Source: Brachyspira hampsonii 30446 (lineage in GTDB: Bacteria; Spirochaetota; Brachyspiria; Brachyspirales; Brachyspiraceae). Taken from it: a stretch of DNA of 64,000 nt. The notes beneath the pieces are model-generated. The model was not told the origin of the DNA. It did no database searches and saw only the letters and a list, made by a program, of their open reading frames with translations. The translations under genes were made by a program, and so were the position numbers. Each line of letters begins with the position of its first letter. Position 1 is the first letter of the stretch. Shown here piece by piece: positions 1 through 64,000 of this stretch. The stretch is from positions 932,894 through 996,893 of the forward strand of contig NZ_JH994111.1 of the NCBI RefSeq assembly GCF_000316195.1, written 5' to 3'.

Positions 1-195
1 CAAAAAATTAATGATCTCATAAAAGATATAGAAAGAAATGGTTTATTGATTGGTATAGGAAAACCAGAGAGATTAAAAGGTGAATTAAACGGATTATATT
101 CTAGGCGAATAAATTATGAACATAGATTAGTATACTATATTGAAGATAATAATTTATTCATAGTTGGATGTAAAACCCACTATAAAAATAATTAA
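1..195 (+). CDS. yoeB: YoeB/Txe-family mRNA-interferase toxin, 3' part
   Basis: The reading frame is open from the window edge to TAA at 193-195, giving 64 residues of a toxin C-terminus; the start lies outside the window. The order of motifs matches YoeB: KPERLKG, then SRRINYEHRLVYY, then CKTHY near the end. In E. coli YoeB the catalytic residues are a Glu in the first motif, the Arg of EHR and the terminal His-Tyr; all are present here, so the toxin looks active. YoeB toxins cleave mRNA at the ribosome and are normally encoded just after a YefM antitoxin. That partner would sit upstream, outside the window (inference). A three-residue KNN tail follows the usual His-Tyr end. Confidence 0.85.
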   Translation, partial: QKINDLIKDIERNGLLIGIGKPERLKGELNGLYSRRINYEHRLVYYIEDNNLFIVGCKTHYKNN

Positions 196-322
196 AATAT
201 TTCATCATTTAAATAATAAAAATTATATAAAAAATCAATATATCATAACTACAGATATTTATATAAAAATAATAATTCTGTTATATACTTTAGAAAAAGC
301 TTATAGATTTCTTAATAAAAGA

Positions 323-835
323 TTAATTTTGTAAACTAGTGTGTGATTTTAATCCATAAGTTTCACCTTCAATATCTATAATTATATTACCTTTATTATA
401 AGATTCTTTTCCTTTCTCATTTAAAATTAATTTATCTCTATTATCATATATTAAAGCTGCTTCTATCTTTTCTATATCCTCACTTTCATCTAATTCACAA
501 TATGCTACATAAACAGCTGGTAATAATTCTATATTATCTTGTGTACCTTGTAATGTAATGATACCTTGATTATCTTTTGGATAAAACATAATACTATGAA
601 TGTAATTATTTATTTTATCATCATTTAAAGAAAAATGTTCTTTAATTCTTTCTTGTATTCCTTTACTTTTTTTATCTTCTCTACATACTTTACCTATATA
701 TAATGGTATATCATGCACTTGATAATCTTCACCATATCTTTTGAAAAAAATGTAATATATTCCATTTTTAGTTGTTAGATTATTAATATCTTCATAATGA
801 ATCGGATTAGAAAAATTTATTTTATAATTACACAT
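323..835 (-). CDS. GIY-YIG-like domain protein
   Basis: A 170-residue protein with the hallmarks of the GIY-YIG nuclease fold: GIY at residues 25-27, YIG at 46-48 (PLYIGK), an Arg in a following helix (IQERIKEH, R63), and a later IEAALIYDNRDKLILNEKGK stretch that could supply the conserved Glu and Asn. The first two motifs are about 18 residues apart, somewhat longer than the common 10-11. The gene stands alone on the minus strand. Function is unknown; proteins like this can be nucleases of mobile elements, DNA repair or restriction. Family assignment comes from motif reading only; whether it cuts DNA is open. Confidence 0.6.
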   Translation of the reverse strand: MCNYKINFSNPIHYEDINNLTTKNGIYYIFFKRYGEDYQVHDIPLYIGKVCREDKKSKGIQERIKEHFSLNDDKINNYIHSIMFYPKDNQGIITLQGTQDNIELLPAVYVAYCELDESEDIEKIEAALIYDNRDKLILNEKGKESYNKGNIIIDIEGETYGLKSHTSLQN

Positions 836-957
836 ATTTTACACCCATAAAAATTATTTTTTAATAATTATACTCTATATTTTATAAAAGTAAATATGCT
901 AATATTTAAAATTTATTTAGGAGTGTAAGTTTTTGAGATTTTTATATATAAAAAACT

Positions 958-1007
958 AGTATCCTTGTTATAATATTTTTTGAACATAAAACAAATAAAA
1001 GGATACT
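958..1007. repeat. 9-bp inverted repeat beside transposase scrap
   Basis: AGTATCCTT at 958-966 and AAGGATACT at 999-1007 are perfect reverse complements separated by 32 bases. It lies directly before the transposase-like remnant. It may be a degraded insertion-sequence end or a stem-loop; nothing more can be said. Confidence 0.4.
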
Positions 1008-1008
1008 A

Positions 1009-1099
1009 CTATCAGTAAAAAGATACTCTCAAATTTAAATTATTTATAGTTCAGGAAGCATTAAAAACTAAAAATATTTGTCAAGTAATAAATTTATAA
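1009..1099 (+). pseudogene. transposase N-terminus remnant (IS3 OrfA-like)
   Basis: Across a frame change, this stretch reads like the helix-turn-helix start of an insertion-sequence transposase: SVKRYSQ in one frame, then FKLFIVQEALKTKNICQV in the next, ending at TAA 1097-1099. There is no ATG at the expected start and the rest of the transposase is missing. This is the type of sequence found at the N-terminus of IS3/IS481-like OrfA proteins (family knowledge). The assignment rests on a short match, so it is tentative. It shows that an insertion sequence once sat between the GIY-YIG gene and valS. Confidence 0.4.
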
Positions 1100-1140
1100 A
1101 AACTTGACCTACATTTTTCAAAAATATAAGCCAAGTTTTT
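1098..1140 (-). terminator. valS rho-independent terminator
   Basis: Read on the minus strand, AAACTTG and CAAGTTT close a stem of about 19 pairs, including several G-U pairs, around a short loop, followed directly by a run of T. It lies about 40 bp beyond the valS stop codon. Confidence 0.8.
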
Positions 1141-1179
1141 AATTTTACTTTTATTAAAAATATTATTTAAGCATTAAAA

Positions 1180-3834
1180 TTATAAAGAAGCCAAAACTTC
1201 CTCTATACCTTTTAATTTATCTTCAAACTCTTTTTTCTTTCTGTTTTCTGTATCAATAGCTTCCTGTTTAGCTTTACTCATAAAGTTTTCATTAGAAAGT
1301 TTTTTGTTTACTGCTTCCAAATCTTTTTTATATTTAGATGCCTCTTTTTCCAATCTCTTTTTCTCAGCTTCTAAATCTATTATGCCAACAAGATTAACAT
1401 TTATCTCACCGCCTTCAAATACTTTAACAAAAGCTCCTTTATTTCTTTGAGTATCTTTTGAAGAAACTATATTTAAGGACTCAGTAAGTGATAGCGATGA
1501 TATAATATCTTTATAGCTTTCTGTTGTATTTTTGAAATAGTCTGAAGTGTATCTTATTATAACATCAAGTTTTTTGTTAGGAGGCAAATTAAATGATGAA
1601 CGGGAGTTTCTTATTCCAGATACTATATCCTGAATTAAGTTAAAATCTTTTTCTATATCTTCAAATATATATTTACTATTAGCTTTAGGATATTCTCTAA
1701 TCATCAATGCCTTTGAATCAATATTATGTTTAGGTAAATTAGAATATATCTCTTCTGTGATAAAAGGCATAAATGGGTGAATCATAGCCATTGACTCTTC
1801 AATGACATATAAAAGAACAGCAATAGTTTTTTCTTTTTTGCTTTCATCTTTTAAATCAAATTTACTTATCTCTATATACCAATCGCAGAACTCATTCCAA
1901 TAAAATTTATAAATAGTTTGAGAAGCCTCATCAAATCTGTACTCTTTTAATTTTTTAGTTGTATCATCAATAGCTTTCTGAAGTCTTGATAATATCCATT
2001 TATCTTTATTTTCAAGTTCAAAATTATCTAAATCTTTTATATTGGCATTATCTTCAATGTTGCCGAAAATATATTTAGCACTGTTGTATATTTTATTAGC
2101 AAACTTTCCTCCCATTTTGAAAAGTTCTCTGTCAAGCCAAATATCCTGACCTCCTAATGAAGTTATGAATGATAAAGTGAATCTAAAAGCATCAGCTCCA
2201 TGCTCATCAATAATTTCTATAGGGTCAATACCGTTGCCTAAACTTTTAGACATTTTTCTTCCGATTTTATCCCTTATAAGTCCGTTAAGATAAACATCTT
2301 TAAAAGGCACATCATTCATAAAATGAACTCCAGCCATAATCATTCTAGCAACCCAGAAGAATAATATATCATAACCTGTAACAAGTGCAGTAGTAGGATA
2401 GAAATATTTTAATTCTTCATTAACTTCAGGCCAGCCGAAAGTAGAAAAAGGCCATAGCCAAGAAGAAAACCAAGTATCAAGCACATCTTCATCTTGATGA
2501 ATATTTTTAGATTTACATTTAGAGCATTCTGTAATATCAGTTTTGGACACCATCATCTCGCCGCAGTCATCACAGTACCATACAGGAATCCTATGCCCCC
2601 ACCATAATTGTCTGCTTATACACCAATCTCTAATATCAGTCATCCAGTGATTATAAGTATTAATCCATCTTTCTGGATAAATCTTTGTATTGCCGTCATT
2701 AACAGCTTTGTATGCTTTTTCTGCTAAGGGCTTCATTTTTACAAACCATTGATCGCTGTAATAAGGCTCTACAACATTATGACATCTGTAGCAGTGTCCT
2801 ACTTGGTGTTTAATATTATCCTTTCCAACAAAAGCACCTAATTTTTCAAGTTCCTGTATAATTAAAGCTCTTGCCTCTTTTACAGTTTTACCCTGATAAT
2901 TAGAAGGGGTATTTTCATTGAATGTACCGTCTGGATTTAATATATTGATAATATCTAAATTATGTCTTTGAGCTATAGCAAAGTCATTAGGATCATGGGC
3001 TGGTGTTATTTTTAAAGCCCCTGTACCAAAATCTTTATCAACATAAGTATCTTTTACAAGTCTTAATTTTCTGCCTACTATAGGAAGTATCAAAACATTC
3101 TCTTCTGTAAGATGTGCATATCTTTCATCATCTGGGTGAACGGCAATAGCAACATCTGCCAAAATAGTTTCAGGTCTTGTAGTTGCTACTTCAATATATT
3201 CGTCAGTGCCTTCTACTTGGTATTTAACATGATACAAAGCTCCTGCCACCTCTTCATGTTCTACTTCATCATTAGCCAAAGCAGTACCGCAGCTAGGACA
3301 ATAGTTAATAAGATATTTTCCTCTGTATATTAAACCCTGATTATAAAGCTCAACAAATACCTCTCTAACAGCATTGCTTAATCCTTCATCAAGAGTGAAT
3401 CTTTCTCTCTCCCAATCACAAGAACAGCCTATTTTTTCTAATTGTTTTACTATTATAGAATGATGTTCATTAGCTACTTCCCAAGTTTTTTTAACAAATG
3501 CCTCTCTTCCCAAATCATATTTATTTTTGCCTTCGGCTTTTAATCTTCTTTCAACAACATTCTGCGTAGCAATACCTGCATGGTCGGTTCCCGGCATCCA
3601 TAAAGTGCATTTACCTAGCATTCTATGAAATCTTATAAGTATATCCTGAAGCGTATTATTAAGTCCATGTCCCATATGAAGTACGCCTGTAACATTTGGA
3701 GGAGGTATGACTATAGAATATGGCTCTTTATTTTTATCCATAACGGCATGAAAAAATCCGTTTTCCTTCCAGAAATTATATAATTTGTCCTCAATATTTT
3801 TAGGAGTATATGCTCCTTCTAAAGTATGTTTCAT
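1180..3834 (-). CDS. valS: valyl-tRNA synthetase
   Basis: Class I aminoacyl-tRNA synthetase that charges tRNA-Val in the cytoplasm. The protein is 884 residues from the chosen start. Visible are the HIGH-type motif HMGH at about residues 53-56 in PPPNVTGVLHMGHG, the KMSKS motif at about 527-531, and a C-terminal coiled-coil arm rich in Lys/Glu, as usual for ValRS. Cys pairs in the editing and insertion regions (CPSC, CDDC, CSKC) suggest bound zinc. I chose the ATG at 3832-3834 because a GGAGG sits 9 bp before it; an in-frame ATG nine codons upstream lacks such a site. The gene is monocistronic with its own terminator. Confidence 0.97.
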   Translation of the reverse strand: MKHTLEGAYTPKNIEDKLYNFWKENGFFHAVMDKNKEPYSIVIPPPNVTGVLHMGHGLNNTLQDILIRFHRMLGKCTLWMPGTDHAGIATQNVVERRLKAEGKNKYDLGREAFVKKTWEVANEHHSIIVKQLEKIGCSCDWERERFTLDEGLSNAVREVFVELYNQGLIYRGKYLINYCPSCGTALANDEVEHEEVAGALYHVKYQVEGTDEYIEVATTRPETILADVAIAVHPDDERYAHLTEENVLILPIVGRKLRLVKDTYVDKDFGTGALKITPAHDPNDFAIAQRHNLDIINILNPDGTFNENTPSNYQGKTVKEARALIIQELEKLGAFVGKDNIKHQVGHCYRCHNVVEPYYSDQWFVKMKPLAEKAYKAVNDGNTKIYPERWINTYNHWMTDIRDWCISRQLWWGHRIPVWYCDDCGEMMVSKTDITECSKCKSKNIHQDEDVLDTWFSSWLWPFSTFGWPEVNEELKYFYPTTALVTGYDILFFWVARMIMAGVHFMNDVPFKDVYLNGLIRDKIGRKMSKSLGNGIDPIEIIDEHGADAFRFTLSFITSLGGQDIWLDRELFKMGGKFANKIYNSAKYIFGNIEDNANIKDLDNFELENKDKWILSRLQKAIDDTTKKLKEYRFDEASQTIYKFYWNEFCDWYIEISKFDLKDESKKEKTIAVLLYVIEESMAMIHPFMPFITEEIYSNLPKHNIDSKALMIREYPKANSKYIFEDIEKDFNLIQDIVSGIRNSRSSFNLPPNKKLDVIIRYTSDYFKNTTESYKDIISSLSLTESLNIVSSKDTQRNKGAFVKVFEGGEINVNLVGIIDLEAEKKRLEKEASKYKKDLEAVNKKLSNENFMSKAKQEAIDTENRKKKEFEDKLKGIEEVLASL

Positions 3835-3929
3835 ATTCTTTTTCCTCCGATAAAATCTCAAATTAATACTAAAAATTGATATGATATTTTATACTATATA
3901 CGATATTTTTCAATTATTAAAATAAACTT

Positions 3930-3969
3930 AATAAATAAAAAGTGCTGCCTTTAATTAAAAAAGCAGCAC
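3930..3969 (-). terminator. rho-independent terminator
   Basis: GTGCTGC (3942-3948) pairs with GCAGCAC (3963-3969) around a 14-base loop; on the minus strand the stem is followed by TTTTTATTTATT. It ends the small gene at 3992-4528. Confidence 0.85.
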
Positions 3970-3991
3970 CAATTATTTGATAAATTTAAAC

Positions 3992-4528
3992 TCAATTCAT
4001 TCCATACACTGGATTTCCAAAATAATCATATCCAATCAAATTCAAATTATAACCATTTTGAAGATATGGAATATAATTATTATGATTTATAAGGTTATTT
4101 GTACAATAATTGTTGCAAATATATGATAAACCACTAAAAATATCAGCACCAAGATTTAAAGCATTTTTTGTAGAATTAATATTTCTTTCTTGATCATAAA
4201 AATTAGCTTTTGAAGCAAATAGCTTAGTAATTATATCTCTTATTACAGTTACTTCATGATTTTTTCTTATAAATGTTTCTTCTACATATCTGCGATTAGG
4301 ATTGTACAGATATGAAAATATTTTTAACCCACAAGAAATAACTGAAGCTCCAATTGAAACATATGATACAATTTTAGGATCTAAAGTGGAATATTGAGAA
4401 CTCATTAAATATTGTTCTGGTTTGGTATTATAATTTGTTGAATTGATATTCTGTTGATAAGGTACACTTGGTAACATATTGTTGGAAATAGTATTTGTAT
4501 TATAATTATATGTTTTATATTTAATCAT
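3992..4528 (-). CDS. unknown protein, paralogue of the gene at 4772-5227
   Basis: I do not recognise this 178-residue protein. It is rich in Asn and Tyr, with a hydrophobic stretch at about residues 52-72 that may be a membrane or buried helix. A central block VIRDIITKLFAS...FYDQERNINSTKNALN matches the neighbouring upstream protein (IVRDMESKLFAR...YYAQERSINNEKLILN), so the two form a small paralogous family. There is no signal peptide. The start has an AGGA-type site and lies behind a long leader with several complementary repeats (4554-4644). It has its own terminator. No function is proposed. Confidence 0.75.
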   Translation of the reverse strand: MIKYKTYNYNTNTISNNMLPSVPYQQNINSTNYNTKPEQYLMSSQYSTLDPKIVSYVSIGASVISCGLKIFSYLYNPNRRYVEETFIRKNHEVTVIRDIITKLFASKANFYDQERNINSTKNALNLGADIFSGLSYICNNYCTNNLINHNNYIPYLQNGYNLNLIGYDYFGNPVYGMN

Positions 4529-4553
4529 AGGAACTCCTTGTCTTAGTATTTTG

Positions 4554-4644
4554 AATTAATTAGTATCTTAGGATTAATACTAATTAATATATCTTGTACA
4601 AGATATATTAATTAGTATACTATAACTTTTGTTAATAGTATACT
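4554..4644 (-). promoter_or_regulatory. ladder of alternating complementary repeats in leader
   Basis: Four segments alternate in orientation: ATTAATTAGTAT (4555-4566), its complement ATACTAATTAAT (4577-4588), ATTAATTAGTAT again (4607-4618), and a TAGTATACT complement (4636-4644). Segments 2 and 3 form a perfect 42-bp palindrome, 4577-4618, centred on TTGTACAA. Segment 2 can pair with 1 or 3, and 3 with 2 or 4, so the structures exclude each other. The block lies in the leader of the 3992-4528 gene. It could be a transcript switch or a large operator for a dimeric regulator (inference). Confidence 0.6.
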
Positions 4645-4703
4645 TAATTATTTATAGTATAGCTATATAGAATATTTTGTCAATAACATATTATCTTTTT
4701 TTA

Positions 4704-4749
4704 TAAAAATAAAAAGTTCTATATTTAACTTATAATTAAATATAGAACT
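4704..4749 (-). terminator. rho-independent terminator
   Basis: AGTTCTATATTTAA (4715-4728) pairs perfectly over 14 bp with 4736-4749 around a 7-base loop; on the minus strand a TTTTTATTTTT tract follows. It ends the gene at 4772-5227, so the two paralogues are transcribed separately. Confidence 0.85.
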
Positions 4750-4771
4750 AAGATTTTAATGAAAAATTATT

Positions 4772-5227
4772 TTAGTGTTTAATAGAATATCTTACTTTAC
4801 CATATTCATCGAGTTTTGGATATAAATCAAATATTTCAGATTTACTTTCAGGAATACAAACAGAAGAAGTATTGCTGATTTTCACTGTATTGTTATTAAA
4901 TCTGTCTAAAACAAGACCTACTATTTTTAAAATAGTCCCTGCAGTATTTAAAATAAGCTTTTCATTATTGATAGATCGTTCTTGAGCGTAATAAAGATCT
5001 CTTCTAGCAAATAGTTTAGATTCCATATCTCTAACTATTATACGAGGCTTATCGTAAACAGATATTATTTCTAATCCATATTTACGATTTTGATAATCTA
5101 AATTGTTAGCAGCATTAGTAAGTAAATTACCTAAACCATTGCAAGTTCTGGATACCATTGATAAATTATTATAGTTTTGTCTTCTATAATTTGATATATT
5201 TTTATTTGCTTTTGTTAAATTGGACAT
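4772..5227 (-). CDS. unknown protein, paralogue of the gene at 3992-4528
   Basis: Unrecognised 151-residue protein. Residues about 64-95 carry the same RD-x-x-x-KLFA ... QERSINN-x-K-x-x-LN block as the downstream neighbour. Near it is a hydrophobic segment, TAGTILKIVGLVLD. The N-terminus is rich in Asn and basic residues, and there is no signal peptide. A GGAGG sits 5 bp before the ATG and a good promoter at 5260-5287 drives it. Promoter, gene and terminator form a single-gene unit. The shared block is likely the working part of this small family; its role is unknown. Confidence 0.75.
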   Translation of the reverse strand: MSNLTKANKNISNYRRQNYNNLSMVSRTCNGLGNLLTNAANNLDYQNRKYGLEIISVYDKPRIIVRDMESKLFARRDLYYAQERSINNEKLILNTAGTILKIVGLVLDRFNNNTVKISNTSSVCIPESKSEIFDLYPKLDEYGKVRYSIKH

Positions 5228-5259
5228 TACTCCTCCAATTCTATATTTTTATACATTAT

Positions 5260-5287
5260 ATAATATTTTAGATTTGTATTTTGTCAA
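5260..5287 (-). promoter_or_regulatory. sigma70-type promoter
   Basis: On the minus strand TTGACA (5282-5287) is followed after 16 bp by TATTAT (5260-5265), about 33 bp before the start codon of the 4772-5227 gene. Confidence 0.7.
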
Positions 5288-5614
5288 GTTATTAATAATT
5301 TTATCTATATTAATATAATGTATATTTATATATTGTGTTTTTATTTAAGTAAAAAGTATATATATTTATTTTGTAATGTAAATTATTGAATACAAGTATA
5401 ATATTAAATTTAATAATATATATAATGAAAAATATAAAAACATATTTTGATATAAAATTAAAGTTCTTTTAAGTATATACACTAAATATTGTAATTATAT
5501 TAAAAATTTAATCTGTAAATTTTATTTAATAGATTTTATTCTTTTATATTGCAGTCTTTTTTAAAATATGATATTCTTATACATTTGAAAGATACAAAGA
5601 AAATATGTTAGATA
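5288..5614. other. AT-rich intergenic stretch, nothing recognised
   Basis: Between the divergent unknown gene and folC there is only very AT-rich sequence without a credible gene, RNA or long repeat. It must hold the folC promoter, but no convincing -35/-10 pair stands out. Confidence 0.5.
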
Positions 5615-6937
5615 ATGGAAACAATTATGGAGAATATGAATGAAGCTTTAGACTATATATACTCTTTTATGGGTAAAAAGACATTGCATAAAAATAGTTT
5701 TAATCATATAAACAATGTGCAAAGTATTTTAAATATTCTAGGATACAAACAGATTTTTAAAGTTATACATGTAACAGGAACAAAAGGCAAAGGATCTACA
5801 ACATTAGTATTGTCTAAAATGATTTCATCTATAGGCTATAAGTCTGGAGCTTTCATATCACCTCATATAGTTAATGAAAGAGAGAGAATATCTATAAATG
5901 AAGAATGGATAAGCGAAGAAGATTTTCTCTATATAACAAAAAAAATAAAGAATATTGTAGATAATAATGAAATATATAGTAATATAACCGTCTTTGAGAT
6001 ATTCACAATAATGGGATTATATTACTTTTTTATAAAAGGCGTAGAGTATGCATGTATTGAAGTTGGTATAGGCGGAAAATTGGACTGTACTAATATAGTG
6101 GAGTCCTATATAAGTATTCTTACATCAATATCTTATGATCATATGGATATATTGGGATATACTATAGAAGAAATAACTGCACAGAAAGCAGGAATCATAA
6201 AACCTAATTCCGTTGTAATCTCAGCATGTCAGGAAGAAAATTCTATAAAAATAATAGAGGATATATCAAAAGAAAATAATTGCAAATTATATATTTTTAA
6301 AAAAGATTTTGATGCTGAAATAATACTCAACAGTAATGAAAAATTAGAATTTAATTATATTGATAATAATAAAAAATATAACTTTTCAACTGTTTTGCTC
6401 GGAGAACATCAGGCAGAAAATATCTCTCTTTCTTTTAAAGCATTAAATCTGCTTCTTAAAGAGGATAATAATCATACAGAAAAAAATATTAATGAAGCTA
6501 TAAAGTCTTTAAAAGATTTTAATATAAATGCACGCCTTACATTTATGCATAGGAATCCTGATATAATAGTGGACGGTGCTCATAATTCAAAATCATTAGA
6601 AAGAATACTCAATACTATATATAAATGGTATGATGACATCATAATATTATTTGCTCCTTTAAGTCAGAAGGATATAAAAAATATGGCTGATGTATTAAAA
6701 AGACATGATTCGTTAATAATATTAAGCTCCCCTGATAATGTATCTCATAAAGAAACAGATAGCTATAAAACTTATCAATATTTTAAAGATAATAGTAATG
6801 TTAAGCATATACCAATTTTTCATGATGCTATTAAGGATATAAAATCAATTAATAAAAATAATAAACCTGTACTTGTCATAGGTTCATTATATGCTGCTAG
6901 TGAATTTATAAGTTTATATAAAGATATGGATATATAA
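5615..6937 (+). CDS. folC: folylpolyglutamate synthase / dihydrofolate synthase
   Basis: Mur-ligase-family enzyme that joins glutamate to dihydropteroate and/or lengthens the glutamate tail of folates, using ATP. The 440-residue protein has the P-loop VTGTKGKGSTT at about residues 50-60, the SPH motif in AFISPHIVNERERI, EVGIGGKLDCTN, and the C-terminal VDGAHN motif. Length is normal. The exact start is uncertain: ATG codons lie at 5615, 5630 and 5636, and none has a strong ribosome site. Folate metabolism continues with thyA-folA at 23-24.5 kb. No terminator is visible; a degenerate mobile element begins about 25 bp after the stop. Confidence 0.92.
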   Translation: METIMENMNEALDYIYSFMGKKTLHKNSFNHINNVQSILNILGYKQIFKVIHVTGTKGKGSTTLVLSKMISSIGYKSGAFISPHIVNERERISINEEWISEEDFLYITKKIKNIVDNNEIYSNITVFEIFTIMGLYYFFIKGVEYACIEVGIGGKLDCTNIVESYISILTSISYDHMDILGYTIEEITAQKAGIIKPNSVVISACQEENSIKIIEDISKENNCKLYIFKKDFDAEIILNSNEKLEFNYIDNNKKYNFSTVLLGEHQAENISLSFKALNLLLKEDNNHTEKNINEAIKSLKDFNINARLTFMHRNPDIIVDGAHNSKSLERILNTIYKWYDDIIILFAPLSQKDIKNMADVLKRHDSLIILSSPDNVSHKETDSYKTYQYFKDNSNVKHIPIFHDAIKDIKSINKNNKPVLVIGSLYAASEFISLYKDMDI

Positions 6938-6960
6938 AAATATTTACAAAATAATATATT

Positions 6961-7230
6961 ATACTTGCTTTAAAACTACTTGATGGGCTTATATATAAAA
7001 ATTTTATAATTAATCAATTATAAAAATATATATTATATTTTGTTGTTATTTTAGTATATAAATATGAGGATTTTACCTAATTGTCTTCGCATGCTTCTCT
7101 CTTTCGTAGATACGCTTCAGGAGATTGATTACTCTCATTATACCAAATATCTACTTCGTTTGCACGACTTTGTGATGTGCTGGCTATTTGCCGTGCAATT
7201 ATAAATAAAATTAATTTTTAAACAAATCTA
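6961..7230 (+). mobile_element. MITE-like element type 1, degenerate copy
   Basis: The left end ACTTGCTTTAAAACTACTTG and right end TTTTTAAACAAATCTA are decayed forms of the type 1 ends (GACTTGTTTCAAAACT and its complement). The order is the same as in the best copy at 19879-20268: AT-rich left arm, TATAAATATG, then a more GC-rich core with CTTCG words, then an AT-rich right arm. No intact reading frame. It fills the space between the convergent genes folC and 7289-7981. Confidence 0.65.
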
Positions 7231-7288
7231 ATTTTTCAAATATAGATTTAAATACTTAATAAATTAATTGTACAAAATTTTTATAATG

Positions 7289-7981
7289 CTATATGTTATT
7301 TCTAAAGTCATAATAATAATTCTTTTTGCCAAATTCTATAATAGGTAAATGTATACCAATCTGAACACCTAGATCAACAGAAGCTAATTTTCCGCTATAT
7401 TTATATCCTTCGCCTAATGAGGCTAAATTATTCTTTATCTGTATGGTTGGTATGTCAAAATTAACATAGAATGATAAACTTACTAAAAAGAAATTTACAC
7501 CAGTATAAAGTTTTACATAAGGTATAACTAGATTATTAAATCTTGATGATAAAGCATTGTAATCTAATAATGTATAATTGTTTCCTCTCGAATATTTACC
7601 AGATAATGGAAATTTTACACCGCCTCCTATACCTATTTGGAATATTGAAGGCTTCCATTCAAGACTAAGTCCAGTAATAATGCTATCAAATTCATGTGTG
7701 AAGTCTTGAAATTGAAATGTATCTCTATACCAGCCGAAATCTACTCCTAATACTACATAATGGAATTTGTCTATTGTAAAATAAATTGACGGCTGAAATA
7801 TAACTCCTGCTTCAAATGCGGATTCTGCCTGTTCTGTTAAATACTCTGATAAAATACCAGTTTGATAAAAATTAGGACGGCTTCCAGCTAATGGAACATA
7901 TAAACTCATTACAAAAATATGAGAATATGCTAATGCTGATGTTGTTATAAATATAGTTATTAGTATAATACTTTTTTTCAT
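7289..7981 (-). CDS. predicted outer-membrane beta-barrel protein
   Basis: A 230-residue exported protein. It has a signal peptide (MKKSIILITIFITTSALA, cleavage probably just after) followed by alternating hydrophobic/polar strands with many Tyr, Gly and Phe, as in small outer-membrane barrels. It is a tandem paralogue of the gene at 8093-8779: the FGWYRDTF, GIGGGVKFPLSG and YKYSGKLASVDLG stretches are shared. No named family recognised. The strand pattern fits an 8-stranded barrel (inference). About 110 bp separate the two genes, so they may be cotranscribed. Confidence 0.75.
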   Translation of the reverse strand: MKKSIILITIFITTSALAYSHIFVMSLYVPLAGSRPNFYQTGILSEYLTEQAESAFEAGVIFQPSIYFTIDKFHYVVLGVDFGWYRDTFQFQDFTHEFDSIITGLSLEWKPSIFQIGIGGGVKFPLSGKYSRGNNYTLLDYNALSSRFNNLVIPYVKLYTGVNFFLVSLSFYVNFDIPTIQIKNNLASLGEGYKYSGKLASVDLGVQIGIHLPIIEFGKKNYYYDFRNNI

Positions 7982-8092
7982 ATTTATTCCTTAAATGCTA
8001 ATGAATTGAGTAATAATTTAGAATATTTTTTTTAATGTTATAAAACTTTTAAAATTAATATGATTTCTATAATAAAGAGTCAAACTTATATA

Positions 8093-8779
8093 TTATATTC
8101 CATTATCTCCAAATTCAAATATATCTAAATGTACACCTATTTGAGCACCTATATCAACAGAAGCTAATTTTCCGCTATATTTATATCCTTCCCCTAATAA
8201 AGCTAAATTATCTTTTATCTGATAGTATGGTATGTCAAAATTAACATAGAATGATAAACTTAAAACAACCAAATTTATACCTGTATAAAGTCTTACATAT
8301 GGTATAATCGTATTATTAAATCTGCTGTATAAATCGCCTCCGCTTAATTTGGTACCATTGTTATTTTCTAAGTATGCTCCTGAAAGAGGAAATTTAACAC
8401 CTCCTCCTATACCTAATTGAAATATTAAAGGACGCCATTCTAAATTAATACCAGTCATAATACTGTCAAATTGATGTGTAAAGTTTTTTGTACTAGTTTG
8501 AAATTTAAATGTATCTCTATACCAGCCAAAATCCACTCCTAAAGATATATAATTATAACTTATTGCACTCATTTTAAAATTAACTCTAGGCTGAAATATT
8601 ACACCCATTTCAAATGCTGATTTTGGACTTAATGATGAAGCTGGATTTAAATTATCATTTTGATATAAACTAGGAATACTTCCTCCTAATGGAATGTAAA
8701 GACCTAAACCTAAAGAGTGAGAGTAAGCTAATACCGATGTCATTATAAGTAAGCTAATTAGTACAATAACTTTTTTCAT
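8093..8779 (-). CDS. predicted outer-membrane beta-barrel protein, paralogue
   Basis: A 228-residue exported protein with signal peptide MKKVIVLISLLIMTSVLA, then barrel-like strands. Most of its length aligns with its downstream neighbour: GVIFQP, LGVDFGWYRDTF, LGIGGGVKFPLSG, YVNFDIP, GEGYKYSGKLASVD. The loops between the shared strands differ (for example residues about 35-55 and 140-160), the usual pattern of surface loops under divergence. The two are a recent tandem duplication. Role unknown; porin, adhesin or structural barrel are all possible. Confidence 0.75.
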   Translation of the reverse strand: MKKVIVLISLLIMTSVLAYSHSLGLGLYIPLGGSIPSLYQNDNLNPASSLSPKSAFEMGVIFQPRVNFKMSAISYNYISLGVDFGWYRDTFKFQTSTKNFTHQFDSIMTGINLEWRPLIFQLGIGGGVKFPLSGAYLENNNGTKLSGGDLYSRFNNTIIPYVRLYTGINLVVLSLSFYVNFDIPYYQIKDNLALLGEGYKYSGKLASVDIGAQIGVHLDIFEFGDNGI

Positions 8780-8981
8780 ATTATTTCCTTAAACTTTGAT
8801 ATTTATGATAGATATATGAAATAATTTAGTATAAATAAAAGATTAAAAAAATAAATTAATAAAAAAAATTGCAAAGATAAATAAAGAAATTTTTTAAGTA
8901 TAAATATCTCACAAATCTTCATAAACCCAATGCTAGTATAAATTGTTTTATATAAAAGTCAATATGAAAACATGCTTATAA

Positions 8982-10256
8982 TTATACTATACCCTGATGC
9001 TTATTTATAATTGATATAGTTCTCTGAGATGCACCTTTGTTTTGTATTAGTAAATTATATGCTTTTTCAGCCAAATAATTTCTGAGTTCTTCATTTTGAT
9101 ATGCTTCTTTTATTGTTTCTGCAAGTTTTTCTTTATCATCACATGTAAGTACAGCTTCTTTCATATATTCGTATATTTCTATAAAATTATACATATATTT
9201 TCCAACTATAACCGCTTTTTTAAAATAAATAGCTTCTAATATATTATGTCCGCCCATAGTACCCATAAATGTGCCGCCCATTATAACTAAGTCAGAGAGT
9301 TTATACCAATTTAATAATTCTCCTATGGTGTTTATAATTATTCCGTCTTCAGATGTTTTATCATAGTCAGTATAAAGGGGCATGTCATAACCTAATTTAC
9401 TAGCTAGTTTTTGTATATCTTCGCCCCTGCTTATATCTCTTGGTACTATAACCATATATACTTCATCTTTAATTGCGAGTTTATTTATAGCCTTTAATAT
9501 AAGTTCTTCTTCTCCTGCATGTGTGCTGCCTGTTACTATAACGAATTTATTTACTGGTATCATGCTTTCTAAATCATCTATTTTTTTTTCATCTACAAAA
9601 TAAGTTATATCATATTTTAAATTTCCTGTAACAGTTATAAGAGATTCAGGCATTCCTATATATATCATATTTTCTTTATCAATATTGCTTTGAGCTAATA
9701 TTTTAGTGTACATATTAAAATAAGGCTTGAAAAAGAATTTAAAATTTTTGTATCCTTTTATTTCTTTTTTTCCTATTCTTCCATTGATCATATATAGAGG
9801 TATAAGTTTTTTATGAAGCGAATATATTAGTGTAGGCCATATTTCTATTTCTGCTATCATTACATATTCAGGTGAAATTAAATTTATAAGTTTATTAATC
9901 ATATGAGGATAATCTAAAGTAAGATAAAATAATTCTACTTTATCCCCATAATTTTTTTTAGCTATATCATATCCTCCTACCGTAGTAGTTGATAAATAAA
10001 TGGAATAACCTTTTTCTATCAAAGTAAATATTATTTCTTTAACGGCTACTATCTCACCAACACTTACAGCATGTATCCATACAGCGTTTTTATTATTTTC
10101 CTTTGGGTATATAAATCCTAATCTTGATAAAGCCCCTTTTCTGATAGGTTTATTAAATATCATCATAATTGAAAAAGCTATAAATATTACAGGATAAAAA
10201 ATATATCCGAATATTGTATATACAGACATCAAAAATTTCTGCAAAAAATTCTGCAT
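8982..10256 (-). CDS. waaA: 3-deoxy-D-manno-octulosonic acid (Kdo) transferase
   Basis: Transfers Kdo from CMP-Kdo to lipid A in the inner membrane, the first core step of lipopolysaccharide/LOS assembly. The 424-residue protein has an N-terminal membrane anchor (residues about 12-33), the VSVGE motif with the likely catalytic Glu at about 68, AEIEIWP, NGRIG, GNLKYD, and a C-terminal GT-B donor domain with GGHNILEA. Length matches WaaA/KdtA. It follows a small membrane-protein gene after 17 bp and probably shares its promoter. Its presence shows a Gram-negative-type outer membrane with Kdo. Confidence 0.93.
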   Translation of the reverse strand: MQNFLQKFLMSVYTIFGYIFYPVIFIAFSIMMIFNKPIRKGALSRLGFIYPKENNKNAVWIHAVSVGEIVAVKEIIFTLIEKGYSIYLSTTTVGGYDIAKKNYGDKVELFYLTLDYPHMINKLINLISPEYVMIAEIEIWPTLIYSLHKKLIPLYMINGRIGKKEIKGYKNFKFFFKPYFNMYTKILAQSNIDKENMIYIGMPESLITVTGNLKYDITYFVDEKKIDDLESMIPVNKFVIVTGSTHAGEEELILKAINKLAIKDEVYMVIVPRDISRGEDIQKLASKLGYDMPLYTDYDKTSEDGIIINTIGELLNWYKLSDLVIMGGTFMGTMGGHNILEAIYFKKAVIVGKYMYNFIEIYEYMKEAVLTCDDKEKLAETIKEAYQNEELRNYLAEKAYNLLIQNKGASQRTISIINKHQGIV

Positions 10257-10273
10257 TGATGATTTCCTTTAAG

Positions 10274-10558
10274 TTAAAAAATAGCTGCTATAGTCATTAT
10301 AATAATAAGTAAATATACAATAAAAGAAATACCTGCCTTTACTAAAGCATGTTGTTTTCTTGTACCCCATTCACATTTAAAAAATACTATTGTAAATAAA
10401 ATAAATAATAATATCTCAATAGTATTTACTATAATAAAAATAGCCTCATATATTCCTGTTTTTATATTATTATGCTCTATAATGTAAAATGCTGCTATAG
10501 GAAAAAGCATAAATATAGAAGCGTTAACTATTTTATGTATTAAAATATATTTATTCAT
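10274..10558 (-). CDS. small membrane protein, three helices
   Basis: A 94-residue protein almost wholly made of membrane helices, at about residues 9-28, 37-62 and 72-94. A short charged linker, FFKCEWGTRKQH, lies between the second and third. No family recognised. It is the first gene of a two-gene unit with waaA (17 bp gap), so a role in the envelope is plausible but not shown. Confidence 0.7.
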   Translation of the reverse strand: MNKYILIHKIVNASIFMLFPIAAFYIIEHNNIKTGIYEAIFIIVNTIEILLFILFTIVFFKCEWGTRKQHALVKAGISFIVYLLIIIMTIAAIF

Positions 10559-10565
10559 AGTTTGA

Positions 10566-10593
10566 ATTATACTAAAATATATATAATTGTCAA
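10566..10593 (-). promoter_or_regulatory. sigma70-type promoter for the small membrane gene and waaA
   Basis: TTGACA (10588-10593, minus strand), 16-bp spacer, perfect TATAAT (10566-10571), 7 bp before the start codon of 10274-10558; the leader would be very short or absent. Confidence 0.75.
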
Positions 10594-10645
10594 AGTAAAT
10601 TTTGTTTTAAATTTAAATTATTATTTAATTTTTATAAGTTTTCAA

Positions 10646-12259
10646 TTATAAAGCATTTAATTTATTCATTTTTATTCTTATTAAAATTCCTATAAATACT
10701 ATTATAAATGTTATAAATACTGCAGAATATAAGTTTAAGTTTAATTCATATTTTAGGAAATTTATATTGCTGAATTTATTTGACAAGTTTATTAAAAGTT
10801 CTGAAAAAAATTCTGTTGTTTTAGAAGGAAAAATTGATAATGGTGTATATATTTGATATGTTATTATTGTTATTAGCGAAGATGAAAGTATTATAAAAGA
10901 TATAGGCACGGCGAATATATTGGATATTATAGAAGTCATATTTAGTATTGAGAAATGATGTATGCTTAGCGGAATTACGGTTATAAGTGCAAATATATTT
11001 ATAGATAAAAATATTAATAGGTTTATAGAAATATTTTTTATTAATAAAGTAATTTTATTGTTTGTATTGATATTTCTTATGTTTTTTATTATATAAAAAT
11101 TGAATATCGGATAGTAAATAATTATTCCAAGTGTTGCTAAAAACGAGAATTGAAAACTTATATCTTTAATAGAATTAGGATTTAGTAGTAATATAATTAA
11201 GGCTGATAAAAATAATGCATTAATAGAATTTCTATTTCTGTCAAAATAATATGATATAAGCAGACAAAATGCCATTATACTTGCTCTTATTATAGAAACA
11301 GAAAATAATGTTATAGGCGGATATATTATTATGGTTATTATTGTTGATATTAATATTCTTTTATAAAAGTTTATAGGAAAGAATGATAGCATTAAAAATA
11401 AAATTGACAGTATCATTGAAATATGAAGACCGGATATAGAAAGTATATGAGATATTCCTGCATCTATAAAATATTGTCTTATATGATAAGGTATTATGTT
11501 TTTATCTCCTATCATTATTCCTTGAGCTATGGAGTAGGGTATAGCATGCATATTTGAACCTAATGACTTTTTTATTATGTTTCTTATTTTTATAGAATAA
11601 GCATTTATATAATTAATAATAGAAAATCCGTTTTTCTGAATTACAAAATTATTATATTGGTATATACTTGCTGCACCATAAAGCATTCTATCAGCTAAAA
11701 CTTCAATTATTATTTTTGAATTGTAAATATCATCATTAGTTAATATGTTTTTATATAAATTTATTTTTGAAGATACCGTTATTTCATCATTAATAAATAA
11801 TGTTTTTAATGAATTATTATAAAGCCTTATATTTCCTGCATAATCATACCAATTAGTTCCATCATAAACTTTATCCACATAAGCAATATATCTATCTCTG
11901 AAGCCAATAACTCCGTCATAGGATAATATTTTGGCATTGTATGCTTTTATTGGTTTGTCAAAATTACTAAGAGGATTTTTTAATATATCATAGTATCTAA
12001 TAATTGTATAACTATATCCTATAAATAAGCATGAAAACATGAGTATTATTATAGAGATATTTAATTTATTTTTTAATTCTGATACTATTGATAAAATTAT
12101 AAATATAAAAGCTATAATAATTGAAATATTAAGAAATTTATTAGTTTTGAATGCTATAGCTATACCAACAGCAAAAAATAATGTAATGTATGTTATATAT
12201 GTGAGAGGATATAGAAAAAAGTTTTTATTATAATTTTTAATTTCTTTTAACGATTCCAT
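10646..12259 (-). CDS. comEC: ComEC/Rec2-family membrane channel protein
   Basis: In naturally competent bacteria ComEC forms the inner-membrane channel for incoming single-stranded DNA. The 537-residue protein has two N-terminal membrane helices, an OB-like periplasmic domain (about residues 100-200), and the competence domain with the signature GDKNIIPYHIRQYFIDAGISH and LSISGLHISM, followed by many membrane helices. It ends after the membrane domain: the C-terminal metallo-beta-lactamase domain of long ComEC proteins is missing. The start overlaps the end of the tetR gene by about 23 bp and has no obvious ribosome site, so it may be translated by coupling. Confidence 0.88.
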   Translation of the reverse strand: MESLKEIKNYNKNFFLYPLTYITYITLFFAVGIAIAFKTNKFLNISIIIAFIFIILSIVSELKNKLNISIIILMFSCLFIGYSYTIIRYYDILKNPLSNFDKPIKAYNAKILSYDGVIGFRDRYIAYVDKVYDGTNWYDYAGNIRLYNNSLKTLFINDEITVSSKINLYKNILTNDDIYNSKIIIEVLADRMLYGAASIYQYNNFVIQKNGFSIINYINAYSIKIRNIIKKSLGSNMHAIPYSIAQGIMIGDKNIIPYHIRQYFIDAGISHILSISGLHISMILSILFLMLSFFPINFYKRILISTIITIIIYPPITLFSVSIIRASIMAFCLLISYYFDRNRNSINALFLSALIILLLNPNSIKDISFQFSFLATLGIIIYYPIFNFYIIKNIRNINTNNKITLLIKNISINLLIFLSINIFALITVIPLSIHHFSILNMTSIISNIFAVPISFIILSSSLITIITYQIYTPLSIFPSKTTEFFSELLINLSNKFSNINFLKYELNLNLYSAVFITFIIVFIGILIRIKMNKLNAL

Positions 12260-12806
12260 AGAAAATAATATTTACAATAGTATCTAAATCTTTTTCATAA
12301 AGCTCTGAATTTTTGTTTTTAGCCCATTCTAATTCAAAACCTTTTATTATTGCAAGAACCGCCTCAGTTGCAAGTCTTAAATCTATATTAAACAACCCCT
12401 TTTTTACTCCGCTTCTTAATATCATTTTTATAGTATTATATTCTTCTTTATGATATTGTGCTCTCATATGTTCTATAAGAGTAAAGTCTTCAAATATTTC
12501 ACTGTGAAGTGCTTCGTAAAGATTTGCTAGTTTTATATAACCTTTTTGCCTTGTTAGAATATATGCTCTTAATTTTGTTTCTGCGGTATCTTCTTTTTTT
12601 ATTGCTTCATATAATTCTTTTTTTAGATCATTAGCTTCATTTTCGGCTATTGCAAAAAATATTTCTTCTTTACTTTTAAAATAATGATAAATACTGCTTT
12701 TTGATTTATGCACCATTAGAGCTATATCACTCATAGATGCCTTTTTGAATCCGTATTTTTTGAATAATCTTTTTCCAGCATTTACTATCTGTTCACGAGG
12801 AGTCAT
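12237..12806 (-). CDS. TetR/AcrR-family transcriptional regulator
   Basis: A 189-residue repressor-type protein. Residues about 3-50 form the TetR DNA-binding domain (REQIVNAGKRLFKKYGF, then MSDIALMVHKSKSSIYHYF with the recognition helix). The rest is a helical ligand/dimer domain. An AGGT-type ribosome site precedes the ATG, and a near-perfect promoter lies 31 bp upstream. It is cotranscribed with and overlaps comEC. Whether it controls its own promoter, comEC, or distant genes cannot be read from the sequence; the ligand is unknown. Confidence 0.9.
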   Translation of the reverse strand: MTPREQIVNAGKRLFKKYGFKKASMSDIALMVHKSKSSIYHYFKSKEEIFFAIAENEANDLKKELYEAIKKEDTAETKLRAYILTRQKGYIKLANLYEALHSEIFEDFTLIEHMRAQYHKEEYNTIKMILRSGVKKGLFNIDLRLATEAVLAIIKGFELEWAKNKNSELYEKDLDTIVNIIFYGIVKRN

Positions 12807-12836
12807 TTTGCTAACCTTTAAGCCATATTTAATTAT

Positions 12837-12864
12837 ATTATATACTGTATTTATTATTTGTCAA
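12837..12864 (-). promoter_or_regulatory. sigma70-type promoter for tetR-comEC
   Basis: TTGACA (12859-12864, minus strand), 16-bp spacer, TATAAT (12837-12842). Confidence 0.75.
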
Positions 12865-12875
12865 AGTTATTAAAA

Positions 12876-13178
12876 TAGAGTTGTTTCAAAAGTTAATTAA
12901 AATATTAAGTATAAAAATTATTAAATAAAAGATTGAGGATATAATGTTTTATATGTTGTATAAATTACAGTTTTAGTATATTAATATGTATACTATTTTT
13001 CCTAACGCAAAATCGGAGCTTACTAGGTATTTATAGCGATAGAACTTTGTATTTCCGTAGTGGTAGAGAATTACAAAAGAAGGTGGGATGTTGCAAGTAG
13101 GCAGAGTGCAGCACTACTGTATGCTTTGTATGGCTATTATCCATAAAATTATAAAAAATTAGTTTTGAAACAAGTCTA
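12876..13178 (+). mobile_element. MITE-like element type 1, diverged copy
   Basis: Starts TA-GAGTTGTTTCAAAAGTT and ends TTAGTTTTGAAACAAGTC-TA, so the right end is perfect and the left has a few changes. The interior has the AT-rich left arm, then GTATACTATTTTTCC, then a moderately GC-rich core (AAAAGAAGGTGGGATGTTGC, CAGAGTGCAGCACTACTG) that has drifted from the core in 19879-20268. It lies between the divergent genes tetR and the Fic-like gene and reaches to within about 15 bp of the tetR promoter. Confidence 0.75.
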
Positions 13179-13239
13179 ACAAATTTATGATGTATAAATT
13201 TCTATTGAGAATTAAATATTTTTATGATAATATATTTAT

Positions 13240-14178
13240 ATGTATAATAGATTTAATATAGAAGTATTTGATAATGTAAATATTTTAAAAGAGCTTGCTA
13301 AAACTTGGCATGCTTATTATGATTTTAGAATGTCATGTATTTCATTGAAGAACTCGGAATATCTTCTAAGTATATTATCATTGATATTAAATCCTGCCAA
13401 TCATTATGAGTATAAAGATATTGGTATGATATCATATAGTATATTAGAGGAATATCATTCTAAGCATAAAGAATTTAGGATATTGAAGGAGTATTCAGAA
13501 AAAGAATATAATTCTTCTATTCTTTCAAATATAGTAAGCAGTTTTGAAGATAAGACTATTATCATAGATAAAAGTTATGATGAAGATTTAAAATATATAG
13601 ATAGTTTAGATTTAGATCCTCTTTTAAAATTATTAGTTTATCAAAAAGTATCTTATGAATATGTAAAAGAGTATTCCAACAGTTTTATAATATGCAGGAT
13701 TGTATTTAATATATATTCATATAAATTGAAGTTATTAGACACACCAATATTATATCCGTATCAATTTTTTGAAGCTACTATTAGTGATAATTCTTCTAAT
13801 GAGGAATCTATAATAAGATACCTTAAATTTTTAAGGGGTATATGTTTATATGCAGTAGATACTATAAGTTTTGTTCAAAATGATTTGATGCGGTTAAAGG
13901 CTAGACTGCTTCTTAATAAGAACTTTAAAAAACTTGCAGATTCTAATGTATTTTATATTATATTCATAACTCCTTATGTAAGAATAGTAGATTTAATGGA
14001 TATGTTTAATTGGAAAAGAGATAAGGCAGCAAGATTATTATCAAAATTAAGAGATGAAGATTTATTTGCTGAAGTACGCATAAAAAAAGAAAAGATATTT
14101 ATAAACAAGTACATAATAGGCTTATTTGAATCGGGCGAGGCATTAAAACCCGATGAGTTTCTAATGAAGTTTATATAA
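13240..14178 (+). CDS. Fic-like protein with lost catalytic motif (tentative)
   Basis: A 312-residue protein whose overall plan resembles Fic-family AMP transferases. NSSILSNIVSSFED (residues 91-104) sits where the inhibitory SSxIEG-T motif normally lies. LLKLLVYQKVSYEYV leads into the active-site region, LLDTPILYPYQFF (165-177) matches the usual LL-x-x-P-x-LYLS-x-YF, and residues 245-295 form a winged helix (WKRDKAARLLSKLRDEDLF). The catalytic HPFxxGNGR motif is absent: YSNSFIICR stands in its place (145-153). If the family call is right this is a pseudoenzyme. Family call is by eye and uncertain; the reading frame itself is solid. The tRNA promoter begins only a few bases after the stop. 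Confidence 0.55.
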   Translation: MYNRFNIEVFDNVNILKELAKTWHAYYDFRMSCISLKNSEYLLSILSLILNPANHYEYKDIGMISYSILEEYHSKHKEFRILKEYSEKEYNSSILSNIVSSFEDKTIIIDKSYDEDLKYIDSLDLDPLLKLLVYQKVSYEYVKEYSNSFIICRIVFNIYSYKLKLLDTPILYPYQFFEATISDNSSNEESIIRYLKFLRGICLYAVDTISFVQNDLMRLKARLLLNKNFKKLADSNVFYIIFITPYVRIVDLMDMFNWKRDKAARLLSKLRDEDLFAEVRIKKEKIFINKYIIGLFESGEALKPDEFLMKFI

Positions 14179-14185
14179 AAAATGC

Positions 14186-14213
14186 TTGACATTTTAAAAA
14201 AAGCATGTATAAT
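14186..14213 (+). promoter_or_regulatory. promoter of the tRNA-rpsU unit
   Basis: Consensus TTGACA (14186-14191), 16-bp spacer, consensus TATAAT (14208-14213), 25 bp before the first tRNA. Such a perfect match fits stable-RNA expression. Confidence 0.9.
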
Positions 14214-14238
14214 CTTTTAATATTTTAATAATTTACAT

Positions 14239-14311
14239 CGCGGGGTGGAGCAGTTGGTAGCTCGTTGGGCTCATAACCCAAAGGCCGTAGGTTCAAGTCC
14301 TGCCCCCGCTA
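14239..14311 (+). tRNA. initiator tRNA-Met (CAT)
   Basis: Folds as a 73-nt tRNA without encoded CCA. The anticodon is CAT. Initiator features are visible: the first base pair is a C-T mismatch (C1, T72) and the anticodon stem ends with three G-C pairs, GGG/CCC. The sequence is close to bacterial fMet tRNAs (CGCGGGGTGGAGCAG at the 5' end). First gene of a unit with a second CAT tRNA and rpsU. Confidence 0.95.
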
Positions 14312-14340
14312 ATAGCCGAAAATATAGGCTTATTATTTTT

Positions 14341-14414
14341 GGCGGCGTGGCTCAGGTGGTTAGAGCATGCGGCTCATATCCGCAGTGTCAGGGGTTCAAG
14401 TCCCTTCGCCGCTA
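14341..14414 (+). tRNA. tRNA with CAT anticodon (elongator Met, or Ile2)
   Basis: A 74-nt cloverleaf: acceptor GGCGGCG pairs with CGCCGCT, D-arm GCTCAGGTGGTTAGAGC, anticodon stem TGCGG/CCGCA with loop CTCATAT, T-arm GGGGTTCAAGTCCC. The normal first base pair shows it is not the initiator. CAT also occurs in tRNA-Ile2, where C is modified to lysidine; sequence alone does not separate the two here. CCA is not encoded. Confidence 0.92.
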
Positions 14415-14442
14415 ATATCTTATAAAAAGGCAGGTGAGTTAA

Positions 14443-14652
14443 TTGGTAAGAGTATTCGCTAATGAAGGCGAACCAGTAGAAAGCGTTATTAAAAGATTCC
14501 GCAGAGCTTGTGAAAACGAAGGTATTTTACAAGACCTTAAAGAAAAACAGTTCTATAAAAAACCTTCTCTTGAAAAAAAACTTCAAAGAGAAAAAGCTCT
14601 TAAAAGAATGAAAAGAAAAATCAAAAAAGAACGCAGATTAGGTTTGCTTTAA
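14443..14652 (+). CDS. rpsU: 30S ribosomal protein S21
   Basis: Small basic protein of the 30S subunit, which helps initiation. 69 residues with the S21 plan: a short acidic start (VRVFANEGEPVESVIKRFRR), then a Lys/Arg-rich helical tail. Translation must start at TTG 14443-14445: AGGTGAG lies 7-10 bp upstream and no ATG/GTG fits the family start. It is cotranscribed with the two CAT tRNAs from the promoter at 14186 and is followed by its own terminator. A unit joining initiator tRNA with S21 links two initiation factors under one promoter. Confidence 0.93.
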   Translation: MVRVFANEGEPVESVIKRFRRACENEGILQDLKEKQFYKKPSLEKKLQREKALKRMKRKIKKERRLGLL

Positions 14653-14671
14653 TTTATCTGTATTTTTTAAA

Positions 14672-14707
14672 AGCATTGGTATTTTTTATATCAATGCTTT
14701 TTTTATC
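14672..14707 (+). terminator. terminator of the tRNA-rpsU unit
   Basis: AGCATTG (14672-14678) pairs with CAATGCT (14692-14698), extended by a GTAT/ATAT stretch, followed by TTTTTTT. Confidence 0.9.
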
Positions 14708-14725
14708 TAATTAATATATATATAC

Positions 14726-14754
14726 TTGAAAATATTTAATTTTTGATGTATAAT
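14726..14754 (+). promoter_or_regulatory. groL promoter, no CIRCE element
   Basis: TTGAAA (14726-14731), 17-bp spacer, TATAAT (14749-14754), followed by an 80-bp leader. The CIRCE operator (TTAGCACTC-N9-GAGTGCTAA) that binds HrcA is not present in the promoter or leader. Confidence 0.75.
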
Positions 14755-14804
14755 TGTTTCAATTTTAAAATGAAATAATTTTAAAAGTTTAATAATGCTA
14801 ATAA

Positions 14805-16469
<1,665 letters not shown>

Positions 16470-16507
16470 TAAATAGCCTATAAATAATAATTAAGTTTAT
16501 AATAAAA

Positions 16508-16541
16508 AGCCTCAGTATTTTACTGGGGCTTTATTTTTTAT
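16508..16541 (+). terminator. groL terminator
   Basis: AGCCTCAG (16508-16515) pairs with CTGGGGCT (16523-16530), one G-T pair, followed by TTATTTTTTA. Confidence 0.9.
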
Positions 16542-16542
16542 A

Positions 16543-16612
16543 ATACTTGTTTCAAAAGTAATTTACAAACAATTTTAGATTTCTTTACATCACATTACAT
16601 AATGCGGATTAT
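16543..16612 (+). mobile_element. solo left end of a type 1 MITE-like element
   Basis: AATACTTGTTTCAAAAGTAATT matches the type 1 left end, but after about 70 bp a type 2 element begins and no matching right end for this copy is seen. It appears to be a fragment left by insertion or deletion. Confidence 0.55.
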
Positions 16613-16935
16613 TAGACCTGTTGCAATTTTGTATTTTTATACAGTTATGATTAAAAATATATAATATAAATTTTATTTATAGTAGTTTTATATATTATTT
16701 TTTGTTTTAAATGTGATATAATTTTATACAAATAAGATATAAAAATGCAGCCTTTCGCCACAGGCGTACTTCGTATGTGCCACACCGAAGGCGGACAGCG
16801 TCACAAAAGAAGTGGGGTTTGGCACGACTGTGTACTTCGTAGGCAAAGCCCCAATTATTAAAACTATAAATATTATTTTTAAATTTATTATATAATAATA
16901 TCACTATATGTATGTACAAAATTGCAACAGGTCTA
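16613..16935 (+). mobile_element. MITE-like element type 2, intact ends
   Basis: The 19-bp terminal repeat GACCTGTTGCAATTTTGTA is perfectly complemented at the right end (TACAAAATTGCAACAGGTC), and both ends are flanked by TA; TTAT is found outside both TAs. Inside lies an AT-rich arm, then a GC-rich core at about 16744-16853 that begins ATGCAGCCTTTCGCC and ends GGCAAAGCCCCAATTAT, then another AT-rich arm. The core shares long stretches with type 1 elements. A 37-codon frame starts at the ATG of the core but is not kept in other copies. Its only sister in the window is at 55245-55573, in the opposite orientation. Confidence 0.85.
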
Positions 16936-16937
16936 TT

Positions 16938-17236
16938 ATACTTGTTTCAAAACTACTTGACAAGATTATATATAAAAATTTAGTAATTTTATAATTTATA
17001 AAATAATGTTTTACATGTTTTATAAATAATTGCTTTGGTATGTAAATATGCAGTCTTTCGCTGTAGGAGGATTTTTCCTGCTTCTCTCCTGCTGACACCT
17101 GCCAAAGGCACGCTTCGCGAGGTGAACTTCGTCGGCACGCACAGCATCGCAAAATAAGCAGTGCAGAGCTCGGCACAAATGTGAAGCTATAACTACAGTT
17201 TAAAAATTTATAAATTGAGTTTTGAAGCAACTCTAT
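16938..17236 (+). mobile_element. MITE-like element type 1
   Basis: Left end ACTTGTTTCAAAACTACTTG, right end AGTTTTGAAGCAACTC-TA (two changes from perfect). The AT-rich left arm is nearly identical to that at 19879-20268. The core (about 17048-17195) shares the block GACACCTGCCAAAGGCACGC and the following words with that copy, but differs before and after. It begins within about 3 bp of the end of the type 2 element. Confidence 0.8.
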
Positions 17237-17268
17237 TATATTGCAGCACAGTGTATTAGATAAAAATA

Positions 17269-18441
17269 TTATTCATCTTCAGTTCTGCTGAAGTTGATTT
17301 TTTGAAATCTATCATACTCTTTCATAAATTTTTTTATATCAGGAATCATTATATTTCCATCACTATCAATTTTTATTGTTTTTATTTTCTTAATTTCTCT
17401 TGATGAATATTCATTATATTGAACGCCTGTTATACTCAATATATCATAAACATTATATTTGAGATTTAAAGTATTGGTTTCTTTAAATAAAATTTCTTTT
17501 TTTACTATGCTTTCTAATACTAACATGAATTTTCCAATTATATTTTTTATTTTGAAGCTATTGATGCTTCTCATAATATTGTATATTCTCATAGAAAAAA
17601 ACTTTATAGAGTATTCTCTCAATGCTCTATCTGTTTTTACTAATTCTAACATATCTTCTCTTTTTAATATTTTGATTATTGTATCTTCTAATGCTATTGC
17701 TGTGGTTAATAATAAATCATTATTTTTATTAGAAGCATATCCACTGAACACTTCATTATCCGAACATATAATTCTTGTAATTTGTTTGGAGTTAAATATG
17801 CTGTATACTCCTATTTTTCCAGACATAACCATATATAGTTTTTCTGTAGTTTCTAGTTCTGTGAATATACAAGTTCCTTTATCTAATTTGTATATACCTT
17901 CTATTACAAGACATGCTGTATTTGATGGTTTTATTTTTGATATAATCTTTTTTAACTCTTCAGTTTCTCCATTTTGCTCTATGTACTTATTATATAATTT
18001 TAATGCGGCATCATCAAATCCATTATTTTTATATATTTCTGCCATTTCTAATATTGTATTTTCTTTTTTACAGTTTATATTTTTTTCTTTACTAAAGATA
18101 AAATAGTATTGATTAAGCCATAGTTCCATTAATGTTGATATATGATTATATATTTTTTCTATTATATTTACATTATCAATTTTATCTAATTCAGCTATAT
18201 TTATTTCTATAGCTTCACTATCTTCTTCTGCTTTTGAAGTTGCAAAATAAGGGGCATTTATAGCAGAATTAACTAAACCTATAATATCTCCATTTTTATG
18301 ATATATGTCGTAGTTTTCAGTAAAATAATTATATGATATTATGCTTCCTTTAGTTATTATATAAAAATAATTTTTTGCTTCCTGTCCATCAATAAATATT
18401 ATAGACGATTTTTTAAATTGAATTTTATTATAATTTATCAT
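17269..18441 (-). CDS. double cyclic-nucleotide-binding-domain regulator, Crp-like
   Basis: A 390-residue protein with two cNMP-binding-type beta-barrels. The first is at residues about 5-95 (IIFIDGQEAKNYFYIITKGS, then GDIIGLVNSAI), the second at about 180-270 (LVIEGIYKLDKGTCIFTE, then MVMSGKIGVYSI). The C-terminus (about 300-375) resembles the Crp/FNR winged helix: YDILSITGVQYNEYSSREIKKIK. The phosphate-binding Gly-Glu and Arg-Ser/Thr of true cAMP sites are not evident, so the ligand, if any, is unknown. It lies 8 bp after a paralogue (18450-19604) and is likely cotranscribed with it. It probably acts as a DNA-binding regulator (inference). Confidence 0.75.
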   Translation of the reverse strand: MINYNKIQFKKSSIIFIDGQEAKNYFYIITKGSIISYNYFTENYDIYHKNGDIIGLVNSAINAPYFATSKAEEDSEAIEINIAELDKIDNVNIIEKIYNHISTLMELWLNQYYFIFSKEKNINCKKENTILEMAEIYKNNGFDDAALKLYNKYIEQNGETEELKKIISKIKPSNTACLVIEGIYKLDKGTCIFTELETTEKLYMVMSGKIGVYSIFNSKQITRIICSDNEVFSGYASNKNNDLLLTTAIALEDTIIKILKREDMLELVKTDRALREYSIKFFSMRIYNIMRSINSFKIKNIIGKFMLVLESIVKKEILFKETNTLNLKYNVYDILSITGVQYNEYSSREIKKIKTIKIDSDGNIMIPDIKKFMKEYDRFQKINFSRTEDE

Positions 18442-18449
18442 TTTTAATC

Positions 18450-19604
18450 CTAAAATAAATCTTTTTCTATTTTTTCAGAATTTCTTTTTTTATATCTATC
18501 ATATTCTTTAAAGAAATTCTTAACATTGCTTATTATAATATTTTTTTCATTTGTAATGTTAATGCTTTTTATTTTCTTTATTTCTCTTTCAACATAATCA
18601 TTATAATTTATAAAAACCATACTCAATATATCATCTATTGTGTATGCTAATGATATATAATTTGTTCTTTTAAATAAAAGTTCTAATTTGACCAGACCTT
18701 CTATAACTGTTAAAATTTTTAATATGATATTACTAATATTTATAGCCTTTATTCTTAATATTGTATTGTATGTTCTAGCAGACATCATCTTTATGAGATA
18801 TACTCTTAAAGACTTATCAGTTTGTATCATATTTTCAAATTCTTTTTTATCTACAACTTTGATAATGGAGTCTTCAATAGCCATAACTGTTGTAGTTACT
18901 AATTTTTTACCAAATATATCCTTGTATCCAAAAATATCATTTTCAGAATATATTACTCTAGTTATAATTTTACCATTAAAGCAGCTATATACACCAACAG
19001 AACCAGATTTAATAATATAAATATACTCACTTAAAGAAGTTTCAGCAAATATACAGCTTCCTTTTTTATAATTGAAAACTCCTTTAGATATTTCTTTGGG
19101 ATCTTCTATTTTTTTTATTTTTCCCATGCTTTTTTCTATATTTTTATTGTTTTCACAAATTTTTAAAACAGCATCATCAAATCCTGCATTTTTATATGCT
19201 TTAGCTAATTCTTCTATGTTGACTTTAGAAGATGCATCAATTTTTGCATACTTTGATAAGAAATAATAATATTTTTTTGCCCATATTTCCATTATGTCTA
19301 TTAGATGCTTATATATTTTATTTAATATTTCAGAATTATCGATTTTTTCTATTTCTCTAACATCAATTTCAAATGCTTCTATGTCTTCTATTACTTTTGC
19401 TGTGGAGAAATACGGCTCATTTAGAACAGCACTTATTATACCTATAATATCACCTTTTTTATTTTCATGTTGAAAATTATCTGCAAAATAACTTTCAAAC
19501 AGAATTTTTCCTTTTTTTATAATATAGAATTTATCATTTGGAGATTGATCTGATATAAATAGAATAGAATTTTTTTTCAAAGTTATTTCTTTATAGTTTA
19601 TCAT
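18450..19604 (-). CDS. double cyclic-nucleotide-binding-domain regulator, paralogue
   Basis: A 384-residue paralogue of the next gene with the same plan: a cNMP-type barrel at about 5-95 (ILFISDQSPNDKFYIIKKGKI), a helical middle, a second barrel at about 175-265 (SCIFAETSLSEYIYIIKSGS), and a Crp-like C-terminal helix-turn-helix (DILSMVFINYNDYVEREIKKIKS). The arrangement of two barrels plus one winged helix in a single chain is unlike Crp, which has one barrel and dimerises; the chain may work as a built-in dimer of sensors. It is first in the pair. Its long upstream region (19605-19878) shows no clear promoter. Confidence 0.75.
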   Translation of the reverse strand: MINYKEITLKKNSILFISDQSPNDKFYIIKKGKILFESYFADNFQHENKKGDIIGIISAVLNEPYFSTAKVIEDIEAFEIDVREIEKIDNSEILNKIYKHLIDIMEIWAKKYYYFLSKYAKIDASSKVNIEELAKAYKNAGFDDAVLKICENNKNIEKSMGKIKKIEDPKEISKGVFNYKKGSCIFAETSLSEYIYIIKSGSVGVYSCFNGKIITRVIYSENDIFGYKDIFGKKLVTTTVMAIEDSIIKVVDKKEFENMIQTDKSLRVYLIKMMSARTYNTILRIKAINISNIILKILTVIEGLVKLELLFKRTNYISLAYTIDDILSMVFINYNDYVEREIKKIKSINITNEKNIIISNVKNFFKEYDRYKKRNSEKIEKDLF

Positions 19605-19878
19605 TTTCTATACCTTAAGAAGAGATATTGATTTTTTTTGAATATTGATGTAATATTAATAATTGTTAAAGATATAATGGATAATGGATAACGGATAACA
19701 TATTTAACTCCCAACTATTAAAAACAATACTGTCATTCTATAATAATTAATATTATATGTCAATAATATTTACAAAAAAATATTATGCAATATTATTATT
19801 TTATAAATTTATAAATCTAAGTTTATTTTTTTTATACATATAATACTATTTGTAGAAATTCTAAATATTAGTAATTAT
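19605..19878. other. intergenic, short tandem repeat only
   Basis: Very AT-rich sequence with no gene. The only notable item is three near copies of TGGATAA at about 19677-19697. It must hold the promoter of the cNMP regulator pair. Confidence 0.5.
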
Positions 19879-20268
19879 TAGACTTGTTTCAAAACTACTT
19901 GACAAGATTATATATGAAAATTTCGTAATTTTATAATTTATAAAATAATGTTTGACATGTTTTATAAATTATTATTTTAGTATATAAATATGCAGTCTTT
20001 CGCCGCAGGCGTACTTCGTATGCTTCTCGCCTGCCGACACCTGCCAAAGGCACGCTTCGCGAGGTGGACTTCGTCGGCACGCACAGCGAGGCGTACTTCG
20101 TATGTGCCACACCGAAGGCGGACAGCGTCACAAAAGAAGTGGGGTTTTGCGAAGCACGCAGAGCGGGGCACGACTGTGTGCTTCGCAGCAAAGCCCCAAC
20201 TATAATCAAAAAAAATATTAAATTAAAAAACTATAAATATTAAAAATTTGAGTTTTGAAACAAGTCTA
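19879..20268 (+). mobile_element. MITE-like element type 1, best copy
   Basis: Flanked by TA on both sides, with a perfect 16-bp terminal repeat: GACTTGTTTCAAAACT (19881-19896) and AGTTTTGAAACAAGTC (20251-20266). AT-rich arms surround a GC-rich core of about 220 bp (19990-20208) that starts ATGCAGTCTTTCGCCGCAGG and ends GCAGCAAAGCCCCAAC. The core repeats short words with TTCG in the middle: GCGTACTTCGTATGC, CACGCTTCGCG, GGACTTCGTC, GTGCTTCGCAGC. Open frames occur on both strands, but other copies break them. Composition differs sharply from all neighbouring DNA. TA flanks suggest mariner/IS630-type transposition by an enzyme encoded elsewhere. Confidence 0.85.
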
Positions 20269-20300
20269 ATATTAAGGGAGTATGGTAGAATAATTTTTTT

Positions 20301-20400
20301 TGCTTTATTCTAATTCCCACCCTCTATACTTATTGTTTAATTTGGCAATTTAAATTTTATTTGTTTTTGTGCTTTATTTTAATTTATTAACCCCCGCCCT
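20301..20400 (-). repeat. two direct copies of a G-run motif
   Basis: On the minus strand GGGCGGGGGTTAATAAATT...AATAAAGCA (20370-20400) and GAGGGTGGGAATTAGAATAAAGCA (20301-20324) share a G-run followed by an AT stretch and AATAAAGCA. These are the only G/C runs of this kind here apart from one at about 48184-48206. Purpose unknown. Confidence 0.4.
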
Positions 20401-20428
20401 AGTTTTTATTAGATTGTTTATTTTTACA

Positions 20429-20510
20429 ACGCACGGAGAATCTATTTTCAAACATAGTGAAAATTATATTATTAATATATTTATATTTTTGAATTTAATT
20501 TACCGTGCGT
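20429..20510. repeat. inverted repeat ACGCACGG / CCGTGCGT with inner stem
   Basis: Perfect 8-bp GC-rich arms at 20429-20436 and 20503-20510 enclose 66 bases. Inside these, ATTTTCA and TGAAAAT make a second small stem. It lies just beyond the stop of the YihY gene (minus strand). It could be a two-stem terminator, a small RNA or an element end; there is no T run directly after the outer stem. Confidence 0.45.
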
Positions 20511-20536
20511 ATAAATAATACTCAATGATAACTTTA

Positions 20537-22303
20537 TTACTTATTATTTGTTTTACTTTTTATTTTACTATTTACTAAATGAAGCAAGTTAGTATTATAA
20601 TCTTTTTTTGGAATTTCTTTGTTTTTGTATATTAAATTTTTATATTTATCATAGTTATTTGCACTTTTGTTTCTAAATCCGCCGGACATTCTTAGAGAAT
20701 ACAAAATATCTCCTATAGTAATAGTTTCTGGCTGACAGCCTAAAGAATACGAAATATTTGAACCATTTGATATTTTTATTATATACATAGCTTTTTCCAA
20801 TGGCTCAGATATTTCTGTAATAGTTGTTGGGGCTGTTCTAAGCTCTCTTCCTAATTCATACATAGTTATGGCTTTTTTCTTATTTATAAACCTAGAAGCT
20901 ATTATATGCATGAATTCTAATGCTATAACCTCTTTTTCAGCAAATGACAGTTTTACACTATTTTTATCAACTCCGTAAGATCTGAAATATTGTATAGAAT
21001 ATGTTAGCTCAGCACCAAATAATATTATAATCCAAACTATATAAAGCAATAATAGTAAAACAGGTATTTGTGCAAATGAACTAGCCGAAGATAACTCTGC
21101 AGGTGCTATACTAGTAAGCATATTATTTTCACTGCTTATTGTAACTACATCATCTATTTGAAAATTATATTTTAATAATTGTTCTGATATATTTGGTGAA
21201 AAAGTTTGAAATTCAAGCATATTGGTTTCTATTGGCTTCTTTTCATAAGTAGCGGCACTTATTCCTGTACCTGCATTTTGTATAATAATATAACTTATTC
21301 TTTCTATTTTTATACTTGAAATATTATCAACATCTATCTTATCATTTTTTTGAAGCATATTAATATCAGCATTAGTAATCTCATTAATATTTTCCGTATT
21401 TTCTATGTTTTCAGTTTGATATATATTAGCATCATTTGTCATTATGCTGTTTGTGCTGCCTGTATTTATTTCTTTTACAATGTATTCTATTTTATATTTA
21501 TCGCTGTCAAATATTTGTTTATAATTTTTTACATTTATGTTAAGCTTAAAATACACACTAAATAGTGTTATTATTGCTATTGCCACTAATACTGAAGATA
21601 TTGTGGCATTAGACCAATTTACTTTAGTTTGCGGTACTAGTACATATAAAAATAATACTAAGAGAGATGTTGATATTATAGGAGTAACCCAAGAGAGTAG
21701 TATTTTTAATAATGCTGGAAGATAATGAAGATTTATAGATGTATATGTTATTAAAGTGAATGATATACCTATAAGTACAGGAATAAGAAAAAGTAATGCT
21801 ATATAGTTAGCAACCACTCTAGGTATTGAAGTAGTAATTTTTACACGCCATATTTTTATAAATGATTTTTGTATGCTGTGAAGTATTAATGCTACACTGA
21901 CTATAGTTGATATAATACCTATAAGTCCGAAGCTTGCTAAATTGGTGTTATCGGCTATATTAAGTATTTGTCTTACCATAGGTTCATAGAATGGTGCGTT
22001 TTTTTCCATCCAGTCAAAGATGAAAACAAATATATTTTGATATATATTGAATATTCTCAATATGAAAAGTCCTACTATTAGTGCTGGTATAAATGATAAT
22101 GTTACAAGGTATGTTAAAGCAGCTGCTCTTATAGTGCAGTCATCTTTAAAAAAGTCTGTTACAGCAAAAACTAGTATTTTGTATGCATTTACAAAGAACT
22201 TTTGCATGGGGTTGAAAATATTCTGATCTATAGAATATATATCTTCTGAGAAAAAATTCTTTAATTTCTTGAAAATTTTTTTAATTTTTTGAATTTTAGT
22301 CAT
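20537..22303 (-). CDS. YihY/BrkB-family membrane protein with large insertion
   Basis: A 588-residue inner-membrane protein of the YihY (UPF0761, once called RNase BN) family, with function unsettled. Family helices lie between residues about 40 and 255 (AALTYLVTLSFIPALIVGLF, FGLIGIISTIVSVALI, then NYIALLFLIPVLIGI), with the last helix at 408-435 (LLLLYIVWIIILFGAEL). Between the fifth and sixth helices, residues about 256-407 are an Asn/Thr/Ile-rich insertion that the family normally lacks; this loop is usually a few residues. A C-terminal winged-helix-like region (about 455-540, TMYELGRELRTAPTTITEI) follows. The region after the family domain is cytoplasmic by the usual topology. Confidence 0.82.
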   Translation of the reverse strand: MTKIQKIKKIFKKLKNFFSEDIYSIDQNIFNPMQKFFVNAYKILVFAVTDFFKDDCTIRAAALTYLVTLSFIPALIVGLFILRIFNIYQNIFVFIFDWMEKNAPFYEPMVRQILNIADNTNLASFGLIGIISTIVSVALILHSIQKSFIKIWRVKITTSIPRVVANYIALLFLIPVLIGISFTLITYTSINLHYLPALLKILLSWVTPIISTSLLVLFLYVLVPQTKVNWSNATISSVLVAIAIITLFSVYFKLNINVKNYKQIFDSDKYKIEYIVKEINTGSTNSIMTNDANIYQTENIENTENINEITNADINMLQKNDKIDVDNISSIKIERISYIIIQNAGTGISAATYEKKPIETNMLEFQTFSPNISEQLLKYNFQIDDVVTISSENNMLTSIAPAELSSASSFAQIPVLLLLLYIVWIIILFGAELTYSIQYFRSYGVDKNSVKLSFAEKEVIALEFMHIIASRFINKKKAITMYELGRELRTAPTTITEISEPLEKAMYIIKISNGSNISYSLGCQPETITIGDILYSLRMSGGFRNKSANNYDKYKNLIYKNKEIPKKDYNTNLLHLVNSKIKSKTNNK

Positions 22304-22313
22304 ATAACACTTC

Positions 22314-22341
22314 TTGCAAAAAAAATTATATAATGTATAAT
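22314..22341 (+). promoter_or_regulatory. tRNA-Leu promoter
   Basis: TTGCAA (22314-22319), 16-bp spacer, TATAAT (22336-22341), 13 bp before the tRNA. Confidence 0.75.
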
Positions 22342-22354
22342 ATATAACAATTAA

Positions 22355-22435
22355 GCGAGGGTGGCGGAACTGGCAGACGCACTAGACTTAGGATCTAGCG
22401 CCCTAGGCATGAGGGTTCGATTCCCTCCCCTCGTA
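22355..22435 (+). tRNA. tRNA-Leu (TAG)
   Basis: An 81-nt class II tRNA with a long variable arm. Acceptor GCGAGGG pairs with CCCTCGT at the 3' end, the anticodon stem CTAGA/TCTAG encloses loop CTTAGGA, so the anticodon is TAG. T-arm GAGGGTTCGATTCCCTC. CCA is not encoded. Confidence 0.95.
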
Positions 22436-22446
22436 ATCTTTTATAT

Positions 22447-22698
22447 TTAATCATTATTTTTATCAACCTCTATAGAAAATTTGCATTTATTACAAACTTT
22501 TTTATATCCTGATGATGTTTTTATTATTCTCATGGAATTCTTACATTTGCAAAATGGACAATCTTCATGATTTCTAAATATTATCATTGATATGAAATCT
22601 ATTATTTTACCTATACCTGATACAAAAAATAGTATTCCAAACATTAATATAAATATTATGATAATAGCTATGAAAAATATAATAACTAATAAATCCAC
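22447..22698 (-). CDS. small membrane-anchored zinc-ribbon protein
   Basis: An 83-residue protein with one long N-terminal membrane helix (residues 2-28) and a C-terminal zinc ribbon: C47-x-x-C50 and C69-x-x-C72, with an extra Cys at 52. The ribbon would face the cytoplasm. No family recognised. It ends 11 bp from the tRNA-Leu gene, which is on the other strand. Confidence 0.65.
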   Translation of the reverse strand: MDLLVIIFFIAIIIIFILMFGILFFVSGIGKIIDFISMIIFRNHEDCPFCKCKNSMRIIKTSSGYKKVCNKCKFSIEVDKNND

Positions 22699-22734
22699 TT
22701 TTGTATATCCATTAATATTTTTATATATTATATC

Positions 22735-23088
22735 TTAAATATAACTTTTTTTAAAGAAATCTGAGTATATTTTTATTGTATTTGTGTTAATATATTTGAT
22801 AGGAAAATCTGACCAGCTGTCTAATTCATTATTCCATAGTCTATAATAATAATTATCTCCTTCTTTTTTCCATTCATAAGTGTAAATTTTATTTTCCTGA
22901 CCATTACTACTTGTATATTCTATTTTATTATTATTGAAGAATGTGTATTTTTCATTTCCATTGATTAATTTCCAGCTTCCTACAAATCTATAATCAACTA
23001 CACCTCTTTCTATGCTTATGATTTCATTTTTTTTACATGAATAGAATATAATTGATATAGATAATAATACAATAAATATTTTATACAT
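22735..23088 (-). CDS. small predicted lipoprotein
   Basis: A 117-residue protein with a lipoprotein signal peptide; the lipobox is IFYSC with Cys18. The mature part reads like a small lipocalin-type barrel (FVGSWKLINGNEKYTFFNNNKIEYTSS, then YTYEWKKEGDNYYYRLW), the pattern common in DUF-type 'SWKL' lipoproteins. Function unknown. It may be cotranscribed with the zinc-ribbon gene (36 bp apart). Confidence 0.7.
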   Translation of the reverse strand: MYKIFIVLLSISIIFYSCKKNEIISIERGVVDYRFVGSWKLINGNEKYTFFNNNKIEYTSSNGQENKIYTYEWKKEGDNYYYRLWNNELDSWSDFPIKYINTNTIKIYSDFFKKSYI

Positions 23089-23251
23089 TGACAGTCCCTT
23101 TATTTAGTATAATATATAGTATCGTAATAATTATTATAAAATGAAAAAAGTATCTATATATTACTAGCTATATATTAGAATATTGATAAAATATTTTAAA
23201 CATATATAATAATGACCTTATAACAATATAGATATAGTATCAGGATTATTT

Positions 23252-24052
23252 ATGCATAACTATTTAGAATTATTAAAAAAAGTGTTAGAAGAAGGCGAGG
23301 AAACTAAAGACAGAACAGGAGTAGGTACAAGAAGAATATTCGGACCGCAGTTAAGGTTTAAATTTGAAGGTAATAAGATACCAATCGTAACTACAAAAAA
23401 AGTATTTATGAAAGGTGTTATTATAGAATTACTTTGGTTTTTGCAAGGATCCACAAATATAAAATTTTTATTAGAAAATAATGTTCATATATGGGACGAA
23501 TGGGCTGATGATATGGGAGAACTTGGACCTGTATATGGAAAGCAATGGAGAGCTTGGGAAACTAAAGAAGGAAATAAAATAGATCAAATATCAAATATCG
23601 TAAATACATTAAGAAATAATCCTACAAGCAGAAGAATTATTTTGAATGCTTGGAATGTAGGGGAGATAGATAAGATGCATCTTCCGCCATGTCATATGAT
23701 GTGCCAATTTTCTGTTAATAAAAATGGCGGTATTATAGCTCATTTATACCAGCGTTCTGCGGATTTATTTTTAGGGGTTCCTTTTAATATAAGTTCTTAT
23801 GCTATACTTACAAGACTTTTAGCTATGCATAGCGGACTTCATGCTTCAGAGCTAATTATGACTTTTGGAGACGCCCATATTTACAATAATCATATAGAGC
23901 AGGTAAAACTTCAGCTTTCAAGGGAGCCTTTCAATCAGACAGCTGAATTATCTATAGAAAATCGTCCTAATATATTTAGTCATATTTATGAAGATTTCAG
24001 ATTAGAAGGGTATAAGTATTATCCGGCAATAAAAGCGGAGGTTGCTGTTTGA
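23252..24052 (+). CDS. thyA: thymidylate synthase
   Basis: Makes dTMP from dUMP using methylene-tetrahydrofolate, leaving dihydrofolate. 266 residues, normal length. The catalytic Cys is C147 in LPPCHMMCQF; Arg motifs RTGVGTRRIFG and NPTSRRIIL bind phosphate, and QRSADLFLGVPFNISSYA binds folate and dUMP. An AGGA site precedes the ATG. The stop overlaps the start of folA, so the dihydrofolate produced is recycled by the next gene product. Confidence 0.97.
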   Translation: MHNYLELLKKVLEEGEETKDRTGVGTRRIFGPQLRFKFEGNKIPIVTTKKVFMKGVIIELLWFLQGSTNIKFLLENNVHIWDEWADDMGELGPVYGKQWRAWETKEGNKIDQISNIVNTLRNNPTSRRIILNAWNVGEIDKMHLPPCHMMCQFSVNKNGGIIAHLYQRSADLFLGVPFNISSYAILTRLLAMHSGLHASELIMTFGDAHIYNNHIEQVKLQLSREPFNQTAELSIENRPNIFSHIYEDFRLEGYKYYPAIKAEVAV

Positions 24053-24549
24053 TAGTTTCATTAATTGCAGCGGTTGATTCAAAAAATGGTATAGGTTTGA
24101 ATGGTTTTATGCCTTGGGGACATATTAAAGAAGATATGCAGTTCTTTAGAAGTACAACTACAGGATATGCAGTTGTTATGGGACGTGTAACTTTTGAGTC
24201 TTTAGGTTCAAAGCCTCTTCCAAATAGAAAAAATATTGTTGTGTCTTCTCGTTCAAATATTGAGTTATCAGAAAAGTATGATAATCTATTTTATGAAAAA
24301 TCTTTTGAAGATTCAATTTCAAAATTACTTTTAGAAAAAAATAATCAAATATTTATTATAGGCGGAGAATCAATTTATAAAAAGGCATTGGACTATGCTG
24401 ATACAATATATCTTACTCATATAGATAAAGATTATCATTGCGACAGATTCTTTCCTCAAATAGATACAAGTTTATTTCATTCTAATAAATTAAAAACATT
24501 TTTTCATAATGATATTAATATAAGTATAATTAAATATACTAGAATTTAA
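24049..24549 (+). CDS. folA: dihydrofolate reductase
   Basis: Reduces dihydrofolate to tetrahydrofolate with NADPH. 166 residues with family motifs IAAVDSKNGIGLNGFMPW, the acidic substrate-binding residue in HIKEDMQFF, GRVTFESLG, and IFIIGGESIYKKAL. Start is TTG 24049-24051, overlapping the thyA stop (TTGA); GGAGG lies 8 bp upstream inside thyA, and no ATG fits. Translation is likely coupled to thyA. Confidence 0.95.
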   Translation: MIVSLIAAVDSKNGIGLNGFMPWGHIKEDMQFFRSTTTGYAVVMGRVTFESLGSKPLPNRKNIVVSSRSNIELSEKYDNLFYEKSFEDSISKLLLEKNNQIFIIGGESIYKKALDYADTIYLTHIDKDYHCDRFFPQIDTSLFHSNKLKTFFHNDINISIIKYTRI

Positions 24550-24693
24550 TTGAATATAATTTGAAAAATAGTTGAAAAATATAAAATCTATTATACAATT
24601 TTTACAGATGCATTACATTAAAAGCAGTTTATTTTCAGCATTTATATATATTAATTAATGTATTAAGTTATAGCTTTAATATTTGGGGTTATT

Positions 24694-25767
24694 ATGAATT
24701 GTATAGATAATTTATTGGAACTAGCCAGTAAAGCTTTTGATAGTGCTGATTATAAGAAATCTTTAGAATATTTTGATAAATTAATTTTTTATTATGGTGA
24801 TAGTGTAGAGATCTATAATAATAGAGGATTAGCCAAGAGCAGCTTGGGAATGTATGAAGAGGCTATTGATGATTTTGAAAATGTTATTAGAATAGATCCT
24901 AAATATATTAATGCTTATAATAATATAGGGTTGGTTAAGCATAATTTAGGCTTGTATGAAGAAGCTATTAATTATTATAATAAGGCTTTATTATTGGATA
25001 ACAACTGCATTCAGGCTTATAATAATATAGGCCTAGCTAATCATAACTTAGGTTTGTATGAAGAAGCTATTAAATATTATATTAAAGCCATAGAAATTTT
25101 TCCGAATGTCCATACATATAATAATATAGGATTGATAAAAAATGATTTAGGCTTGTATGATGAAGCCGTTGAATATTTTAAGAAAGTTATACTATTAGAT
25201 GATCGCTATACTAAAGCATATTATAATATGGGCTTATCAAAATACAATTTAAAAAATTATGATGAGGCTTTAGAATATTTTAATAAGGTTATAGAATTAG
25301 ACTCCAAAAATATATATGCTTATAATAATATTGGTATAATAAATCAGGATTTAAAATTGCATAGAGAAGCTTTAGAATATTTTAACAAGGCTCTGGTATT
25401 AGATAAAAATTATTATAAGGCATATTATAATAGAGGTGTTTCAGAATTGGAATTAGAATTATATGAATGTGCCTTATATGATTTTAATATATGTGCAGAA
25501 TTAGAGCCTAATTATTTTCCTACTTACTGCAAAAGAGGAGAGGTAAAGTTTAAATTAAAAAATTATAGAGAATCTTTAGAAGATTTTAACAAATATATAG
25601 AACATAGAGAAGCTGATAAAAAAATATATTTCTATATAGGATTTTGCGGATATAAATTAAAAGATTATAATAATGCCATAAAATACATTAATATGTCTTA
25701 TAATAATATAAAAACATTTCTATTAAAAATTATATTAAAATTTAAACTTCTATTTGTAAAAAAATAA
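24694..25767 (+). CDS. tetratricopeptide-repeat protein
   Basis: A 357-residue protein made of about nine TPR units of 34 residues, seen as repeated AYNNIGL...LGLYEEAI-x-YY-x-KA. There is no signal peptide and no other domain; the C-terminus ends in a basic amphipathic helix (FLLKIILKFKLLFVKK). TPR arrays are protein-binding scaffolds. The repeats are close to each other in sequence, which suggests recent internal duplication. It stands alone; partner unknown. Confidence 0.88.
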   Translation: MNCIDNLLELASKAFDSADYKKSLEYFDKLIFYYGDSVEIYNNRGLAKSSLGMYEEAIDDFENVIRIDPKYINAYNNIGLVKHNLGLYEEAINYYNKALLLDNNCIQAYNNIGLANHNLGLYEEAIKYYIKAIEIFPNVHTYNNIGLIKNDLGLYDEAVEYFKKVILLDDRYTKAYYNMGLSKYNLKNYDEALEYFNKVIELDSKNIYAYNNIGIINQDLKLHREALEYFNKALVLDKNYYKAYYNRGVSELELELYECALYDFNICAELEPNYFPTYCKRGEVKFKLKNYRESLEDFNKYIEHREADKKIYFYIGFCGYKLKDYNNAIKYINMSYNNIKTFLLKIILKFKLLFVKK

Positions 25768-25903
25768 ATATAAATTATTTTTTGTCTTAATTATCATTAT
25801 AAAAGTTTTATTGCATATTAATTAATAGGTTTAAATTTATTATATATAATATATAATATTTTAGATTATATTGATATGAATTTTTTACTTTGAAGGAGAT
25901 AAT

Positions 25904-27214
25904 TTGAGATTAGAGTTAATGCTTGGCGTCAGATATCTGAGAGCCAAAAAGAAATTTTCATTTGTTTCTATTATTACAATTATATGTGTACTTGGAATAC
26001 TAGTAGGGGATATGGTAATGATTACTGTACTTTCCGTTATGAATGGTTTTCAAGACGATATAAGAGATAAGATACTCGGAATGAGAGCACATATAAATAT
26101 CAGTGCTTACAGCGATCAGCCTCTTACTGATTATAAATATGTAGTTGACAACATAATGAATAATAAAGAGATAACAAGTGCTTATCCTTATATAGTTTTG
26201 CCTTGTATAATGCGTTCTTATGGTTTTACCACTCTTATAACAGTCCGTTCATTTGAAGATAGAATATTCACAACTGATAAAGATTTTATAAAATATTTTA
26301 ATTTTGTTGAAGGCAATAATAAAGATATGCAGACTAATGATGCTTTAATAGGATCTGAAATGGCAAAGGATTATGCTTTATCTATTGGAGACACTATTGA
26401 TATAATTTCAGCTTCAGGAAGTTTTGAAAGAGGATTTAGACCTCAGAAAACTACTTTTACAATTAAAGGTATTTATAAAACAGGCTATTATGAATATGAC
26501 AGTAAAATGGTGATAGTTCCTCTTACTACAGGTCAGAAGATGGTTGGTTACAATAATGCTGTTACAGGCGTTGCTGTAAAGGTAAGAAATTTTTTTGAAG
26601 CGGATAAAGTTGCCAAAAAGATTGATACAGATTTAAAAGAGTTTTATAATGTTATGCCTTGGATGCTTTTTGATAGGAATTTTTTTCAGGCTTTGCATAC
26701 GGAAAAATTAATGCTTGCTTTGATACTTTCTTTCATAATATTAATAGCGGCTTTGAATATTGCTTCAAGTCAGATAATATTTGTTAAAGATAAAAGGAGA
26801 GATATTGCTATAATAAAGACATTAGGTTTAAGACCTTCAAATGTAGCTAAAGTATTCTTTTTGGAAGGAGCAATAATCGGTTTAATAGGTACTGTACTAG
26901 GTGTAATATGCGGTATATTACTTGCTAATTATGTTAATGAGGCTTTGGAAGGATTAAGAATTATAATGCAGTTTATAGTTAATATTATTTGGTTTATTCC
27001 TTCAAAAATAAGTGCCGGAATATCAATACCAATAGTTCCTGACTTTTTCCCATCAGATATTTATTATGTAAGCGGAGGACTTCCCTCTATAATACATGCT
27101 TCTCAGGTTATAATGGTTGCTAGTATTTCATTCTTACTTTCTGTTTTATTTGCAATAATACCTGCTTATATAGCAAGCAGATATAAACCTGCGGAGGTAC
27201 TTAGATATGAGTGA
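25904..27214 (+). CDS. lolC: lipoprotein-release ABC transporter permease (LolC/LolE type)
   Basis: Inner-membrane subunit that extracts lipoproteins and passes them to a periplasmic carrier. 436 residues: a helix at about 20-45, a large periplasmic domain (about 50-265), then three helices with the FtsX signature (SQIIFVKDKRRDIAIIKTLGLRP). The start is TTG 25904 behind AAGGAG (6 bp); no ATG lies nearby. It overlaps lolD by 8 bp. A single permease gene is seen, so the complex may use two copies of this one (LolF-like), or a second permease lies elsewhere. Confidence 0.88.
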   Translation: MRLELMLGVRYLRAKKKFSFVSIITIICVLGILVGDMVMITVLSVMNGFQDDIRDKILGMRAHINISAYSDQPLTDYKYVVDNIMNNKEITSAYPYIVLPCIMRSYGFTTLITVRSFEDRIFTTDKDFIKYFNFVEGNNKDMQTNDALIGSEMAKDYALSIGDTIDIISASGSFERGFRPQKTTFTIKGIYKTGYYEYDSKMVIVPLTTGQKMVGYNNAVTGVAVKVRNFFEADKVAKKIDTDLKEFYNVMPWMLFDRNFFQALHTEKLMLALILSFIILIAALNIASSQIIFVKDKRRDIAIIKTLGLRPSNVAKVFFLEGAIIGLIGTVLGVICGILLANYVNEALEGLRIIMQFIVNIIWFIPSKISAGISIPIVPDFFPSDIYYVSGGLPSIIHASQVIMVASISFLLSVLFAIIPAYIASRYKPAEVLRYE

Positions 27215-27896
27215 TAATAAAGAAGTTCTTATTAATATAGAAAATTTAAAAAAGACTTATGCCGGACCTCCTAAAGTAGAAGTGTTAAAATCTATAAGTT
27301 TAAAAGTTTATAGAAATGAAATACTTGCTGTAACAGGAGAATCAGGCAGCGGAAAAACTACTCTTTTAAATTTAATAGGCGGAATAGATGATATTACAGA
27401 CGGCAGTATATATATATTGGGCAATAATATTGGCAAAATGAATGAGGGACAATTAGCACATTTTAGAAATAGTTCTCTTGGGTATGTATTTCAGTTTCAT
27501 AATTTACTTGGTGAGTTTAGTGCTTTAGAAAATGTTATGATTCCATCTTTAATGCTTAAATATAATAAAAAAGAAGCAAGAGAAAAAGCTGAGAACCTTC
27601 TTGAAACTGTTGGTTTGAAAGATAGAATGGAGCATAGAATAGGTGAGCTTTCAGGAGGCGAGGCACAAAGAGTTGCTATTGCAAGGGCTTTAATAAATAA
27701 GCCTAGTGTTGTATTGGCTGATGAACCCACTGGAAATTTAGATAAAAAAAATGCTGAGGTAGTAAGAGAATTATTATGGAATATGACAAAGCAAAGTAAT
27801 GCCTCTTTGATAATTGTTACTCATTCTGTTTCTATTGCTAATATGGCTGATAGAAAACTTCGTTTGGAATACGGCGAGAATTTAATAGAATATTGA
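27207..27896 (+). CDS. lolD: lipoprotein-release ABC transporter ATPase
   Basis: ATP-binding partner of the upstream permease. 229 residues with Walker A GESGSGKTT, Q-loop YVFQFHNLL, signature LSGGEAQRVAIARAL, Walker B VVLADEPTGNLD and H-loop VTHS. The sequence is of the LolD/MacB-like type. The start overlaps the permease stop by 8 bp, a sign of coupled translation. Many lipoproteins in this window (M30 proteases, OppA-like, small lipoproteins) are potential cargo. Confidence 0.92.
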   Translation: MSDNKEVLINIENLKKTYAGPPKVEVLKSISLKVYRNEILAVTGESGSGKTTLLNLIGGIDDITDGSIYILGNNIGKMNEGQLAHFRNSSLGYVFQFHNLLGEFSALENVMIPSLMLKYNKKEAREKAENLLETVGLKDRMEHRIGELSGGEAQRVAIARALINKPSVVLADEPTGNLDKKNAEVVRELLWNMTKQSNASLIIVTHSVSIANMADRKLRLEYGENLIEY

Positions 27897-27967
27897 AATA
27901 TAAAATATTTTAATATAGAATATTTAACGAATAAACAAATATAAGATTATACTAGGAATATAAAATT

Positions 27968-29926
27968 ATGCTTATAAAAAAATTAAAAGAATTCTTTAAA
28001 AAAGATAACAGACCATTTGATCATGGTGCTGTTACAGAAGAACATATGAAAAAGTATTATACAAAAGTTGAAAAGCATCCTTATAGAAGAATGTTTTCTT
28101 ATGCAATGCGTCATAAAAAATTATTTATACCATCTTTTATACTAAGTGTTGGATATACAATAATAAATATACTTCCTCCGTTTTTCGGACAAATGGCTAT
28201 AGCTATAACAGGTGGAAAAAGAGTTGATATCTTGGATAAAATACCATTTGTTGCTGATTTAGCGGCAAGATTTGGTAATATAAGTACAAAAGATATAGCC
28301 CAGCAATTTTTATCGGCTGATTCTATAGCAAATCCAGTCATAATGGCACAGTTTGCTTTTATTATTATAATAGGATTTATTTATGTTTTATTTAGAGTTG
28401 GTTTTGACTATGTAAAAACTTTTCTTTTTGCCTTTACGGCACAAGAAATAGGTAAAGATGTTCGTGCTGATATGTTAAAAGGACTTATGAATACTGATAT
28501 TGCATATTTTAAACAGGAAAAAGAGGGCGATTTAATGAGCCGAGTTATCAATGAGTCAGGAACAATAGAGAATTTTTTATCTAGTACATTGCCTAATATG
28601 ATTACAGTTCCTTTAACTTTAATACTTACATTGGCTATGCTGCTTATATTAAATGTAAAACTTACTATAGCTTGTTTTGTGGCTGCACCTTTAATAGCTT
28701 TGGGTATAGATAAGGTATCTAAACTTATAAGAACAAGAGTTACAGCACAGCAGAATTTGTTAGGCAGTACAACTTCTGTTATTCAGGAAGATATAAGAGG
28801 AATAGAGGTTATAAAAATATTTTCTAAAGAGGATACCGAAGTTTCAAGATATAAAACTTTATATGGTGAGCTTATTAATTTAATGAGAAAGATTAGCTTG
28901 CTAACATCTTTAAATAGACCTATGACAGAGTTAGTTATGATAGTAGCTATGCTTGTTATACTTGCTTACGGCGGATTTTTAATATTTAAAGGAGAGATGC
29001 CTTTTGAGTTTTTATGGGGATTTTTACTTTATATGCTTAATATATCAACCCCTGTTAGAGATTTATCTGGTATAGTTATAAATTTACAGATGACTAAGGG
29101 GATAGCTTTAAGGGTATTTCAGATTATAGATTTACCTGCTGAAAATGTTGATGATAAAACTAAAAAAGAAATGAAGCCGATAGAACATTCTATTACTTTT
29201 GAAAATGTTCATTTTGAGTATCCTAGAAGAAGCGATGCAGAACCTTTTCATTTGGGACCTATAAGTTTTAGCGTAAAAAAGGGAGATGTAGTTGCTTTCG
29301 TTGGTAATTCAGGCGGCGGTAAAACTACTTTGATAAGTTTGATACCGAAACTATTTACCCCAAGCGAAGGAGTTATAAGGTTCGATGGAATTGATATCAA
29401 TGAGTTAAATACAAGAAGTGTGAGAAATCAAATAGGGGTAGTATCTCAGGAAAATATTTTATTTTATGGAACTGTAAGAGAAAATATTTTATATGCTAAT
29501 CCTGATGCTACAGATGATGATTTGGTAAGGGCGGCAAAAATAGCACATGCTGATGAGTTTATTTTGAAATTACCTAATGGATATGACACGCATATAGGAC
29601 CAAGAGGTGTAATGCTTTCAGGAGGACAGCGTCAAAGAATAGCATTAGCAAGAGCTGTAGTTAAAAGACCTTCTATATTGATACTTGATGAGGCTACTAG
29701 TGCTTTGGATACTGAAAGTGAAATGTATGTTCAAAAGGCTTTAAATGAAATTATTAACCTCCAAACTACATTTGTTATAGCACATAGACTTTCTACTATC
29801 AAAAATGCTACATATATATGTGTAGTTGAAGATGGTAAGATAACTGAATCAGGTACTCATGAAGAATTGATGAAAAGAGGCGGAAAATATCAATACCTAT
29901 ATTCATTACAATTTAGAGATGAATAA
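27968..29926 (+). CDS. ABC exporter, MsbA-like (fused permease-ATPase)
   Basis: A 652-residue half-transporter: six membrane helices (about 55-390), then the ATPase with Walker A GNSGGGKTT, signature LSGGQRQRIALARAV and Walker B ILILDEATSALD. The first periplasmic loop (about 80-125) is longer than usual in MsbA. It follows lolD after 71 bp on the same strand. Substrate is unknown; lipid A/lipid export or drug efflux are the usual options, and the Lol/Kdo context mildly favours a lipid role (inference). Confidence 0.88.
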   Translation: MLIKKLKEFFKKDNRPFDHGAVTEEHMKKYYTKVEKHPYRRMFSYAMRHKKLFIPSFILSVGYTIINILPPFFGQMAIAITGGKRVDILDKIPFVADLAARFGNISTKDIAQQFLSADSIANPVIMAQFAFIIIIGFIYVLFRVGFDYVKTFLFAFTAQEIGKDVRADMLKGLMNTDIAYFKQEKEGDLMSRVINESGTIENFLSSTLPNMITVPLTLILTLAMLLILNVKLTIACFVAAPLIALGIDKVSKLIRTRVTAQQNLLGSTTSVIQEDIRGIEVIKIFSKEDTEVSRYKTLYGELINLMRKISLLTSLNRPMTELVMIVAMLVILAYGGFLIFKGEMPFEFLWGFLLYMLNISTPVRDLSGIVINLQMTKGIALRVFQIIDLPAENVDDKTKKEMKPIEHSITFENVHFEYPRRSDAEPFHLGPISFSVKKGDVVAFVGNSGGGKTTLISLIPKLFTPSEGVIRFDGIDINELNTRSVRNQIGVVSQENILFYGTVRENILYANPDATDDDLVRAAKIAHADEFILKLPNGYDTHIGPRGVMLSGGQRQRIALARAVVKRPSILILDEATSALDTESEMYVQKALNEIINLQTTFVIAHRLSTIKNATYICVVEDGKITESGTHEELMKRGGKYQYLYSLQFRDE

Positions 29927-29961
29927 ATTAGATATAGATAAATAAAAAAATAAAAATAGCT

Positions 29962-29987
29962 GTTTTAATAATTAAGTTTATTAAAAC
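29962..29987. terminator. bidirectional terminator
   Basis: GTTTTAATAA (29962-29971) pairs with TTATTAAAAC (29978-29987) around 6 bases, with A/T runs on both sides. It sits between the convergent MsbA-like and exbD genes. Confidence 0.65.
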
Positions 29988-30027
29988 TAAGCATTTTTTA
30001 TTAAAAGATGAAAATTAATAAAATTAT

Positions 30028-30438
30028 TTAGTTTTGATTTTGTTCTTCAGTTGCTATACTAAGTCTTGTAAAACCAGCATTTTTCACGCTATCTATAACA
30101 GATATTAAAGTTTGAGTTTTTACATCTTGATCTGAGCGTATCTCTACAGGTTTTTCCAATTCTCCTTCTGTGTCTGCTAATTTTTTCAGATCTGCCTCAA
30201 TATCTTCAGATAAATATCCGTTTATGTATTTTTCTCCATCTTTTGATATGCTTATCACTACGGTATCATTTTTTTCTGAGCCTACTGCAGATGTAGATTT
30301 AGGCAGGCTTATTTCTATTTGCGGTGTAACTATAATTGTTGAACCCACCATGAAAAATATAAGCAAATTAAATACTATATCTATCATAGGAGTTAAATCT
30401 ATCCCGCTTTTTATATTAAATCTTCTTCTAAACTTCAT
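30028..30438 (-). CDS. exbD: ExbD/TolR-family protein
   Basis: A 136-residue inner-membrane protein that, with ExbB/TolQ, uses the proton gradient to energise outer-membrane functions. One helix near the N-terminus carries the essential Asp (LTPMIDIVFNLLIFFM); the rest is the periplasmic domain. A RRR-rich cytoplasmic start fits the family. No exbB or tonB lies in the window: the upstream gene is a CAP-domain protein, 19 bp away. ExbB must be elsewhere. Confidence 0.88.
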   Translation of the reverse strand: MKFRRRFNIKSGIDLTPMIDIVFNLLIFFMVGSTIIVTPQIEISLPKSTSAVGSEKNDTVVISISKDGEKYINGYLSEDIEADLKKLADTEGELEKPVEIRSDQDVKTQTLISVIDSVKNAGFTRLSIATEEQNQN

Positions 30439-30457
30439 TATTTATCACTGCTAACTA

Positions 30458-31231
30458 CTATTCAACTTTTATAGTTCTAACATTGCTTAAGAAATGCTGA
30501 CCTTTATAAAGAATAGAAATTTTATAATCTCCTTGTCCGTATTCAGCTTTGAAAGTTCTTCCTAATATAGAATTTCCCATATCTTTAACATCGTATATTA
30601 CTTTTCCTATATATGTCTTTCCGTCATCTCCTGTGATTCTAGCTTCGGGATCTGCCATCTCTATGGCTAATTTAAAATCAGTAAATGCCGCACCATTTAA
30701 TATTCTATATTTTGCAGTTATTTCATCTCCATATTTAGCTGTAGGTGAAAAATCTACAGATTCAGCAACTATATTAGCAAATGTTACTGTAGTATAAACA
30801 CCAACTCCTCTTTTTACAGCACCAACTCCTATTGCATTATAATCTTTACTCAATATATTTTTCTTACTGTCAGGAGTTTTCATAAGATCTTTAACAATGC
30901 TTTCAGCTGCTTTTTTATCAGTAAATGGTATAACATCTAGTTTATGCATATTTTCACTTATATTTCCAACCATTTCAGGATATAATTTTACTTGTCTTGC
31001 TTTTGAATCTAAACCGTCTAAATCAGTATTGCTAAAGAATTTATTTTTGGCCATATTATCAGCATGATATAATGCTAAAGAATGAAGTCTTTGATTGTTT
31101 GGAAGAGGAGGAAGGGCTTCTTTGCTTCTCTCTAAATTTATTAATCTTAATACTTCATCTTCTATTGTATTGGCACTAACTACTAAAGCTGATAAAAATA
31201 TAAATATTATTATTAAACTTAACTTTTTCAT
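30458..31231 (-). CDS. secreted CAP/SCP-domain protein
   Basis: A 257-residue exported protein: signal peptide (MKKLSLIIIFIFLSALVVSA), then a CAP (SCP/PR1) domain at about 22-160: EDEVLRLINLERSKEALPPL, LHSLALYHADNMAKNKFFSN, ISENMHK, NAIGVGAVKRG. A C-terminal beta-rich domain of about 90 residues follows (YGQGDYKISILYKGQHFLS). CAP proteins are extracytoplasmic and of varied, mostly unknown activity. It is 19 bp upstream of exbD in one unit. Confidence 0.85.
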   Translation of the reverse strand: MKKLSLIIIFIFLSALVVSANTIEDEVLRLINLERSKEALPPLPNNQRLHSLALYHADNMAKNKFFSNTDLDGLDSKARQVKLYPEMVGNISENMHKLDVIPFTDKKAAESIVKDLMKTPDSKKNILSKDYNAIGVGAVKRGVGVYTTVTFANIVAESVDFSPTAKYGDEITAKYRILNGAAFTDFKLAIEMADPEARITGDDGKTYIGKVIYDVKDMGNSILGRTFKAEYGQGDYKISILYKGQHFLSNVRTIKVE

Positions 31232-31430
31232 TTTTAATCTCCAAAAATTTTTAAAATTATATAAATATTAAATCTAATTCTATAATGATTTTGTAAAAAA
31301 TAAAAGAAAATAAAATAAAAAAATAATATTATTTTTTTATGTGAATATTATTTGATTTATTATTGACTTTTTTTATCTAATATAATAGATTATTTTTATT
31401 ATAAATATATAATTGGGAATAAATACTTTT

Positions 31431-32651
31431 ATGAAGAAAATATTTTTTATGCTGTTTTTATTGTCATTATTATCTTCTTGTCAAAGAGTGTCAAATGTTT
31501 TAGGGGTGAATTATGACAGTTCATTAACATATCCTGATGCTGCAAGTATGGAAAGGAAATCTTTTTATGCTAACTATAAGTGGCAAGTAAATAAACGTTA
31601 TAATTTTTATAAAATAGCAGAATATGATAAATTGATTATATATGTTATGGAGGGCTCAGGATATAAACCTGAAAGTGTGAATTATATAGCGAATGCATTT
31701 AATAATAATTATGCTGAAGAAGTTAGAATATATGGAGAACATACAGATGTTGATAATAACGGTAAAATTATAATTTTATTATTAGAATTGAATGCTAGTT
31801 ATTCAGGTTCTGTTACTACCGGTTATTTTTATGGGTCAGATTTACTATTGAATCAAAATAATAATGCAGAGATATTATATATGGATATAAAAATAGTTAA
31901 TGAAAATCCTGAGTATATGGCTGGAACTATACAGCATGAATTTCAGCATTTAATTAATTATAATGTTAATTATATAAAAAATGGAAGAGAAATATCAACT
32001 TGGCTTAATGAAGCTCTTTCAGAATCTACATCTATATTATTCAGCCCAACTATAGTTAGTTCAAGAATAAATGAATTTAATAATTATATGAGCGGTTATT
32101 ATTGTTTCTACACTTGGAATCTTCCTTTATACAATTTATTTGCAAATTATCCTTCAGTATCAGTATTTGTGAATTGGCTTTACAAAAAAAATAATAATAA
32201 CTCCTCTGTATTTCAGAATATAGCAAAATACTCATCTTCTGAAGATTATGAAAGAGTTTTGAATAATGTAAGTTTTACGGGGGCATCCAGCTGGGACGAT
32301 TTATTATTAAAATGGATTGATGGTATAAAAAATAATGAAGTTGCAGGAGCATATTTGAAGGTTCAGCCTTCAGAATCTACTATACCGTTATTTCCAGGAG
32401 CAGCAGTAATTTATAGCGGAAGTATTCAGTCATCAGGAAATTTGGTAACAAAAGATTTAGGTAATGGATATCAGGCCGCTTTAAATAAAGATACTTATAT
32501 AGGCAATAATCCAACTTATATAAATATTACAACTCCTAAATCATCATCAGTACAGGCATCAAAAATGTATGATACAGCAAGTGATAAGCCTTATACACCT
32601 AAATACAGACATGTGTTATTTGATAAAGACGGAAATATTAAAGAATATTAA
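31431..32651 (+). CDS. M30-like (hyicolysin-type) metalloprotease lipoprotein, copy 1
   Basis: A 406-residue lipoprotein: lipobox Cys at 17 (LLSSC). The zinc motif is HEFQH (residues 169-173) followed by WLNEALSES, the third ligand being probably the Glu of NEA. This HExxH-plus-NEALSE plan is that of M30 peptidases. Tandem with two paralogues; the next starts 21 bp on. I chose the ATG at 31431 over a TTG six codons earlier because the signal peptide then begins normally. It would act outside the cell or in the periplasm on proteins. Expression likely comes from a promoter in 31350-31410. Confidence 0.82.
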   Translation: MKKIFFMLFLLSLLSSCQRVSNVLGVNYDSSLTYPDAASMERKSFYANYKWQVNKRYNFYKIAEYDKLIIYVMEGSGYKPESVNYIANAFNNNYAEEVRIYGEHTDVDNNGKIIILLLELNASYSGSVTTGYFYGSDLLLNQNNNAEILYMDIKIVNENPEYMAGTIQHEFQHLINYNVNYIKNGREISTWLNEALSESTSILFSPTIVSSRINEFNNYMSGYYCFYTWNLPLYNLFANYPSVSVFVNWLYKKNNNNSSVFQNIAKYSSSEDYERVLNNVSFTGASSWDDLLLKWIDGIKNNEVAGAYLKVQPSESTIPLFPGAAVIYSGSIQSSGNLVTKDLGNGYQAALNKDTYIGNNPTYINITTPKSSSVQASKMYDTASDKPYTPKYRHVLFDKDGNIKEY

Positions 32652-32672
32652 ATTAAATAGGAGAATATATTT

Positions 32673-33932
32673 ATGAAAAAAATACTTTGTGTAATTGCTA
32701 TTTCAATTTTATATATTATTTCTTGTAATAGGAATAATGTTACAAGTCCTATTGAATTAATAGAAGGATTAACATACCCTAATTCAAGTATGTACAGCAG
32801 AAATTTTAGAATTCTATCTATTGATAGTGCTGGAAATGAAGACTTGAGTGCTAGTGCCAAATTTTATAGAATTGCAGAATATGATAAATTAGATATTTAT
32901 ATTGAAGAAAATGAAGGTTATAGAAAAGAAAATATAGATTATATAGTAAGTGAATTTAATAAACATTATGATGAAGAAATAAGAATATATGGAAATCATA
33001 CAGATGTTGATGGTAATAATAAAATAATAATTGTATTGTATGATATAAAAAATTATACTGGAGGAAATATTAACGGTTTTTTTCATTATTTTGATTTAAT
33101 GAAAGATAGGCTCAATAATGGTGAGATTTTATATATGAATATAAAAGTAGTTAATCAAGATGCAGATTATATGTCAGGTACTATACTTCATGAATTACAG
33201 CATTTAATTAATTGGAATGTTAATTATATAAAAAATGGAAGCGAGATGTCAACTTGGCTTAATGAAGCTCTTTCAGAATCTACTTCTGTAGTATTTAATG
33301 AGGCTACAGCTAGTTCAAGAATATTTGAATTTAAGAACATGAATGGATATTATTGTTTTTATACTTGGAATCTTCCAACTGAAAAAGTTTTTCCTAATCA
33401 CCCTAATAGTAAATATTTATTCGCTAATTATCCTTCAGTATCAGTATTTATGAATTGGCTTTATCAAAAAAATGCTCAAAATCCTTCTGTATTCCAAAAT
33501 ATAGCAAAATTTTCTAGTGATACTGATATAGATAGAGTTTTAAAAAATGTAAGTTTTATAGGGGCATCTAGTTGGGACGATTTATTATTTAAATGGATTG
33601 AAGGAATAAATAATGGAGAAGTTGCAGGAGCAGAAATAAAAGTACAAAAAGAAAATAATAATATTAATTTATATCCGGGTGCATTAGTAGTTTATAATGG
33701 AAGTTTGACTCAGTCTGGTAATTTATTAACTAGAAAGCTATCAAGCTCTTTAGAATTGGCTTTAAATAATGATACTTATATAGGCAATAATCCAACTGCT
33801 ATAAATATTACGACTCCTAAAGCATCGTCAGTACAGGCATCAAAAATGTATGAAACAGTAAATGATATTTTTTATATATCTGAAGAAAGACATATATTAT
33901 TTGGTAAAGATGGAAATATCAAGGAATATTAA
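32673..33932 (+). CDS. M30-like metalloprotease lipoprotein, copy 2
   Basis: 419 residues, lipobox Cys at 18 (YIISC). Zinc motif HELQH at 173-177, then WLNEALSES. The ribosome site is AGGAGAAT, 7 bp before the ATG; the same AAATAGGAGAATATATTT leader is found before copy 3. From residue about 247 on it is nearly identical to copy 3, while its first half differs from copies 1 and 3. An insert TEKVFPNHPNSKY after NLP is absent in copy 1. Same operon as its neighbours. Confidence 0.82.
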   Translation: MKKILCVIAISILYIISCNRNNVTSPIELIEGLTYPNSSMYSRNFRILSIDSAGNEDLSASAKFYRIAEYDKLDIYIEENEGYRKENIDYIVSEFNKHYDEEIRIYGNHTDVDGNNKIIIVLYDIKNYTGGNINGFFHYFDLMKDRLNNGEILYMNIKVVNQDADYMSGTILHELQHLINWNVNYIKNGSEMSTWLNEALSESTSVVFNEATASSRIFEFKNMNGYYCFYTWNLPTEKVFPNHPNSKYLFANYPSVSVFMNWLYQKNAQNPSVFQNIAKFSSDTDIDRVLKNVSFIGASSWDDLLFKWIEGINNGEVAGAEIKVQKENNNINLYPGALVVYNGSLTQSGNLLTRKLSSSLELALNNDTYIGNNPTAINITTPKASSVQASKMYETVNDIFYISEERHILFGKDGNIKEY

Positions 33933-33954
33933 ATTAAAATAGGAGAATATATTT

Positions 33955-35202
33955 ATGAAAAAAATACTTTTTATAATTAGTATTTTAATTTTATCTATTA
34001 TTTCTTGTAATAGGAATAATGTGACAAACCCTATAGAATCAAGCGGAGGATTAATATATCCCAGCGGAAGTATGGAAAAAAAAACTTTTTATGCCTACTA
34101 TAGGATGCAAGAAAATAAACTTTGTAATTTTTATAAAGTAGCAGAGTATGATAAATTGATTGTATATGTTATGGAGGGGAGCGGATATAAACCTGAAAGT
34201 GTGGATTATATAGCGAATGTATTTAATAATAATTATGCTGAAGAAGTTAGAATATATGGAGAACATACAGATGTTGATAAGAATGGTAAAATTATAATTT
34301 TGCTATTAGAATTGAATGATAGTCATTCAGTTGCTATATATAATGGTTATTTTGATAGTGCAGATTTATTATTGAATCAAAATAATAACGCTGAGATATT
34401 ATATATGGATATAGAAATAGTTAATGAAGACCCTGAGTATATGTCAAGTACAATACTTCATGAATTACAGCATTTAATTAATTTTAATGTCAATTATATA
34501 AAAAATGGAAGAGAAATGTCAACTTGGCTTAATGAAGCTCTTTCAGAATCTACTTCTATATTATTTAGCCCTTTAAAAGTTAGTTCAAGAATAGATGGAT
34601 TTAATAGTATGGGCGGTTATTATTGCTTCTATACTTGGAATCTTCCAACTGAAAATGTTTTTCCTAATAATCCTACTAGTAAATATTTATTCGCTAATTA
34701 TCCTTCAGTATCAGTATTTATGAATTGGCTTTATCAAAAAAATGCTCAAAATTCTTCTGTATTTCAAAATATAGCAAAATTTTCTAGTGATACTGATATA
34801 GATAGAGTTTTAAAAAATGTAAGTTTTATAGGGGCATCTAGTTGGGACGATTTATTATTTAAATGGATTGAAGGAATAAATAATGGAGAAGTTGCAGGAG
34901 CAGAAATAAAAGTACAAAAAGAAAATAATAATATTAATTTATATCCGGGTGCATTAGTAGTTTATAATGGAAGTTTGACTCAGTCTGGTAATTTAGTAAC
35001 AAAGCAATTTCAAAATGGTTTTGAATTTGCGTTAAATAATGATACTTATATAGGCGATAATCCAACTTCTATAAATATTACAACTCCTAAAGCATCGTCA
35101 GTACAGGCATCAAAAATGTATGAAACAGTAAATGATATTTTTTATATTTCTAAAGAAAGACATATATTGTTTGATAAGGACGGGAAAATTAAAGAATATT
35201 AA
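33955..35202 (+). CDS. M30-like metalloprotease lipoprotein, copy 3 (mosaic)
   Basis: 415 residues, lipobox Cys at 18, zinc motif HELQH at 169-173, then WLNEALSES. Its first half follows copy 1 (YVMEGSGYKPES, EVRIYGEHTDVD, KIIILLLELN), its second half copy 2: bases 34681-34995 differ from 33411-33725 at only two positions. A short patch near the end (SGNLVTK) again resembles copy 1. This is the pattern of gene conversion between tandem copies. The zinc ligands are kept, so it should be active. Confidence 0.82.
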   Translation: MKKILFIISILILSIISCNRNNVTNPIESSGGLIYPSGSMEKKTFYAYYRMQENKLCNFYKVAEYDKLIVYVMEGSGYKPESVDYIANVFNNNYAEEVRIYGEHTDVDKNGKIIILLLELNDSHSVAIYNGYFDSADLLLNQNNNAEILYMDIEIVNEDPEYMSSTILHELQHLINFNVNYIKNGREMSTWLNEALSESTSILFSPLKVSSRIDGFNSMGGYYCFYTWNLPTENVFPNNPTSKYLFANYPSVSVFMNWLYQKNAQNSSVFQNIAKFSSDTDIDRVLKNVSFIGASSWDDLLFKWIEGINNGEVAGAEIKVQKENNNINLYPGALVVYNGSLTQSGNLVTKQFQNGFEFALNNDTYIGDNPTSINITTPKASSVQASKMYETVNDIFYISKERHILFDKDGKIKEY

Positions 35203-35222
35203 TTTATAAATAAGGAGAATTA

Positions 35223-35537
35223 ATGAAAATAATTTATAAAAACATCATAAAATATTCTTATATTTTTATGCTGGTTTTTTTCTTTATGCTTTTTGCTAAG
35301 AAAGAGGAGATTACGGGTACTATTAGAATGGTAGGTACAGCAATATTTCCTGAGATAGTTATAACTACAGAAGAGAGAGATTATTATTTTGATAAAAAAT
35401 TTTTTGATGAATATGCTAAGTATGTAGGACAAAATATTACTATAAAAGCTAAAGTGAAGAAAGATACTATATGGCTTGCCGATAGAAGTAAATCATTTGA
35501 CAGATATACTATTATGTGGGTAGAAAAGCAGGAATAA
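35223..35537 (+). CDS. small exported protein, OB-like
   Basis: A 104-residue protein with an N-terminal membrane or signal segment (residues about 10-26) and a beta-rich remainder: ITGTIRMVGTAIFPEIVITT, then VGQNITIKAKVKKDTIWLAD, which reads like a small OB-type barrel. No lipobox. It is the last gene of the protease operon (20 bp gap, GGAG site), so it may assist the proteases or be anchored near them (inference). Unrecognised family. Confidence 0.7.
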   Translation: MKIIYKNIIKYSYIFMLVFFFMLFAKKEEITGTIRMVGTAIFPEIVITTEERDYYFDKKFFDEYAKYVGQNITIKAKVKKDTIWLADRSKSFDRYTIMWVEKQE

Positions 35538-35559
35538 ATAAATAAAAAATACGATTTTT

Positions 35560-35600
35560 AGGCTTTAAATATGTTTAAATATTTAAAGCCTTTATTTATT
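35560..35600 (+). terminator. terminator of the M30 operon
   Basis: AGGCTTTAAATAT (35560-35572) pairs with ATATTTAAAGCCT around a few bases, followed by TTATTTATT. Confidence 0.85.
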
Positions 35601-35620
35601 GATAATAAAATAAAAATTCA

Positions 35621-35648
35621 TTGATAAATATACTGAGTATGGTATAAT
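35621..35648 (+). promoter_or_regulatory. ackA promoter
   Basis: TTGATA (35621-35626), 16-bp spacer, TATAAT (35643-35648), 36 bp before the ackA start. Confidence 0.8.
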
Positions 35649-35684
35649 TATAAAATAAAATAATCAAAACTATGGAGTCATTTT

Positions 35685-36875
35685 ATGAATGTATTGGTAA
35701 TCAATTCAGGAAGTTCAAGTATTAAATATCAATTATTCGCTATGCCTGAGGCAAAAGTTTTAGCTAAAGGACTTTTGGAAAAAATCGGCGAAGAAACAAG
35801 TGCTTTAAAACACACAGCTGTAGAAAAAGGCAAAGAAAAAAAATTAGAACAAAAAGTTGCAGATCATAAAGCTGGTATGTCTTTAATTTTTTCTCTTTTA
35901 ACAGACAAAGAGGTTGGTGTTATATCTGATATGAATGAAATATCTGCTGTAGGTCATAGAGTTGTTCATGGCGGTGAAGCATTCAACAAAAGTACATTAA
36001 TCACTGATGAAGCTGTAAAAGCTATAGAGGCTTGCTGCGATATAGCTCCTTTACATAACCCAGCTGGTTTGCAGGGTATAGCTGCTTGTAAAGAAATATT
36101 AAAAGATGTAAAAATGGTAGGTGTATTTGATACTAGTTTCCATCAAACAATACCTGATTATGCTTATATGTATGCTGTTCCTTATGAATGGTATGATAAA
36201 TATAAAATACGTCGTTATGGTTTCCATGGTACTTCTCATAAATATGTTTACGGAGAGTTCTGTAAAGCAGAAAACAAACCTAATGCTAATGTTATAGTTT
36301 GCCATTTGGGTAATGGTGCTAGTGTAACTGCTGTAAAAAATGGAGAATCTATTGATACTAGTATGGGTTTAACTCCTTTGGAAGGCTTGGTAATGGGTAC
36401 TAGGTCTGGTGATATGGATCCTGCTGTTCCTACTTTTGTTATGGCTAAAGAAAATTTATCTGCAAAAGAAATGGATAATATTTTAAATAAAAAAAGCGGA
36501 CTTCTAGGTGTTTCTGGTGTCAGCAATGATATGAGAAACTTGGAAGAAGCTTCTAAAACTAATAAAAGAGCTGAACTTGCTATTACTATGTTCTGCTATA
36601 GAGTAAAAAAATATATAGGTGCTTATATGGCTGCTCTTGGTCATGTTGATGGTATTGTATTTACAGGCGGTATAGGTGAAAATAGTGCTTCTATTAGAGG
36701 AAGAATACTAGAAGGTTTAGATGAACTTGGTATTAAATGCGATGCTGATAAAAACTCTAAAGCTAGAGGATGTGCTAGTTTTGAAAAAGACGGAGCTCCT
36801 ATTAAACTTTATGTTATAGCTACTGATGAAGAAAAAGCTATAGCTATGGATACTTATAACCTTGCATTGAAATAA
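35685..36875 (+). CDS. ackA: acetate kinase
   Basis: Makes ATP and acetate from acetyl phosphate, the energy-yielding end of anaerobic fermentation. 396 residues with family motifs NSGSSSIKYQLF at the start, VGHRVVHGG, the catalytic FDTSFHQ, FHGTSHKYV, HLGNGASV and FTGGIGENS. Length normal. It has its own promoter and terminator; pta is not in the window. Confidence 0.97.
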   Translation: MNVLVINSGSSSIKYQLFAMPEAKVLAKGLLEKIGEETSALKHTAVEKGKEKKLEQKVADHKAGMSLIFSLLTDKEVGVISDMNEISAVGHRVVHGGEAFNKSTLITDEAVKAIEACCDIAPLHNPAGLQGIAACKEILKDVKMVGVFDTSFHQTIPDYAYMYAVPYEWYDKYKIRRYGFHGTSHKYVYGEFCKAENKPNANVIVCHLGNGASVTAVKNGESIDTSMGLTPLEGLVMGTRSGDMDPAVPTFVMAKENLSAKEMDNILNKKSGLLGVSGVSNDMRNLEEASKTNKRAELAITMFCYRVKKYIGAYMAALGHVDGIVFTGGIGENSASIRGRILEGLDELGIKCDADKNSKARGCASFEKDGAPIKLYVIATDEEKAIAMDTYNLALK

Positions 36876-36907
36876 TTTTTATATAAAAATAATAAATATT
36901 AAAATTG

Positions 36908-36945
36908 ATAGGGTATCTTTTCTTATGAAAGATGCCCTATTTTTA
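36908..36945 (+). terminator. ackA terminator
   Basis: ATAGGGTATCTTT pairs with AAAGATGCCCTAT (one G-T pair) and is followed by TTTTAA. It ends just before the HEPN gene start at 36954. Confidence 0.85.
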
Positions 36946-36953
36946 AGGTTTTT

Positions 36954-37367
36954 ATGATATTAAATTTGGATAGTCTGAAAAAATCGATAATGGCATTAGA
37001 AAAATCAATCAATGTATATGATAGAATTGAAACAGATGATGAAGATTTAATACTTACAATAAGAGCTGGAGTAATACAAAACTTTGAAATAGCTTTTGAA
37101 CAAAGTTGGAAATTTATACAAAGATGGCTTAATGAGAATATAAATCCAGATATAACTAACGGAATAACTAAAAAAGAATTATTCAGATTGGCAGCTAAGC
37201 ATTTACTTATAGATGATGTTGAAAAATGGATAAGATTTAAAGATGCTAGAAATTCGACTTCTCATATTTATTCAAATGAAGTTTCTGAAGAAGTGTTTAA
37301 TGAAGCAGAAGCATTTTTACCTTATGCAAAATCCCTTTTGAAACATTTAGAGGAAAACAATGAATGA
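36954..37367 (+). CDS. HEPN-domain protein of a HEPN/MNT toxin-antitoxin pair
   Basis: A 137-residue all-helical protein of the 'nucleotidyltransferase substrate-binding' (HI0074-like) type. The RNase motif R-x4-H is present as R99-NSTS-H104, within RFKDARNSTSH. In such pairs HEPN is the toxic RNase and the MNT partner silences it by adding AMP near the motif (established for related systems). Start at ATG 36954, only 9 bp after the ackA terminator, so it may rely on read-through or a promoter hidden in the terminator region. The stop overlaps the MNT start by 4 bp. Confidence 0.9.
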   Translation: MILNLDSLKKSIMALEKSINVYDRIETDDEDLILTIRAGVIQNFEIAFEQSWKFIQRWLNENINPDITNGITKKELFRLAAKHLLIDDVEKWIRFKDARNSTSHIYSNEVSEEVFNEAEAFLPYAKSLLKHLEENNE

Positions 37368-37666
37368 TTAACCTGACTGAAAATGAAATTCAAATTATCA
37401 AATATATTCTAAAAAAACATATAAAATATGGAAAAGTATATTTATTTGGTTCAAGAGTAAAAGGAACAAATAAAAAATTTTCAGATATTGATATAGTTAT
37501 AGATATTAATGCCAAATTATCATTAAATGAGATATCAAGAATAAAAGATGATTTTGAAGAAAGTGATTTAATTTATTCTGCTGATATTATTGATTATAAT
37601 GCTATAGAGGATAGTTTTAAGAGCATTATAGATAATGAAAAAGTATTAATATATGAAACTATCTAA
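37364..37666 (+). CDS. minimal nucleotidyltransferase (MNT antitoxin)
   Basis: A 100-residue nucleotidyltransferase with the MNT motif GSRVKG (29-34) and the two catalytic Asp in SDIDIVID (D41, D43); a third acidic residue is likely in the SADIIDY stretch. The ATGA overlap with the HEPN gene gives coupled translation. It would AMPylate the HEPN toxin. All catalytic residues are kept on both partners, so the pair looks functional. Confidence 0.9.
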   Translation: MINLTENEIQIIKYILKKHIKYGKVYLFGSRVKGTNKKFSDIDIVIDINAKLSLNEISRIKDDFEESDLIYSADIIDYNAIEDSFKSIIDNEKVLIYETI

Positions 37667-37742
37667 AATTAAAATATTTTAATTAGTTAATTATATTTTT
37701 TTTCGATACTATAATTATTACTTTATATTAGGAATATTATTT

Positions 37743-39368
37743 ATGAAAAAGAATATATTAATTAAATTATTTTGTTTATTGTATGTTATTTTTATTTTGT
37801 CATGCCATAAAGAGCCAAAAAATATTTTAAATGAAATAACCGTTTCTGTAGGTCCTGAGCCTCAGACAATAGATCCTACAATCAATTCAGCAGTAGATGC
37901 TATGATATATACAACACATTTATTTGAAAATTTAACTATAAGAGATGAGAATAATAATATTATACCAGGAGCTGCCGAAAGCTGGACATCATCTAATAAC
38001 AATACAATATATATTTTTAATATTAGAAGCAATGCCAAATGGTCTGACGGAGTTGATTTAAAGGCCAATGATTTTGTATATGCTTGGAAGAGAATAGTTG
38101 ACCCTAAAAACGGAGCTTCATATTCAATACTTTTGGATGTTATAAAAAATGCCGGCGATATAATGATGGGTAAAAAAGATAAAGAAACATTGGGGGTTAA
38201 AGCATTAGATGATAAAACTTTATATGTAGAATTAGAATATCCTGTTCCTTATTTTTTGGAGATGGTGGCACATACTGCATATACACCTTTGCGTGAAGAT
38301 ATCGTTAGTCAAAATGAGGACGGTTGGACTTTAGATGTTAATACTATGGTTGGAAACGGAGCCTTTCAAATAGTTCGTTGGGATCATAATGCAAGATTGG
38401 TTGTTCGTAAAAATACAGACTATTGGAATTATAAAGAGATTAAGCCTGATATTATTAATTTTGAGTTTATAGATAATGATAATACTGCGATGTCTGCAAT
38501 AATAAATGAAGAAATATATTTTTATCATAATACGCCTATAAATGATAGAGAGATGCTTTTAAAAGAAGGTATTGCAAGAGCTGTACCTAATATATCACTT
38601 TATTTTTACGAAGTTGATAATAGAAAAGAGCCTTTTAATGATGCTAGAGTGAGGAAAGCTATTTCTCTAGCTATAGATAGGGAATATATAGTGAATAATA
38701 TTATGAAAGGAGGAGAAAAACCTGCTGCTGCTATTGTTCCTTATAATATAAAAGATGTTGATAGTACAAATGATTTTAGATATAAAAAAGAGGGATATTT
38801 TTCTACAAAAAGTGAAGATTATCAAAAGAATGTAGAAGAGGCTAGGGCATTACTTGCAGATGCTGGCTATCCTAATGGAGAAAATTTTCCAGTGTTTGAA
38901 TTCATAACAAATCCTGGCTTTCATATTACTATTGCAGAAAGCATACAAGCTATGTTAAAAGAAGCATTAAATATAAATATGGTTATAAGGCAGGAGGAAT
39001 GGGCTGTACTTCTTCAAACTAGAAGAGATGGAAACTTTGATATGGCAAGACAAGGCTGGATTGGAGGATATAATAGTCCTGCTGCATTTCTATCTTTGGT
39101 AAAAACAGGATATGTACTTAATGAGGGAAGATATAATAATACTTTATTTGATAAAGCTTTATTAGATGCTTCTATTGCGGAAAATGATTCAGATAGAAGT
39201 ATGTATTTTCATGAGGCTGAAAGCATTGCTATGAATGATATGGCTATTATACCAATATATTATTATTCCGGAACTGTAATGCAAAATGCAAAATTGACTA
39301 ATGTTATTTATGATATATTCGGTATATATAATTTTAGCAAAGCAGAAATTGTAGAAGAAAGTAATTGA
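37743..39368 (+). CDS. oppA: peptide ABC transporter substrate-binding lipoprotein (OppA family)
   Basis: A 541-residue family 5 solute-binding protein. Lipobox Cys at 21 (FILSCHKEP), then the SBP_bac_5 plan: VGPEPQTIDPTINSA, AESWTSSNNNTIYIFNIRSNAKWSDG, DFVYAWKRIVDPKNGA, NDARVRKAISLAIDRE. This set resembles OppA/MppA oligopeptide binders. No permease or ATPase genes lie beside it, so it must use a transporter encoded elsewhere. It is lipid-anchored in the periplasm. Confidence 0.9.
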   Translation: MKKNILIKLFCLLYVIFILSCHKEPKNILNEITVSVGPEPQTIDPTINSAVDAMIYTTHLFENLTIRDENNNIIPGAAESWTSSNNNTIYIFNIRSNAKWSDGVDLKANDFVYAWKRIVDPKNGASYSILLDVIKNAGDIMMGKKDKETLGVKALDDKTLYVELEYPVPYFLEMVAHTAYTPLREDIVSQNEDGWTLDVNTMVGNGAFQIVRWDHNARLVVRKNTDYWNYKEIKPDIINFEFIDNDNTAMSAIINEEIYFYHNTPINDREMLLKEGIARAVPNISLYFYEVDNRKEPFNDARVRKAISLAIDREYIVNNIMKGGEKPAAAIVPYNIKDVDSTNDFRYKKEGYFSTKSEDYQKNVEEARALLADAGYPNGENFPVFEFITNPGFHITIAESIQAMLKEALNINMVIRQEEWAVLLQTRRDGNFDMARQGWIGGYNSPAAFLSLVKTGYVLNEGRYNNTLFDKALLDASIAENDSDRSMYFHEAESIAMNDMAIIPIYYYSGTVMQNAKLTNVIYDIFGIYNFSKAEIVEESN

Positions 39369-39371
39369 TAC

Positions 39372-39884
39372 TTATATTCCTTTTCCTTCTATAGTTCTTA
39401 ATTTATTTACAGGAATATCTGTATATTTATTGGATTCTTCTTTAGAGAGCCTAGTCCATTCTACTGTAGCTCCTACTATGCCTTTTTTATCTAATGATGC
39501 TTTCAGAAATAATGTTTTTTTGTCTTCTGATAAACTTATTTTGGCATAGTATGTGCTTCCCTGATCTGTATGATATATTCTTCCTGTCTGCCACTCACCG
39601 TCTTGGAATACTATATCATATATAAATATTAATCCTTTTAAATCCTTATCTCTCAATGATTTATCGGGATTATGTATATCCAATGTACTTTTTACATTAT
39701 CATGCAATGCTATGCCGTAAGCATATACTTTATTATCGATAACTATTATTTTGGCTACTTTCATTCTTCCTCTAGGTTTTTCAGGCATAGCCCAGAAGCC
39801 TTCAACATCTTTTGCATTATTTTCAGCATATACTAAAGAGCTTAATATAATTATAAACAACATAAATAATATACTATTTTTCAT
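39372..39884 (-). CDS. DUF2147-family exported protein
   Basis: A 170-residue exported protein with a signal peptide (MKNSILFMLFIIILSSLVYA) and the DUF2147 pattern: EGFWAMPEKPRGRMKVAKI, then the central Asp/Gly-rich part ending with GATVEWTRL. The family is periplasmic or secreted with unknown function. Start at ATG 39884, with a TTG four codons earlier being less likely. It converges with oppA, leaving 3 bp between the stops. Confidence 0.82.
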   Translation of the reverse strand: MKNSILFMLFIIILSSLVYAENNAKDVEGFWAMPEKPRGRMKVAKIIVIDNKVYAYGIALHDNVKSTLDIHNPDKSLRDKDLKGLIFIYDIVFQDGEWQTGRIYHTDQGSTYYAKISLSEDKKTLFLKASLDKKGIVGATVEWTRLSKEESNKYTDIPVNKLRTIEGKGI

Positions 39885-40031
39885 TTTATAATCCAAGTTT
39901 ATTTTTTATAAATTATATATTTAAATAATATTTTTTCTATAGTATTTTATTATTTATATATTGATTATTATTTTTTATTATATAAAATTACTGATATAAA
40001 ACAAATAACTATTAAATCAAGGAAATAAAAA

Positions 40032-41156
40032 ATGAAAGATGTGAGAATAGAAAAATTAGCAAAAACTATAGTTAATTATTCATGCAAATTAAAAAAAGGT
40101 GAAAAAATACTTATAAAATCTTATGGAGAGGGTGAAGAAAGAAATTTAGTAAATGCTATTATCAAAGAAGTTTATAAAATAGGAGCAAGTCCTTTTGTTT
40201 GGAATCATGATCCTCATATACTTAGAGAGTTATTGAAGCAATGTAATGAAGAGCAGATGAAAACTTGGGCTAAATCTGATTTGATGCTTATGAAAGAGAT
40301 GGATGCTTATGTTGGTATATGGGGCGGCTTGAATAGTGCAGAAAACTCTTCTGTAAAAATGGAAAATCATGCTATATATGAAAAGTTTTATCTTGATCCG
40401 GTACACATGAAAGAGAGAGTAAAAAATACTAAATGGGTTGTTATGAATTATCCTACATCAGCCATGGCTCAGCAGGCTTCTATGAGTACAGATGAATTTG
40501 AAGATTTTTATTTTAAGGTTTGCAATTTGGATTATTCTAAGATGTCTAAAGCTATGGATAATTTAGTAAAACTTATGAATAAAACTGACAAAGTGAGAAT
40601 AGTTGGAAAAGATACCGATTTAACTTTCTCTATAAAAGATATACCTGCTATAAAATGTGCAGGTGAGCTTAATATACCTGACGGAGAAGTATTTACTGCC
40701 CCTGTAAAAAATTCTGTTAATGGTATTTTATCTTATAATACACCTTCTTTATACAGTGACGGATTTACTTATGAGAATATCAGATTTGAGTTTAAAAATG
40801 GAAAAATAATTAATGCTTCCTGCAATGATACAAATAGAATAAATAAGATATTGGATAGTGATGCAGGTGCCAGATATATAGGTGAGTTTGCCATAGGAGT
40901 TAATCCTTATATTACAGAGCCTATGAAAGATATATTATTTGATGAGAAAATTATGGGAAGTTTCCATTTTACACCGGGTGCTTGTTATGATGAAGCTCCT
41001 AATGGAAATAGTTCTAAAGTACATTGGGATTTAGTATGTATACAGACTAAAAAGTATGGCGGCGGCGAAATTTATTTTGATGATAAATTGATAAGAAAAG
41101 ACGGATTATTTGTTATTGACAGTCTTAAATGTTTGAATCCTAATAATTTAAAATAA
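40032..41156 (+). CDS. M29-family aminopeptidase
   Basis: A 374-residue cytoplasmic metallo-aminopeptidase of the AmpS/PepS (M29) family. The metal-site motifs are seen: GELNIPDGEVFTAP, then SFHFTPGACYDE and KVHWDLV. AAGGA lies 7 bp upstream of the ATG. It would trim peptides, which fits with the OppA-like peptide binder nearby. A GNAT acetyltransferase follows after 16 bp. Confidence 0.9.
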   Translation: MKDVRIEKLAKTIVNYSCKLKKGEKILIKSYGEGEERNLVNAIIKEVYKIGASPFVWNHDPHILRELLKQCNEEQMKTWAKSDLMLMKEMDAYVGIWGGLNSAENSSVKMENHAIYEKFYLDPVHMKERVKNTKWVVMNYPTSAMAQQASMSTDEFEDFYFKVCNLDYSKMSKAMDNLVKLMNKTDKVRIVGKDTDLTFSIKDIPAIKCAGELNIPDGEVFTAPVKNSVNGILSYNTPSLYSDGFTYENIRFEFKNGKIINASCNDTNRINKILDSDAGARYIGEFAIGVNPYITEPMKDILFDEKIMGSFHFTPGACYDEAPNGNSSKVHWDLVCIQTKKYGGGEIYFDDKLIRKDGLFVIDSLKCLNPNNLK

Positions 41157-41172
41157 TGCAAAAGGTTTATAA

Positions 41173-41658
41173 ATGAGTGATAAGAAATTTGATATTAGAT
41201 TTGCTGTTATTGAAGATGTTGGTGTAATATTAAAATTTATAAAAGAACTTGCCTGTTATGAAAAATTAGAGCATGAGGTTAGTGCGACTGAGGATATACT
41301 TAAAGAGTGGATATTTGAAAAAAAGAAATGCGAAGTTTTAATAGCCTTAGAAAATAATATTGAAATAGGATATGCATTATTTTTTCATAATTTTTCTACC
41401 TTTTTGGGAAAGGCTGGAATATATTTAGAAGATTTATATATTACACCTGATTATAGGGGATTGGGATATGGAAAAAGACTTTTAAAAGAGGTGGCAAAAA
41501 TTGCAGTTGAAAGAGGATGCGAAAGACTTGATTGGCAGTGTTTGGATTGGAATAAATCTAGTATTGATTTTTATTTATCACTCAATACGATTGAGATGTC
41601 AGATTGGACTTCTTATAGGCTTAGTCATGAAGTTTTAAAAAGATTCGCTTATGAATAA
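41173..41658 (+). CDS. GNAT acetyltransferase, diamine N-acetyltransferase-like
   Basis: A 161-residue GNAT enzyme. The acetyl-CoA site reads IYLEDLYITPDYRGLGYGKRLL, the pattern of spermidine/spermine N1-acetyltransferases; it is followed by GCERLDWQCLDWNKSSIDFY and a C-terminal LSHEVLKRFA. Substrate probably a polyamine or diamine (by similarity, not proven). In one unit with the aminopeptidase. Confidence 0.85.
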   Translation: MSDKKFDIRFAVIEDVGVILKFIKELACYEKLEHEVSATEDILKEWIFEKKKCEVLIALENNIEIGYALFFHNFSTFLGKAGIYLEDLYITPDYRGLGYGKRLLKEVAKIAVERGCERLDWQCLDWNKSSIDFYLSLNTIEMSDWTSYRLSHEVLKRFAYE

Positions 41659-41813
41659 TTAAAGCAGCTTTATAAAATAGTGATAAAAATATTGTATTAG
41701 TCTTTTATTATATTTAAATATTAAGCAGTTTATAGTATCATTTAGAAAAAGTTAAATATGATTATTAATAATTAGATTTATGATACTTAAAAAATATTCA
41801 ATATTCTATAAAT

Positions 41814-42085
41814 TAGACTTGTTTCAAAACTACTTGGTAAAATTATATACGAAATTTTTATAATTTATAAATCATAAAATATTTTACAGGTTGTATAAAT
41901 TATTATTTCAGTATATAAAGATGCAGTCCATCACCCGCCAATACCTGCTGACCCAAAGGCGGACTTCGTATGCAGCACTGCCAAGTAGATGCCTTTCCTA
42001 CGGCAGCAAAAAAAAGTGGTAGTTGCCGAAGGCACGAATATGTGTTTCGCAATTAATAAATAAAATTAGTTTTTAAACAAGTCTA
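41814..42085 (+). mobile_element. MITE-like element type 1
   Basis: TA-GACTTGTTTCAAAACTACTTG at the left, TTAGTTTTTAAACAAGTC-TA at the right (one change from perfect). AT-rich arms and a GC-rich core (about 41922-42045), beginning ATGCAGTCCATCACCCGCC and including GGCGGACTTCGTATG. The core is shorter and differs in order from those at 16613 and 19879. It lies immediately before the pyrH promoter. Confidence 0.8.
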
Positions 42086-42095
42086 TTATTAAATC

Positions 42096-42124
42096 TTGAT
42101 ATATATGTAAAAAGATAGTATAAT
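42096..42124 (+). promoter_or_regulatory. pyrH-floA promoter
   Basis: TTGATA (42096-42101), 17-bp spacer, TATAAT (42119-42124). The -35 is only 11 bp after the end of the MITE-like element. Confidence 0.8.
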
Positions 42125-42157
42125 TCAAAAAATTAACTTTATAAAAAGAGGTCAATA

Positions 42158-42862
42158 ATGAAAAAAAGAGTATTGCTTAAGATATCAGGAGAAGCTTTAC
42201 TTGGTCAAAAAGAATACGGTATAGATAATAATGTTGTTGATAGAATAGCATTAGAGATGAAAGAGGCTGGAAATGATACAGAAATAGCTGTGGTTGTAGG
42301 GGGCGGAAATATTTTCAGAGGTATGCAGTTATCTGATAAAACAGGTATGGTAAGGGCTACTGCTGATTCTATGGGTATGCTTGCTACTATTATGAATGCA
42401 ATAGCACTAAAAGACAGATTTATGGCAGCAGGCACTCCTACTCAAATATTATCAGCTTTTAATATAGAAGGAATGATAGAAGGCTTTGAAAGAGACAAGG
42501 CTATTCGCATATTAGAGAGAGGCAATGTTTTAATCATAGCAGGCGGTACTTCTAATCCTTATTTTACAACTGACAGTACAGCTATACTTAGAGCTTTAGA
42601 GATAGGTGCTTCTATAGTATTAAAAGGTACTAATGTTGATGGAGTTTATGATAAGGACCCTAAAAAGAATGAAGATGCCAAAATGTACAATGATATAACT
42701 TTTAAAGAAGCCATTAATCAGAATTTAAGAGTTATGGATATGACAGCTTTTGCCATGGCTAATGATAATGATATGCCTATAAGAGTATTTAATATGAATA
42801 AAGCCGGTAATATCACAAAAGCTATTTCCGGTGAAAATATAGGAACTTATGTACATAATTAA
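42158..42862 (+). CDS. pyrH: UMP kinase
   Basis: Phosphorylates UMP to UDP in pyrimidine synthesis; 234 residues. Bacterial UMP-kinase motifs are present: [60 protein letters not shown] precedes the ATG. In many bacteria pyrH sits beside frr; here frr-uppS-cdsA is 15 kb away and pyrH is followed by floA after 23 bp. Confidence 0.97.
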
Positions 42863-42885
42863 TAATATTTTTAGGAGGTTTATAT

Positions 42886-43905
42886 ATGTTTGATTTTGGT
42901 TATATTCCAATTATTCCTATGTTTGTCGGTATTGTAGTAATACTGATACTTTTATTTATTTTCTTACATTTTTTCCCTATGGGACTTTGGATTACGGCTT
43001 TGTTTTCTGGTGTAAGAATAAATATGATAACATTGATTACTATGCGTCTTAGAAGAGTTAATCCTTCGCTTATAGTATTAAATCAAATAAAGTTATGGAA
43101 GGCTGGTTTAAAGATAGGTACTAATGAACTTGAGGCACATTATTTGGCTGGTGGTAATCCTACTGCTGTTGCTGATGCTTTGATAGCTGCTGATAAGGCT
43201 TCTTTGGATTTGAACTTTGAGAGGGCTGCTGCTATAGATTTGGCTGGAAGGGATTTGGTTGATGCTATAAGAACTTCTGTTTCTCCTAGAGTTATTGCCA
43301 CTCCTTTGATTGCTGCTGTTGCTAAAGATGGTATACAGGTTAAGGCTACTGCTAGAGTTACAGTTAGAACTAATATTAATCGTCTTGTTGGCGGAGCTGG
43401 AGAGGAGACTATTATTGCAAGAGTAGGAGAGGGTATAGTTACTACTATAGGTAGTTCTGCTTCTCATAAAGAAGTTTTAGAAAATCCTGATAGAATTTCT
43501 CAAGTTGTACTTGCTAAGGGGCTTGATTCAGGTACTGCTTTTGAGATACTTTCTATTGATATTGCTGATGTTGATGTTGGAAGTAATATTGGTGCTTTCT
43601 TACAGATTGACCAAGCTGAGGCAGATAAAAAGATAGCTCAGGCTAAAGCTGAAGAGAGAAGAGTTATGGCTATAGCCCGTGAACAGGAGATGCGTGCTCA
43701 GGTTGAAGAGATGAAAGCTAAAGTTGTAGAGGCTGAATCTCAGCTTCCTCTTGCTATTGCTGAGGCTCTTAAAAAAGGAAATATTGGGGTATTGGATTAT
43801 TATAATATGAAAAATGTTATGGCTGATACAGAGATGAGGTATAGTATTTCTGGAATGGACTCAGCAAGTAAAAATAATAATTCTAATAACAGTATAAAAC
43901 AGTAA
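42886..43905 (+). CDS. floA: flotillin-like membrane-microdomain protein
   Basis: A 339-residue FloA/UPF0365 protein: a membrane segment at about 10-30, then the SPFH-like domain ([36 protein letters not shown]) and an Ala/Glu-rich coiled coil (about 245-290). Flotillins scaffold membrane microdomains. AGGAGG precedes the ATG. Cotranscribed with pyrH, ending in a strong terminator. Confidence 0.95.
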
Positions 43906-43928
43906 ATTGTGTTTATTTATAATTTTTA

Positions 43929-43977
43929 TAGTCTGTATATATTATTTTGTATACAGACTATTTTTTATATTTAATAT
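43929..43977 (+). terminator. pyrH-floA terminator
   Basis: TAGTCTGTATA pairs with TATACAGACTA, followed by TTTTTTATAT. Confidence 0.9.
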
Positions 43978-44012
43978 TGATTTTATTTAGTATTTATTTT
44001 AAGGATAATTTT

Positions 44013-45212
44013 ATGACTATAGAAGAGTTTAATTCCAAATATTTAGTAAATAGAGATGGTACTAATTCTGAGAAATGGGAAACAGAAAAAGATATTAGAT
44101 TTAAAACAGCAGGACTTCTTCCTATGTGGGTTGCTGATATGGAGTTTAAAGCTCCTGATGAAGTTATAGAAGCTATGAATAAAAGAGTATCTCATGGAGT
44201 TTTTGGCTATACTGTTTTATGGGATGGCTATTTTGAAGCATTTTTTGATTGGCAGAAAAAAAGATATAATATTGATTTAAAAAAAGAATGGATAAAATTT
44301 TCTACAGGGGTTGTAACTTCTATATATTGGCTTGTGAATGCTTTTACTCAAAAAGGAGATTCTATTATTATACTTACACCTGTTTATTATCCTTTTCATA
44401 ATGCTGTTAAAGATAATGATAGAAATTTAATTGAATGCGGATTGAAAAATGATAATGGTGTTTTTACAATAGATTTTGAGAGATTAGAAAATGACATTGT
44501 AAAAAATAATGTTAAAATGATGATATTCTGCAATCCTCATAACCCTGTGGGAAGAGTGTGGACTGATGAAGAGATTGATAAAACTTTTGATATATGCAAA
44601 AAGCATAATGTTTATATAATTTCTGATGAAATTCATCAGGATATAAACTTAGGAATTCGTCCTTTTATCTCTGCACTTTCTATTAAAAATAAGGATAAAT
44701 ATATTGACAGGCTTATAGTATTAACTTCGGCATCAAAGACTTTTAATTTAGCATGTCTTTTAAATTCGCATATCATTATACCAGATGCCGATATGAGAAA
44801 AATTTATAAGCAGTATGTTAACACAATTAATAGAACAGAATTAAGTGTGTTAGGTATGACAGCAGCAGAAGCAGCATACAGATACGGAGAAGATTGGCTT
44901 GACGGACTTTTAAAAACTATAAAAAGAAATTATGAATACATTAGAGATGAATTAAAAGATAAAATTCCTGATATAATAGTTAGTCCTTTAGAAGGAACAT
45001 ATTTGCCTTTTATAGATTTAAGGAAAGTTGCAGATAAGGATAGAGTAAAAGAGCTAATACAAGATGATTGTAAAATAGCAGTTGATTTCGGAGAATGGTT
45101 TTCAAAGGATTATAAAGGCTTTATAAGATTGAATATAGCAACAGACTTTAGCTATATAAAACTTTTTATTGAGAGAATAGTTCATCAATTAAAAAATAAA
45201 AGTTATAAATAA
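44013..45212 (+). CDS. MalY/PatB-type cystathionine beta-lyase (PLP enzyme)
   Basis: A 399-residue fold-type I PLP enzyme. The PLP lysine lies in TSASKTFNLACL; other motifs are WVADMEFK, CNPHNPVG and ISDEIHQD. The group includes C-S lyases releasing homocysteine, H2S and pyruvate from cystathionine/cysteine, and the MalY regulator type. The start is ATG 44013 with AAGGATAATTTT just before; a longer open frame upstream runs through the floA terminator and is not used. SKTFNLACL differs slightly from the usual SKTFNLAGL (Cys for Gly). Confidence 0.88.
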   Translation: MTIEEFNSKYLVNRDGTNSEKWETEKDIRFKTAGLLPMWVADMEFKAPDEVIEAMNKRVSHGVFGYTVLWDGYFEAFFDWQKKRYNIDLKKEWIKFSTGVVTSIYWLVNAFTQKGDSIIILTPVYYPFHNAVKDNDRNLIECGLKNDNGVFTIDFERLENDIVKNNVKMMIFCNPHNPVGRVWTDEEIDKTFDICKKHNVYIISDEIHQDINLGIRPFISALSIKNKDKYIDRLIVLTSASKTFNLACLLNSHIIIPDADMRKIYKQYVNTINRTELSVLGMTAAEAAYRYGEDWLDGLLKTIKRNYEYIRDELKDKIPDIIVSPLEGTYLPFIDLRKVADKDRVKELIQDDCKIAVDFGEWFSKDYKGFIRLNIATDFSYIKLFIERIVHQLKNKSYK

Positions 45213-45288
45213 TTTGATAATTTATTTATTATAGTTTATAATGATATAATATTTGCAATATATTAAATAATTTTAATAATTATATTTT

Positions 45289-45305
45289 TTAGTAATTTTT
45301 ACTAA
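45289..45305 (+). promoter_or_regulatory. 17-bp palindrome, candidate operator for ahpC
   Basis: TTAGTAA-TTT-TTACTAA is a perfect 7-3-7 inverted repeat, 17 bp upstream of the ahpC -35. Fur/PerR-type operators are AT-rich palindromes of similar size, but the sequence is not the known PerR box; the regulator is unknown. Confidence 0.5.
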
Positions 45306-45322
45306 TATATATATTTTTTTAC

Positions 45323-45351
45323 TTGACAAAAACTATTATTTAGTGTATTGT
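45323..45351 (+). promoter_or_regulatory. ahpC promoter
   Basis: Consensus TTGACA (45323-45328), 17-bp spacer, TATTGT (45346-45351), 34 bp before the ahpC start. Confidence 0.75.
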
Positions 45352-45385
45352 TAGAATATACAAACATGAATAAAGGAGTTATAAT

Positions 45386-45949
45386 ATGAGTTTAATTAAT
45401 AGAAAACTTATTGATTTCAAAGTTGAAGCTTATCAAAATGGTGAATTCAAAACTGTTGAAACTAAAGATGTATTAGGTAAATGGAGTGTATTTTTCTTCT
45501 ATCCAGCAGACTTTACATTTGTATGTCCTACAGAATTAGAAGATTTAAATAGCGTATATGATGAATTAAAGAAAATTAATTGTGAAGTTTATTCAGTATC
45601 AGCAGATACTCATTTCGTACATAAAGCTTGGGCAGATGCTACAAAAACTATAGCTAATCTTAAATACACTATGCTTGGAGACCCAACTGGAGTATTAGGA
45701 AGATTCTTTGAAGTATTTGTAGATGAAGTTGGACAAGATTTACGCGGAAGTTTCATTGTAAATCCAGAAGGTCAAATCAAAGCTTATGAAGTACATGATA
45801 TGGGAATCGGAAGAGATGCTAATGAATTATTGCGCAAAGTACAAGCTGCTCAATATGTAGCTGAACATGGCGGCGAAGTTTGTCCTGCTAAATGGAAACC
45901 AGGTGCTAAAACTTTAAAACCAGGTATTGATTTAGTTGGTAAACTATAA
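45386..45949 (+). CDS. ahpC: alkyl hydroperoxide reductase subunit C (peroxiredoxin)
   Basis: Typical 2-Cys peroxiredoxin that reduces peroxides; 187 residues. Peroxidatic Cys47 in FTFVCPTE and resolving Cys at about 166 in EVCPAKW. AAGGAG precedes the ATG. No ahpF is adjacent, so reduction comes from another system (thioredoxin-like or an unlinked ahpF). Codon use and the consensus promoter suggest strong expression, in keeping with an anaerobe meeting oxygen at the gut mucosa (inference). Confidence 0.97.
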   Translation: MSLINRKLIDFKVEAYQNGEFKTVETKDVLGKWSVFFFYPADFTFVCPTELEDLNSVYDELKKINCEVYSVSADTHFVHKAWADATKTIANLKYTMLGDPTGVLGRFFEVFVDEVGQDLRGSFIVNPEGQIKAYEVHDMGIGRDANELLRKVQAAQYVAEHGGEVCPAKWKPGAKTLKPGIDLVGKL

Positions 45950-45991
45950 TTTTGTAATATAATAATATTAATTTAAATATAGTATAAAATT

Positions 45992-46028
45992 AAAGGGCAT
46001 ATAATTTATTTTATATGTCCTTTTTTAT
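45992..46028 (+). terminator. ahpC terminator
   Basis: AAAGGGCATATAA pairs with TTATATGTCCTTT (one G-T pair), followed by T-rich sequence. Confidence 0.85.
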
Positions 46029-46051
46029 TTTTAAAATTTTATGCAAAATAA

Positions 46052-46081
46052 AAGACAGGAAATAATCATAAATCCTGTCTT
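46052..46081 (-). terminator. fabD terminator
   Basis: AAGACAGGA and TCCTGTCTT (9 bp) around a 12-base loop; on the minus strand TTATTTT follows. Confidence 0.85.
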
Positions 46082-46104
46082 CATATTATTATTTTTTATT
46101 AAAA

Positions 46105-47019
46105 TTAATTACAAGCAGAATTTAAAGAGTCTATATCAAACACGCAGACAGATTCAATATCTGGAGTGATTTTTTTGCTCATACCAACTAAAACTTTACC
46201 AGGTCCGCATTCAAATACTTTTGTTATACCTTGTTTTTGCATATTAAGCATGCTTTCGTACCATCTAACAGTAGAGAACATTTGTTTGTATAGATTTTCT
46301 TTTATAGAATCAAATTCATGAACTTCGGCTGTAACATTAGATAAAACTTTATTATCGTTTTTATGAAACTCTATTTTTTCTAAAAACTCTTTTAAACTAT
46401 CAGCCGCAGGTTTCATAAATGGAGAGTGAAAAGCTCCTGATACTTTTAGAGGCAATACTCTTTTAGCACCAGCCTCCTGAAGTTTAGGAGTAACAGCTTC
46501 TATTGCACTTAATAAACCAGATATAACTATTTGATCTTTTAAATTATAATTAGCAGCAACAACCTCTTTATTTTCAGGCATACATTTAGCAACATCATCA
46601 TAACTTAATCCAAGCACAGCAGCCATTCCGTAAGGAGCATCAGCACCAGCTTTAGCCATTAGAAGACCTCTTGTTCTTGCTATTTTTACAGCATCTTCAA
46701 ATGATATGTATCCTGCAGCAGAAAGAGCAGTAATCTCTCCTAGGCTATGACCTGCAAATAAGTTACCTTTAACTCCTTTTGCTTTTAATGCTTCATAAAC
46801 TGCAATACCTACTGTAACCAAAGCAGGCTGAGTATTTTCTGTTTTTTTAAGATCATCTTCTGTTCCTTCAAAACATAATGCTTTTATATCTACATCATCT
46901 AATATATTTGCTGCCTTATCGAATATTGCTTTAGACTCAGCAACATTATCATACAAAGATTTACCCATACCAGCACATTGCGAACCTTGACCTGGAAATA
47001 AAAATGCTATATTTGACAT
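46105..47019 (-). CDS. fabD: malonyl-CoA:ACP transacylase
   Basis: Loads malonyl groups on acyl carrier protein for fatty-acid synthesis. 304 residues with FLFPGQGSQ at the start, the nucleophile Ser92 in GHSLGE, and the His in GAFHSPFM. RBS AAGGAG precedes the ATG. Single-gene unit; other fab genes are not in the window. Confidence 0.96.
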   Translation of the reverse strand: MSNIAFLFPGQGSQCAGMGKSLYDNVAESKAIFDKAANILDDVDIKALCFEGTEDDLKKTENTQPALVTVGIAVYEALKAKGVKGNLFAGHSLGEITALSAAGYISFEDAVKIARTRGLLMAKAGADAPYGMAAVLGLSYDDVAKCMPENKEVVAANYNLKDQIVISGLLSAIEAVTPKLQEAGAKRVLPLKVSGAFHSPFMKPAADSLKEFLEKIEFHKNDNKVLSNVTAEVHEFDSIKENLYKQMFSTVRWYESMLNMQKQGITKVFECGPGKVLVGMSKKITPDIESVCVFDIDSLNSACN

Positions 47020-47085
47020 ATTATTTATTCTCCTTTTTTGTATATATTTTTTATTAATTTTTAATTATGTAAACCATACAAAACT

Positions 47086-47114
47086 ATATTAACAAAAAAA
47101 TTAACTTTTATCAA
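47086..47114 (-). promoter_or_regulatory. fabD promoter
   Basis: TTGATA (47109-47114, minus strand), 17-bp spacer, TAATAT (47086-47091). Confidence 0.6.
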
Positions 47115-47276
47115 GTTCTTAATTTTATTTTGTATTCTCATATATAAGTTATAATATTTTTATATAAAGTTAAAACATTCTAATCTGTAAACAACAATTT
47201 ATATTTGTATAATTGACATTTTATATCAAATTCTTTATCCTTAAAAGATTAAAAAAATTAAATTTGGGGTTATAAA

Positions 47277-48158
47277 ATGAATCATATTAGTAATGAAAAG
47301 AAATCAAAATATATGATAATAGAAGGTGTAGTATCTGTTATCATCAATATATTATTATTTGCTTTCAAATATATAGTAGGACTTTTTACAGGTTCATTAT
47401 CCATTATGGCGGACGCTTGGCATTCATTGAGCGACTGTATAAGCAGTGTTATAGTTATAATAGGAGGCATATTTTCTAAAAGACCTCCAGATAAGGAACA
47501 CCCATTCGGACATGGAAGAATAGAGCTTATAACTAGTTTTATAGTTGGTATTATGCTTGTATTTATTGGTTATAGTTTTTTCTCTGAGGCTATAAAAAAT
47601 ATTATGAATAAAAAAACGGCTTCATTTACTACAATGGCAATAGTTGCTATGGTGGTTTCTATTTTGGTTAAAGAACTTTTAGCTCAGTATTCTTTATGGG
47701 GATATAGAAAGTCTGGTTCTAAATCATTATATGCGGACGCTTGGCATCATAGAAGCGATAGTGTTACTTCTATCATTATATTAGTAGGTATTTTGTTCGG
47801 AAAAAGTTTTTGGTGGATAGACGGAGTATTGAGTATATTAGTTTCTCTTGTAATATTTTATGCTGCTTTTGATGTTATTAAATCTAGTGTAAAACCTTTA
47901 ATAGGAGAGTATCCTTCAGAAGAGATTATTAAAAGTATCAATGATATAGCTAAAGAGCTTAATATTAATGATAATGCTGCTAATTTACATCATTTTCATA
48001 TACATACTTACGGAGATCATAGCGAAATAACTTTTCATATGCGTTTTCCTAAAGACATGACTGTTTTTGAAGCTCATAATAATGTAAGTACATTTGAAAA
48101 TGAGATAAGAAAAAAATTAAATATAGAACCTACTATACATATAGAAGCTTATAAATAG
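47277..48158 (+). CDS. cation diffusion facilitator (metal efflux) transporter
   Basis: A 293-residue inner-membrane CDF transporter with six helices and the two metal-site motifs DAWHSLSDCIS and DAWHHRSDSV, followed by a C-terminal cytoplasmic metal-binding domain (HHFHIHTYGDHSEITFHM). Substrate probably Zn, Fe or Mn; the motif H-x3-D form (HSLSD, HHRSD) favours zinc-type over manganese-type sites. Divergent from fabD. Confidence 0.92.
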   Translation: MNHISNEKKSKYMIIEGVVSVIINILLFAFKYIVGLFTGSLSIMADAWHSLSDCISSVIVIIGGIFSKRPPDKEHPFGHGRIELITSFIVGIMLVFIGYSFFSEAIKNIMNKKTASFTTMAIVAMVVSILVKELLAQYSLWGYRKSGSKSLYADAWHHRSDSVTSIIILVGILFGKSFWWIDGVLSILVSLVIFYAAFDVIKSSVKPLIGEYPSEEIIKSINDIAKELNINDNAANLHHFHIHTYGDHSEITFHMRFPKDMTVFEAHNNVSTFENEIRKKLNIEPTIHIEAYK

Positions 48159-48183
48159 AAATTATAATCTAATAATAAAAAAT

Positions 48184-48206
48184 TGGGGCTGGCGGGCGGG
48201 GTGTAT
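48184..48206 (+). repeat. isolated G-rich patch
   Basis: GGGGCTGGCGGGCGGGGTG stands out in very AT-rich DNA, 45 bp before the frameshifted gene. It resembles the G-run motifs at 20301-20400 and may be a fragment of the same repeat. No function evident. Confidence 0.35.
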
Positions 48207-48250
48207 AGACTATTATTGATATTTTTGATTTTTATTTTATTATAAATACT

Positions 48251-49254
48251 ATGATAGATAATGCTGTTTTAAATGATAAAAACTTAGAAGAATATTTTTT
48301 ACTTACTGATGATTTAGAATTAATAAAGTACAATAAAAAAGATAATTCATATAAAGAGTTAAAAAAAATAGAAAATATAAATTCAAAAGAAGAAGTTACA
48401 GTTTTAAAATTAATGTATCTTATATATGTATAACTGAGGAGAAAGGATTAAACTCTGCTGTTGTAAATATAGAAACATTGGATATTATTAATTTACAAAG
48501 AGAGGATTACTGTTCTAAATATTCAAGCTATTCTAATGAATTTTGTATTATTAATGATGAAATACATCTTATCACTCAAACTAAATGGAATACTCTTAAT
48601 ATAATAAATTTAAAAACTAAAGAGATGATAACTGATATAAACAGAGATAAAAAAGAGTTTGGTATAGATTATTTTCACAGCAATTTATTAGTATCAAAAG
48701 ATTATAAACATTTTCTTTCTAATGGCTGGGTATGGAATCCTGTTGACTGTATAAGATATTTTAATATTGAAGAGTTTCTAATGTTATATGAGAAATGCCA
48801 AACTGATGTTGTTAATGAATATATAAGCAGTTATAATTGGGATAGACCTTTAACTTTTATAGATAAAAAAAGATTTGTTTTGGCTTGTGATAATACTAAT
48901 TTTAATGATGAAGATTTTATTTATAATCAATTAATGTTCTATAATATAGATGATATAAAAATAGATAATAGCTATAATAATGAGTATAGATATTTAGAAA
49001 GTTATAAATCTATTAATATTAATTTATTTAGTTTAGATGAAAATAATGAAGTGCATGGTAAGTTATATTTTTATAAGGATAATTTAATATCTTTGGATTT
49101 TAATAAAGATTGTATAAGTGTTAATAGCTATAATATAAAAAATAGTACTTTAAAAAATATCGCAGTTATAAATAATAATAATTGCTTTTTTAATGATATA
49201 TTTGGTATTATATATTATATTGAAAATGATACCATAAAAGAAATGAATATATAG
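48251..49254 (+). pseudogene. unknown cytoplasmic protein, frameshifted
   Basis: Two frames read as one gene. The first 51 codons (48251-48403) run into a stop at 48431, while a second frame open from 48404 continues to 49254 without an own start near its beginning. Joining them at the A-run in GTTTTAAAATTAATG (48401-48415) with one added A gives a smooth sequence ...EEVTVLKINVSYICITEEKG... and a product of about 335 residues. The sequence is Asn/Tyr/Asp-rich with repeated beta-strand and aromatic patterns, perhaps a beta-propeller. No family recognised. Cause may be a one-base deletion, phase variation at the A-run, or a sequencing error. Confidence 0.6.
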
Positions 49255-49295
49255 ATTTATTATGTAAGTATTAATTTTGATATAATAAAAAATAA

Positions 49296-49327
49296 ATTAT
49301 TTAAATTTATCATTATTTTGTTATAAT
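49296..49327 (+). repeat. 32-bp direct repeat, copy upstream of phzF-like gene
   Basis: Bases 49296-49327 are identical to 50168-50199. The repeat contains TTTAAA and, 16 bp on, TATAAT, so it could itself be the promoter of the phzF-like gene 37 bp on. Confidence 0.7.
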
Positions 49328-49363
49328 GAGTCTTTATAAAAATAATTTTTTTCGGGATATAGA

Positions 49364-50161
49364 ATGGATAATTATTCATTCAAACAATATATTGTGGATG
49401 CATTTACTGATAAGGTTTTTAGAGGAAATCCAGCTGCTATTTGTTTATTAAATAAATGGCTTTCAGATGATATGATGCTTAATATTGCAAAAGAGAATAA
49501 TCTTTCTGAGACTGCATTTGTATTAGAAAATAATAATTATTATGAACTTAGATGGTTTACTCCTGGAGGCGAAATAGATTTATGCGGACATGCTACTTTG
49601 GCGTCAGCATATATATTGATGAATATGCTTGATAATAAATTAAACAATATATCTTTCAAAACTAAAAGCGGAGTCTTAAATGTTATTAAAAATAATGATT
49701 TATATGAAATGGACTTTCCGGCTTATGAATTAACAAAAATAGATGTTACAGATGAAATGAAACATGCTATAGGATTTAAACCTTTAGAAGCATATATCGG
49801 CAGAGATTTGTTATGTGTGCTTGAAAATGAAAATCAAGTTTTTGAGGCAAATATTAATATCGAAAAGGTAAAAAATCTTCAGGGACTTTTATTACATATA
49901 ACTTCTAAAGGTTCTGAATATGATTGTGTTACAAGAAGTTTTGCTCCTAAATTGAATGTTTATGAAGATCCTGTTTGCGGTTCAGGACATTGTCATGTTG
50001 TTCCTTTATGGGCATATAAGTTATGCAAAAAAGATATCTTGGCATTTCAAGCTTCTAAAAGAGGCGGTGTATTATATTGTAGTCTTAATGGAAATCGTGT
50101 CAAATTAGCAGGAAAAGCTGTATTATATTCCAGTGCTGAAATATATATACCTCAAATTTAA
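49364..50161 (+). CDS. PhzF-family isomerase/epimerase-like protein
   Basis: A 265-residue PhzF-type double-domain protein. The catalytic Glu is in NNLSETAFV (about residue 47), and the substrate pocket motifs are RWFTPGGEIDLCGHATLASA and DPVCGSGHCHVVPLW. In phenazine makers PhzF isomerises DHHA; outside that pathway the role is unknown. No phenazine genes are present. It sits between two copies of a 32-bp promoter-like repeat, which hints that it was inserted or duplicated in front of murD. Confidence 0.88.
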   Translation: MDNYSFKQYIVDAFTDKVFRGNPAAICLLNKWLSDDMMLNIAKENNLSETAFVLENNNYYELRWFTPGGEIDLCGHATLASAYILMNMLDNKLNNISFKTKSGVLNVIKNNDLYEMDFPAYELTKIDVTDEMKHAIGFKPLEAYIGRDLLCVLENENQVFEANINIEKVKNLQGLLLHITSKGSEYDCVTRSFAPKLNVYEDPVCGSGHCHVVPLWAYKLCKKDILAFQASKRGGVLYCSLNGNRVKLAGKAVLYSSAEIYIPQI

Positions 50162-50167
50162 AAATAT

Positions 50168-50199
50168 ATTATTTAAATTTATCATTATTTTGTTATAAT
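50168..50199 (+). repeat. 32-bp direct repeat, copy upstream of murD
   Basis: Perfect second copy of 49296-49327, ending with the -10-like TATAAT at 50194-50199, 38 bp before the murD start. Likely murD promoter. Confidence 0.7.
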
Positions 50200-50237
50200 A
50201 AGTTGTATATAAAAAATAATTATTTGGTGTGTTAAAA

Positions 50238-51653
50238 ATGATTCTCGATTTGAATAAAACATATATAAAAGTATTAAAAAAACAAAATATTTTGATACTG
50301 GGTGCCACTGTAAGAAGCGGAGTAAGTATAGCTAATATATTATATGATATTAATATCAATTTTGATGCTAATATTAAATATGCTTTAAGTGATAGTAAAA
50401 CAGAAGAAGAACTCAAAGAGAGTATAGAAGAATTAAAAGATAAAAATGTTAAATTATTTTTTGGAAATCAGGAAATATCTATTTTAGACGGCATAACTCT
50501 TATAATAATTTCTCCTGGTATCCCGCATACTATACCTATAGTTAAAGAAGCTAAAAGAAGAAAAATAAAAATAATTGGTGAAATTGAGTTTGCATATAAT
50601 TTTCTTCCTAATAGAAATTATATTGCAGTAACAGGCACAGACGGAAAAACTACTACTGTTACGCTTGTTCATAAAATAATAAGTTCATATAAAAAGGCAA
50701 GACTTGTAGGCAATGTCGGAAATACTTTTTCAAAAGAGATTGAAACTATAGAGCCTGATGAAGATATTGTACTAGAGCTTTCTAGTTTTCAATTAGAGAC
50801 AGTGGAGAAATTTCATGCTCATATAGCTGCTGTACTAAACATTGCTGAAGATCATCTTGACAGATACAAAGATATAGATGATTATTTTAATACAAAAAAG
50901 AACATAGCTATTAATCAAAATAAAAATGATTTTCTTATACTAAATTATGATAATATTTATACTAATATTTGGTATAATGAACTTAATAATAACTGCAAAA
51001 TGAAGCTTTTAACTTTTTCATTAAAAAGTAAATTTGCAGATATTTATTATAATGAAGAAGATGAGTATATATATTATGAGAATGAAAAATTATTTTCTAT
51101 AGCAGATAGGAAATTAATAGGTAAACATAATATAGCAAATATATTGGCAGCGGTTTTAATATGTTTAAAAGATAAAATACCAGTAGATATAATAGAAAAA
51201 ACTGTAAATAATTTCAAAGGCATAGAACATAGAGTTGAATTAGTTGCTGAGATAAATGGGGTAAAATATATAAATGATTCAAAAGCTACATCAATGAATT
51301 CCGTAATGAGTGCTTTAAAATCTTTTGATAAAGATATTATACTTATAATGGGCGGAAGAAATAAGAATATAGATTTTACTTCTTTAAATAATATCATAGA
51401 AAGCAGAGTAAAAAAATTAATACTTATAGGAGAGGCTGCTGATGCTCTTAATGAGATGATACATTTTGAGAATAAGATTATTATAAAAGATTTTACTGAT
51501 GCTTTTTATTATGCCTCAGCAATATCAATAAGTGGAGATACTGTTTTACTTTCTCCAGGATGTGCAAGTTTTGATATGTTTAAAAATTATGAAGAGAGAG
51601 GAAAATATTTCAAGAGTTTAGTGTATAAACTCATAGAAATTTCAAAAGAATAA
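50238..51653 (+). CDS. murD: UDP-N-acetylmuramoyl-L-alanine:D-glutamate ligase
   Basis: Adds D-Glu to the peptidoglycan precursor in the cytoplasm. 471 residues from the ATG at 50238 (a GTG three codons earlier is possible). P-loop VTGTDGKTTTV, then LELSSFQLE, NIAEDHLDR, GIEHRVE and the C-terminal NDSKATSMNSVMSAL and GGRNKNID motifs. Slightly longer than usual (about 440). No other mur genes adjoin. An ABC-F gene follows after 98 bp. Confidence 0.95.
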   Translation: MILDLNKTYIKVLKKQNILILGATVRSGVSIANILYDININFDANIKYALSDSKTEEELKESIEELKDKNVKLFFGNQEISILDGITLIIISPGIPHTIPIVKEAKRRKIKIIGEIEFAYNFLPNRNYIAVTGTDGKTTTVTLVHKIISSYKKARLVGNVGNTFSKEIETIEPDEDIVLELSSFQLETVEKFHAHIAAVLNIAEDHLDRYKDIDDYFNTKKNIAINQNKNDFLILNYDNIYTNIWYNELNNNCKMKLLTFSLKSKFADIYYNEEDEYIYYENEKLFSIADRKLIGKHNIANILAAVLICLKDKIPVDIIEKTVNNFKGIEHRVELVAEINGVKYINDSKATSMNSVMSALKSFDKDIILIMGGRNKNIDFTSLNNIIESRVKKLILIGEAADALNEMIHFENKIIIKDFTDAFYYASAISISGDTVLLSPGCASFDMFKNYEERGKYFKSLVYKLIEISKE

Positions 51654-51751
51654 TTAATACAATTATTTAATTTTTATATTTGAATATTTTTTAAAATTAT
51701 TATAAAATTAATGCTTAATAATAAATAAAAATATTTAAGTAAAAATGAAAT

Positions 51752-53563
51752 ATGGCTAAAAGTATTATAAATATAGTTAACATATCTAAAAGATTTGTTC
51801 ATAAAGTTCTGCTTGATAATGTCAATTTGCTTATAGAAGAGAAATCAAAGATAGGTATGATAGGACGAAACGGAGCAGGAAAAACTACCCTTTTGAAAAT
51901 CCTTATGGGACTTGAAGAGGCTGATGACGGAGATATAATATTTTCTGATGATGTAAAAATAGGTTATCTTCGTCAGCAGGGTGATTTTGATGATAATGAG
52001 AAGGTAATAGATTATCTTACAAGAGTTACATCAAAAGAATCTTGGAAATGCTCTAAAATAGCCAGCAGATTTGGAATAGATCATATAAAAGTTAATAATA
52101 ATTTGGGAAGTTTATCAAGCGGATATAGAATGCGTGTAAAACTTGCTGAGATGATGCTTTATGAACCTAATTTTTTAATACTCGATGAACCTTCAAACTT
52201 CTTGGATTTAAATACATTGATAGATTTGGAAAATTTTTTAACAGATTATAACGGAGGTTTTTTAATAGTTTCGCATGATAGAGAATTTCTTAAAACAACC
52301 TGTGAAAAAACTATAGAAATGGAAAACGGCAAAATAACTTATTTTCCCGGTAATATAGAAGACTATTTTGAATATAAAGAAGAAAAAGAGTATACAATAA
52401 AAAAGTATAATAAAAATGTTGAAGAGAGAAAAGCACATTTAGAAAGATTTGTTGAAAGATTCAGATATAAAGCTACGAAAGCAAAAGCTGTACAGTCTCG
52501 CATAAAGCAGATAGAAAAATTAAAAACTATAGAAATTACTCACCCTGCAAAAAATATTAGGATAAAACTTCCGGAAGTTCCAGAAAAAAAAGGTTTTGCT
52601 CTTATATCTGATGATTTGGCTGTAGGATACGGAGAGAAAATAGTTGCTGAAAGCGGAAGAATAGAAATACCTAGAGGAAGCAGAGTGGCTGTTCTAGGAC
52701 AAAACGGAGAAGGTAAAACTACTTTTTTAAGAACTATAGCAGGCAGACTTGAGCCTTTATTTGGTACTTATAATTATTCTTATGGCATAAAGATATCATA
52801 TTTCGGAGAGGATACATATAAAAATGTAACTTCAAATGATACAGTATTATCCTATCTAAAAAAGAATGCTAAACAAGGATTATTGACTCAGGAGCTTTTA
52901 ACTCTTTTGGGAAGTTTTTTATTTTCTGGTGAAGATGTGAATAAAGATGTAAAGGTTTTAAGCGGAGGAGAGATGGCTAGGCTTTCACTTCTTGCTGCTA
53001 TTACACAATGTGCTGATGTGCTTATATTGGATGAGCCCACTAACCATTTGGATTTTGAAACTGTTGAGGCACTTGCTTCTTCTTTAAGAGATTACGGCGG
53101 AACAATATTCTTCACTTCGCATGACAGAACTTTTGCTAGTTTGCTTGCTGATACTATTATAGAGGTAAAAAATAAAAAACTTTCTCTTTATTCAGGAGAT
53201 TATGAGGCTTATGTATATAGAGTTCGTTTAGATGCTTTGGAAGAAGAAGAAAAAGAATTAGAGTATCAAAATAAAAGTAATGTTAAAGAAAATAGCGATG
53301 ATAAAAATACTAATAATTATGAAGAGAGAAAAAAAATTAGAAACAGGCTTTCGAGATGTGAGTCTTTGCTTAAAAAACATGAAAACAAAATAGATGATTA
53401 TAAAAAAGAAGAAGCTGAGATATTAAAGTTTTTTGAGACATCTGTAAATTATGATGACGAAAAAAGCAAAAGACTTTTGGAAGTAAAAAAGCTTATAGAA
53501 GAAACAGAAAATGAATGGCTTTTAATTAATGAAGAGATAGACAGTATAAAATCTATGTTATAA
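51752..53563 (+). CDS. ABC-F family ATPase (ribosome-associated type)
   Basis: A 603-residue protein with two ATPase domains and no membrane part: Walker A GRNGAGKTT and GQNGEGKTT, signatures LSSGYRMRVKLAE and LSGGEMARLSLLA, Walker B FLILDEPSNFLD and VLILDEPTNHLD. A linker of about 60 residues (KAHLERFVERFRYKATKAKA) and a C-terminal coiled coil (residues about 515-600) identify ABC-F (Uup/YbiT/EttA type). Such proteins act on the ribosome; some give antibiotic resistance. Subgroup not resolved. Same strand as murD and the amidohydrolase-like gene. Confidence 0.9.
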   Translation: MAKSIINIVNISKRFVHKVLLDNVNLLIEEKSKIGMIGRNGAGKTTLLKILMGLEEADDGDIIFSDDVKIGYLRQQGDFDDNEKVIDYLTRVTSKESWKCSKIASRFGIDHIKVNNNLGSLSSGYRMRVKLAEMMLYEPNFLILDEPSNFLDLNTLIDLENFLTDYNGGFLIVSHDREFLKTTCEKTIEMENGKITYFPGNIEDYFEYKEEKEYTIKKYNKNVEERKAHLERFVERFRYKATKAKAVQSRIKQIEKLKTIEITHPAKNIRIKLPEVPEKKGFALISDDLAVGYGEKIVAESGRIEIPRGSRVAVLGQNGEGKTTFLRTIAGRLEPLFGTYNYSYGIKISYFGEDTYKNVTSNDTVLSYLKKNAKQGLLTQELLTLLGSFLFSGEDVNKDVKVLSGGEMARLSLLAAITQCADVLILDEPTNHLDFETVEALASSLRDYGGTIFFTSHDRTFASLLADTIIEVKNKKLSLYSGDYEAYVYRVRLDALEEEEKELEYQNKSNVKENSDDKNTNNYEERKKIRNRLSRCESLLKKHENKIDDYKKEEAEILKFFETSVNYDDEKSKRLLEVKKLIEETENEWLLINEEIDSIKSML

Positions 53564-53591
53564 GTAAAATAAAATGGAGGAAGAGTCAAAT

Positions 53592-55172
53592 ATGAGAATT
53601 TTTAAAAATGCCAAAATATACTCTATGGATAAAAATGACAGTATTTATGAGGCTTTAGCTGTTGAAAACGGCAGAATATCATTTGCGGGCACTAATGAAG
53701 AAGTATTAAAAAAATATTCAGATGCTGAAGATATTATTGATTTGGAGGGTAAAACTGTTATACCGGGATTTAATGACAGCTGTGTTAATTTTGTAGGTTT
53801 TGCCCGTTTTAATACTATGCTTAATTTAAGCAAATGCGAATCTATAAAAGAGGTTATTGAATTAGCTAAAAATGCTGAAAAATATGAAGGCTGGATTATA
53901 GGCTGGGGTTGGAATCAGGATTATTTTGAAGAGAAAAGAATGCTTAATAAAAATGATTTAGACAGCATATCTAGTGAATTTCCTGTAGCCTTTAGAAGAG
54001 TATGCGGTGAAATGATAGTTGCAAATAGTAAGGCACTTGAAATTTGCGGTGTTACTGAAAAAATGAAATCTGACAGTATAGATTTTGAAAACGGACTTAT
54101 AAGTTCTAAGGATATGATATTAATTTTATCAAAAATTAAGTCATTAGAAATAGATACTTTAAAATCAATAATATTAGATACTCAGGAAGAATTTTTCAAA
54201 ATGGGTATTACTTCTGTACAGACAGATGATTTGAGAAGTTTACCTGATTTTGATTATAGAAAAATTATAGATGCTTATCAAAAACTTCATAGAGAGAAAA
54301 AACTAAAAATCAGAGTATGCGAGCAGGCACAATTTATCAATAAAAAAGATATAGATGATTTTAGAGAATATTATTATTATCAATATATTAATGATGAAAG
54401 ATTCAAAGTGGCTCGTATAAAACTTATTATAGATGGCGGTATAGGTTCAAGGACAGCACTTTTAAGAGATGATTATAATGATGCTAAAGGTTTCAGAGGC
54501 GTTACACAGTATAAACAGGAAGAACTTGATGAATTGGTAGAATATGCTAATAGCTTGGACTATTCTTTAGCTATACAGGCTACGGGAGATGGTGCTATTG
54601 ATATGGCATTAAACTCAATAGAAAAAATAAAAGATACCAAAGATTTTAAATATAGAAGAAATGGTTTAGTATATGCTCAAATAACAGATAAGCAATTATT
54701 TGAAAGAATGAAGGAATTGAATGTGGGTATATATTATCAGCCTATATTCCTTCACTATGATATGCATATTGTTGAAAATAGGGTAGGTAAAGAAAAATCT
54801 TCTACTTGTTATGCTTATAAAACTGCCAAAGATATGGGAGTACATATTGGATTCGGATCATCAGGTCCTGTTGATGATATTAGTGTTATGGAAGGGATAC
54901 ATTGTGCTGTTAATAGAGAGGATTTAAATGGCTGGCCTGAAAATGGATGGATACCTCAGGAAAAACTTACAGTAAAAGAGGCAGTTTATCTTTATACTAT
55001 GGGAAGTGCTTATATGTCTTCTGAAGATAATATTAAAGGAAGCATCGAAGAAGATAAATTGGCTGACTTTGTTGTTTTAGACAGGGATATATTTGAAGTA
55101 GACACTAAAGAAATCAAAGATATTAAGATATTAAAAACTATAATCGACGGAGATATAGTTTATAGTGCTTGA
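53592..55172 (+). CDS. YtcJ-like amidohydrolase fold protein lacking metal ligands
   Basis: A 526-residue TIM-barrel protein that aligns with the YtcJ amidohydrolase group from end to end (VIPGFNDS, SRTALLRDDY, GSIEEDKLADFVVLDRD). All metal-binding residues seem changed: the HxH of DSHxH is C64-V-N66, the H of the H-x-x-GD motif is Q329 (QATGD), the RIEHA motif reads GLVYA, and the Asp of GSDAP is S424 (GSSGP). It therefore looks like a non-hydrolytic relative. Start at ATG 53592 with GGAGG 11 bp upstream, inside an alternative longer start at 53574. Followed by a terminator. Confidence 0.8.
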   Translation: MRIFKNAKIYSMDKNDSIYEALAVENGRISFAGTNEEVLKKYSDAEDIIDLEGKTVIPGFNDSCVNFVGFARFNTMLNLSKCESIKEVIELAKNAEKYEGWIIGWGWNQDYFEEKRMLNKNDLDSISSEFPVAFRRVCGEMIVANSKALEICGVTEKMKSDSIDFENGLISSKDMILILSKIKSLEIDTLKSIILDTQEEFFKMGITSVQTDDLRSLPDFDYRKIIDAYQKLHREKKLKIRVCEQAQFINKKDIDDFREYYYYQYINDERFKVARIKLIIDGGIGSRTALLRDDYNDAKGFRGVTQYKQEELDELVEYANSLDYSLAIQATGDGAIDMALNSIEKIKDTKDFKYRRNGLVYAQITDKQLFERMKELNVGIYYQPIFLHYDMHIVENRVGKEKSSTCYAYKTAKDMGVHIGFGSSGPVDDISVMEGIHCAVNREDLNGWPENGWIPQEKLTVKEAVYLYTMGSAYMSSEDNIKGSIEEDKLADFVVLDRDIFEVDTKEIKDIKILKTIIDGDIVYSA

Positions 55173-55201
55173 TATTGATTAACATATAAGTAAGTATGAA
55201 C

Positions 55202-55240
55202 AAAAAGGATTTAACTATTAATAGTTGAGTCCTTTTTTAT
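55202..55240 (+). terminator. terminator after the amidohydrolase-like gene
   Basis: AAAGGATTTAACTA pairs with TAGTTGAGTCCTTT around TTAA (two G-T-type pairs), followed by TTTTATTTATT. Confidence 0.85.
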
Positions 55241-55244
55241 TTAT

Positions 55245-55573
55245 TAGACCTGTTGCAATTTTTTACATACATATAGTGATATTATACATAATAAATATAA
55301 AAATAATATTTATAGTTTTAATAATTGGGGCTTTGCCTACGAAGTACACATTCGTGCCAAACCCCACTTCTTTTGCCGAATAGGCACCTACTCGGTGGTG
55401 ACCCATACAAAGTACGCCTTTGGCGAGAAGCAAAAAGACTGCATTTTTATATCTTATTTATATAAAGTTATATTACATTTAAAACAAAAAATACTATATA
55501 AATTACTGTAAATAAAATCATATCCTATATTTTTAAGTTAACTGTATAAATTTACAAAATTGCAACAGGTCTA
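55245..55573 (-). mobile_element. MITE-like element type 2, reverse orientation
   Basis: Ends TA-GACCTGTTGCAATTTT and AAAATTGCAACAGGTC-TA, with TTAT outside both TAs, as at 16613-16935. Read on the minus strand, its left arm (ATAAGATATAAAAATGCAG), AAAAGAAGTGGGGTTTGGCACGA and GTGTACTTCGTAGGCAAAGC match that copy almost base for base, but a middle part of the core is different (CACCACCGAGTAGGTGCC). No conserved reading frame. It lies between convergent genes. Confidence 0.85.
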
Positions 55574-55691
55574 TTATGTAATTTTATTCTTTTTGTAATA
55601 TTATGAAATTACAGAATATTTATTTTCATTGCATACAAAAAATTGTATTTATCACATTTGTATATATGCATTAATTCTGATTCATTCTTAT

Positions 55692-56597
55692 TTATTGTAT
55701 TAATAGGAATACATAGTATGATATTGGGGCAGTAAGTATTACACTATCGAATATATCGAATACTCCTCCATGTCCCGGAAATAACTTACTTGAGTCTTTA
55801 GTGTCATACATTCTTTTTATTAAACTTTCACCCATATCACCTAAAAAGCCTGTAAATGTAAATATTACAGTTAATAACATTAATTGAGGAAAAGAGAAAT
55901 TAGGTATGTTTTTTCCAAGTAAAAAAGATAAATATCCGTTTGAATATAAGAAATAATATAGTATTGAAAGCGGTATAGTAAATATAAACATACCAAGTAA
56001 ACCTTCATAACTTTTATTTGGAGAAGCACTATTTGATAATTTGTGCTTTCCAAATTTTCTTCCTACAATATATCCTCCTGTATCGCTGAACCAAGCACAT
56101 AATAAAATGAATACTATATAATATTTTCCGCTAGGCATAAAACGCATAAGTGATATATGCCATACTCCTAAACCAACATATATAAAGCAGAAAACAGCAG
56201 TTAATATAGCCCTTCCTTTCTCTTCAAATGTAGACACATGAACTTTAAACATATTAATGATAAATAGTGCAGCTATCAAAGCAAAAACCATTACCAATGA
56301 TAAATCCATAGAAGGGTCTTTAGTTTCTACTATTTTATAAAGATTGGAGAAATCGCCTTTAAATACATTTACATCGCATATAGTTATAATATAGCCTAAT
56401 ACCATAGCTATCATAGTTGTTATTACAGTTCTCAAATTCTTTTGCCTATGCACTTTAGCCATGTAGAATATTTCTGATGCACTTAAAATAGATATAGCTA
56501 ATATTGCCAAATGAAATAAATATATAACTTTATCATAAAACATTATAATAAGAAATAACGGCAATGTCAGACATACAGATATAAGCCTTTTTTTCAT
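55692..56597 (-). CDS. cdsA: phosphatidate cytidylyltransferase
   Basis: Makes CDP-diacylglycerol, the precursor of all phospholipids, in the inner membrane. 301 residues, eight or so membrane helices, with the C-terminal family signature LIKRMYDTKDSSKLFPGHGG followed by FDIFDS. Third gene of the frr-uppS-cdsA unit, 5 bp after uppS. Confidence 0.95.
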   Translation of the reverse strand: MKKRLISVCLTLPLFLIIMFYDKVIYLFHLAILAISILSASEIFYMAKVHRQKNLRTVITTMIAMVLGYIITICDVNVFKGDFSNLYKIVETKDPSMDLSLVMVFALIAALFIINMFKVHVSTFEEKGRAILTAVFCFIYVGLGVWHISLMRFMPSGKYYIVFILLCAWFSDTGGYIVGRKFGKHKLSNSASPNKSYEGLLGMFIFTIPLSILYYFLYSNGYLSFLLGKNIPNFSFPQLMLLTVIFTFTGFLGDMGESLIKRMYDTKDSSKLFPGHGGVFDIFDSVILTAPISYYVFLLIQ

Positions 56598-56602
56598 AAT
56601 TT

Positions 56603-57325
56603 TTATAGACCTCCATATCTTCTATTTCTATTTGAGTATTCTTCTATAGCCTTTTTGAAATATTCTTTAGAAAAGTCCGGCCATAATATATCTGTAAAGT
56701 ATAATTCGCTGTATGATGCCTGATACATTAAAAAATTACTTAATCTGTATTCTCCTGAAGTTCTTATCAAAAGATCCGGATCTGGTATTTCTTTTGTATA
56801 TAGGTAATTTTGAATAAAGTTTTCATCAATATTTTCTATTTCTATTTTATTATTTTTAGCATCATAGCATATATTTTTTAAAGCATTTTTTAATTCATCT
56901 CTGAAGCCGTAATTTAAAGCTAATATAACGGTTAGTATTGGATTTTTACATTTTTCAAGAGTTTCTTTTTCTGTTTCTTCTATTGTTTCTATAGTATCTT
57001 TTGGAAATGCTGTAATATCGCCTATATGTTTTACTAAAATATTATTTGAAATAAGTCTTTTAATTTCTTTTTTGTAGAATTCTTTTAATAATTTAAATAA
57101 TGCTTTTTTTTCTTCCTCTGGTCTTTTCCAATTTTCTGTGGAGAACGCATATAAAGTTAAATATTTTATATTTAATTCACAGCATGCTTCTACTATATTA
57201 ATTACATTTTCGCTTCCAGCTCTATGTCCAAAACTTCTGCTTTTATGATGAGATTTAGCCCATCTCCCATTGCCATCCATGATTATAGCCACATGTACAG
57301 GTATATTCGGCTCATCAGTAATCAT
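56603..57325 (-). CDS. uppS: undecaprenyl diphosphate synthase (isoprenyl transferase)
   Basis: Adds isopentenyl units in cis to make the C55 lipid carrier for peptidoglycan. 240 residues; IIMDGNGRWAK with the catalytic Asp, FGHRAGSENV, TLYAFSTENWKRP, and the C-terminal DLLIRTSGEYRLSNFL. The start overlaps the frr stop by 4 bp. Confidence 0.96.
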   Translation of the reverse strand: MITDEPNIPVHVAIIMDGNGRWAKSHHKSRSFGHRAGSENVINIVEACCELNIKYLTLYAFSTENWKRPEEEKKALFKLLKEFYKKEIKRLISNNILVKHIGDITAFPKDTIETIEETEKETLEKCKNPILTVILALNYGFRDELKNALKNICYDAKNNKIEIENIDENFIQNYLYTKEIPDPDLLIRTSGEYRLSNFLMYQASYSELYFTDILWPDFSKEYFKKAIEEYSNRNRRYGGL

Positions 57326-57870
57326 ATAGTATCTAATTCTTTTTCTTTTGCAGTAATCATTTCATCAATTTTTTTTATATATGAATCTGTATCGTTCTGT
57401 ATTTTCTTCTCCTGAGATTTTGATTCATCTTCAGTAATAGTTTTATCTTTTAATTCTTTTTTTATTTTATCATTTTCATCTCTTCTTATATTTCGTACAG
57501 CTATTTTAGCTTCTTCACCTCTATGTCTTACACCTTTTTTTAATTCTTCTCTTCTTTCTTTGGTGAGTTCCGGCACTACTATTCTTATATTTCCGCCGTC
57601 ATTGAAAGGATTAAAACCTAAATCGGCTTTTAATATAGCTTTTTCTATGTCGCTTACTAAACCTTTATCGAATGGCTGTATCATAATAGTTCTTGAATCT
57701 GGGGTAGAAACATTTCCTACTTGTTTTAGAGGCATACTGCTTCCATAAGCCTCTACTTTTACTCCGTCCAATATAGAAGCATTAGCTCTTCCTGTTCTTA
57801 TACCTTTTAAATCGTTTTGTAAACTTGAAACTGCTTTTTCCATTCTATCTTTATATGATTCTTTTGACAT
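57322..57870 (-). CDS. frr: ribosome recycling factor
   Basis: Splits post-termination ribosomes together with EF-G. 182 residues from the ATG at 57868-57870, behind AGAGG (about 10 bp). Family motifs: LKGIRTGRANASILDGVKVEAYG, MIQPFDKGLVSDIEKAI, PFNDGGNIRIVVPELTKERR. A longer in-frame start upstream adds 13 residues not found in RRF. First gene of frr-uppS-cdsA. Confidence 0.96.
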   Translation of the reverse strand: MSKESYKDRMEKAVSSLQNDLKGIRTGRANASILDGVKVEAYGSSMPLKQVGNVSTPDSRTIMIQPFDKGLVSDIEKAILKADLGFNPFNDGGNIRIVVPELTKERREELKKGVRHRGEEAKIAVRNIRRDENDKIKKELKDKTITEDESKSQEKKIQNDTDSYIKKIDEMITAKEKELDTI

Positions 57871-57912
57871 AGATAAAAAACCTCTTTTATTTAAAATAAT
57901 TATCTTCATAAG

Positions 57913-57941
57913 ATTATAATTTAATATAACACTATTGTCAA
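57913..57941 (-). promoter_or_regulatory. promoter of frr-uppS-cdsA
   Basis: Consensus TTGACA (57936-57941, minus strand), 17-bp spacer, consensus TATAAT (57913-57918). Confidence 0.85.
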
Positions 57942-58212
57942 GTTAATTATTTATTCGTTAATTTTACAAACTTTTTATAAATTGTATGTTTTAGTAAAAT
58001 TTATAAAAAACTTGTAAAATTTTTTATTATATAATAATATATATATATATAAATTGTATATTAATTAATTTTGCAGAATTAGCTTTACTAAAAATGTATA
58101 TGTATTTATACAGATTTTGTGGAATATATGTATAAATTTAATAATGTTTTAAGTAAATTATTTATGTGATGATTTGCTTTTTAATAACAAATTAAAAACT
58201 ATAACTAATAGT
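57942..58212. other. AT-rich intergenic, TA microsatellite
   Basis: Between the divergent promoters of frr and manA. A TA dinucleotide run lies at about 58037-58051; otherwise no gene, RNA or repeat is seen. Confidence 0.5.
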
Positions 58213-58240
58213 TTGATAAAAAAATATTTTAGATTATAAT
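58213..58240 (+). promoter_or_regulatory. manA promoter
   Basis: TTGATA (58213-58218), 16-bp spacer, TATAAT (58235-58240), 37 bp before the start. Confidence 0.75.
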
Positions 58241-58277
58241 GTGTTGAATTATTTATTTTATCTTATATAATTGAACT

Positions 58278-59255
58278 ATGTATTTATTAGAATTTAAAGA
58301 AATAGAAAAAGAAGTTATTTGGGGCGGCAATTATCTTGCTTCTGTATATTCAAAACCTTTTGATAAAAATAAGACTATAGGTGAAAGTTGGGAAATTTGT
58401 GATTTGCCTAATGACAATAATATTGTATCCAATGGAGAGTTAAAAGGAAAAACTTTATCTTATTTGGTAAAGGAATACGGCTTTGAGCTTTTGGGAACAA
58501 AATGTAAGGATAATTATTTCCCATTGCTTATAAAATTAATAGATGCCAAAGATAAATTATCAATACAAGTTCACCCAGATGAAGAATATGCTAATAAAAG
58601 ACATAACAAACATGGTAAAAATGAAATGTGGTATGTTATGGAAACTTACGGCGATGCCAAGCTTCTTATTGGACTTAAAAAAAATATTTCAAAAGAAGAT
58701 TTAATAAAATCTTTTAATAACAATGAAAATATAGAAGGTATGTTCAATTATTTTGATATAAAAAAAGGAGATGCTTTTTATATACCTAGTGGCTGTATAC
58801 ATGCAATACTTGGCAATGCTGTTATAGCTGAGATACAAACTCCTAGCGATGTAACTTATAGGCTTTATGATTGGAATAGAGTTGATAAGAACGGCAAATT
58901 TAGAGAACTTCATATAGAAGATTCATTTAATGTTATAAAAGATATTAATGCCTTCGATTTGAAATCTGATAAAAAAAACCGTTTAAAAAATGAAAAATTG
59001 GAAATTAATACAGTGTTTTCTAATGATTATTTTACAGCAGAAGAATATATTATAAATGGATATTATTCTTCAAAAACCAGCAAAGAAAGTTTTGAATTAA
59101 TTATCGTTGTTGATGGAAAAGGATCTATAGAATCTGATATTGCAAATAATATTATTAAGCTTAATATCGGAAAAACAGTTTTGATTCCTGCTAGTTTGGG
59201 AAATTATTTTATTAAAACAGATGATATTATAAAAATTTTGAGGGTAACTTTATAA
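58278..59255 (+). CDS. manA: mannose-6-phosphate isomerase, class I
   Basis: Zinc enzyme that converts fructose-6-P and mannose-6-P. 325 residues, the short Bacillus-type ManA. Zinc ligands lie in SIQVHPDEEYA, KNEMWYV and the later YIPSGCIHAI. It heads a run of close genes: mlaF starts 1 bp after its stop, then mlaD, the phosphatase and atpD. Confidence 0.94.
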   Translation: MYLLEFKEIEKEVIWGGNYLASVYSKPFDKNKTIGESWEICDLPNDNNIVSNGELKGKTLSYLVKEYGFELLGTKCKDNYFPLLIKLIDAKDKLSIQVHPDEEYANKRHNKHGKNEMWYVMETYGDAKLLIGLKKNISKEDLIKSFNNNENIEGMFNYFDIKKGDAFYIPSGCIHAILGNAVIAEIQTPSDVTYRLYDWNRVDKNGKFRELHIEDSFNVIKDINAFDLKSDKKNRLKNEKLEINTVFSNDYFTAEEYIINGYYSSKTSKESFELIIVVDGKGSIESDIANNIIKLNIGKTVLIPASLGNYFIKTDDIIKILRVTL

Positions 59256-59256
59256 T

Positions 59257-60036
59257 ATGGGCGATATAATAGAATTAAATGATGTACATAAGAGCTTCGG
59301 CACCCAGAAGGTTCTTAATGGTGTTAATCTTAAAGTAAATAGAGGTGAAACCTTATCTGTTATAGGAAATTCCGGATGCGGTAAAAGCGTTCTTATAAAG
59401 CATTTAATGGGATTGCTTCAGCCGGACAGCGGTACTATATTAGTAGAAGGACATGATATTAATAAAATTTCTGATAATGAACTTACAGAAGTAAGAAAAA
59501 AATTTGCTATGGTATTTCAAGGGGCTGCTTTATTTGATTCATTAAATGTGTATGAAAATGTTAGTTTCGGACTTAGAAGGATAAAGAAAGATATTCCTGA
59601 AGAAAGAATAAAGGAAAAAGTTGCAGAAGTTCTTGAAATGGTTGGAATGCCTAATATAGAACATAAAATGCCTTCAGAACTTTCTGGGGGAATGAAAAAA
59701 CGTGTAGGATTGGCTAGGGCTATAGCAATGGATCCGGAAATACTGCTTTATGATGAACCTACAACAGGGTTAGATCCTGTTATGTCTAGGGTTATAGATG
59801 ATTTAATAGTAAAGATGCAGTCTATTCTTAATGTTACTAGTATAGTTATTACGCATGATATGACTAGCGTATTTAGAATGTCTGATAGAGTTGTTATGCT
59901 GTATAAAGGACAAATTATAGAGGGCGGAGATCCGGATCATTTGTATGAAACAGATAATCCTCATTTAAAATTCTTCTTTATGAGCAGTATAGCAAAAAAA
60001 GGAGAGGATATAGAGAGTATTAGACCAAAGGATTAA
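59257..60036 (+). CDS. mlaF: ABC transporter ATPase, MlaF-type
   Basis: A 259-residue ATPase that would drive phospholipid transport between the two membranes. Walker A GNSGCGKSV, signature LSGGMKKRVGLARAI, Walker B ILLYDEPTTGLD, H-loop THDM. The LSGGMKKRV form is typical of Mla/Ttg2 ATPases. MCE-domain gene follows after 53 bp. The MlaE permease that normally sits between the two is missing here. Confidence 0.9.
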   Translation: MGDIIELNDVHKSFGTQKVLNGVNLKVNRGETLSVIGNSGCGKSVLIKHLMGLLQPDSGTILVEGHDINKISDNELTEVRKKFAMVFQGAALFDSLNVYENVSFGLRRIKKDIPEERIKEKVAEVLEMVGMPNIEHKMPSELSGGMKKRVGLARAIAMDPEILLYDEPTTGLDPVMSRVIDDLIVKMQSILNVTSIVITHDMTSVFRMSDRVVMLYKGQIIEGGDPDHLYETDNPHLKFFFMSSIAKKGEDIESIRPKD

Positions 60037-60089
60037 TATATTTCTATACAATAATAATAAATAAAATATAATTTTAGGATAGGAAAATT

Positions 60090-60872
60090 ATGAAAAATAA
60101 AATTAAATTAGGCGTATTTTTTATTGCTACATTTATTATATTTGTAGGAGCTATAATATTGTTAGGCAAGATAAAACTTAAAGGCGATGGATATAGAATA
60201 TATGTAGATTATGTTTTTATAGGGGATTTGCAGGAAAATGGTAAGGTCTCATATAGAGGCGGCGGAATTCAAATAGGTTTTATCGAAAAAATAGCTATAA
60301 ATCCTGATGGTACTATTAGAGTAACTTTATTTATTACAGATAAAAATGTTATAATTCCGGTAGGAACTAGATTCTCTATACAAACGGTAGGATTAGGACT
60401 TGGAGAAAAATATATAATGGTATCTCCTCCTGCCATAAACACAACCGGTATGACTAGTATGGCTCCTAATACAATAGTTAAAGGTGTAGAACCGTTTAGT
60501 ATAGAAACTACATTAGGTTCTATAGGAGATATAGGTAAGGATTTAAACTTCCAAGAATTATCAGCAGTTGTAAGCAATCTTTCTCAAACTATAAATTTGA
60601 TATCCGCTGTTATAGTTTATAATCAAACCAATATTAATGATTCTATATCAAATGTAAGTGCTACTTTATCTTATGTGAATAGCATTGCAAGAGATTTATC
60701 TTATGTTATAAATGATGTGGAGAGAGGAAAAGGTACTGTAGGAGCCATAATGAAAGATCCTCAGATGCATACTAACTTTAATCAAATAGTTGATAATTTA
60801 AGAGTATTTAGTGAAAAAATAAAAGATAATCCTTCTCTTTTGCTTTTCAGAGAACCAGAAAGTAAAAAATAG
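60090..60872 (+). CDS. mlaD: MCE/MlaD-family lipid-binding protein
   Basis: A 260-residue protein anchored by one N-terminal helix (residues about 8-26), with a single MCE domain (about 38-115; VSYRGGGIQIGFIEKIAINPDG) and a helical tail that forms the hydrophobic channel in MCE hexamers. It acts in the periplasm with MlaF and a permease in lipid transport. AGGATAGG precedes the ATG. Confidence 0.9.
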   Translation: MKNKIKLGVFFIATFIIFVGAIILLGKIKLKGDGYRIYVDYVFIGDLQENGKVSYRGGGIQIGFIEKIAINPDGTIRVTLFITDKNVIIPVGTRFSIQTVGLGLGEKYIMVSPPAINTTGMTSMAPNTIVKGVEPFSIETTLGSIGDIGKDLNFQELSAVVSNLSQTINLISAVIVYNQTNINDSISNVSATLSYVNSIARDLSYVINDVERGKGTVGAIMKDPQMHTNFNQIVDNLRVFSEKIKDNPSLLLFREPESKK

Positions 60873-60897
60873 ATTAAAGAATTTATTGGAGGTTAAT

Positions 60898-61791
60898 ATG
60901 TTAGATAATATTGTAGATATTTTTAGAAATGTTTTTTTTAGTAAAAAGAAAAAATCAAATTTTTCTGAGTATGATAACATATTGGATGAAATAAAGTATC
61001 TCCCTAAATCAAAATTAAATAAGTGTCTGAAAGATGCTGAGCGTATAGCAATTAAAGCAGGTAAATATTCTTTAAAATATTTCGGATGTCCAAAAAAAGT
61101 TTCAAAGAAAGGTAAAACTGATTTATTTACTGAAGTAGATTTACAAAATGAAAAGAAGATAAAAGAATATTTATTAAAATGCTATCCTAAATTTGGTTTT
61201 TATGGAGAAGAATCTAAAGATAATAACAGTAAAAAATTTACTTGGATAGTTGATCCTATAGACGGTACAAGCAATTTTATACATGGTTATCCTTTTTACT
61301 GTGTATCAATAGGGCTTGCTTATAAGGGAATACCTATATTAGGTGTAGTATATGCACCTTTGACTAATACGGTTTATAAAGCCCATATAAAATCAAAAGC
61401 ATATAAAAATAATAAAGTTATAAAAGTAAGCAGCAGTAATAAACTTATAGAATCCATTATAATAACAGGATTTTATTATAATGTTAATGTTGATGATGAT
61501 TTTCTTCATGACAGAATGGTAGATTTTGCTAATATGGTAAAAAGTTCCTTAGCTCTAAGAAGAGACGGTTCTGCGGCACTTGATATATGTATGGTTGCTG
61601 AAGGGGCAGCGGACGGATTTTTTGAGTATGGACTTTCACCTTGGGATATATGTGCCGGTACTATTATATTGAAACGGGCAGGAGGCACGGTAAGCAACAT
61701 AAATATGGAAGAATATAATATATTTTCTAAAGAACAATATATAGCAAGTAATAAAAAAATTCATAAAGAAATGGTTAAAGTACTTGAATAA
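60898..61791 (+). CDS. inositol monophosphatase family protein
   Basis: A 298-residue Mg-dependent sugar phosphatase. Metal motifs are all present: GEES, WIVDPIDGTSNFIHG, and SPWDICAG near the end. The first 35 residues are an extra Lys/Ser-rich, perhaps membrane-associating head (FRNVFFSKKKKSN) before the conserved domain. Start at ATG 60898 with GGAGG 5 bp away; a TTG four codons earlier is less likely. May act on inositol-P, fructose-bisP or PAP; not resolved. Confidence 0.9.
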   Translation: MLDNIVDIFRNVFFSKKKKSNFSEYDNILDEIKYLPKSKLNKCLKDAERIAIKAGKYSLKYFGCPKKVSKKGKTDLFTEVDLQNEKKIKEYLLKCYPKFGFYGEESKDNNSKKFTWIVDPIDGTSNFIHGYPFYCVSIGLAYKGIPILGVVYAPLTNTVYKAHIKSKAYKNNKVIKVSSSNKLIESIIITGFYYNVNVDDDFLHDRMVDFANMVKSSLALRRDGSAALDICMVAEGAADGFFEYGLSPWDICAGTIILKRAGGTVSNINMEEYNIFSKEQYIASNKKIHKEMVKVLE

Positions 61792-61817
61792 GTTCTTAAT
61801 AGGTATAAAATATATAA

Positions 61818-63251
<1,434 letters not shown>

Positions 63252-63327
63252 TGATATTATTTCTAAATAATAATAGTATTATACCGATAAGTTTAATAGT
63301 ATAAAAATATTTTATAGGTTGTATAAT

Positions 63328-64000
63328 ATGCTTTTTCAAGTAAATGAAGATAGATTAAAAAAAAGATTAAAATTTTATATACCGATTGGATTTCTTATAG
63401 TAGCTTCAGTTTCAGTTGGTTCATATTCGATTTTATTGAAAACAATTTATGAGCTTTCAAGTTCATTAAGAGGATATATATATATATTTATAGTCTTTTT
63501 AGCTTTATCTATAGCTGTAAGTATGTTTTTTGATTGTCTAAAGGTTGAAAGAGGAAAGTCTATACCTTTAGGAAAAATATATGTCATAAAATCTGGTATT
63601 GCTGTAATTTTAGTGGCAATTATTTCGTATGCTATATATATATTAGATGGAAGCATTAGTTTATTTGAAATATTTAATATACGGTTTATAATGGTTGTAT
63701 TTTTAATTAGTGTGGCTATGTCCGTAGCTTCTATAATCTTTAATATATTAGTAAGACCATTATACAAAAAAACAGGAAAAAGAGAATATTATCTTCCTAT
63801 GGTATATAATTTCTTGCCGGTATCAATGGCTATAGTAATATTTATAGTTACTTTAATTAATGGTATGCATTACAGATCTGAGATAATTTATGACAGAGAA
63901 TATGATATTACATTGAAAAAAAGTTATGCTAATGACTTTATTAACAATATTTCAGATTCAATAGGAAAATATGTTACAATATCTGATAATATAATAGCAT
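63328..64000 (+). CDS. multi-helix membrane protein, 5' part
   Basis: Open from ATG 63328 to the window edge (at least 224 residues). It has a basic start (NEDRLKKRLKFYIP), then five membrane helices at about residues 18-38, 48-66, 88-108, 115-140 and 160-178, and then a hydrophilic, probably periplasmic part (ITLKKSYANDFINNISDSIG). This order, several helices then an extracytoplasmic region, is found in sensory proteins (chemotaxis receptors, histidine kinases, cyclases), but no signalling domain is within the window. Class unknown. Confidence 0.6.
   Translation, partial: MLFQVNEDRLKKRLKFYIPIGFLIVASVSVGSYSILLKTIYELSSSLRGYIYIFIVFLALSIAVSMFFDCLKVERGKSIPLGKIYVIKSGIAVILVAIISYAIYILDGSISLFEIFNIRFIMVVFLISVAMSVASIIFNILVRPLYKKTGKREYYLPMVYNFLPVSMAIVIFIVTLINGMHYRSEIIYDREYDITLKKSYANDFINNISDSIGKYVTISDNIIA

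Follow-up and report, generated by a model that had tools for sequence, protein, structure and literature searches.

A conserved Brachyspira YtcJ-type amidohydrolase homologue with a replaced metal site, probably a metal-free pseudoenzyme

Our analysis of a 64,000-nucleotide stretch of the Brachyspira hampsonii 30446 genome (the window; contig NZ_JH994111.1, positions 932,894 to 996,893) identified a gene, here termed pseudo-YtcJ, whose product is probably a metal-free pseudoenzyme that was derived from a zinc-dependent YtcJ-type amidohydrolase and retained for binding, assembly or regulation. Comparison of the gene across the genus and with its relatives demonstrated that the active site was lost, that the loss had a single origin, that the protein remained under purifying selection and that the gene is linked to an ABC-F ATPase gene. 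Positions of the gene, of its upstream features and of the codons at the former active site are given in Table 1.

Table 1. Window positions of the pseudo-YtcJ gene, its upstream features and the codons of the former active site.
Feature	Position	Strand	Remarks
ABC-F ATPase gene	51752..53563	+	directly upstream of pseudo-YtcJ, 28-bp gap
Shine-Dalgarno GGAGG	53576..53580	+	~11 nt 5' of ATG 53592
pseudo-YtcJ gene	53592..55172	+	526 aa; Amidohydro_3 (PF07969) fold
C64-V65-N66, former HxH metal ligands	53781..53789	+	within genus: 64 C/S/N, 66 N/R
E140, former catalytic CGH His	54009..54011	+	fixed in all orthologues
K277, bridging Lys normally carboxylated	54420..54422	+	retained in all orthologues
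Q329, former metal-ligand His	54576..54578	+	fixed in all orthologues
Y361, former metal-ligand His	54672..54674	+	Y/H/N within genus
S424, former metal-ligand Asp	54861..54863	+	S/A within genus

The reading frame runs from an ATG at 53592 to a stop codon at 55170-55172, and this start is supported by a stop codon immediately 5' of the corresponding ATG in several Brachyspira orthologues. An upstream ATG at 53574 overlaps the Shine-Dalgarno sequence and was rejected as the start. The protein matched the Amidohydro_3 profile from end to end (1-472 of 472; E = 7.2e-80, 270 bits against a curated cut-off of 29.7), which identifies it as a full-length YtcJ/Amidohydro_3 protein, and no signal peptide was seen in it. 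A plasmid search with the protein returned a single match, at 34%. The AlphaFold2 model (pLDDT 90.5, pTM 0.90) showed the amidohydrolase barrel and beta-sandwich and was weaker around S424 (mean 67 for residues 421-430), and its best PDB matches were the intact Pyrococcus metal hydrolases 3igh and 3icj (TM 0.83 and 0.82 by target).

In Amidohydro_3 enzymes the metal ligands are H, H, K (carboxylated), H, H and D, and in the bile-salt hydrolase BwBSH1 of this family, where the ligands were assigned against 3ICJ, 3MTW and YtcJ with K373 as the carboxylated lysine, replacement of any single one of the six by alanine abolished activity, which also needed H196 (PMC13081902). From its motif and position, and without a direct alignment to BwBSH1, H196 is taken to be the histidine of the R-x-CGH motif. 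The window protein carries the motifs PGFNDSCVNF (C64, N66), AIQATGDG (Q329), LVYAQI (Y361) and GSSGPV (S424), so that five of the six metal ligands are replaced (H64C, H66N, H329Q, H361Y and D424S) and only the lysine of the binuclear site of a functional YtcJ enzyme, K277, is left. The initial annotation had reported that every metal ligand was changed, through the motifs CVN, Q-x-x-GD, VYA and SSGP; all four were found as described and account for these five positions, while K277 escapes the claim. To them our analysis adds a seventh active-site residue, the catalytic CGH histidine, in whose place all orthologues have E140, bringing the replaced residues to six of seven. On these residues it is very unlikely that the protein acts as a zinc hydrolase.

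An alignment with homologues, which the initial annotation had proposed as a check, showed that all seven active-site residues (H64, H66, H140, K277, H329, H361 and D424) are kept by all 104 close homologues from other bacteria, a count taken after a few divergent Fusobacteriales tandem copies had been set aside for their partly altered sites. With columns treated as independent and the active-site columns named from outside knowledge (that of E140 after inspection), the 24 columns conserved in at least 98% of these homologues had been lost at 6 of 7 active-site positions in comparison to 1 of 17 others (Fisher P = 3e-4), those at the 90% level at 6 of 7 in comparison to 4 of 49 (P = 4e-5), and 44 of 46 kept core columns, K277 included, were invariant within the Brachyspira clade in comparison to two of the six replaced active-site columns (P = 8e-4). 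These tests indicate that the active-site positions have been freed from a constraint that still acts on the scaffold, and the single loss among 17 columns agrees with the earlier description of the rest of the domain as well kept.

Orthologues were found in 23 of 26 Brachyspira genomes (83-98% identity). The same loss, which the initial annotation had suggested looking for in orthologues, was present in each of them, and a recurrence across 23 genomes rules out a sequencing or assembly error. E140, K277 and Q329 were invariant, whereas position 64 was C, S or N, position 66 N or R, position 361 Y, H or N and position 424 S or A. Variability at the replaced positions is as expected if metal binding had been abandoned rather than rebuilt. 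If the protein were still a hydrolase dependent on metal, a rebuilt mononuclear site could in principle draw on C64, E140 and a carboxylatable K277 in the window protein, and on H361 in some orthologues; in the B. pilosicoli orthologues that have N64, N66, E140, Q329, N361 and A424, E140 and K277 alone remain strong candidates, and the fixed new His and Cys residues include no plausible ligand, making such a site improbable. Other His or Asp residues placed at the metal site would have spoken against the initial annotation. By residue inventory, the protein contains only five His, and no new His that resembles a ligand has become fixed across the clade; the fixed Cys residues (82, 152 and 243) lie outside the motifs. 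Displaced metal ligands were rejected on this inventory, as it contains no fixed substitute His or Cys.

The pseudo-YtcJ protein is under ordinary purifying selection. Values of dN/dS were 0.02-0.10 among near relatives and 0.02-0.09 for the close pairs listed, with a median of 0.10 over 248 pairs (Nei-Gojobori), in comparison to 0.116 for MurD and 0.066 for ABC-F in the same genomes, and to 0.23 and 0.11 for two intact YtcJ paralogues, each measured in few genomes. No internal stop or broken copy occurred among the 23 orthologues. A gene that is decaying and still unbroken would be expected to lose its catalytic site early, and three Brachyspira genomes (G001, G003 and G019) do lack the gene, which is thus not essential to the genus; the low dN/dS between close species, the open frames and the kept core positions nevertheless rule decay out for practical purposes and leave it the least probable of the explanations considered. 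Loss of the catalytic residues in a fold that is kept, under purifying selection and repeatedly across species, marks a pseudoenzyme, and a dN/dS of about 0.1 with a kept core and a shared loss indicates a conserved pseudoenzyme of single origin, in line with the new role that the initial annotation had preferred over random decay.

A tree built from 94 proteins united the Brachyspira sequences in one clade (SH-aLRT 100), whose sister group consisted of six Fusobacteriales proteins (SH-aLRT 99). These nearest relatives (L134-L139; 45-50% identity) differ from pseudo-YtcJ in that all seven of their active-site residues are intact. For most positions a single loss on the Brachyspira stem would suffice; H361 persists in some members of the genus, and its loss probably took place inside the genus. 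The close kinship of the two groups suggests horizontal transfer between Brachyspira and Fusobacteriales, in either direction. On the question of gain or loss of the gene in G001, G003 and G019, the ABC-F tree did not resolve the order within the genus.

The three Fusobacteriales YtcJ loci that were checked are flanked by genes for a Peptidase_C26-like protein and a sodium:alanine symporter and not by ABC-F. In these loci, L161 to L163, genes for Peptidase_C26, YtcJ and an AGCS sodium:alanine symporter form a trio (Pfam confirmed the families in L161 alone), possibly an uncharacterised catabolic operon for amino-acid amides or gamma-glutamyl compounds, and from these neighbours the ancestral enzyme may have acted on a substrate of one of these two kinds. 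Other Fusobacteriales loci (L159, L160, L144 and L145) carry YtcJ genes in tandem, where copies with a partly changed metal site (HHQKDHD, HHQSYHD and NHHNSHE) stand beside intact ones, and it is possible that the changed copies are further pseudoenzymes or members of active/inactive pairs.

The ABC-F gene lies just 5' of pseudo-YtcJ, at short distance, in every orthologue-bearing Brachyspira locus examined, including those of B. pilosicoli, where the linkage is kept though the wider neighbourhood differs. From this arrangement the two genes are likely to be co-transcribed. In G019, which lacks pseudo-YtcJ, the next gene after ABC-F is a convergent cdsA-like gene, and no remnant of pseudo-YtcJ separates the two. 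Against the curated models for EttA, Uup and every named resistance class the ABC-F protein stayed below cut-off, and with 380.6 it only just passed the cut-off of 380 set for NF000355, the general model for ribosome protection. Just 3' of the pseudo-YtcJ gene, at 55246-55572, lies a MITE-like element, about 330 bp long, whose inverted ends match exactly (AGACCTGTTGCAATTTT); a further copy occupies window positions 16614-16934, and the genome contains about 14 copies of nearly full length (74-100% identity) together with numerous fragments.

The protein is probably made in cells. An 'Amidohydrolase 3' of 60.6 kDa (D8IAM3) was detected by mass spectrometry in B. pilosicoli immunoproteomics, in a band shared with four other proteins (PMC5415613). 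The calculated mass of the B. pilosicoli orthologue is 60.56 kDa, while the two other full-length PF07969 proteins of that genome, both lipoprotein-like, are of 63.1 and 63.6 kDa. By mass and annotation alone, D8IAM3 is thus probably the pseudo-YtcJ orthologue.

Under the explanation that we favour, the binuclear metal site and the catalytic histidine of a zinc-dependent YtcJ-type ancestor would have disappeared on the Brachyspira stem, and the product would have been retained as a folded cytosolic pseudoenzyme; we infer that it contains no metal, carries out no hydrolysis and functions by binding. What it binds may be a small molecule akin to the substrate of the ancestor (an amide or a derivative of an amino acid), taken up in the retained barrel pocket, or it may be another protein; pseudo-YtcJ would then serve as a sensor, a stabiliser or an assembly subunit, the kind of part that pseudo-dihydroorotase plays for aspartate transcarbamoylase. 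A rival explanation makes pseudo-YtcJ a regulatory or decoy subunit of the two full-length, intact YtcJ paralogues encoded in the genome, and inactive/active pairs are known in the amidohydrolase superfamily (PMC7053772). Both paralogues, however, carry lipoprotein-type signal sequences that are lacking in pseudo-YtcJ, so that they are probably exported; they share only ~29% identity with it, and G019 carries both of them without the pseudo-YtcJ gene. A partnership with the paralogues is therefore disfavoured and appears highly improbable.

The invariant K277, E140 and Q329 are evidence against the binding explanation, as they would equally fit a new metal-free active site. Lys277 with the new Glu140 and Gln329 could form a catalytic site at the barrel mouth, of acid-base or Schiff-base type. 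K277 is present in all orthologues despite the loss of its metal partners, while three degenerate Fusobacteriales copies have lost it (N or S), and the clade has fixed new residues (E140, Q329 and T331) where the family otherwise shows no variation. However, 324 of the 526 columns (62%) are invariant across the clade, and three invariant pocket residues are accordingly weak evidence; the conserved triad was not accepted as demonstrating a new active site. Such a catalytic site is rather unlikely, and the same doubt attaches to the wider proposal of a metal-free activity or ligand sensing based on Lys277 and the two residues newly fixed at positions 140 and 329, with a possible link to translation by way of the neighbouring ABC-F ATPase. 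If correct, either activity or sensing on these residues would represent a new function on the amidohydrolase scaffold.

With the metal-free binding or assembly pseudoenzyme as the preferred explanation, the annotation as a metal-dependent hydrolase that follows from the domain match alone is almost certainly wrong, and the supposed hydrolase would drop out of metabolic models of Brachyspira gut spirochaetes. The gene also provides a clean natural case in which a binuclear metal site appears to have been abandoned once, with the scaffold under strong selection and close intact relatives available for comparison.

The YtcJ/COG1574/Amidohydro_3 hydrolases (3icj, 3igh and BwBSH1) share with pseudo-YtcJ the full-length fold, the scaffold motifs and Lys277, with 28% identity for 3icj/3igh in the structure alignment; in pseudo-YtcJ, by contrast, the catalytic histidine and all metal ligands except the lysine are replaced. 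The CRMP or dihydropyrimidinase-related proteins are non-enzymatic descendants of an amidohydrolase, although these belong to a different subgroup and are neuronal proteins of animals. The amidohydrolase superfamily is already known to contain pseudoenzymes, and the pseudo-YtcJ member appears to be new, as no earlier naming of it as a pseudoenzyme was found in the open-access literature. The pseudo-dihydroorotase (pDHO) of Pseudomonas aspartate transcarbamoylase differs in belonging to the dihydroorotase subgroup and in having a known partner, where pseudo-YtcJ has none known, but it is likewise an inactive amidohydrolase-superfamily protein that is kept for a non-catalytic role (PMC7053772).
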